Below, in pieces: positions 1 through 25,153 of a stretch of 25,153 bases of DNA (positions within the stretch are counted from its first letter, which is position 1; the number at the start of each line of letters is the position of its first letter). The stretch is from a virus. The stretch spans positions 1-25,153 of the IMG/VR virus record IMGVR_UViG_3300010391_000125; one strand, given 5' to 3'. The notes beneath the pieces were generated by a model that did not search any database, was not told the DNA's origin, and was given only the letters and a program-made list of their open reading frames with translations. The translations under genes were made by a program, and so were the position numbers.

Positions 1-1853
1 AGCTGATCTGCCGCAAGCGATAGCATATCCACGAATTGTCCAACAGGACCAATCAAAGCTTCGAAACCTTGGACCAGCAACCCCACTGGTGTGGTAAACA
101 TCATGAAGTCTGCAATGAAGTCTGTCACCCCACTAGCCGAGCTAAAGAATTCTCCAACGAATTCCGCACCTCTGCTGAAATTGTCTGCCATTACGTCAAA
201 TGCCAGACTTACGACCGCCTTCGTTCCCTCCCAAGCCGTGGCGAAGATACCAGCGTTTTCTACGGCTGCTTCTGTGACGTTATCGAATGTACCTTGGAGT
301 TCGAGTGCCCTGTTCTTCATCAGTTCGGCGGCACCCACACCAACCACAAGTCCACTGGCAATAGCTGCGATAGGCGCAACAACAGCACTAGCTGCGGCAC
401 CCACGCTACCAAGTGCTGTGCTCAAGCCACCAACTGACGTGGTAGCTGTAGCTGCCGACGAGCCCATAAACCCTAACGGAACTGCTGCCGATCCAAGACC
501 ACCGGAGGCTGTCGTAGCAGCAGATCCAACACTCATAAGTACGGGCGCTAGCTTACCGATGAGAGCCATCGAAGATACGAGTGCACTGCCAATTTGTCCG
601 AGTACAGCAACCAAACCAATGCCAGCAGTGATGAGTACGCCGATACCAACAATGGCGATCTTTGCCGCTTCAGGAAGGTTCTGGAAGGACTTAGCAAAAG
701 CGATCAGCGCAGGGATGACGTGATCGTTGATCACAGCCAGAATGCTCATCAACGCTGGAGCGAATGCCTTGAATAGTTCCTGACCTGCGATCTGGATTCC
801 AGAAGTAGCTCTGTCAAACTGTGCGCGAACAGTCCCCATCTGAACGGCAAGTTCATCATTCAACTTGGTAAGACGTTCAGTATCTACGGTAGCAGCCTTC
901 ATTGCAGTAGCAAATACATCGCCCGCGCCAGCTACAGCGGCAAACGTGCTGACAGCTCTTACGCCTTTGATACCAAGCTCGTCGAACTTCTGGAGCAGTG
1001 GCGTAAGACCCTGTTCGCTTACTTTACCGAGGCCAGTGATTACCTCCTGAATTGCTTGTGCAGGTGTATCTGCGAACGATTGAGAGAACTCCTCCATCGA
1101 CATGTCAGCAATTTCTGCGAATGCCTGTAGCTTCGGTCCTCCATCAGCAACAGCTCCAGACAGTTCACTAAGGAACTTCTCTACCGCAGACGCACCACGT
1201 TCTGTCTGTCCGACAACCGAAGAGAATCCAGCAGCAAGTCCTAGAATCTCCTCACCAGACAATTTTGCTGCATTGGCCATACCAGAGATACGAACGGAGA
1301 AATCTAGGATTCGATCTTCAGTGGTTGGCAGTCTGTCGCCTAGGAAGGCGAGAACGTTGGCGAGCTTCTCAAACTCCGGCGCAGTGGTCTCACCCACAAT
1401 GAAGCCGAGACGCGCAAGACCTACAGCAGCTTCTTCAGGATCTAGCTGAGCCGCGGCAATGGAGAGTCTGGTTATGGTGTCTGTGAACGCACCAATGTTT
1501 TGGACTTCAACACCAAGTGTTCCACCGATCTGTGCTAGCTTTGCAAGCTCGATGGCACTTACACCAGTAGCAAGAGAAGTACTGATTAGGGTTTCTTCAA
1601 GTTTAGCAAACTGCTCATCCGTCCCTGCAAGTGTTTTCTTGATGCCAGCAAACGCCGTCTCAAAATCACTTCCGACCTTCAAAGTGAACGCGGCGAGTGC
1701 TCCAAACGTAGCTGCCCATGCCGCACCGAGTCTGAACCCAGTAACGCTGGCAGTAGCGGAGAAACTCTGAAGGTCCTTTTGTGCTGCAGACAGACCACTA
1801 GAGAAACCTTTAGCGTCAAGTCCGACACTGAGCATTAACCCTTTGAAGGCCAT
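1..1853 (-). CDS. Tail tape measure protein, N-terminal part (cut by window edge)
   Basis: The frame is open from an ATG at 1853 to the window edge, about 617 residues without a stop, so the C-terminal part is missing. Tape measure proteins set tail length and are later ejected with the DNA. Residues about 60-130 (VGSDFETAFAGIKKTLAG, then a region with ATGVSAIELAKLAQIGG) match the conserved core of the TP901/PhageMin_Tail tape measure family. Around residues 395-425 there is a strongly hydrophobic stretch (AKIAIVGIGVLITAGIGLV), followed by an Ala/Gly/Ser-rich region, as expected for the membrane-inserting part. The gene follows the two-frame chaperone ORFs, the standard position of a tape measure in long-tailed phages. 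That context points to a siphovirus or myovirus. The family call is by recognition; no search was run. Confidence 0.93.
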   Translation of the reverse strand, partial: MAFKGLMLSVGLDAKGFSSGLSAAQKDLQSFSATASVTGFRLGAAWAATFGALAAFTLKVGSDFETAFAGIKKTLAGTDEQFAKLEETLISTSLATGVSAIELAKLAQIGGTLGVEVQNIGAFTDTITRLSIAAAQLDPEEAAVGLARLGFIVGETTAPEFEKLANVLAFLGDRLPTTEDRILDFSVRISGMANAAKLSGEEILGLAAGFSSVVGQTERGASAVEKFLSELSGAVADGGPKLQAFAEIADMSMEEFSQSFADTPAQAIQEVITGLGKVSEQGLTPLLQKFDELGIKGVRAVSTFAAVAGAGDVFATAMKAATVDTERLTKLNDELAVQMGTVRAQFDRATSGIQIAGQELFKAFAPALMSILAVINDHVIPALIAFAKSFQNLPEAAKIAIVGIGVLITAGIGLVAVLGQIGSALVSSMALIGKLAPVLMSVGSAATTASGGLGSAAVPLGFMGSSAATATTSVGGLSTALGSVGAAASAVVAPIAAIASGLVVGVGAAELMKNRALELQGTFDNVTEAAVENAGIFATAWEGTKAVVSLAFDVMADNFSRGAEFVGEFFSSASGVTDFIADFMMFTTPVGLLVQGFEALIGPVGQFVDMLSLAADQ

Positions 1854-1860
1854 GATCTAT

Positions 1861-2214
1861 TTACGTCGGTAAGCCGAGGTAACCTCTGTAGAACGGATTC
1901 CTAGGATCTAGGTTTGATTCCTGGAAAAGCTCATGTAGCTTCACCCGCTTTCCCTTCTTCAAATGACCACACGTGTTGATGATCGATACGAGCGCATGTG
2001 CACGATCTTTGTGCTCACGTTCCCGCCTCCAGTAGAAACCCTTGAGCTTGACCAGAAATTCGCTAGGAGTCACGGACTCGAACTCTTGAATGCTCATGCC
2101 CATGACTCCTAGCCCCATTGGCTCAGCGTATCCTACCCAATCCTCCCACGTGTCGATCCTAGGCTTTAGGCGTTTGGGAGTTCCTTCTTTCCTCCGCCAC
2201 CGGAGGAGCTTTCC
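1861..2214 (-). CDS. Tail assembly chaperone, frameshift extension (T part of G-T fusion)
   Basis: This frame is open from just after a TGA at 2215-2217 down to the stop at 1861. It lies in the -1 frame relative to the upstream chaperone gene and has no convincing start of its own before the internal ATGs at 2118 and 2103. It is therefore best read as the extension added by -1 slippage at CCCAAAC (2172-2178). The fusion runs about 125 residues in frame 0, then RLKPRIDTWEDWVGYAEP and onward, about 228 residues in total. The extension contains FYWRREREHKDRAHAL and ends GYLGLPT. Short, charged Trp/Arg-containing extensions of this kind are usual for the T domain, which contacts the tape measure. 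A separate 85-residue protein from 2118 is the alternative. Confidence 0.72.
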   Translation of the reverse strand, partial: GKLLRWRRKEGTPKRLKPRIDTWEDWVGYAEPMGLGVMGMSIQEFESVTPSEFLVKLKGFYWRREREHKDRAHALVSIINTCGHLKKGKRVKLHELFQESNLDPRNPFYRGYLGLPT

Positions 2215-2546
2215 TCATCCGTCTTCTTCTCATCGCGTGTGATGATTCCAGATGCAGCCATTGCATCGAGAATGATGTTGACGAGTTCGCTCAAGTCCTT
2301 ACCGTTCTCTAGCCACTTGTCTTGGACAAGCTCACCAACCTTGGTGTCGGAGAGAGGTTTCTTCTCTGTATCTCCATGCTTCAGACCAACGGTGAGAAGC
2401 ATGATGATCTGCTCGAAACCGAGGTTCGCCCCAGTGAAGAGCGTGGTGAAAGAGGCACCGAAATGCCGTTCTAGTTCTCTGATACCGTTGATGGTATAGC
2501 GGAGTCTCCGCGACCTATCAAGAGAGATGTCAACGTACTTAGCCAT
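2166..2546 (-). CDS. Tail assembly chaperone (G-type, TAC)
   Basis: This 126-residue protein starts at the ATG at 2546 (MAKYVDISLDRSRRL), preceded by AAAGGAA at normal spacing. The frame is open further upstream, but that part runs through a hairpin-rich intergenic region and is not needed. RYTINGIRELERHFG near residues 15-30 resembles the Phage_TAC/GTA gp10-type chaperones, where an 'N-ALxxLE' element opens the fold. The tail ends in Ser/Gly and Lys-rich residues (ESSSGGGGKKELPNA), a flexible linker suited to frameshifting. It lies between tail tube and tape measure, exactly where G/GT chaperones sit. It would bind the tape measure during tail assembly and is absent from the mature tail. Confidence 0.82.
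   Translation of the reverse strand: MAKYVDISLDRSRRLRYTINGIRELERHFGASFTTLFTGANLGFEQIIMLLTVGLKHGDTEKKPLSDTKVGELVQDKWLENGKDLSELVNIILDAMAASGIITRDEKKTDEESSSGGGGKKELPNA
2172..2178 (-). promoter_or_regulatory. Programmed -1 frameshift slippery site CCCAAAC
   Basis: On the minus strand the heptamer CCCAAAC is phased C-CCA-AAC in the chaperone frame, which is the X-XXY-YYZ arrangement needed for tandem -1 slippage. The frame-0 stop is the second codon after the site (2166-2168). The -1 frame then stays open to 1861. This is the arrangement known for G/GT genes of many long-tailed phages. Confidence 0.75.
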
Positions 2547-2608
2547 TGTGGGAATTTCCTTTCTGGGAATAGTTTGTGGATTGTTGACTCGGTGAGGATC
2601 CCTGAGGA

Positions 2609-2637
2609 CCTTGCCCCCGTTTGGGAGGGGGACGAGG
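2609..2637 (-). repeat. GC-rich hairpin upstream of the chaperone gene
   Basis: CCCCC at 2614-2618 pairs with GGGGG at 2627-2631, with partial extension by CCT/AGG outside. It lies about 65 bases upstream of the chaperone start on the transcribed strand. The loop contains CGTTTGGGAG, a 10-mer that also forms the plus-strand complement of the slippery site region (2171-2180). The role is unknown; it may be a leader structure or part of a transcription pause. Confidence 0.4.
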
Positions 2638-2682
2638 CAGGTAGCAATTTGACCAGCCTGTGAAGGGCCAGTCGAAAGGTTC

Positions 2683-2718
2683 GAGAGCCGGTAGCACCGA
2701 GTAGTACTACCGGCTCTC
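2683..2718 (-). terminator. Perfect 12-bp hairpin after the tail tube gene
   Basis: GAGAGCCGGTAG (2683-2694) and CTACCGGCTCTC (2707-2718) are exact inverted repeats with a 12-base loop. The hairpin begins about 36 bases past the tail tube stop on the minus strand. The downstream bases (GAACCTTTCG) are only weakly U-rich, so it may be a partial terminator or an mRNA-stabilising 3' hairpin for the abundant tail tube message. Confidence 0.55.
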
Positions 2719-2753
2719 AAAGTTTACGCTAACTCACTACGCTACGTCAAGCC

Positions 2754-3506
2754 TTATGGCTTGCGAGCGAATGCCACGACGAACGTGAACGAAGGCGTGG
2801 TACCAGCGATGGTCCATGCCGAACGCACGTAGCGCTGAATCGTGTCACCGGGACCCGTTTCGAGACGCTCGAAGGTCGGAGCGGTTGCCGTAGCGAACGT
2901 GAAGCCCGGAATGACCGTGTACGTCATGTCATCTGGCGAGTCTTCCAGGAACACGATCAAGGTCGGCGTGGTTCCGGAAGCCAGAATGACGTGAAGGTGC
3001 GCAACCAGACCGGTATCCGTCGTTACGACGTTGTCCTGAGGCGAGCTTCCACCAGTGGCCGTCTCCGCCGCAAGAGCATGCAACGAGAATCCACGGCTGA
3101 GGTTTCCGTCAAGCTGCAGGTCAGCCGTGAACGCCTGCACACCGTCTACCGGCTGCGTAACGTTGTAGCTGTTGATCAGAGCACGGAACAGATACACGAG
3201 GTTTCCCACCGTGAATCCGTTCGGAGCATCCGACCAGATGGACGACGTAGGCACATTGAACGTCGCCTGCAGGAAGAAGTCGATTCCTTCGGTAGCGTCA
3301 TCATCGATGAAGCCAGCGATGGAACCGGTTGCATTCCGCAGACCGTTGATGTACCGACGCGTGTCGTCGCAGAACGTCGTAACCTCAGGGAGGTCGATGT
3401 CCTGTGTCAGGTCAATGTTGTTCACGAAGCAGGTGATGTCGAACTCGTTGACAACGAGTTCGGTCTCCTTTCCGTGAAGGAATAGTGGGTTGAGATTCTG
3501 AGCCAT
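2754..3506 (-). CDS. Major tail tube protein
   Basis: This 250-residue protein starts at the ATG at 3506 with AAGGAGAAAG just upstream. The N-terminus (MAQNLNPLFLHGKETELVV, then a segment with FDITCFVNNIDLTQDIDLPEVTTF) has the alternating beta pattern and 'placement in a tube fold plus in-frame DIT/FC' look of phage tail tube proteins. The later part is beta-rich (FTVGNLVYLFRALI, then SFTFVVAFARKP), possibly including an Ig-like or decoration-type C-terminal domain from about residue 165. It would polymerise into the inner tail tube. Its place directly before the TAC frameshift pair strongly supports the call. A long untranslated gap with a perfect hairpin follows, fitting a high-expression gene. 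Confidence 0.82.
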   Translation of the reverse strand: MAQNLNPLFLHGKETELVVNEFDITCFVNNIDLTQDIDLPEVTTFCDDTRRYINGLRNATGSIAGFIDDDATEGIDFFLQATFNVPTSSIWSDAPNGFTVGNLVYLFRALINSYNVTQPVDGVQAFTADLQLDGNLSRGFSLHALAAETATGGSSPQDNVVTTDTGLVAHLHVILASGTTPTLIVFLEDSPDDMTYTVIPGFTFATATAPTFERLETGPGDTIQRYVRSAWTIAGTTPSFTFVVAFARKP

Positions 3507-3518
3507 TTTTCTTTCTCC

Positions 3519-3737
3519 TTAGAGTGCCTTCAGCACTCCTCTACGCAAAAGGTGCGTCATCGCCGCTTCAGAGAGGTCACTCGGAACTCCATCACCTGGC
3601 TTTATTTCGCGTTTCTGGTGAGAGAAGCTACGAACGACCTCGTACTTAGGCTTCGAAGGACGCTCCGGTTTCATTTCCCAAAGCCCCGTTTCGAGCTTTA
3701 GCTCCTCTTCGCCTTCCAAGTGTTTCTGGTTGCCCAT
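3519..3737 (-). CDS. Small head-tail region protein, unknown function
   Basis: This protein has 72 residues if started at the ATG at 3737 (MGNQKHLEGEEEL), which has AGAGGTGG a few bases upstream. A GTG at 3767 would give 82. It is highly charged in the first half (EGEEELKLETGLWEMKPERP) and ends in SEAAMTHLLRRGVLKAL. The segment REIKPGDGVPSDLSEAAMTHLLRRG resembles, in pieces, the short proteins near connectors that carry a '(F)xxGD...DLxxEEAxxLLxxG' motif. It overlaps the end of the zinc-ribbon gene by about 90 bases, in a different frame. I cannot assign a function. Confidence 0.6.
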   Translation of the reverse strand: MGNQKHLEGEEELKLETGLWEMKPERPSKPKYEVVRSFSHQKREIKPGDGVPSDLSEAAMTHLLRRGVLKAL

Positions 3738-3969
3738 CTTCCACCTCTTGTACGAATTGCTCACCACAGTCGTCGCAGAGGTACGTTTGATTGTTACCTC
3801 TTCTGTTTCCCATGGTCATCAATTCGATGCGATTGTTATGCGCGCAGCCGTCACCGGCTCTCTCTTCATTCTTGATGCTTGCATCCAGAAGTTCGACAGC
3901 CTTGACAAGCAATCCTCTGATCGCTTTCGCTACCCGTACATCAATCACTAGTTCGGCCTCTTCCAGCAT
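3646..3969 (-). CDS. Small zinc-ribbon-like protein
   Basis: This protein has 107 residues from the ATG at 3969 (MLEEAELVIDV), overlapping the end of the tail terminator gene by 22 bases. A GTG at 3993 is possible. The N-terminal half is helical (KAIRGLLVKAVELLDASIKN). A GDGCAHNN stretch and then YLCDDCGEQF give a C-x-H ... C-x2-C set typical of small zinc ribbons. The last 35 residues overlap the next gene and have low-information Arg/Gly composition, so the true end could differ. Its function is unknown. Similar small Zn proteins occur among connector genes. Confidence 0.55.
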   Translation of the reverse strand: MLEEAELVIDVRVAKAIRGLLVKAVELLDASIKNEERAGDGCAHNNRIELMTMGNRRGNNQTYLCDDCGEQFVQEVEDGQPETLGRRRGAKARNGALGNETGASFEA

Positions 3970-4367
3970 CGAACATTGAATCCGATAATCCACCGTCCCT
4001 GTTCATCGATGCCCAAATTGAACGGAGACTGGAGAGCCTCGATTACCGCGTACCGGGTACCGCTGATGGTGATCCCGATCTGGTTGTGCAAGAAATGGTA
4101 GACTTCGTTAGCCAGTTCCCGCGCATCTTCATACAGGTCTGGAGCTTCTCTACACAGGATCTGCAAGTTCGGCAGTTCCATATGTAGCTTCGGACCTTTT
4201 CCCTTTCCTACGAACGTCTCAGCAGGTGGCGCTTCTCCGAGCGGCTCATGTACTGCAATCATTCTATTGGGAGCATCGGCACCATCTGACAGGAACCCTC
4301 CGCGGATTGTCTCCGTCGGGAACTCAGCTGTCAGGAAATCAACGATGTCCCTCACTACTGTTGCCAT
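3948..4367 (-). CDS. Tail terminator / minor capsid protein (Minor_capsid_3-like)
   Basis: This 139-residue protein has its ATG directly at the end of the preceding gene (the stop and start overlap at 4367), implying translational coupling. The sequence shows an N-terminal helix (VVRDIVDFLTAEFP), a central DAPNRMIAVHEPLGEAPP, LPNLQILCREAPDLYEDA, a helix ELANEVYHFLHNQ, and a C-terminal strand RWIIGFNVRCWKRPN. This order (helix, strand, 'P-x-LQIxxR', YEDARxLA, then a C-terminal 'GRxxxxFNxRxxxxR') matches tail terminator or minor capsid proteins that cap the tail tube and join it to the head. The position between the gp10-like and tail tube genes agrees. Confidence 0.72.
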   Translation of the reverse strand: MATVVRDIVDFLTAEFPTETIRGGFLSDGADAPNRMIAVHEPLGEAPPAETFVGKGKGPKLHMELPNLQILCREAPDLYEDARELANEVYHFLHNQIGITISGTRYAVIEALQSPFNLGIDEQGRWIIGFNVRCWKRPN

Positions 4368-4813
4368 TACACCTTCACCCTGCTAAGAACCTTCTTCTCG
4401 ATTCTATCCGCCATGTCGGGCATGTGCATTGCCTCTGCGCGCTCTAGGAACTTCGGCTTCGACTGGTGCGTCTCATGAACGATCAAAGCATAGTCAACGA
4501 AGCGGCCTCTCACAGTGATCTCACCGAACATGACTTGGAACGATACGGCAGTTGCTGTCTTCGAAGTTCTCGGAGCAAGCACCCTTCCGCTTTCCTGAAG
4601 TCTGCCAGTGTCCACAGGCGTCATTGCCTTTGCGTCATTCAGCATGTGATTCAGTTCTTCTTCAGTAGCGATCTTCAGTTCCTCTAGGACACCGTCGTGC
4701 CACTTTCCCATCAGATCCAGCGTATCTTTCAAGCCAGTCCACTCGAAGGTTACCCGAGTAGCACCAGCGCCTCTTGCGCCTGCCGCTTGTCCACCTAACG
4801 CCGGACCTGCCAT
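4367..4813 (-). CDS. HK97 gp10-like / minor capsid (tail completion) protein
   Basis: This protein has 148 residues. Its ATG (4811-4813) directly follows the TAA of the head-closure gene, as TAAATG. The region with AKAMTPVDTGRLQESGRV is the hallmark of HK97 gp10-type proteins, whose conserved 'TPVDTGxLRxS' motif is followed by 'YAxxVExG' (here VDYALIVHET) and 'PxFLxxA' (here KPKFLERA). Such proteins act at the head-tail junction. The first 20 residues are Gly/Ala-rich and probably disordered. Spacing and overlaps place it in one translational unit with its neighbours. Confidence 0.8.
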   Translation of the reverse strand: MAGPALGGQAAGARGAGATRVTFEWTGLKDTLDLMGKWHDGVLEELKIATEEELNHMLNDAKAMTPVDTGRLQESGRVLAPRTSKTATAVSFQVMFGEITVRGRFVDYALIVHETHQSKPKFLERAEAMHMPDMADRIEKKVLSRVKV

Positions 4814-5146
4814 TTACGTCTCCAGAACTATGTGATGCACACCTTGGTGATCACTCACAACTCTCACGTCAGTAATCTTCGGCTGCAGAGGCTCGAAGCC
4901 CGCAGGCAGCGTCAACCGATCCTTCACCGTAATGGAAGTGTCGGTTGTATAGAGATAGATCAACCTGCGCGACCTGATAGTCTGCATAGTGTCTTCCCTC
5001 AAGATCCTCTGCTGTCTTTCGATCTTCGCCCTGAACTCGCACGCCGTCCCGTATGTCGGCTTGTTAAAGTCGTCCTCTCCGGTAAACGGTTCAATCGTTA
5101 CTACGTGGACGAAGAACTTCTCAAGTGCCGTATTCAGAATCGACAT
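4814..5146 (-). CDS. Head closure / head-tail connector protein
   Basis: This 110-residue protein is mostly beta. It starts at the ATG at 5146, a few bases from the preceding adaptor stop at 5153. TGEDDFNKPTYGTACEFRAKI and RILREDTMQTIRSRRLIYLY, followed by ITVKDRLTLPAGFEPLQPKI and VRVVSDHQGVHHIVLE, give a small barrel fold typical of the stopper/head-closure family (SPP1 gp16/HK97 gp7-like), in which a beta barrel plugs the portal channel. The motif order 'Y-G ... (V)xCxFxxKxE ... GDxLxLP ... V..V....(G)..H..V' is common in these. The position between adaptor and gp10-like genes is the conserved one. Confidence 0.7.
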   Translation of the reverse strand: MSILNTALEKFFVHVVTIEPFTGEDDFNKPTYGTACEFRAKIERQQRILREDTMQTIRSRRLIYLYTTDTSITVKDRLTLPAGFEPLQPKITDVRVVSDHQGVHHIVLET

Positions 5147-5152
5147 AACGCA

Positions 5153-5598
5153 TTACCCTTCAAACTCCGTAGATGGCTGACTCTTATTCGTAGTGCCTGG
5201 GTAGTCATCCATACCCTGGAAGAAGTCGCCCTTTCTGATGTTGGCATTCTGCAGCATTGCGTCCGTCTCACTCTGGAAGATTCCTCCAGCAGATGGCAGC
5301 ATGTGTGCTGCTCCACGCGCACGCAGGCGATCTACCAGCTTCTTTAGTTCGTCTACCCTCTTTGCTCTCAGCCGAGTCTCTCCAACCTTCTGGTCCTCGA
5401 AGTAGCCAGCCTCCAGCCTCATGTAGAGTGCTTCAGCAGATGCTGCGGCTGCCCACCAGCGGTTTGGCTCTTCCTCCAAGAAGACATCGATCTCCTCGTC
5501 TTCGAGCTTGTGCGTAGACTCGTTTGCGTCTCGATGTACAAACGAACTCTGTCACGGGCATTTGGTAGCCCTTCATCTGCTAGATAAGAGAACGACAT
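5153..5598 (-). CDS. Head-tail adaptor protein, reading frame interrupted
   Basis: The gene starts at the ATG at 5598 (MSFSYLADEGLPNARDRVRLYI) and continues, in the -1 frame, as DANESTHKLEDEEIDVFLEEE, then NRWWAAAASAEALYMRLEA. Together these form the usual head-tail adaptor pattern 'xxRVRxxIGD(T/A)xxxxxxLxDEEIxxFLxxE', followed by a long helix. The length of 446 bases is one short of a multiple of three. Adding one base near 5531 (reading ATC-GGA-GAC) restores one 148-residue protein with LYIGDANEST. Only the 108-residue C-terminal part (from a codon at 5479) would be found by a simple ORF scan. Either the base is a sequencing error, or the gene is broken, or recoding occurs. The adaptor sits below the portal. 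Confidence 0.75.
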
Positions 5599-5602
5599 TT
5601 TT

Positions 5603-5827
5603 TTACTCGGACTTCTTTTCGAATCCTGCTGCTGTACACCGTTGTTCTAGCTGTGCCTTATCCTGACTTGACAGGATGTTCACTAGTGACGCATCTATCT
5701 GGTTGTGCGCTCGAATCCGTCCGTAAACGTGATAGGCACCCAAACCAACTGCTAGAATTACCATCAAGAAAACTACGTCGAAAACTCTTGCCTTTATGTC
5801 TTTCACCACTGTTACTGTTCCTTTCAT
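5603..5827 (-). CDS. Small single-span membrane protein
   Basis: This protein has about 74 residues from the ATG at 5827 (MKGTVTVVKDIKARVF). A GTG about 15 bases later with AAAGGA upstream is an equally plausible start. One hydrophobic segment, VVFLMVILAVGLGAYHVYG, is preceded by a Lys/Arg-containing stretch (KDIKAR). It is followed by a soluble tail, DKAQLEQRCTAAGFEKKSE, probably cytoplasmic or periplasmic depending on topology. The next gene, the adaptor, begins only a few bases downstream. The family is unrecognised. Holin or spanin roles cannot be argued from one segment, and it may belong to the inserted block of exported proteins just upstream. Confidence 0.6.
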   Translation of the reverse strand: MKGTVTVVKDIKARVFDVVFLMVILAVGLGAYHVYGRIRAHNQIDASLVNILSSQDKAQLEQRCTAAGFEKKSE

Positions 5828-5866
5828 CTGCAATTCAGTTAAGGATGTTACACTAACTACGGGGTT

Positions 5867-6175
5867 TTACTTTCCCCGCAAAATCCGAGTGATCTCCGCG
5901 CTCGTGAACCCCAGGACGGTCAGCTTCGACGCGAGGGAGGTCATCACCGTAACCCGATCCGAGTCCCTGGTTGGCTCCGTCTTTGGCACGTGCGCGGTCA
6001 CCACGGCACGGAGCGCTGTTACCTCGCCGCCCGATGCGCCGTCCGGGATCTGAAGGTCCAGGCCCGTGCTGTCGCGACCGATCGGCTCGACGGTTCCGAC
6101 CCACTTCGGAAACGCTTCGAGGATCTCGTCGATGAGCTGCTCCACCTTGAAGGTACCGGTCAATCTAATGTTCAT
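5867..6175 (-). CDS. Hypothetical protein in the GC-rich block
   Basis: This 102-residue protein starts at the ATG at 6175 with GGAGGGTTTGAG immediately upstream. It has no signal peptide or membrane segment. A predicted helix (KVEQLIDEILEAFPKWVG) is followed by mixed beta segments (DLQIPDGASGG, TALRAVVTAH) and a C-terminal helix pair (TSLASKLTVLGFTSAEI, then RILRGK). Codon choice is GC-rich at third positions, as in the two genes upstream and unlike the genes to its left. It is the last gene of the 5.87-8.6 kb GC-rich stretch and may have arrived with it. I do not recognise a family. Confidence 0.68.
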   Translation of the reverse strand: MNIRLTGTFKVEQLIDEILEAFPKWVGTVEPIGRDSTGLDLQIPDGASGGEVTALRAVVTAHVPKTEPTRDSDRVTVMTSLASKLTVLGFTSAEITRILRGK

Positions 6176-6190
6176 CTCAAACCCTCCAAC

Positions 6191-7132
6191 TTAGAACTGG
6201 ATCTTGACAACCGGGCTGTTGGCGCTCACCGCCGTCAGCGTCCCGGTGGTCGCCGGAAGAACTCCAGCGGTCGCGGCGTTCGCGGCGGTCCCGCTCTGCA
6301 CCACCGTCGCGTTGAACACGTCGTACCAGGTATCGATGACGGCGTCCTGCGTCAGAATCGCCACCGTGGCGGAGCTAGATGTGTAGGCCACGAGGAAGAA
6401 GCCCGGCCCGAGCGTGACGTTCACGTCGACGTTCTTCACCCCCGTGCTCGCGCAGGATTGGCCGCTTCCGTCCACCAGGAGCGTCGTCCCGGCCGCGTTG
6501 TAGATCCCGACGCCGCACGTCGACCCACCGACCGCTGTCTCCACGTTGAAGACGATTCGGTCAACTGTTGCGCTGTAGGGCAGGTAATACCGGATGACCC
6601 GAACCTGGTTAGCGGAGGCGATGACGGTGTTGCCCTCCTCGCCTGCTGGCATCGAGGTCGGGAACATGTAGTAGCCTGGGTTGGCCGCGGTGCCTCCAGA
6701 CGCCGCCTCCGGCTGCCAGGTCGAGGTCCCGGAGTCGAACGTCAGGACAAATCCGTCGCTTGGAGCCGGAGAAGAGAAGTTGACGTTGGCGTTCGGCAGC
6801 GTGACTGTCCGGTCCGCCGTTGGGTCCGTCAGCGTCACCGAGGTCTCGAAGGCGTTCGCCGTCGTTCCCTCGAAGTTGAGGGCGTTGGACACGGCCCAGA
6901 TAGAGTTCGCCGCGTCAAGGGCGTTCGTGCTCAGCGTCGAGAACAGCAGCGTCCCGGTGTTGCTCGGGAAGCTGAAGCTGTTGCCGTTCTGGTCATAGAT
7001 GACCAGGTTCCCGCCGTCGGGCGCACGAATCCCCTGCCCCATGGCAAAGATCGCGGCGAACACGAGCCCGATCACTATGGGCACCACCACATGTGCGCGC
7101 CCTGCCATATCGAACGAAAATCGGTTTCTCAT
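6191..7132 (-). CDS. Exported or membrane-anchored virion-type protein with DPTADRT repeat and C-terminal beta domain
   Basis: This protein has 313 residues from the ATG at 7132, placed by GGAGG nine bases upstream. The start overlaps the previous stop as TAATG. Residues about 10-33 (RAHVVVPIVIGLVFAAIF) form a signal or anchor segment. Next come a Gly/Asn-rich beta region and one copy of the repeat LNFEGTTANAFETSVTLTD, then PTADRTVTLPNANVNF. The C-terminal about 155 residues (from PGYYMFPTSM) are a beta-rich domain with RYYLPYSATVDRI and an ending PVVKIQF. It is clearly related to the 203-residue protein encoded at 23.6-24.2 kb. The repeat is familiar from fibre-like proteins of uncultured phages (from memory). 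I infer a fibre or surface protein; an export signal is unusual for a virion component. Confidence 0.78.
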   Translation of the reverse strand: MRNRFSFDMAGRAHVVVPIVIGLVFAAIFAMGQGIRAPDGGNLVIYDQNGNSFSFPSNTGTLLFSTLSTNALDAANSIWAVSNALNFEGTTANAFETSVTLTDPTADRTVTLPNANVNFSSPAPSDGFVLTFDSGTSTWQPEAASGGTAANPGYYMFPTSMPAGEEGNTVIASANQVRVIRYYLPYSATVDRIVFNVETAVGGSTCGVGIYNAAGTTLLVDGSGQSCASTGVKNVDVNVTLGPGFFLVAYTSSSATVAILTQDAVIDTWYDVFNATVVQSGTAANAATAGVLPATTGTLTAVSANSPVVKIQF

Positions 7133-8769
7133 TATGGGCATCCTCCGTCGACTACCAGTACAGCGATGTTAACTTCGGCACCGGTCGACAACCGGGACAC
7201 CAGCACGCAGTCCGCGGCGGCGGCACCGACCCGGTCCGTGCTCTCGTCCACGTAGATGCGCGCCCTGTTGGCCGCCGGATTGGCCGCGGGCGCTGCCAAG
7301 GCCGGGTAGTCGAGCGTTCCGAGATCCAGCACGATGGTCGACGAGTTGATGTTCAACTCGCCAGTCGTGTTGGCGATGTCGGTTGTGACGTCCCCGCCGA
7401 AGACCAGTCCGCGGTCCCAGCCGCCGTCAATTCGCAAAGCGTCCTCCTGGGTATCGACGTCCGGGCTTATATCTGTGATGTAGATCCCCCGAATGCTCCC
7501 GCCAGTGTGGTCCGCACCGGAGCCGACGTCGACCTCGATGCCGTCGTAGCTCCCGGTACCGCTCAGCCCAGACGCAGGCGCTTGCGGATCGATGAGTAAC
7601 GACTTGACGTTGTTGCCCCCTGTAGCGCCTCCCTGGTTAAAGTCGCCCCGGAGGCGAAACAGCGCCCCGCTGGTAGGGTCATCCGCTATTTCGAAGATCG
7701 TTGCGAACGAAGCGTCAAAGGCGAACATGAAGTTGTTGTCCGGGATGATAAACGAGATCGAGGCCGTGGACTGAATCTCCACATCGTCGTTGAACAGCAG
7801 TTGGCTCGAACCTCCGTCCGCTTGGAACACCATGGTCTTGTCGAGCGTTGCCCCGAAGGCCATCGTGAGCGAGTTCGTCAAGCCGCTGATTGCCGTACCA
7901 GAGGAGTACCTGACCCCAGTGTCCCACCCGGTGCCGATGTTGATCGCGTTCTCTGTGGCATCCGCGTCGCCCGTGATGGAGTCGACCAGTATTCCGTTCA
8001 GCGTATTTCCTGCTCCGGTGTGGTTCGCGTTCGTCGGATCCAAGTTTAGGAAGTTCACCGTATCGGAGCCGTTCATGGCGTTCAGTACGGAGATGAACTG
8101 AACCAGGGATCCGCTCGTGCTCGCATCCGGCGCATCAAAGAAGGCGAACTGGCCTTCGGTGGGCGCGTCGAAGTTCGCGTATATCTCGAAGCGCTCATCG
8201 TTGACGACTAAGGCCGTCTCGATCGCGTCGGCGGTGGAACCCTCAAAGATGATTATAGAAAGTGTCCCAGACTGTCCTGGGCTGACGGCCCCTGCCACGC
8301 CGTCCACGTCTATCGTCCCGCTGAAAGTGTTCATTCCGGTCCAGGAGTTGGTCGTTGTCAAAAGCGGGAGGGTCCCGGTAGCGTTGGGGAACGTGATGGT
8401 CCGGTCCGCCGTCGGGTCAGTTACCATCAGGAACGTCTCGAAGGCGTCCGCCGCAGCCCCCTCGTAGATGATCTGGCCCGTGTCGCCGTCGATGCAGATC
8501 GAGTTCGCGTCGCCCTCGGCCCCACCGAAGCAAACATCCACACCCGCGGCCGTTCGGTTGAAGACGTTCAGGCCGGTCCAGGTGTTATCGCTCGTCATAA
8601 TCGTCGACGCAGAGCACGTGAAGTTATCGAACTCGTCGAAGCAGTTCTCTAGCGCTTGAATTGCCTTGGTAGAGAATCCACCACCTTGAGTGCTGCTCTG
8701 TGTAGCTGCGAGAGTTCCGACAGCTAGGATGCCAAGGAACGTACCGAGGATACGCCAGATACGATTCAT
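7132..8769 (-). CDS. Large exported, repeat-containing beta protein (fibre-like)
   Basis: This 545-residue protein has its ATG (8767-8769) overlapping the upstream stop as TAATG. Residues 1-24 (MNRIWRILGTFLGILAVGTL, then AATQ) look like a Sec signal peptide. The rest is Ser/Thr/Asp/Gly-rich with few Lys. It contains repeated elements: NTWTGLNVF and NSWTGMNTFSG; YEGAAADAFETFLMVTD followed by PTADRTITFPNATGT, and FEGSTADAIETALVVND. C-terminal segments such as GSYDGIEVDVGSGADHTGG and GIYITDISPDVDTQEDAL suggest a stacked beta-helix or fibre shaft. GC content rises sharply after the first about 55 codons, as if a new body had been joined to a local signal peptide. No enzymatic motif is visible. 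Confidence 0.8.
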   Translation of the reverse strand: MNRIWRILGTFLGILAVGTLAATQSSTQGGGFSTKAIQALENCFDEFDNFTCSASTIMTSDNTWTGLNVFNRTAAGVDVCFGGAEGDANSICIDGDTGQIIYEGAAADAFETFLMVTDPTADRTITFPNATGTLPLLTTTNSWTGMNTFSGTIDVDGVAGAVSPGQSGTLSIIIFEGSTADAIETALVVNDERFEIYANFDAPTEGQFAFFDAPDASTSGSLVQFISVLNAMNGSDTVNFLNLDPTNANHTGAGNTLNGILVDSITGDADATENAINIGTGWDTGVRYSSGTAISGLTNSLTMAFGATLDKTMVFQADGGSSQLLFNDDVEIQSTASISFIIPDNNFMFAFDASFATIFEIADDPTSGALFRLRGDFNQGGATGGNNVKSLLIDPQAPASGLSGTGSYDGIEVDVGSGADHTGGSIRGIYITDISPDVDTQEDALRIDGGWDRGLVFGGDVTTDIANTTGELNINSSTIVLDLGTLDYPALAAPAANPAANRARIYVDESTDRVGAAAADCVLVSRLSTGAEVNIAVLVVDGGCP

Positions 8770-9254
8770 TATCTTAGTCTCCGCGATCCGTAGTAATACA
8801 GACTGACATCTTCTGGTGAACCATCACCATCGTCGACACCGTTGATGAAGATACCAACACGAATCTGGAACATTGCTTCTGGAACTACGACGTAGTCGGT
8901 GGTTGCTGCAGCGTACGCAATTGTAAGGCTGAGTGGGATAGGTGTAGTCCCATTTTTCACTCGACCATAGACTCTTACGTCGATTGTTCCAGCAGTAAGG
9001 GCCATTGCATCGATGTGAACAGCGACTCCCTTGAAGTCTTCCGTACGTGCATCAATCCAACCATCTTCCGCAGCGCTACCTGTAGAGCATGCAGCCATAC
9101 CTTCAGGCGGAGACCCAGGGAAGGTTACAGTGTCACAGAAGATCTCTGTCAAGGAATCGAGGTCGTAGGTCTCGAAGATGTCAGATCTCTTCTGAGCGCT
9201 GGCGACAGTCGCCAGACATAGAAGTAGCGCGAGTGCGAGAATTAATCTCTTCAT
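8769..9254 (-). CDS. Secreted protein with classical signal peptide, unknown function
   Basis: This 161-residue protein starts at the ATG at 9254 with AGAGGATGTGAC upstream. The N-terminus MKRLILALALLLCLATVASA is a textbook Sec signal peptide with an A-S-A cleavage site before QKRS. The mature part contains two or three cysteines (IFCDTVTF, MAACSTGS) that could form a disulphide. It then has beta-strand segments (VAVHIDAMALTAGTIDVRVY and GRVKNG) and ends VSLYYYGSRRLR. It is the first of three consecutive genes for exported products, each overlapping the next by one base, so they form one transcriptional and translational unit. The family is unrecognised. Confidence 0.75.
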   Translation of the reverse strand: MKRLILALALLLCLATVASAQKRSDIFETYDLDSLTEIFCDTVTFPGSPPEGMAACSTGSAAEDGWIDARTEDFKGVAVHIDAMALTAGTIDVRVYGRVKNGTTPIPLSLTIAYAAATTDYVVVPEAMFQIRVGIFINGVDDGDGSPEDVSLYYYGSRRLR

Positions 9255-9272
9255 GTCACATCCTCTTAGGAC

Positions 9273-9325
9273 TCTCTGGAAAGAGCCTTAGTAAGAGGTG
9301 CAACCACTCACGCTCTTCCCAGAGA
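9273..9325 (-). terminator. 14-bp imperfect hairpin between virion gene and secreted-protein operon
   Basis: Plus-strand TCTCTGGAAAGAGC (9273-9286) and GCTCTTCCCAGAGA (9312-9325) are inverted repeats with one mismatch. On the minus-strand RNA that position is a G-U pair, so the stem is continuous there. The 25-base loop holds a small CCT/AGG stem. It lies in the 80-base gap before the secreted-protein operon and could reduce read-through or stabilise the upstream message. Confidence 0.5.
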
Positions 9326-9334
9326 ACTGTTGTC

Positions 9335-9790
9335 TTACACGAGATTGAGGTACACGACGTAGAGATCACCGCGGAACTCAACCCAGTCGGCAGAGTCGGC
9401 GTCGTACACCACGATCTCTCCACCACCAACGACATCTGGCTCGGGCACCAACCCACCAGCACCGTCTTCATCAACGAAGAGAAGTGCTCCCCTCGTCTGT
9501 CCAGTGCTCACAAGCGATCCCTTCTTCAGACCGGTGGTAGCAACGCTGACCGACGCGAGATACCCATCAGGGTCGCTCGTACGGCCAACATCGAGTGTCT
9601 TCGTGGTACCAGTGACCTCGGCCACGCGAACGTCGAGGAAGACATCAAGTACAACAGCCTTCGAAGGAAGGGTGAGTCGTGTGTTCTGCACTGCCCCGGT
9701 AGGAGCAGCGTTGATGCCAATCTTGGCAACGTGCGGGATCAGGCCATCAGCAATGCGCGCCCGACTTCTTGTTAGCTGTGAAATAGCCAT
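9335..9790 (-). CDS. Small beta-rich virion-type protein
   Basis: This 151-residue protein starts at the ATG at 9790 (MAISQLTRSRARIADGLIPH), with an AGGAGTAAAAGC stretch upstream. It is beta-rich and acidic. Alternating segments are LTLPSKAVVLDVFLDVRVAE, VGRTSDPDGYLASVSVA, RGALLFVDEDGAG and a C-terminal VEFRGDLYVVYLNLV. There are no cysteines and no signal peptide. Its place two genes after the major capsid protein, plus the beta composition, suggests a capsid-associated or decoration protein. I have no specific family match. The message appears to end at the hairpin that follows. Confidence 0.72.
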   Translation of the reverse strand: MAISQLTRSRARIADGLIPHVAKIGINAAPTGAVQNTRLTLPSKAVVLDVFLDVRVAEVTGTTKTLDVGRTSDPDGYLASVSVATTGLKKGSLVSTGQTRGALLFVDEDGAGGLVPEPDVVGGGEIVVYDADSADWVEFRGDLYVVYLNLV

Positions 9791-9796
9791 TTGCTT

Positions 9797-10114
9797 TTAC
9801 TCCTTTGCCTTTGCAACTGGGACTCTCCCTACAACGGGAAGCGGCTTCCTAGGCCTAGGAGGTAGTTGAAGCCCCCTAGGTAATTCTTCCGCGATTGCTG
9901 CCGGTTGCTCAGGTATCGAAACTGCCTCAGTAGACTGCTCCGTCTTGACCACTTCCGTTTGAGCTACTTTCTGCTGAGGCGGCGCAGAAGGCTTACCGAC
10001 GAATCGGTGCTCAAGTAGGAGGCGCTCGTTCTTCCAATGAGACGTCTCAACAAGATCTCCAACCTTGAGGGTCTTACCTTCTGCTGAAAACCGTCTTAAA
10101 ACCTGATGTAGCAT
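9797..10114 (-). CDS. Small Pro-rich protein downstream of the capsid gene
   Basis: This 105-residue protein starts at the ATG at 10114 (MLHQVLRRFSAEGKTLKVGD), with AAAGGAAATC upstream. The first 40 residues form a compact beta unit of the 'G-x-xLxVGDxVExxxWxNxxxLxxxRFVG' type seen in small phage proteins that follow capsid genes. The rest is low-complexity Pro/Glu/Lys/Val (PPRPRKPLPVVGRVPVAKAK). It lies between the terminator-like hairpin of the capsid gene and the 151-residue protein, six bases apart from the latter. Function unknown; probably part of the head module. Confidence 0.68.
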   Translation of the reverse strand: MLHQVLRRFSAEGKTLKVGDLVETSHWKNERLLLEHRFVGKPSAPPQQKVAQTEVVKTEQSTEAVSIPEQPAAIAEELPRGLQLPPRPRKPLPVVGRVPVAKAKE

Positions 10115-10150
10115 TTCCAGATTTCCTTTCTCTTGCTACTTACGAAACTT

Positions 10151-10184
10151 GTGGTGGTGGACCTCGTTAGAAGCCCACCACCAC
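10151..10184 (-). terminator. Hairpin directly after the major capsid gene
   Basis: GTGGTGGTGG (10151-10160) and CCACCACCAC (10175-10184) form a perfect 10-bp stem with a 14-base loop, starting about 18 bases past the capsid stop on the minus strand. The following RNA (AAGUUUCG) has only a short U run. A partial terminator or mRNA 3' stabiliser would help give capsid protein in excess over downstream products. Confidence 0.6.
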
Positions 10185-10202
10185 CAAAGCGAAACCGAAA
10201 CC

Positions 10203-11153
10203 TTACGCTACTGCGTTCTCGATGAAGTAGCCCATGTCGCTGGCGACAACCTTGTTGTCCCATGCCTTCTCGGCTTCGACACGTTCTGCCTTCTTGAGGC
10301 GCATCGGAATACGGGTGACTCCGATTTCAGCACCGAGGCCCTGAGACACTCCGCGCCATGCGAACGTGTATCCTGCGGACGGCTGGTAGAGACCAGGCGA
10401 ACGGGACACGTACATGAGCAGAGCACTCTTGCCGTGGGTGAAGTCGTAGGCATCAGCAGCACCTTCGGCATTCGTCGCGTAGATCGCACGCGCAACCAGG
10501 ATGCGCTCCACTCCGAAGAGGGTCGCAAGAAGGTCTTCCGCAACTACGCGGAACTGCGTGTACTTGATCCGATCGACGATGTCTGGGTGGTTGCGGAGCT
10601 TACGCATTACCTGGTAGCCGAGCACAAGCGTGTTAGGCATGAACCCGGTGGTACCGAGGATGGTCTCCTTGCCCTCTTCGATGTCGTCGATGGGGTCGGA
10701 GGTTGCGTAGTCGCTCCACGGATCTGCGAGCACGACGTCCGTGTCCCACACACCCGTAGTGAAGAAGTCCGCTACCCACTGAAGCTCCTGCCGAAGCAGC
10801 ATCTTCTGAGTAACGAACTGAGTCGCATCACGGAACGGATTGAGCGGGATGTCCGAATTCGCAAGAACCTGGTTGTCCACGTCCTTGTGCATTGCGAACA
10901 CGTCGCAGTTGTAGTTGTCCTGTCCGATGTTGTAGCCGGATCCTGCCGACTCGGTAGCCGGTGCACGTCTCTCGGCTTCATCACGGAACCAATCGTTCTT
11001 GGTGTAGACGTAGTAGAGATCGCTCTTCTTGTCTACGGGAACGATAGGGAATACCTTCGAAGAAATGAAGGCATCCTGTTCCTGGATGTAAGCCACGGAG
11101 ATGTTCGTAAGAATCGCGTCTACGTGAACTTGGTTGAGTGTTGGCTGTGACAT
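10203..11153 (-). CDS. Major capsid protein (HK97-fold)
   Basis: This 316-residue protein starts at the ATG at 11153, with GGGAGGA seven bases upstream. It belongs to a widespread phage capsid family recognisable by the N-terminus VHVDAILTNISVAYIQ, KVFPIVPVDKKSDLYYVY, DEAERRAPATESAGSGY, FAMHKDVDNQVLAN, FVTQKMLLRQELQWVADF and FMPNTLVLGYQVMRKL. It forms the icosahedral shell. No N-terminal delta domain is visible, which fits the separate scaffold protein encoded upstream. The decoration protein gene lies upstream and a hairpin terminator follows, as expected for a highly expressed gene. Confidence 0.93.
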   Translation of the reverse strand: MSQPTLNQVHVDAILTNISVAYIQEQDAFISSKVFPIVPVDKKSDLYYVYTKNDWFRDEAERRAPATESAGSGYNIGQDNYNCDVFAMHKDVDNQVLANSDIPLNPFRDATQFVTQKMLLRQELQWVADFFTTGVWDTDVVLADPWSDYATSDPIDDIEEGKETILGTTGFMPNTLVLGYQVMRKLRNHPDIVDRIKYTQFRVVAEDLLATLFGVERILVARAIYATNAEGAADAYDFTHGKSALLMYVSRSPGLYQPSAGYTFAWRGVSQGLGAEIGVTRIPMRLKKAERVEAEKAWDNKVVASDMGYFIENAVA

Positions 11154-11167
11154 TGTTCAGTCCTCCC

Positions 11168-11557
11168 TTACGCAGCCCGCGAAGGTGCGAGACAGTCGAC
11201 CAACGCCGCAATGAGCACACCAGCAGCGGCTGCAGCTTCGAGCGCCTGACCGACCTTGAACACCGTGGTGTCCGTGCCGGAGACGATCGAGTCTGCCTGA
11301 CCATCTGCAGAAGTGCCCAGCTCAGCAGCGATAGCGATGATGCCATCAGCCGAAAGCTTGGTGATACCTGTTACCAGGATTTCTGCCTCTTCGCCTAGCC
11401 CCGGATCGTTCTGAAGAACACCAACTGGCTTGTCCGTGATTGCAGCGCAAACAACGGCGTCACCAGAGGCATTCAACTTCACGAAACGGTACTGGCTGAG
11501 AGAAAGGTCTGCACCAGCACGCAGCGAGAACTTGAAGCCAGGAATTTCGTAAGCCAT
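11168..11557 (-). CDS. Head decoration / capsid stabilisation protein (DUF2190-like)
   Basis: This 129-residue protein starts at the ATG at 11557. The pattern YRFVKLNASGDAVVCAAITD, then KPVGVLQNDPGLGEEAEILV, TGITKLSADG and GTSADGQADSIVSGTD matches small capsid decoration proteins (DUF2190-like). In these, 'PxGVLQNxP..GxxAxVxxxGxxKVxA' is the recurring core. Such proteins sit on the outer capsid surface and stabilise the expanded shell. The C-terminus is Ala-rich (ALEAAAAAGVLIAALVDCL). It is separated by 14 bases from the capsid gene and by a few bases from the scaffold end, an arrangement seen in many phages. Confidence 0.83.
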   Translation of the reverse strand: MAYEIPGFKFSLRAGADLSLSQYRFVKLNASGDAVVCAAITDKPVGVLQNDPGLGEEAEILVTGITKLSADGIIAIAAELGTSADGQADSIVSGTDTTVFKVGQALEAAAAAGVLIAALVDCLAPSRAA

Positions 11558-11563
11558 TTTTCC

Positions 11564-11954
11564 TTACCCCCTCTGTTCCGCTAGGTACTCGTTGTAGAGA
11601 CCCGGGTTGAGTTCGACAGCCTTGGCGAAGGCCATTGCCTCCGTCATCGGCTTTCCGTTTTCACTCTTCTGCACGAGGCCCTTGGCAACTTCCTTCAGGC
11701 GGCTGAGAACGGAAGCGGTATCTCCATAGGAGAAGCTCTTTCCGTTTGCCTCATTGAAAGCCTTGGACTCCGCGATTGCGTTGTCCGCTGCCTTCAGCAC
11801 GCGCTTGAAGTCGTCTGCCTGTTCCTTCGTGAACGACTCTTCGGCCTTCTTCACCGTCGATCCAAGTACCTTGGAATCGATGGGAAGGTTGGGATATTCC
11901 ACTGCAGCCTTCTGAATCGCCTGCTCCAGCTTCCGAGTATCACGCTCGGCAGCT
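11564..11954 (-). CDS. C-terminal part of scaffold-like protein, separated by a frameshift
   Basis: This frame is open from the upstream stop position down to 11564 and reads DFSELAAERDTRKLEQAIQK, then AAVEYPNLPIDSKVLGSTVK. A simple ORF call would begin at the internal ATG at 11902 (112 residues). The helical, charged sequence and the 'AE-(Y/F)-PNLP' element are usual for the C-terminal part of phage scaffolding proteins. The final PMTEAMAFAKAVELNPGLY resembles the C-terminal capsid-binding helices. The N-terminal part lies in the other frame up to 12741. Adding one base at about 11966-11968 (reading QEE-D-FSEL) fuses both without a gap. Confidence 0.72.
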
Positions 11955-12741
11955 AGCTCCGAGAAGTCTCTTCTTGCGCCTTCTTGATCTGTTCTGCCTG
12001 AGCAGCCAAATCAGCATGCGCCTTGAAGATCGACTCTACGCGAGTGCGGGCTTCTTCTGTTAGGCTGGAGAGAAAATCGTTGTCATCAGCCTTCTTGGCC
12101 GCTACCTTTTCCTTGCCCTTGCCCTTCATGAAAGGAGGCTTCTTGGACTTTTCGTCGTCCTCTTCCTCTTCCTCTTCCTCCACTGGTGCTACCACCTTCT
12201 TGGCCTTGAGGACCTCGTCAGTAGTAGCTGGAGTTTCGGGCTTGGACTCGGTTGGAGCAGCTTCCTTGGCTAGCTCTTCAGCAGTCTTCTTAACGTCGTC
12301 TGCCATTTCCTCATCCTCCTGTTCGTTTGACTTGGTAAGAGGTCCACCGCGGCTGGCGGCTCTCTTACCGGCTGTTGCTGATTCTTGGCTGGCTCCCATG
12401 AGGCCTCGAATCATGTCCATGAAGTCACTGGGAAGCTCCCTCTCGAAGCCGCGGAGAAGACGTACAGCACCTTTGACGGCACTCATTGCTCGTGGTGAAA
12501 GGGCTCCCTTTTCCACAAGGTCTTGAAGTCCGCCTTCTCCATCGAAAGGCTTTTCTAGAGCTTCGGCCAGTTCGGCCTTCAGGATTTCTTCTTCGAACTG
12601 TGTCGCTAGGTTCTTATCTTCCGTAGACGGGTTCTCCGCCTTGAGAAGTAGAAATTTGTGCGTGTTTGCAGCCTTCGGAACGAGGGATACCTCGTCCGCT
12701 TCTAGGTCTTGAAGTAAAAAGTCTGCTTTCTTTTCCGCCAT
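11953..12741 (-). CDS. Scaffold-like protein, N-terminal and central part (nested start inside)
   Basis: This 262-residue frame starts at the ATG at 12741. The first about 35 residues (DLEADEVSLVPKAANTHKFL) resemble the 'DEVSLVDxPANxxxFxxxK' opening of XkdF-type proteins. Residues 146 onward (MADDVKKTAEELAKEAA) are strongly acidic/basic and helical, with a run of Glu/Asp near residues 190-200 and KKPPFMKGKGKEKVAAKKAD. They end in a coiled coil (ARTRVESIFKAHADLAAQ). This composition is typical of scaffolding proteins. A stop after EETSRS interrupts the frame, and the rest follows in the -1 frame to 11564. A strong internal RBS suggests a second, shorter product. The leader of about 140 bases has a hairpin next to the start and lacks a clear Shine-Dalgarno site. 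Confidence 0.75.
   Translation of the reverse strand: MAEKKADFLLQDLEADEVSLVPKAANTHKFLLLKAENPSTEDKNLATQFEEEILKAELAEALEKPFDGEGGLQDLVEKGALSPRAMSAVKGAVRLLRGFERELPSDFMDMIRGLMGASQESATAGKRAASRGGPLTKSNEQEDEEMADDVKKTAEELAKEAAPTESKPETPATTDEVLKAKKVVAPVEEEEEEEDDEKSKKPPFMKGKGKEKVAAKKADDNDFLSSLTEEARTRVESIFKAHADLAAQAEQIKKAQEETSRS
12304..12320 (-). promoter_or_regulatory. Internal ribosome binding site for a nested scaffold product
   Basis: On the minus strand AGGAGG (12315-12320) lies eight bases before an in-frame ATG (12304-12306, MADDVKK), inside the 12741 frame at codon 146. It is a stronger site than the one at the full-length start. Nested in-frame scaffold genes (such as lambda Nu3 within C) are well known, so a separate scaffold protein starting here is likely. 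Confidence 0.6.
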
Positions 12742-12748
12742 AGCGATA

Positions 12749-12767
12749 CCAGTCTCAGTGAGGCTGG
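12749..12767 (-). promoter_or_regulatory. Hairpin next to the scaffold start codon
   Basis: On the transcribed strand CCAGCCTC-act-GAGACTGG folds into an 8-bp stem with one mismatch, ending seven bases before the ATG at 12741. No obvious Shine-Dalgarno sequence lies between hairpin and start. The structure may lower initiation of the long product relative to the internal start. Confidence 0.35.
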
Positions 12768-12880
12768 TTCGCTTGCGCGGCCCGTGGCGTGACTCTTACG
12801 AGTGAGGCGTATGGCGGGGAAGGCAACGAGTCGTGGGTTCACGAAGAACACACGAAAGGTGTTTCCCAGCGTCGCGCTGA

Positions 12881-12948
12881 AGAATGAGCTATTTAGGTAG
12901 GATGTGTCAAGGGGTTATTCCCCGTTTTGACAGAAAGTTGTGAGGTTA
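12881..12948 (-). promoter_or_regulatory. Promoter-like element upstream of the scaffold gene (copy 1)
   Basis: Read on the minus strand: TAACCTCACAA, then CTTTCTGTC, GGGAATA, and a perfect -35 TTGACA (12905-12910). CATTCT follows 18 bases later (12881-12886) as a weak -10. The same order of blocks occurs upstream of the portal gene at 16.3 kb. It begins at the stop of the protease gene and leaves a leader of about 140 bases to the scaffold start. Confidence 0.55.
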
Positions 12949-14718
12949 TGCCATTTTTACCCGATTGCCCCGTCCGCCGACACTGAAACCGGTGTACTCG
13001 CCACCCTTGATGCGCTTCCAGAGTCCATGATCGAGAACCTTCACACCGATGATCCAAGTGCCTTTCTTGACGGTCTTGTTGCCGATCTTCGTTGGTCCCT
13101 GACACACGTAACTATCGGTGAGTTCTACACCTTTTGCGATATTGCGGTGCTTGTCCCCGACGATTCGGCTCTTCATGAAGGTCTCAGCTGCCTTCTCAAT
13201 TTCCCCGGCGGTCATGGTGTCACCCTGAGTGTCGACCATGTCAGGTTCCAGGACAACGCCGTAGATCTTCTGCAACTCGCTGTCGATCTTGGCGATCGGT
13301 ACGTCGAACTGGACGTCTTCCTTGAGAACTTCCGACATTTCGTCGGGATTTTTGTCGGGATTCGCTTTCTTCCAGGCAGCGCGCACCTTCGCTTTCACCT
13401 TGCCTAAATCAGAAGCCGGAATCTGAACCTTGTTGCCGCGGAATCCTTTTCCGAGAGCAGCAATCGCAGCGCCAACGATTCCAGCATCAGGCTCGCCTCC
13501 CGGCGTGTTCGTCAACCGAAGTTTCCATGTAGAGGGCTTGTCGGGGTCCGGCACATAGGCATAGTCCGAGGACTTGAAGGACTTTCCATCTTCAGTTTTC
13601 GTCTCTGCCTTCTCAACCACCGTCTCTTCTTCGTCATCGTTGCCGCTGTTGAGACGCTTCAGGTCTTCGTCAGCTTCCTCCGAGCGCCCAGTTGTACCTC
13701 CACCTACGTGTACAGCAGCAACGGTAGGCTGTCCCTTCTCTACGTCATCTTCTTTCTGTCGTGCTTCGATAGCAGCAAGCTGACGTACAGCATCTGCACG
13801 ACTAGCATGACGGCCAAGAACCTTGTTCCCAGCCATGTCAGTAACGATCCATTCATCATCTTCATGTTTGATCCTCTTGGCTACTAGTTCCTTTGCAGTG
13901 ATGACCATCTTTGGCTCTTGCGGATCAGTGTTGTCGTCATCATTCGAGCTATCACCACCGCCAGCCTTTACAATGTTGTCGATTGCGTCGTTCATCATTT
14001 CATCATGAACGGCACGTTCAGCTTCACCAAAGACATGGTTTGCTTCCTCGTTTGCATCGATGCGAAGATCCGAAGTACCGAACCAGTTTACCGGTCCCTC
14101 AACTACCATGCAGCTGCCTACAGGGCCGGTACCACGTACGAAGAATCTGCAACCTCCGCATGTCTTCCATGAAGAAGAAGAGCGTGGGTTGTAGTAGGCA
14201 TCTTCTTGTGAGAACTTTCCCTTCTCACCCACCATCTGCAGAGTTTCCGGGCCGGTGTAGCCACGAGGACTCATCGGAGGACTCACATCTGGCATACTAG
14301 CAAGAGTAGAATCGGGGTACTTCTCGTGGTACTTCTCGATCTCCTCATCGGACTTGCCGATGAACTCTTGAAGGATCGCGAGCTTCCCATCGACGCTCAT
14401 TTTTCTGTCTCTCATTTCACGTACCACCAGTGTCGCGGCTTTGCTGAAAGGAACAGTGTCCTCCTTTGCACGCTTGGCCGTTTGGAAGATCTTGTTCAAT
14501 CTGCGCAACACGTTCTTCAATTCCTTGCTGTCGATCCTTTTCAGTTTCTCAGGAGCGAGATCATGAATAGCGATCTTCTCAAAGACGTTCATGCCAGGCC
14601 CGCGCCAACGAGCAGCAGCACCAGACGCAGGGATAGCTGCGGACTTTATCTCCTCGAACAGGAACCCTGGAATCTTGTCCCTGCTGAGTTGATAGAACTG
14701 CTCATAGAAGCCGCTCAT
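12946..14718 (-). CDS. Capsid maturation protease, XkdF-like, with extra Cys-motif and accessory domains
   Basis: This 590-residue protein starts at the ATG at 14718, directly overlapping the portal stop. Visible parts, in order, begin with an N-terminal helical region. At about 190-225 there is a Cys motif (KTCGGCRFFVRGTGPVGSCM, then VVEGPVNWFG) like the HiPIP-type motif found in some phage proteases, but the expected fourth Cys is absent. At about 285-325 there is a small 'W-V-x-G-x-A-RxEAxxxLxxxE' repeat unit (DEWIVTDMAGNKVLGRHASR). At about 380-470 there is DYAYVPDPDKPSTWKLRLTN, then GFRGNKVQIPASDLGKVKAK. At about 480-590 lies the XkdF (Peptidase_S78_2) domain: YGVVLEPDMVDTQGDTMTAG, FMKSRIVGDKHR and GGEYTGFSVGGRGNR. 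The putative catalytic region lies around VGDKHR and GFS. It would cleave scaffold and capsid during maturation. Confidence 0.85.
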   Translation of the reverse strand: MSGFYEQFYQLSRDKIPGFLFEEIKSAAIPASGAAARWRGPGMNVFEKIAIHDLAPEKLKRIDSKELKNVLRRLNKIFQTAKRAKEDTVPFSKAATLVVREMRDRKMSVDGKLAILQEFIGKSDEEIEKYHEKYPDSTLASMPDVSPPMSPRGYTGPETLQMVGEKGKFSQEDAYYNPRSSSSWKTCGGCRFFVRGTGPVGSCMVVEGPVNWFGTSDLRIDANEEANHVFGEAERAVHDEMMNDAIDNIVKAGGGDSSNDDDNTDPQEPKMVITAKELVAKRIKHEDDEWIVTDMAGNKVLGRHASRADAVRQLAAIEARQKEDDVEKGQPTVAAVHVGGGTTGRSEEADEDLKRLNSGNDDEEETVVEKAETKTEDGKSFKSSDYAYVPDPDKPSTWKLRLTNTPGGEPDAGIVGAAIAALGKGFRGNKVQIPASDLGKVKAKVRAAWKKANPDKNPDEMSEVLKEDVQFDVPIAKIDSELQKIYGVVLEPDMVDTQGDTMTAGEIEKAAETFMKSRIVGDKHRNIAKGVELTDSYVCQGPTKIGNKTVKKGTWIIGVKVLDHGLWKRIKGGEYTGFSVGGRGNRVKMA

Positions 14719-16289
14719 TACGCCTGCTCCCCGCCTTCAGGTGGAAAGATTTCTTTTTCACCAGGTGCTGGCTTACCTGGTTTGGTTGGCTTGTCAGAGA
14801 ACGCATCAGCACCAGGACCCGGACGAGGACCGAGGTTCTCAGTGGTAGGATCCTCGGTATCGTCATCTGGATCATTTACAAGTCCTTCAGCTGGATATGT
14901 CTCTTCAACCGGGTCCGCCTGAGGCATAGACGCGATCTCGCGCAGGTGGCGTTCGAGGCTCTGATCCGGCGTGAGCACGTTGTTGCCCACGAGCTTGTTT
15001 ACGTACTCCGATAGAGACTTTAGATCCGGTGTATCGATGGGACCGAATTTAACGTATGGGGGGTTATCGATTGACATGCCATTCATCTTCAGCAGCCGCG
15101 GAATGCCGTATCTGTTGATGACCCCAGCGATGATGTTTGCAATTGAGCGCAGAGCCTTAGAGAACAGCGATACCTTGGCAGCTACGAGTGCGAACGAACC
15201 TACCTTCTCTTGTCCAATGAGAAGCATGTCTGCGAGTACAACGGTTGCGACACGCTGAGCGTACCGGTTGATAATGATCGAGGTGTCGAGAGAACGTTGG
15301 CCGGATGCGCTTAGCAGAGTGAGCACCCAACCGAAAGGAAGAACCACACCTTGGTGTTGATCCTGTCTGATGTTGCGCACGAGCGTTTCTGCGCGGCTCA
15401 GTAATGCAGCAGAATCGGGATCATTCTGATTCCAGAGATTGTACCCCTCGGGCGGTTGCAATACAGGCATACCGTTAAGCTCGCGCTCGACAGCGATGGC
15501 TTCGATCTCCTCGATGCGCTTCATGAAGAAGTACGGACGATACGCATTTCTGAGAAGGGACGTTCCTTCAGGATTCGATTTGTATGGGCGCACGAGGAAG
15601 TGCAGAGACTTCTCCCAAGGAATGACCGTGTTGATGAAGTGCGGCGGAGGTAGCTGTTCGAGTGCACGCACGTTCATAGCCTCATCCATGTGCCAGCGGT
15701 AGGTGGTGTCTTGACCACGCAGAGCCATCTTGCCCCAGCCGATCATTCCGTCGCTGTACTTAGATGCCTTCATCGGATCTAGGTTGCTTCCCCTGCGGTG
15801 CTTCATCGTCACTTCCATCCACGAGTAGCCGAATGGAAGGAAGGTTAGGATCTCAGAGAGGACGTGCTCCCATGGCATCGCCATGTCGTTGAAGCAGGAC
15901 TCCACCAATTCGCGTGCTTTCAGTCCTTCTTGACTTGTGTCGTCAGTGAGAACAGAAAGCGTGGCGTTCTGAATCAGGTTCTCCATGACATAAAGCATGG
16001 CACCGACGGTGGGATCGTTATAGCGCATCTCTTGATAGACACGCGCAGCCATATGACCACGGAGTTCAGGAAGGAACTCTTCTTCTAGGAAGCCAGAGTA
16101 GATACGAAGACCAGGAGTACCGACTTCCTCAAACTGCATCCGACGAGGCATCTTGCGGCTAACATCGGAGAAGTCGAATCCAGTACCTAGACCGCGCAGG
16201 TCAGCGTACTGCTTGGAAACGTACTCCTGGTAGGCTTCTTTGCTGAGATACTCAGCGGCGGATTTCTGAACAGGTGTCGAACTGGACAT
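14718..16289 (-). CDS. Portal protein (DUF935 / Mu gp29-like)
   Basis: This protein has 523 residues from the ATG at 16289 (MSSSTPVQKSAAEYL), supported by GGGAGAACCCAT upstream; the codon at 16313 lies within the predicted promoter. The N-terminal wing contains RVYQEMRYNDPTVGAMLYVM and GYSWMEVTMKHRRG. The middle has RPYKSNPEGTSLLRNAYRPY and the long stem helix region with FFMKRIEEIEAIAVERE. The C-terminal half has ASGQRSLDTSIIINRYAQRV and INRYGIPRLLKMNG, the latter as in DUF935-type portals. The last 60 residues are Pro/Gly/Glu-rich and disordered. It would form the dodecameric DNA channel at one capsid vertex. The order TerL-portal-protease-scaffold-capsid is classic. Confidence 0.9.
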   Translation of the reverse strand: MSSSTPVQKSAAEYLSKEAYQEYVSKQYADLRGLGTGFDFSDVSRKMPRRMQFEEVGTPGLRIYSGFLEEEFLPELRGHMAARVYQEMRYNDPTVGAMLYVMENLIQNATLSVLTDDTSQEGLKARELVESCFNDMAMPWEHVLSEILTFLPFGYSWMEVTMKHRRGSNLDPMKASKYSDGMIGWGKMALRGQDTTYRWHMDEAMNVRALEQLPPPHFINTVIPWEKSLHFLVRPYKSNPEGTSLLRNAYRPYFFMKRIEEIEAIAVERELNGMPVLQPPEGYNLWNQNDPDSAALLSRAETLVRNIRQDQHQGVVLPFGWVLTLLSASGQRSLDTSIIINRYAQRVATVVLADMLLIGQEKVGSFALVAAKVSLFSKALRSIANIIAGVINRYGIPRLLKMNGMSIDNPPYVKFGPIDTPDLKSLSEYVNKLVGNNVLTPDQSLERHLREIASMPQADPVEETYPAEGLVNDPDDDTEDPTTENLGPRPGPGADAFSDKPTKPGKPAPGEKEIFPPEGGEQA

Positions 16290-16308
16290 ATGGGTTCTCC
16301 CGCACGGA

Positions 16309-16375
16309 AGCATGCAGGAAAAACCCTACATTTGTCAATGCCTATTCCCAGAAAGTGAAGAAAAATTGTGAGTTA
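16309..16375 (-). promoter_or_regulatory. Promoter-like element upstream of the portal gene (copy 2)
   Basis: On the minus strand: TAACTCACAA, TTTCTGGGAATA, then TTGACA (16333-16338). CATGCT follows 18 bases later (16309-16314). Block order and spacing match copy 1 at 12.9 kb within one or two bases. The inferred transcription start would leave a leader of about 13-15 bases that contains the portal Shine-Dalgarno site. Confidence 0.55.
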
Positions 16376-16396
16376 GGCCCTATGCTAGACTAGGCC

Positions 16397-16813
16397 CTAT
16401 GCTGGACCTGGAATGCGGGTGTTGTCAAAAGCACCATTCGGCGTGTAGAGACCAACCAACTTCCCGGCGAGCAGTGCTTTACGCATGGAATCGATGGTCC
16501 CGGTGGACTCTTTGGTGACGGACCAGAAGGCATAGACCCAGTGAGAGTAATCGACGATCTCGGTGTTGCGCTCCATGGCGGCTATGTGGAAAGGCTTGCC
16601 TGGGCGCGGGAGGAAGATCATTTTCTTGATCCCTAATTCATCGGCGGCTTTCTCCGCGGCGGAGTCAACGCCCTTTGCGCCACCAGAGACGATGACGAGG
16701 CGATCACCATATCTCTGATGTAGGATTTCTACGAATTTGGAGACCCGTGAGAGGTCACCGAAGTTGCGTGAGCCGACGATCCCTATCCGCTTTAGATGTT
16801 GTATCTCGTCCAT
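16397..16813 (-). CDS. SLOG-superfamily protein (DprA/DUF2493-like)
   Basis: This 138-residue protein starts at the ATG at 16813 with AAGGAATATC upstream, overlapping the preceding gene by about 20 bases. A Rossmann-like opening, RIGIVGSRNFGDLSRVSKFV, is followed by VIVSGGAKGVDSAAEKAADE and FLPRPGKPFHIAAMERNTEI, then VDYSHWVYAFW and STGTIDSMRKALLAGK. 'SGGAxGVDxxAexxA' and 'RNxxIv-xxDxVyAFw-xxSxGTxxxi-xAxxxgk' are signatures of the SLOG family (DUF2493/DprA-like). These bind nucleotide or NAD-derived ligands. In phages their role is not settled; ligand sensing or counter-defence has been proposed. It precedes the promoter-like element of the portal gene. Confidence 0.8.
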   Translation of the reverse strand: MDEIQHLKRIGIVGSRNFGDLSRVSKFVEILHQRYGDRLVIVSGGAKGVDSAAEKAADELGIKKMIFLPRPGKPFHIAAMERNTEIVDYSHWVYAFWSVTKESTGTIDSMRKALLAGKLVGLYTPNGAFDNTRIPGPA

Positions 16814-17139
16814 GATATTCCTTCCGATGAGGTTCTGTTTAGAAGGGGAGCGAATTGACCATGATCAGAGTAGGAGGGCTTCTCGAACCCGTCAGGACAG
16901 CGATACCATTTGATAGAGCCAGCTTCTTCGCACTCGATCACTTCGTGCGTGCAGGCGTAGCACTTCGTACAACGCGAGCACATAAAGGCTTCGTAGTGTT
17001 CGCACTCAAACATACCCACTTTAGGAATGATCTCACCCTTTTTGGGCATGTCCTCAATTTGGACACATTCTTCGGACAGGCGGATGGTTTCCTTGTGGGC
17101 CTTGTTTTCAAGGAGGCGCTTACGCTGCTTTGGCTTCAC
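16792..17139 (-). CDS. Cys-rich putative zinc-binding protein
   Basis: This 115-residue protein starts at a GTG at 17139 (MKPKQRKRLLENK), overlapping the previous gene's end by about 20 bases and the SLOG gene's start by 22. A basic N-terminus is followed by MFECEHYEAFMCSRCTKCYA, then CTHEVIECEEAGSIKWYRCP. That gives at least seven Cys and two His in about 45 residues, enough for two zinc sites. The tail ends SSEGISWTRYNI. No family is recognised. Tight overlaps on both sides put it in an operon with the two neighbours. Confidence 0.65.
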   Translation of the reverse strand: MKPKQRKRLLENKAHKETIRLSEECVQIEDMPKKGEIIPKVGMFECEHYEAFMCSRCTKCYACTHEVIECEEAGSIKWYRCPDGFEKPSYSDHGQFAPLLNRTSSEGISWTRYNI

Positions 17140-17557
17140 AGGGGAAAGGCTCTCTCTCGTACTTGCCGGTCTCGCGGTTCTTGTAGTGCCAACCGTAGCC
17201 CCACTTGTCGTGAGCTACACCGCAAACAATGTGAATAGCGCGGGTTTCCATTTCTCTTTGGCAGTTGACGCAAACAAGGACTTCGTAGAGGAACTTGTTG
17301 TTTGGTCCCATCGTGCGAAAGCCGTAGTGGCGGTTTGGCTTCCATTCAGTAACGTGCTCGCGGCCTTCCTTGCCCTTGCACCAGCGCTTGGTGTCTTTCT
17401 TGGGAGACTTCTTGCTGATGGAGAGAGACTTGGAGGTCTCAGGCAGATCAATGTACTTACGCTTCTCGTTGCCAGTTACTTTTTTGTCGAATTTGCCGCC
17501 GCAGTAGCAGCCACCCCGAGCACCGGAACCACGTGAATGCTTGTTCTTGAAGTTCAT
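17120..17557 (-). CDS. Basic Cys-rich putative zinc-binding protein
   Basis: This protein has 145 residues. Its ATG at 17557 overlaps the stop of the small membrane protein as ATGA. It contains a Gly/Cys N-terminus (GSGARGGCYCGGKFDKK), a Lys-rich segment (SLSISKKSPKKDTKRWCKGK), a WKPNRHYGFRTMG stretch and LVCVNCQREMETRAIHIVCG. The C-x-C ... C-x2-C spacing suggests one zinc site, and the net positive charge fits nucleic-acid binding. It ends YEREPFPCEAKAA. It could be an HNH-like or recombination-associated protein, but I see no catalytic HNH pattern, so I leave the function open. Confidence 0.65.
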   Translation of the reverse strand: MNFKNKHSRGSGARGGCYCGGKFDKKVTGNEKRKYIDLPETSKSLSISKKSPKKDTKRWCKGKEGREHVTEWKPNRHYGFRTMGPNNKFLYEVLVCVNCQREMETRAIHIVCGVAHDKWGYGWHYKNRETGKYEREPFPCEAKAA

Positions 17558-17685
17558 TGCATGAAGGAGAAGAAGTAAATGGCCGTGATCAGCTGGTACA
17601 TTATCACAATACCTATCCAGCCTGCAACCGTGCCTGCGAAAGAGCCAAAGAACATCGCCAGAAACACATTTTGGTTGTTGCTCAT
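17554..17685 (-). CDS. Very small membrane protein
   Basis: This 43-residue ORF lies between TerL and the Cys-rich gene. Its ATG (17683-17685) overlaps the TerL stop as ATGA, and its own TGA overlaps the next ATG the same way, so it is tightly coupled on both sides. AGAAAGGAA lies just upstream. After MSNNQNVFLAMFFGSFAGTV it continues AGWIGIVIMYQLITAIYFF and ends SFMQ, one long or two short hydrophobic spans with no charged residue. A holin-like or pinholin-like role is possible for a protein of this size and hydrophobicity, but nothing in the neighbourhood (no endolysin) supports it. Confidence 0.65.
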   Translation of the reverse strand: MSNNQNVFLAMFFGSFAGTVAGWIGIVIMYQLITAIYFFSFMQ

Positions 17686-19043
17686 TTCCTTTCTACTCCC
17701 CAGTGACCGATAACGTCAGTGCGCATTGCATGGTTGTCATCAGCAGACCAGTTTGTTGGGTGATCAAAACGATTTCCCTCACCGACACCGGTAGGGAATA
17801 TGGTTGGATCGATAGTGAACTTCTCGAACCTGATGAGAGCGTGTGTGGTTGAATCGACGATGTCATCGTATGAAGCTTTGGGGAATCTTACTAGCTCATC
17901 GAGTGCTAGTTCTATCCAACTGATGTCAGTAAACATCTCTGGGTCTGGCAAACGAACGTTGCCTGCTTCGATTAGCCATAGTACGGAGCTATAGCGCGCA
18001 ATCTTCGAGTCGTTGCCAGTGTCAACAGCGATGATGCCAGGAATTTTCTTCTTGAGCGTGTTCATCACCGCCGGACCGTTAGCTTTGTCTTCGATGAGCT
18101 TCGTCTGTGTTCTGGGGTGATCATGACAGAACTTGATGAATGCTTTAAGCGTGTCGTTGAAGCCCCACTGACCACGTACTAGGTCGACGAGATAGAGGTT
18201 GGGTCCGATCTGTCCCCACAGTGTTCCTACGACGTAGGAGGTGTCATCATTCTTGGCCTCCTCGTCATCCTTGAATGACATATCCCAGGACATGTAGAGC
18301 TTGGTTGCACGCTGTTCGATCTCCTCAGGCTTCTCTTTGTAGAATGCGTTCTCGAACCAGGCGCGCTTCGCCATACCTCCTTCGAGAGGCACCGGGTCCT
18401 GTTGGAATTGCCCGGCGTATGCCCACGAAGTCATCTTACGTACGAGTGCGGGGTTGTTACCGTACTTGTTTGTGCCTTGCTGTACATCCACCCAGTCCTT
18501 GTCGAAACGTCTAGGATTGAGAAGCTCACCAGCGTTAGTTCTGGGATCCTTGAATCCAATCTGAGACACTACGCACTGCTTCTTTGGGATATATTCCATC
18601 GGCAGGAAAAGGTGTACGTAGCCTCCCTGCTGCAGAACGTGACCAGATAGATCTTTGTCGTGAACACGCTGCATGATGATAATGCGGCGTAGCTTCTTTG
18701 GGTCACCCTCAGCACGAGTAGACATGGTCCCGTCCCACCACGTGATTACACCTTCTCTTTTCAGATCAGAGTGAGCTTCTTTCACGTTATGTGGGTCGTC
18801 TGCGACGATGATGTCACCTCCGCGTCCAGTAGCCATACCAGAGACGGAGGTTGTCAAACGGTAGCCAGTTTTGTCGTTCTTGATCTCTGTAACAGCGTCA
18901 GAGGTGAGAGAGAACCTGTCGCCAAAGTATCTCTTGTACCACCTGGACGTCAGCACATTTCGTGCAAGCGTTGAGTGACTTGTGGAAAGCGCAGCGGAAT
19001 ATGACGCATAGATCCAACGAAGCTCTGGCCACTTAGTCCAGCA
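17682..19043 (-). CDS. terL: Terminase large subunit, ATPase second half and nuclease domain (downstream of in-frame TGA)
   Basis: This frame continues in phase from the upstream terminase segment after one TGA (19044-19046). An independent start would have to be inside, e.g. at 18956. Conserved parts begin with WTKWPELRWIYASYSAALS right after the stop, then MATGRGGDIIVADDPHN (Walker B DxxxxDD region) and LRRIIIMQRVHDKDLSG. These are followed by the RNase H-like nuclease motifs MSWDMSFKD, LIEDKANGPAVMNTL and YDDIVDSTTHAL with their acidic residues. The nuclease cuts concatemeric DNA and the ATPase pumps it through the portal. The C-terminal stop overlaps the small membrane gene. All catalytic residues I expect are present, so decay is not advanced. 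Confidence 0.9.
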   Translation of the reverse strand, partial: CWTKWPELRWIYASYSAALSTSHSTLARNVLTSRWYKRYFGDRFSLTSDAVTEIKNDKTGYRLTTSVSGMATGRGGDIIVADDPHNVKEAHSDLKREGVITWWDGTMSTRAEGDPKKLRRIIIMQRVHDKDLSGHVLQQGGYVHLFLPMEYIPKKQCVVSQIGFKDPRTNAGELLNPRRFDKDWVDVQQGTNKYGNNPALVRKMTSWAYAGQFQQDPVPLEGGMAKRAWFENAFYKEKPEEIEQRATKLYMSWDMSFKDDEEAKNDDTSYVVGTLWGQIGPNLYLVDLVRGQWGFNDTLKAFIKFCHDHPRTQTKLIEDKANGPAVMNTLKKKIPGIIAVDTGNDSKIARYSSVLWLIEAGNVRLPDPEMFTDISWIELALDELVRFPKASYDDIVDSTTHALIRFEKFTIDPTIFPTGVGEGNRFDHPTNWSADDNHAMRTDVIGHWGVERK

Positions 19044-19424
19044 TCAAGGCTGGAACATGACCGAGCTAACCAAGGACTTCGAATGACGCGGGGGCACGCT
19101 GATTAGTAGATCTTTGATCTGTCCTATCGCTACGGCTTCGAGAGCTTCGCAGATGGCACCGATATGCCAGTTGTCTACGTATGGGTTCTTTGGCTCGACG
19201 ATGTGCCATGCTTCTCTGATGAAGTCATTGAGATTTCTGTTGGCCTTCTCTGCACGGATAGCCTTTACATCCAAGATACGGTCAAACGCCTCCGCCTTCG
19301 TGTCGGTGATTTCTCTCTCCTGACGAACAGAACGCGGAGGCGGAAGACCGGCCTTGATTGCCTCGTGCAACTCTTGCATTGTTGGAACAGGCAATTCTGT
19401 CTTGTTATTCGATGATCTCTGCAT
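19044..19424 (-). CDS. terL: Terminase large subunit, N-terminal segment ending at in-frame TGA
   Basis: This segment has 126 residues from the ATG at 19424, overlapping TerS by 20 bases. It carries the entry part of the ATPase: FIREAWHIVEPKNPYVDNWH, then IGAICEALEAVAIGQIKDLL and ISVPPRHSKS, the Walker A-like loop in which 'PPRhgKS' is typical of phage terminases. It ends SSVMFQP-stop. The same frame continues with C-W-T-K-W. In relatives the stretch reads 'P-A-W-x-W-T', so the stop falls on a Trp position. A complete protein would have about 580 residues. It may be a sequencing error (G to A), a true nonsense mutation or UGA decoded as Trp. Confidence 0.88.
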   Translation of the reverse strand: MQRSSNNKTELPVPTMQELHEAIKAGLPPPRSVRQEREITDTKAEAFDRILDVKAIRAEKANRNLNDFIREAWHIVEPKNPYVDNWHIGAICEALEAVAIGQIKDLLISVPPRHSKSLVSSVMFQP

Positions 19425-19995
19425 CGATGGCGCTATCCTTCAGCCTTTCATGCTGTGCTTTGAGGGCGAGACGTTCCATCTCGGCAAGCTCTTCGTTGGT
19501 GAACTTGGAATAGTCAGCCTGTTTTATCTCATGTTGAACAGTACCGGAGTGCTCGACTTTGTGTTTCATCTCGTTGCCATAATCTTCAGGGAAGAGCTTA
19601 CTGAGAAGTTGGATGGCGATCTTTCCGTCCTCTCTCGCATGTCGCCACAGAATCGAGATGAGACCGACCTTGCTATTCGCACGCGCCTGCCTGCATAGCT
19701 CGGAGAACTCGTACAGTTCTAGATCGACACCACTGGAATCAGGTCCGGCCATCTGTCCCCGCGCCCACCAATTGAGAAGTGTCTTCTCAGTGATTCCAGC
19801 GTATCCGGCGGCGGTGGACGGGAAGTGCCCCATCTGTAGTGACACGAGGATCTTCCTAGTCACCGCAGACGTAAACTTGTGTGGATGGATCGAAACAGGT
19901 TTCGGATCTGCGACTGGTACAGGGGTTATGTCGTAGCGGCGTTCGAGGGCGACATCTTCCTCTGTAACTGGGCCATTACTCGACTTCGCAGTCAT
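19405..19995 (-). CDS. terS: Terminase small subunit
   Basis: This protein has about 196 residues from the ATG at 19995 (MTAKSSNGPVTEEDVALERR). A GTG at 20007 is possible. Residues about 50-85 (AVTRKILVSLQMGHFPSTAA, GYAGITEKTLLNWWARGQ) form the N-terminal helix-turn-helix typical of small terminases, which bind the pac/cos site. The following region, ELYEFSELCRQARANSKVGL, is the helical oligomerisation part. The C-terminal tail (KFTNEELAEMERLALKAQHE) would contact TerL. Its place directly before TerL and the HTH 'phBC6A51'-type look support the call. Confidence 0.85.
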   Translation of the reverse strand: MTAKSSNGPVTEEDVALERRYDITPVPVADPKPVSIHPHKFTSAVTRKILVSLQMGHFPSTAAGYAGITEKTLLNWWARGQMAGPDSSGVDLELYEFSELCRQARANSKVGLISILWRHAREDGKIAIQLLSKLFPEDYGNEMKHKVEHSGTVQHEIKQADYSKFTNEELAEMERLALKAQHERLKDSAIDAEIIE

Positions 19996-20317
19996 CACAG
20001 CGATCACACTCCAATACGAGGATTGCCCGCGATATCATCGCCTTACTGTTTGGGACTCTTTCGAAGATTTCTTGATATTCTGCGTGGACAACCCCACCGC
20101 AGGAGCATTGTCCGAACTGTTCCTCACACTTCGGACAATCTAGTTCTCCATCCTCGTGGTTGTTCAACAGGTTCGCGAGCACCTTAGCGCTTTCTCCCAC
20201 GGACCCGTTGTCTGCGCCGTCTGCCAGCTTGTGGACGCTGCTGTCTAGAACCTGTTTGCTTGCGGACTCTTTGACGTTGTGTGGCCATAGTTTACCCTCC
20301 CGCCCCCTATATACCAC
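19976..20317 (-). CDS. Hypothetical protein with Cys clusters
   Basis: This protein has up to 113 residues. The annotated start is a GTG at 20317, but a better RBS (GGGAGGGTAAACT) precedes an ATG at 20288 that is in another frame, so the beginning is uncertain and one indel may be present. The helical middle (KQVLDSSVHKLADGADNGSV, then GESAKVLANLLNNHEDG) precedes two Cys clusters, LDCPKCEEQFGQCSCGG and LECDRCDDCEVE, consistent with zinc binding. It overlaps the TerS start by about 20 bases. The family is unrecognised. A DNA-packaging accessory role is only suggested by position. Confidence 0.55.
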   Translation of the reverse strand: MVYRGREGKLWPHNVKESASKQVLDSSVHKLADGADNGSVGESAKVLANLLNNHEDGELDCPKCEEQFGQCSCGGVVHAEYQEIFERVPNSKAMISRAILVLECDRCDDCEVE

Positions 20318-20352
20318 AGAAGGCGACGTAGGGGAAGCCCCACACCGGAGAA

Positions 20353-20619
20353 TTAGTTTCGAGGGTCTATCGTGGAGTCGCCGAGGCGCAGGTAGGCAGG
20401 TTTCGTTAGCTTGTCGAGCCGGATACTGAACAGACGCTCGTCGCAGAGGGTTCCGTCATCGTGGAAGAAGATCCGTCCGACGAGAGTCTTCCCGGTCATA
20501 TAGGAGTAACGTACTGCCTCGGTTGGAGGATTGTCGATGAAACGTGGAATGGTCTTTACTACCACCTTGTCGCAGCTGAGATTCGGACAGGTGGTTTCAC
20601 TTTTGTGGGGTCGTCGCAC
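20353..20619 (-). CDS. Hypothetical small protein
   Basis: This 88-residue protein starts at a GTG at 20619 (MRRPHKSETTCPNLSCDKVV), overlapping the end of the ParB/DUF4417 gene by 23 bases. A C-x4-C pair lies near the N-terminus. A beta-rich remainder follows: YSYMTGKTLVGRIFFHDDG and ERLFSIRLDKLTKPAYLRLG. No family is recognised. Overlap with the upstream gene suggests coupled translation. I rate it a real gene because the third-position pattern and beta alternation look coding, but the start is weak. Confidence 0.5.
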   Translation of the reverse strand: MRRPHKSETTCPNLSCDKVVVKTIPRFIDNPPTEAVRYSYMTGKTLVGRIFFHDDGTLCDERLFSIRLDKLTKPAYLRLGDSTIDPRN

Positions 20620-22126
20620 GCTTGGCTTCCTTTTCTCTTCTGCTCCGTTTGCGAATCTCTAGAAGGTGTGGATTCGATTCCTTGTGTCGCACAGCCTTCT
20701 TCCGAAGTTCAGAGCTTGTTGACAGAACGGTGATGCTGCAAGGGAGATCGAATTTCTCAACCATCTCACGTCCTTTCTTGCTCGCATAGATCAGGAGGTG
20801 CTTCGGACGGAGAATGCCGAGAGCGTCTTTCAGGTTCCTCTCGATTGCCGGAATGTGTTCATCGTCGAAGCTGGTCTGGAACTGCGTAGCGATCACTGGC
20901 GCTTCATAGGGTATGCCGAGAAGAGCATAGCGCTGTGACTTCGGCTGAAAGAACTCCAGACGTGGGATCACGTTGAGGCCAGCTTCCTGGAAGTAACGTC
21001 CGAGCCACGCTGCGCGGTAGAGAGACCAGATGTGCGTAGCGACAGGAGCGAAGTCCCATAGAGAGTAGTCGGGGACTATGATGTTCTTCACACCAGCTAC
21101 GAGGAGTTGTCCGACGCGGTAGGCCGGAGTCGCCCACCACGAATCGATGTGCTTGTCGTGCGTGAAGAAAGAGACCAGGAGATTGGGTGCGAGGTTCTTC
21201 CGGTTGTCGAGCATCGGAGGCGGAGTTGCACCGTAGTTCCAGAACCAGGTGCTCTCTTTGTCGAGAGGAGTAGAGAGACGATCTCCCCAGACCTTCAGGT
21301 TGTCGGGGAGCTTTTGAACGAGCTTGTCCGGGCGGAGATTGGGGATGCCGAGTTCATTGGCTCCAGCCTCGTGGTACCACTCTCCTGTCATCTTGTTGCC
21401 GAGGTCAACGGAGCCTACTACTTGATCGTTGAAGTCGTCCGCTTCGACGTCGAAGTACGCTTCTTCGACGAGTTGCGCTACGCCTTGGAGTTCGAACGGG
21501 AGTTGGTCGTACCACTGATCGTCCGATAGCTTGCGATCATCTCCTCCGCCATCTTCTCTTTCAGCTGCAGCAACGTCATCCACAGTACCTGTTGATCCGG
21601 TGCGATCTTCTTCATCATCTACTACATCCTCCTCTAGAATGTCAGGCTCGTAGGCGTTCTCTACTGTCTCGATCTCGCCCAGAACAGCCTGTAACTCCAC
21701 CTCCAGTTCAGCCTCAATACCGATCGGATCGAGATTGGTGGACTCGATGAGAGCTTCGAGTTCAGTCTCGTCGAATCCTCCCTCGATGACCAGGAGGTTT
21801 GAGGTGATACCGTACTCCTCTGCCTCGTCCTGAGATTTGAAGGTGACGCCGCGGATGACAGGGACTGCCCACTCGACGCCATCGAGATTGCTTACAAGCT
21901 TGATACGATCCGGTGGGTTGGCTCCATCTCGGTGGAATGCCTCTTCCAGCTGCTCCAGACGTCCATGCCCGGCCACGAGCTTCCCAGAGCCCTCATCGAT
22001 GAGGACAGGCTCGACGTAGCCATACCGCTCGAACGACTTGGAGATCATGGGGGAGTGGAGCTTGGGGTTGCGCTCCATCTTGACCAGCTTGGAGAGAGGG
22101 ATGTACTCGATGTAAAGATCAGTCAT
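20597..22126 (-). CDS. ParB-like nuclease domain fused to DUF4417
   Basis: This protein has 509 residues from the ATG at 22126 (MTDLYIEYIPLSKLVKMERN), preceded by GGAAGGTAAGCAA. An upstream ATG at 22156 adds ten residues. Residues 1-100 carry a ParB/Srx-type core: YIPLSKLVKMERNPKLHS, YGYVEPVLIDEGSGKLVAGH and GRLEQLEEA. The middle (about 165-215) is an acidic, low-complexity linker. The C-terminal part (about 290-470) matches DUF4417-type phage proteins: LLVSFFTHDKHIDSWWATPA, KNIIVPDYSLWDFAP, WLGRYFQEAGLNVIPRLEFF and LLIYASKKGREMV. The last 40 residues are Lys/Arg-rich (RKRSRREKEAKRATTPQK). ParB-fold phage proteins act in DNA binding, nicking or NTP hydrolysis. The DUF4417 function is unknown. 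It is the first gene of the minus-strand unit. Confidence 0.78.
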   Translation of the reverse strand: MTDLYIEYIPLSKLVKMERNPKLHSPMISKSFERYGYVEPVLIDEGSGKLVAGHGRLEQLEEAFHRDGANPPDRIKLVSNLDGVEWAVPVIRGVTFKSQDEAEEYGITSNLLVIEGGFDETELEALIESTNLDPIGIEAELEVELQAVLGEIETVENAYEPDILEEDVVDDEEDRTGSTGTVDDVAAAEREDGGGDDRKLSDDQWYDQLPFELQGVAQLVEEAYFDVEADDFNDQVVGSVDLGNKMTGEWYHEAGANELGIPNLRPDKLVQKLPDNLKVWGDRLSTPLDKESTWFWNYGATPPPMLDNRKNLAPNLLVSFFTHDKHIDSWWATPAYRVGQLLVAGVKNIIVPDYSLWDFAPVATHIWSLYRAAWLGRYFQEAGLNVIPRLEFFQPKSQRYALLGIPYEAPVIATQFQTSFDDEHIPAIERNLKDALGILRPKHLLIYASKKGREMVEKFDLPCSITVLSTSSELRKKAVRHKESNPHLLEIRKRSRREKEAKRATTPQK

Positions 22127-22165
22127 TTGCTTACCTTCCGAGACTGATGATACCATGAAATCCTG

Positions 22166-22202
22166 TTGTCGCGATCTCCCTTCCTTCTATATAAGGGAGA
22201 TC
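22166..22202 (+). promoter_or_regulatory. Divergent promoter region inside a 10-bp inverted repeat (putative operator)
   Basis: GATCTCCCTT (22173-22182) and AAGGGAGATC (22193-22202) form a perfect inverted repeat with a 10-base spacer between the divergent genes. On the plus strand TTGTCG (22166-22171), a 16-base spacer and TATATA (22188-22193) form a promoter whose -10 lies between the arms. The mirror-image TATATA could also serve the minus strand. A repressor bound to the arms would control both directions. Confidence 0.5.
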
Positions 22203-22249
22203 AGGACATCTCATAGTTGATCTCTAAGAATGGAGATGATGGAGATGAT

Positions 22250-22501
22250 GTGGAACATTTGATCGAATATCTGAGCAAATATGGCGCTATTGGCGTGATC
22301 CTCTACCTCGGCCACTTCCTGGTGGACTTCGCCTTCATTGCCGTGATAGCCTTCTTTGTGCGTAGGCGTCATCGTTGCGCAGGAGGAATAATAGATGTCA
22401 AGCATCCCGAAGAATCCGGGAGTCACACATGTGCTTTTTCACGGAAACTGTTACGATGGGTTCACAGCCGCCTGGATCGCACGAAACGCCGGGGTGCCTG
22501 A
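22250..22501 (+). CDS. Small membrane protein, uncertain
   Basis: The frame has about 83 codons from a GTG at 22250 (GGAGATGAT upstream). The first half, VEHLIEYLSKYGAIGVILYL, continues into HFLVDFAFIAVIAFFVRRRH, a clear hydrophobic span with a positive-inside Arg/His cluster. The second half overlaps the DHH gene by about 107 bases and has no recognisable feature. That makes the gene model doubtful: either the real product is short and ends near the overlap through an unseen change, or it is a long-overlap membrane protein. The DHH gene's own RBS lies inside this frame, allowing coupled translation. Confidence 0.42.
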   Translation: MEHLIEYLSKYGAIGVILYLGHFLVDFAFIAVIAFFVRRRHRCAGGIIDVKHPEESGSHTCAFSRKLLRWVHSRLDRTKRRGA

Positions 22502-23270
22502 GCAGAATCTGATCCCTTGCCACTACGGTGGGAAGAGCTTCCCTGATGTCCCATCTGAAGCCAAAGTGCTGATGGTGGATTTCTCGTACGATCGTCCCAT
22601 CCTTCAAGTGATGAAGGATTCGATCGACGATCTCATTGTCCTCGATCATCACAGGACAGCTGAGGCTCAGCTTCACGGACTCGACTGGGCGTACTTCGAC
22701 ATGGAGGAGTCCGGTGCCTCACTCGCCTGGAAGTTCTTCCACCCTGATCAAGCGGTCCCGAGGTTCGTCGATTACATCAGAGAACATGATCTGTGGAGAT
22801 TCGAGTTACCGAACTCGGCGCAGATCAGGGCATACATTCGATCGTATGAGATGGACTTCGAAGCGTGGGACAGACTGAACACGACGATCGTCATGGACAC
22901 GGTTGTCGCTGTGCGTGAGGGTTATGCGATTGAGCGCGGACAAGCGGCAGCGGTCTCGGCGATGGTGGAGCAAGCTGTCATGATCAAGGTTGGTGGTCAC
23001 ACAGTCCCGGTGGTGAATGCGACGATCTACTTCAGTGAAGTTGCAACTAGACTATTAAAGTTGCATCCTGAAGCACAGTTCGCAGCGTACTACATGGATC
23101 GCGCAGACGGCATGCGGCAGTGGGGAATGAGATCGAACCCGGACTTCGACTGCTCAAAGGTGGCGAAGCGATATGGCGGCGGCGGGCATCAACAGGCTGC
23201 TGGGTTCACCACGGAAGTACCGAAACAGTTGGACATGGAACCGAGGAATGGCATTCTGGAAAATCCTTGA
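22395..23270 (+). CDS. DHH-family phosphoesterase (NrnB/oligoribonuclease-like)
   Basis: This 291-residue protein starts at the ATG at 22395 with a strong AGGAGG upstream. The DHH motif set is present: FHGNCYDGFTAAW (first Asp motif), VLMVDFSYDRP, then LIVLDHHRTAEAQL (the DHH signature as LDHH) and a following FDMEESGASLAWKFF. The C-terminal DHHA1 domain carries the substrate-binding GGGGHQQAAGF. The protein would hydrolyse short oligonucleotides or related phosphodiesters, with metals held by the Asp/His cluster. Phages use such enzymes in nucleotide recycling or, as proposed for some, to degrade cyclic or linear signalling nucleotides. The gene is followed within a few bases by tRNA-like sequence. 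Confidence 0.9.
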   Translation: MSSIPKNPGVTHVLFHGNCYDGFTAAWIARNAGVPEQNLIPCHYGGKSFPDVPSEAKVLMVDFSYDRPILQVMKDSIDDLIVLDHHRTAEAQLHGLDWAYFDMEESGASLAWKFFHPDQAVPRFVDYIREHDLWRFELPNSAQIRAYIRSYEMDFEAWDRLNTTIVMDTVVAVREGYAIERGQAAAVSAMVEQAVMIKVGGHTVPVVNATIYFSEVATRLLKLHPEAQFAAYYMDRADGMRQWGMRSNPDFDCSKVAKRYGGGGHQQAAGFTTEVPKQLDMEPRNGILENP

Positions 23271-23278
23271 CACGCGTG

Positions 23279-23327
23279 CTATTCTTCAAAGTGGTCGAAG
23301 GAGTGAGTTCGATCCTCACCGATCGCC
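23279..23327 (+). pseudogene. tRNA-like 3' half (T arm intact)
   Basis: A perfect T arm is present: GTGAG, loop TTCGATC, CTCAC (23303-23319). It is preceded by a 5-base variable region AAGGA and followed by a possible acceptor strand CGATCGC. Upstream, CTATT-CTTCAA-AGTGG (23279-23294) can pair as an anticodon arm with a 6-base loop; one added A would give loop CTTCAAA with anticodon TCA. No 5' half with D arm lies before it, because the DHH gene ends there. Confidence 0.5.
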
Positions 23328-23332
23328 CTCGG

Positions 23333-23365
23333 GCTTTTGTAGCTTAAAAGGTTAGAGCGTCGGCC
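23333..23365 (+). pseudogene. tRNA-like 5' half (D arm intact)
   Basis: GCTTTTG-TA-GCTT-AAAAGGTTA-GAGC has the spacing of an acceptor strand, U8-A9 and a D arm with the usual GG in the loop. It is followed by CGGCC, which could pair with GGTCG (23293-23297) of the fragment just upstream. No 3' half follows; a Met-type tRNA begins at 23377. Either it is a remnant of a separate tRNA or part of an unusual permuted arrangement. Confidence 0.45.
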
Positions 23366-23376
23366 AAGTTTTTTGA

Positions 23377-23454
23377 CGCGGAGTAGAGGAGTGGTCGTCC
23401 TCACCTGCCTCATACGCAGGAAATCGTGGCGTTCGAATCCCACCTCCGCCTCCA
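23377..23454 (+). tRNA. tRNA with CAU anticodon (Met or Ile2), first copy
   Basis: Acceptor strands CGCGGAG and CTCCGCC pair at six positions, leaving C1-C72 unpaired. The D arm is GAGG/CCTC. The anticodon arm CCTGC-CTCATAC-GCAGG gives CAU. The T arm TTCGAAT has GTGG/CCAC pairs, but an extra C before G53 makes a bulge. CCA is encoded. The unpaired 1-72 end recalls bacterial initiator tRNA, although the three consecutive G-C pairs of its anticodon stem are missing. The extra base could be a sequence error. Confidence 0.72.
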
Positions 23455-23463
23455 ATTTGAGAC

Positions 23464-23521
23464 TCCTAGCGTAAACGGCACCACCCGATTAGGTACCTAA
23501 CGGGTAAAGGATCTGCTAGGA
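23464..23521 (+). ncRNA. Nested stem-loop between two tRNAs (candidate structured RNA)
   Basis: An outer stem TCCTAGC (23464-23470) pairs with GCTAGGA (23515-23521). Inside it ACCCG pairs with CGGGT and TTAG with CTAA around GTAC. The overall size recalls a tRNA, but there is no cloverleaf. It may be a processing signal, a degenerate tRNA or a small RNA. Confidence 0.35.
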
Positions 23522-23537
23522 ATGATCGGTGGCGTTT

Positions 23538-23612
23538 CACAGAGTGGCCGAGGGGTGAGGCACCTCCCTCATAAGGAGGGGAACACACGTTCGAATCGTG
23601 TCTCTGTGACCA
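23538..23612 (+). tRNA. tRNA with CAU anticodon (Met or Ile2), second copy
   Basis: All stems pair. Acceptor is CACAGAG/CTCTGTG and D arm is GCC/GGC with GAGGGGTGA loop. The anticodon arm CCTCC-CTCATAA-GGAGG has anticodon CAU. The T arm is ACACG-TTCGAAT-CGTGT, discriminator A and encoded CCA. The D arm GGCCGAG recalls class II tRNAs, but the variable loop is short. If C34 is modified to lysidine it would be Ile2 (AUA); otherwise Met. Confidence 0.88.
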
Positions 23613-23634
23613 TTTTTTGGGTGAGGACAAACCG

Positions 23635-24246
23635 ATGGGAATTAACCGTGGAAGAGACTACACCGTAGTCGCTGGGAAGATCGTTGACAAGAGCATCCTC
23701 GGTGAGGAGGGTGCTTCTGCAGATCACCTTCCTGGAGCGTTCTACTTCATCCCTGGTGGTCCATTCGATCTAGCACCTGACGTCACGACTGGGGTCACTG
23801 GTATTGCTACCGCCACTTCTCAAGCATTGCTACGCTATTACTGGCCTTATGCAATGCGTGTACGAGCTATCTCAATGGAAGTGTTTGCAGCACAACCAGC
23901 AGCAAAGATGTCCATCGGTCTCTACGATCGCAACGGTAACCGTCTCGGTTGGAGTGGGCAGATCGATGCCTCTGCTACCGGAATCAAGACCCAGATCGAT
24001 GAAGAATTCAGCGTTCCTGCTGCAGGATTTTACTGGGTCTCTTGGATGAACACAAATGTCATGGCTACAGCGCGAGCACCTTCTGATCCAGATTACTTCT
24101 TGGTCGATCCAATCAGAAACGCTGGACGTGCACAGAAGGTGGAGAAGGGTGGCGTGTCTGCAGTTGCGATTCCACCTGAAACGATCGATCTATCGACGTA
24201 TGCAGCGATCGTGCGCAATACACCGTTCATCAAGTTCCAGAGCTAA
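23635..24246 (+). CDS. Virion-type beta protein, paralogue of the 313-residue exported protein's C-terminal domain
   Basis: This protein has 203 residues from the ATG at 23635 (MGINRGRDYTVVAGKIVDKS), with GTGAGGA upstream. A TTG further upstream in frame is less likely. Shared landmarks with the C-terminal domain of the protein at 6191-7132 are PGAFYFIP against PGYYMFP, RYYWPYAMRVRAI against RYYLPYSATVDRI, IGLYDRNGNRL against VGIYNAAGTTL, ATGIKT against STGVKN, and the ends PFIKFQS against PVVKIQF. It lacks the signal segment and the repeat. Probably a small surface or fibre-associated protein. It lies between the tRNA groups, outside the structural module and on the opposite strand. Confidence 0.75.
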   Translation: MGINRGRDYTVVAGKIVDKSILGEEGASADHLPGAFYFIPGGPFDLAPDVTTGVTGIATATSQALLRYYWPYAMRVRAISMEVFAAQPAAKMSIGLYDRNGNRLGWSGQIDASATGIKTQIDEEFSVPAAGFYWVSWMNTNVMATARAPSDPDYFLVDPIRNAGRAQKVEKGGVSAVAIPPETIDLSTYAAIVRNTPFIKFQS

Positions 24247-24253
24247 AAAAGGC

Positions 24254-24280
24254 TTGACAACCTGAACGAGAAGGTATAGG
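24254..24280 (+). promoter_or_regulatory. Promoter candidate before tRNA-Ile(UAU)
   Basis: TTGACA (24254-24259) is followed after 15 bases by TATAGG (24275-24280). It starts eight bases after the preceding gene and just before the second tRNA region. The short spacer makes it moderate rather than strong. Confidence 0.45.
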
Positions 24281-24311
24281 CTGACGCTTGCAATGAAGAT
24301 ATGAGACGTCT

Positions 24312-24390
24312 CTGACGCAGCCCGGCTGGTTGCAAAGGAGCCGTCTTATAAGCGGTATGAAGCGAGGTCCGATTCCTCGGCGTCAGACCA
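24312..24390 (+). tRNA. tRNA-Ile with UAU anticodon
   Basis: Acceptor CTGACGC/GCGTCAG is perfect and an encoded ACCA follows. The anticodon arm GCCGT-CTTATAA-GCGGT has two G-U pairs and anticodon UAU. The T arm is CGAGG-TCCGATT-CCTCG. The D arm is weak (CC/GG) with loop containing GGCTGGTT. A second CTGACGC at 24281-24287 could compete for the acceptor strand, and GAGACGTCTC (24303-24312) is a palindrome at the 5' end. tRNA-Ile(UAU) is rare in bacteria, which normally use lysidine-CAU for AUA. Confidence 0.78.
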
Positions 24391-24404
24391 GAAAAGTGAA
24401 ATAA

Positions 24405-24470
24405 ATGAAATCCACGGGTCAGACAAGACAGATCGCGGCCACTGCGGTCAATAAGGGTACATCTACGTAA
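24405..24470 (+). CDS. Possible leader peptide ORF
   Basis: ATG to TAA, 21 residues (MKSTGQTRQIAATAVNKGTS, then T), with only a weak AGTGA upstream. Its stop codon directly abuts the 5' arm of a competing antiterminator stem (24471-24478). This is the arrangement of an attenuation leader, where a ribosome at the stop would mask that arm. Composition shows no run of regulatory codons, and the ORF may be accidental. Confidence 0.25.
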   Translation: MKSTGQTRQIAATAVNKGTST

Positions 24471-24526
24471 GGACCCGGTATACAGAATCATCGAGCCCGG
24501 GTCCGCGAGGGACGCCGGGCTTTTTT
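24471..24526 (+). terminator. Strong intrinsic terminator with competing antiterminator stem
   Basis: Terminator: GCCCGG-GTCC (24495-24504) pairs with GGAC-CCGGGC (24510-24520, one bulged G), followed by TTTTTT (24521-24526). Competing stem: GGACCCGG (24471-24478) pairs exactly with CCGGGTCC (24497-24504), using the same bases as the terminator's 5' arm. The two folds exclude each other. The terminator lies just before tRNA-Ile(GAU). Confidence 0.7.
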
Positions 24527-24533
24527 AGTTTTC

Positions 24534-24610
24534 CCGGCACGGCGAGGCTAGTTGTGACGGCCTGTCTGATAAGCAGGTGCAGCGTAGTGCGATTCTACGG
24601 TGCCGGACCA
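24534..24610 (+). tRNA. tRNA-Ile with GAU anticodon
   Basis: Acceptor CCGGCAC/GTGCCGG is perfect, with discriminator A and encoded CCA. The anticodon arm CCTGT-CTGATAA-GCAGG has anticodon GAU. The T arm CGTAG-TGCGATT-CTACG has a G instead of the usual second T in the loop. The D arm is weak (CG/CG) with a long loop, resembling that of the UAU tRNA. It sits seven bases after the terminator U-run, so its expression depends on read-through or processing. Confidence 0.8.
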
Positions 24611-24621
24611 AAGGATTGATC

Positions 24622-24984
24622 ATGTGTCTAAAAGAAGGATGTGATACGTACGGTTGTAGCATGTACTACAACCCGGATCACTACGGGTTGGAGATCGCTG
24701 CGCAGATCGACTTCTCCACAGGCATTTATTGTTTCGACTACCGGATCATCTGGAAGGAGTTGAAGCCTGGTCGGTTCTTCACCGCACGTGATTCTGGTTG
24801 TTCGTGCCCGTCGCCTTTCGAGAATTACCACAAGGTGGAGGATCTCCAGGTGGCGAACTTCCAGGAGTTGATCGAAGAGGCGCGTACGGAACAGAAGGAC
24901 TGTCGTCGAGCCAAATGGTACGATGGTGACAACATCACTGAGTACGTGGAGAAGCTTAGATACTTGAAAAGGACATACGCATGA
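24622..24984 (+). CDS. DUF7574-like phage protein
   Basis: This protein has 120 residues from the ATG at 24622 (MCLKEGCDTYGCSMYYNPDH), with AAGGA six bases upstream, right after the tRNA-Ile(GAU) CCA end. The core, YGLEIAAQIDFSTG, FDYRIIWKELKPGRFFTARD and SGCSCPSPFENYHKVEDLQ, matches a phage protein family whose signature is 'xDSGCSCPxPFExY'. I associate it from memory with DUF7574, seen often in actinobacteriophages. Its function is unknown. Two extra Cys near the N-terminus (CDTYGCSMYY) may bind metal. The stop overlaps the next start as ATGA. Confidence 0.72.
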   Translation: MCLKEGCDTYGCSMYYNPDHYGLEIAAQIDFSTGIYCFDYRIIWKELKPGRFFTARDSGCSCPSPFENYHKVEDLQVANFQELIEEARTEQKDCRRAKWYDGDNITEYVEKLRYLKRTYA

Positions 24985-25148
24985 GCGGACTGACGGTCAA
25001 GATCTTCATCAACGATAAGCGTGGTGGTCGAATCGCTACGCTTGCCGAAGTGGTGAGGTCGAACAAGAAGACGTTCTGGGCGCGGCTGTATCAGCTCGAC
25101 GGGAGCGTGATCAAGCGAAAGCGTAGACGGGACGTCGCAGAGTTTTGA
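24981..25148 (+). CDS. Small basic hypothetical protein
   Basis: This 55-residue protein starts at the ATG at 24981, overlapping the preceding stop by four bases (ATGA). The sequence MSGLTVKIFINDKRGGRIAT, then LAEVVRSNKKTFWARLYQLD and GSVIKRKRRRDVAEF, ends at a TGA at 25146-25148. It is basic, with a beta-strand start and a KRKRRR patch that could bind nucleic acid. No family is recognised. Coupled translation with the DUF7574-like gene suggests a shared operon. Confidence 0.65.
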   Translation: MSGLTVKIFINDKRGGRIATLAEVVRSNKKTFWARLYQLDGSVIKRKRRRDVAEF

Positions 25149-25153
25149 GTTTG

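Follow-up and report, generated by a model that had tools for sequence, protein, structure and literature searches.

The window, that is, the whole stretch of 25,153 bases that was analysed, is a partial IMG/VR virus record that is cut at the tape measure and does not cover the phage's own tail fibres. Its late genes run on the minus strand in the order terminase, portal, XkdF-type protease, major capsid protein (10203..11153, PHROGs family phrog_1005), p105, p151 (9335..9790), p161 (8769..9254), p545 (7132..8769) and p313 (6191..7132). These are followed on the same strand by p102 (5867..6175), p76 (5603..5833), a connector-type protein (5153..5479) homologous to a 148-residue protein in the relative L003, closure and tail genes, and the first part of an open frame that resembles a tape measure. 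The capsid gene marks the upstream edge and the connector gene the downstream edge of what is here called the slot. The coordinates and lengths given for p161, p545 and p313 in a preliminary description of this DNA were correct, all three genes lie on the minus strand, and the p161/p545 and p545/p313 junctions are both TAATG with a one-base overlap, as it had reported. AGAGG is found at Shine-Dalgarno distance before p161 and GGAGG before p313, and p313 has a second in-frame ATG at 7141, three codons upstream. The same description had set the operon between capsid and connector, which holds except that two further genes, p102 without a signal and p76 with one membrane segment, separate p313 from the connector. 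Both are absent from L003 and L008, where the fibre gene abuts the connector, and p313, p102 and p76 (5603-6175 for the latter two) look like insertions by comparison.

All three products were said to carry hydrophobic N-termini of export type, and this was borne out by maximum mean hydropathies over 12 residues of 3.25 (p161), 2.27 (p545) and 3.03 (p313). Read from the sequence, p161 starts with a Sec-type signal of 20 codons (9195..9254, residues 1-20), MKRLILALALLLCLATVASA, in which VASA precedes the glutamine of a 141-residue mature part beginning QKRSD. The N-terminus of p545 is MNRIWRILGTFLGILAVGTLAATQSS, while p313 opens with basic residues, followed by a hydrophobic stretch of about 19 that ends in AMG before a glutamine and is long enough for an uncleaved anchor. 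A crude, home-made Sec rule (basic n-region, hydrophobic h-region, small residues at -3/-1) passes p161, p545 and p313; the rule failed on two N-termini that look like signals on inspection, those of L003 p161 (net charge 0) and of the L093 fibre. No lipobox was noticed on reading the three N-termini. The p161 homologue of L003 is 71% identical overall to that of the window, the capsids being 79% identical, and identity is 9/20 in the signal and 106/141 in the mature part with hydropathy kept. A signal that has drifted while its hydropathy and the mature part were conserved is the pattern of an evolving signal peptide. Predicted export of the three proteins is well supported by these features, and the signal-bearing operon is more than a product of chance.

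The fibre nature of p545 is supported by its assignment to phrog_38058, tail fiber, at E 2.8e-8 and by a tblastn match to a Pelagibacter phage tail fiber. A repeat had been proposed as common to p545 and p313, and the likeness between the two does exceed chance (E 1.1e-8 for 37 residues at 51% identity); the accompanying DPTADRT motif was however found in p545 behind only the first of its two FEG-type stretches, YEGAAADAFET and FEGSTADAIET. p313 has a single FEG/DPTADRT repeat behind its N-terminal signal or anchor, and then a C-terminal domain common to L093 and to an open frame of 209 residues at 23617..24246 (phrog_25864). This open frame has no signal, lies between two tRNA genes on the plus strand, opposite to the late block, and is 29% identical to the p313 domain (E 2.5e-9). 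Searches of the viral_contigs set with p545 and with the p313 C-terminal domain found nothing, and PDB sequence searches gave no convincing relative, the p545 query yielding nothing useful. Pfam had no match in p545, p313 or the fibres of L003, L008, L010, L087 and L093. For p161, p545 and p313 no defence or exclusion family was found in PADLOC or NCBIfam, and PHROGs gave only tail fiber and unknown function.

Relatives were taken as the best 80 of 298 confirmed by a capsid-protein scan of viral contigs. Four of these best 80 of 298, namely L003, L008, its near copy L009 and L010, have capsids 79-82% identical to that of the window and a signal-bearing fibre. A capsid-protein tree of 29 sequences, a thinned selection from 60 distinct ones that was supplemented with five isolates and L093, places the window on one branch with L003, L008 and L010 at a support of 100/100. 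In L010 the exported fibre gene (42-1871) precedes the protease gene instead of following that for the capsid, which indicates that the gene moves within the late block; this contig ends before p161 would be expected.

The remaining 76 of the best 80 of 298 relatives have capsids 61-66% identical to that of the window, and genes behind the capsid gene are present in 72 of the 76. None of the 473 distinct proteins encoded there carries a convincing signal, a count that comes from related, phylogenetically non-independent sequences and in which the slot of relatives without a recognised connector was taken as a maximum of 13 genes following that for the capsid, or as far as the contig end, so that later genes may be included. 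The hydropathy threshold was exceeded by 3/473, namely a 70-residue hydrophobic open frame and two proteins of 225 residues that resemble each other and lack a basic start. TADAFE or PTADRT motifs, like the repeats of p545 and p313, are carried by 18/473, and as these proteins have no convincing signal the relatives make a fibre of this kind at the corresponding position, signal-less. The uncultured phages L011-L086 and the Arthrobacter phages Salgado and Ottawa share the capsid-connector slot with the window fibres, and many of the uncultured ones the FEGTTADAFE/DPTADRT repeats as well. Their slot proteins nevertheless lack a convincing signal and begin MAITTNG... or MAGTT.KGLRYP..., unlike the window fibres, and the repeat-bearing ones are almost without cysteine. 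The slot of Salgado holds two 'minor tail protein' genes and that of Ottawa encodes a 767-residue protein, all without a hydrophobic N-terminus, while no long gene of this kind occupies the slot in ValentiniPuff, KPP23 or RDJL Phi 1.

Within the signal-bearing branch, the signal and about 30 mature residues are common to p545 and the fibres of L003 (220 residues), L010 (609) and L008 (1372). The conserved start of p545, QSSTQGGGFSTKAIQALENCFDEFDNFTC, follows the general form Q-S-S-[TR]-Q-G-G-G ... E-x-C-F-D and leads into the fibre repeats. Behind this start, L003 has a domain unrelated to p545 with a single weak match, in an uncultured phage, and L010 has mostly different sequence with stretches of weak similarity, its end having no match in isolated phages. 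L008 has long repeats that are partly p545-like and related last 50 residues with two cysteines. A fixed base with exchangeable tips, as suggested by these alignments, is the usual look of receptor-binding fibres.

Cysteine content sets the two kinds of fibre apart. The mature signal-bearing proteins of the window, L003, L008 and L010 hold 28 cysteines in 3369 residues, and the number is even in all eight (2, 6, 2, 2, 4, 2, 6, 4); L009, L087 and L093 are left out of this count. Among the 18 signal-less fibre proteins, only 4 cysteines occur in 4372 residues (Fisher p 3e-7, for rows that are related and not phylogenetically independent). Two cysteines of p161 are invariant in the window, L003, L008 and L087. 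The p161 of L093 is without this conserved pair, which counts against a disulphide-bonded complex. The pattern is the look of proteins that fold in an oxidising compartment. Together with the signals kept in diverged relatives and the drift of the p161 signal ahead of a conserved mature part, the even cysteine numbers upheld the earlier proposal of export.

It is conceivable that the hydrophobic N-termini anchor the proteins or tag them for assembly within the particle, or that the prohead protease cleaves them off, and that folding is cytoplasmic as for other fibres. The hydrophobic stretch of p313 could stay as such an anchor and, in PMC10367356, signal-peptide hits on Porphyromonas phage capsids are read by the authors as prohead-protease substrates. 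This explanation is nonetheless unlikely, as n, h and c regions with A-x-A or similar sites occur in unrelated N-termini, hydropathy was kept while sequence diverged, the cysteine pattern is unlike that of signal-less fibres, and convincing signals number 0/473 in the same region of relatives.

A signal-bearing fibre-type gene adjoins p161 in each of the five distinct records that have p161 (the window, L003, the L008 group, L087 and L093), and on this account p161 is regarded as a constant partner. L087, a phage with another capsid family (phrog_1328), encodes a 426-residue signal-bearing protein with an FEG-type repeat and then a p161 homologue 36% identical to that of the window. The contig L093 lies in a Gammaproteobacteria MAG and encodes a distant phrog_1005 capsid; its p161 and p313 homologues stand back to back directly behind the tape measure, both with export-type N-termini, the latter being 34% identical over p313 residues 153-311 (E 2e-11). 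The pair of p161 and exported fibre is accordingly found again, amid virion genes, in two further phage lineages. No match to p161 was found in 50,697 records of isolated phages.

This recurrence bears on the idea that the genes are a moron, lysogenic-conversion cargo merely placed between late genes. The lom and bor genes of phage lambda, which encode exported proteins near tail or late genes, offer a parallel, and p313, p102 and p76 have the inserted appearance described above. The translational coupling and the p161/fibre pair are on the other hand kept over the clade and found again in the two other lineages, and no integrase was seen in the open frames of the window, a partial record, or in family scans. 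The p161 profile matched 1/41 genomes of the order of the L093 MAG, that MAG itself only, and the p161 and p313 profiles matched 1/398 genomes of its phylum, the match being the MAG's own phage-like contig. Cargo of this sort thus seems the least probable of the explanations considered.

The structure model of p161 was weak (pLDDT 57) and that of p313 useless (pLDDT 38), and no BFVD entry was matched by Foldseek at E <= 0.001, the first rows being mixed. The best-ranked solved match of the p161 model (VIA) was the cement jelly roll of Bordetella phage BPP-1 (3j4u, Z 6.6, 108 residues, rmsd 3.6), with all structural matches at Z < 8 and 3j4u tied with C1q, the lambda tail tip, lectins and carbohydrate-binding modules. 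The mature part of p161, as modelled, looks like a jelly roll or beta sandwich, which would fit a base or decoration protein, and no structural family is claimed for it. The BPP-1 cement protein is assembled in the cytoplasm, unlike the predicted exported p161.

To our knowledge, assembly of tailed-phage particles is understood as entirely cytoplasmic. The export signals on fibre-slot genes of this uncultured phage and a small number of relatives suggest fibres that cross the host membrane before acting on the virion or the cell surface. Our main reading, to which we give a probability of roughly 0.45, is that the operon encodes an exported, disulphide-bonded fibre complex in which p161 is constant and the fibres are exchangeable, most likely docking on virions at lysis. 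Comparison of the genes supports export-type N-termini under selection, a fibre nature and slot, the late-block position, a constant partner, swapped ends and the cysteine pattern, and we infer translocation, cleavage, oxidation to disulphides, trimerisation and docking on virions. p161, p545 and p313 would be made late together with the head genes and threaded through Sec, signal peptidase would cut at least p161 and p545, and the exported proteins would fold and form disulphides outside the cytoplasm. p161 would serve as constant base or partner, with p545 and p313 as exchangeable receptor-binding fibres on a scaffold of fibre repeats, of the kind that is a cytoplasmic product in related phages. 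Once finished, the fibres would be kept in the envelope until lysis and then dock on heads or tails.

Three observations favour docking at lysis. In three lineages the genes have kept a place among those for head or tail, the slot is one that holds fibres, and in G001 (83 kb, the largest record of a relative) no recognised long fibre is listed behind the tape measure. Proteins of 376, 943, 342 and 256 residues and then small genes follow the tape measure there, with no fibre-family match among those listed. P22 tailspikes reportedly attach in vitro to finished heads, a precedent for late docking. Counted against docking is that a folded exported fibre would have to meet a cytoplasmic head before lysis. 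A more specific version is offered tentatively as a possibility, namely that the virion is built in two compartments, with head and tail cytoplasmic and the receptor-binding fibres exported by way of Sec, then oxidised beyond the membrane, where they may also be pyroglutamate-capped, and attached via p161 only at lysis.

Exported proteins need not reach virions, and the complex may instead stay on the surface of the infected cell, or be released from it, as adhesin, receptor mask or decoy, a somewhat doubtful reading but nearly as likely as docking. The signals themselves are compatible with it, as is the conserved start behind the signal with variable ends, an arrangement seen in the Bdellovibrio MAT family as far as the consulted text of PMC10769870 describes it. 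In PMC10367356, signal-peptide genes of Porphyromonas phages, of unknown function, are thought to modify the envelope. Cell display fits less well with the placement of the genes in the late block, amid head or tail genes, in each of three lineages, with the signal-less fibre genes of relatives that share slot and repeats, and with the lack of a noticed lipobox in the three N-termini; exclusion proteins would moreover be expected early or among lysogeny genes. The preliminary description had left open a choice between host-surface modification, including superinfection exclusion, and fibres inserted late through the membrane. Slot and repeats supported proteins of fibre type, and the late-block position in three lineages together with the swapped ends appears to favour receptor-binding fibres over classical superinfection exclusion.

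As described in PMC10769870, the MAT superfamily resembles the p545 group in being phage-tail-fibre-like and exported, with a signal peptide, a conserved N-terminal part and swapped C-terminal ends, the likeness being one of description. MATs are, by the same text, chromosomal predator adhesins with an N-terminal domain of about 130 residues, whereas the window genes form a phage late operon with a separate partner, p161. An S74 C-terminal peptidase is given there for 13/21 MATs and is lacking in 8/21; by Pfam it is absent from p545, p313 and the L003, L008, L010, L087 and L093 fibres. The Porphyromonas Nixviridae genes resemble the window set in their Sec signals and, for most N-termini of the set as read by eye, in glutamine as the likely first mature residue; the accessible text of PMC10367356 suggests that five such genes modify the outer membrane and reports no fibre repeats or slot for them. 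A precedent for exported virion fibres or Sec-routed tailed-phage fibres was not found in open-licence PMC text, nor was a description of tailed-phage fibre-slot genes with Sec signals and a dedicated partner. Phage JG068 was considered as a precedent and set aside, as its paper, in the part available, concerns its endolysin and lysis proteins. The proteins are not a new class, given that fibres as such are familiar and that Bdellovibrio has exported adhesins resembling fibres.

If the fibres are Sec-routed, host export and disulphide machinery would become part of phage assembly and host range, and late-gene signal peptides would be a marker for finding further such systems. If they stay on the cell, phages would carry a MAT-like adhesin system, suggesting a source of the bacterial ones.

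By eye, glutamine follows the likely cleavage site in 10/12 N-termini, with window p545 and L008 p161 reading T-Q. Glutamine at +1 is the Q-rule of Bacteroidetes in the excerpted text of PMC5837995, and five Porphyromonas phage signal-peptide genes of unknown function follow it according to the part of PMC10367356 consulted. A Bacteroidetes host was not upheld on this basis; as L093 lies in a Gammaproteobacteria MAG and the first mature residue of a G001 signal protein is glutamate, no host is inferred. Hosts of the capsid relatives include Arthrobacter, Pseudomonas, Roseobacter, Vibrio and others.

A promoter and terminator scan of the window gave chance level only. p151, a head-module protein without signal that is kept beside p161 in L003 and L008, matches phrog_20969, 'Rz-like spanin', at E 8.9e-6; it has neither a hydrophobic N-terminus nor a cysteine, and the family name looks misleading for a conserved head-module protein. 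That p161 is a paralogue of this neighbour was unsupported (hhalign probability 0.3%). Beside the packaging genes, a 519-residue protein (20597-22156, minus strand) has a DUF4417 domain, and a similar one was seen by eye in G001. The G001 signal protein mentioned above has about 484 residues, with ASA preceding EVVV... at the likely cleavage site (L115 17398-18900), and belongs to no Pfam family.
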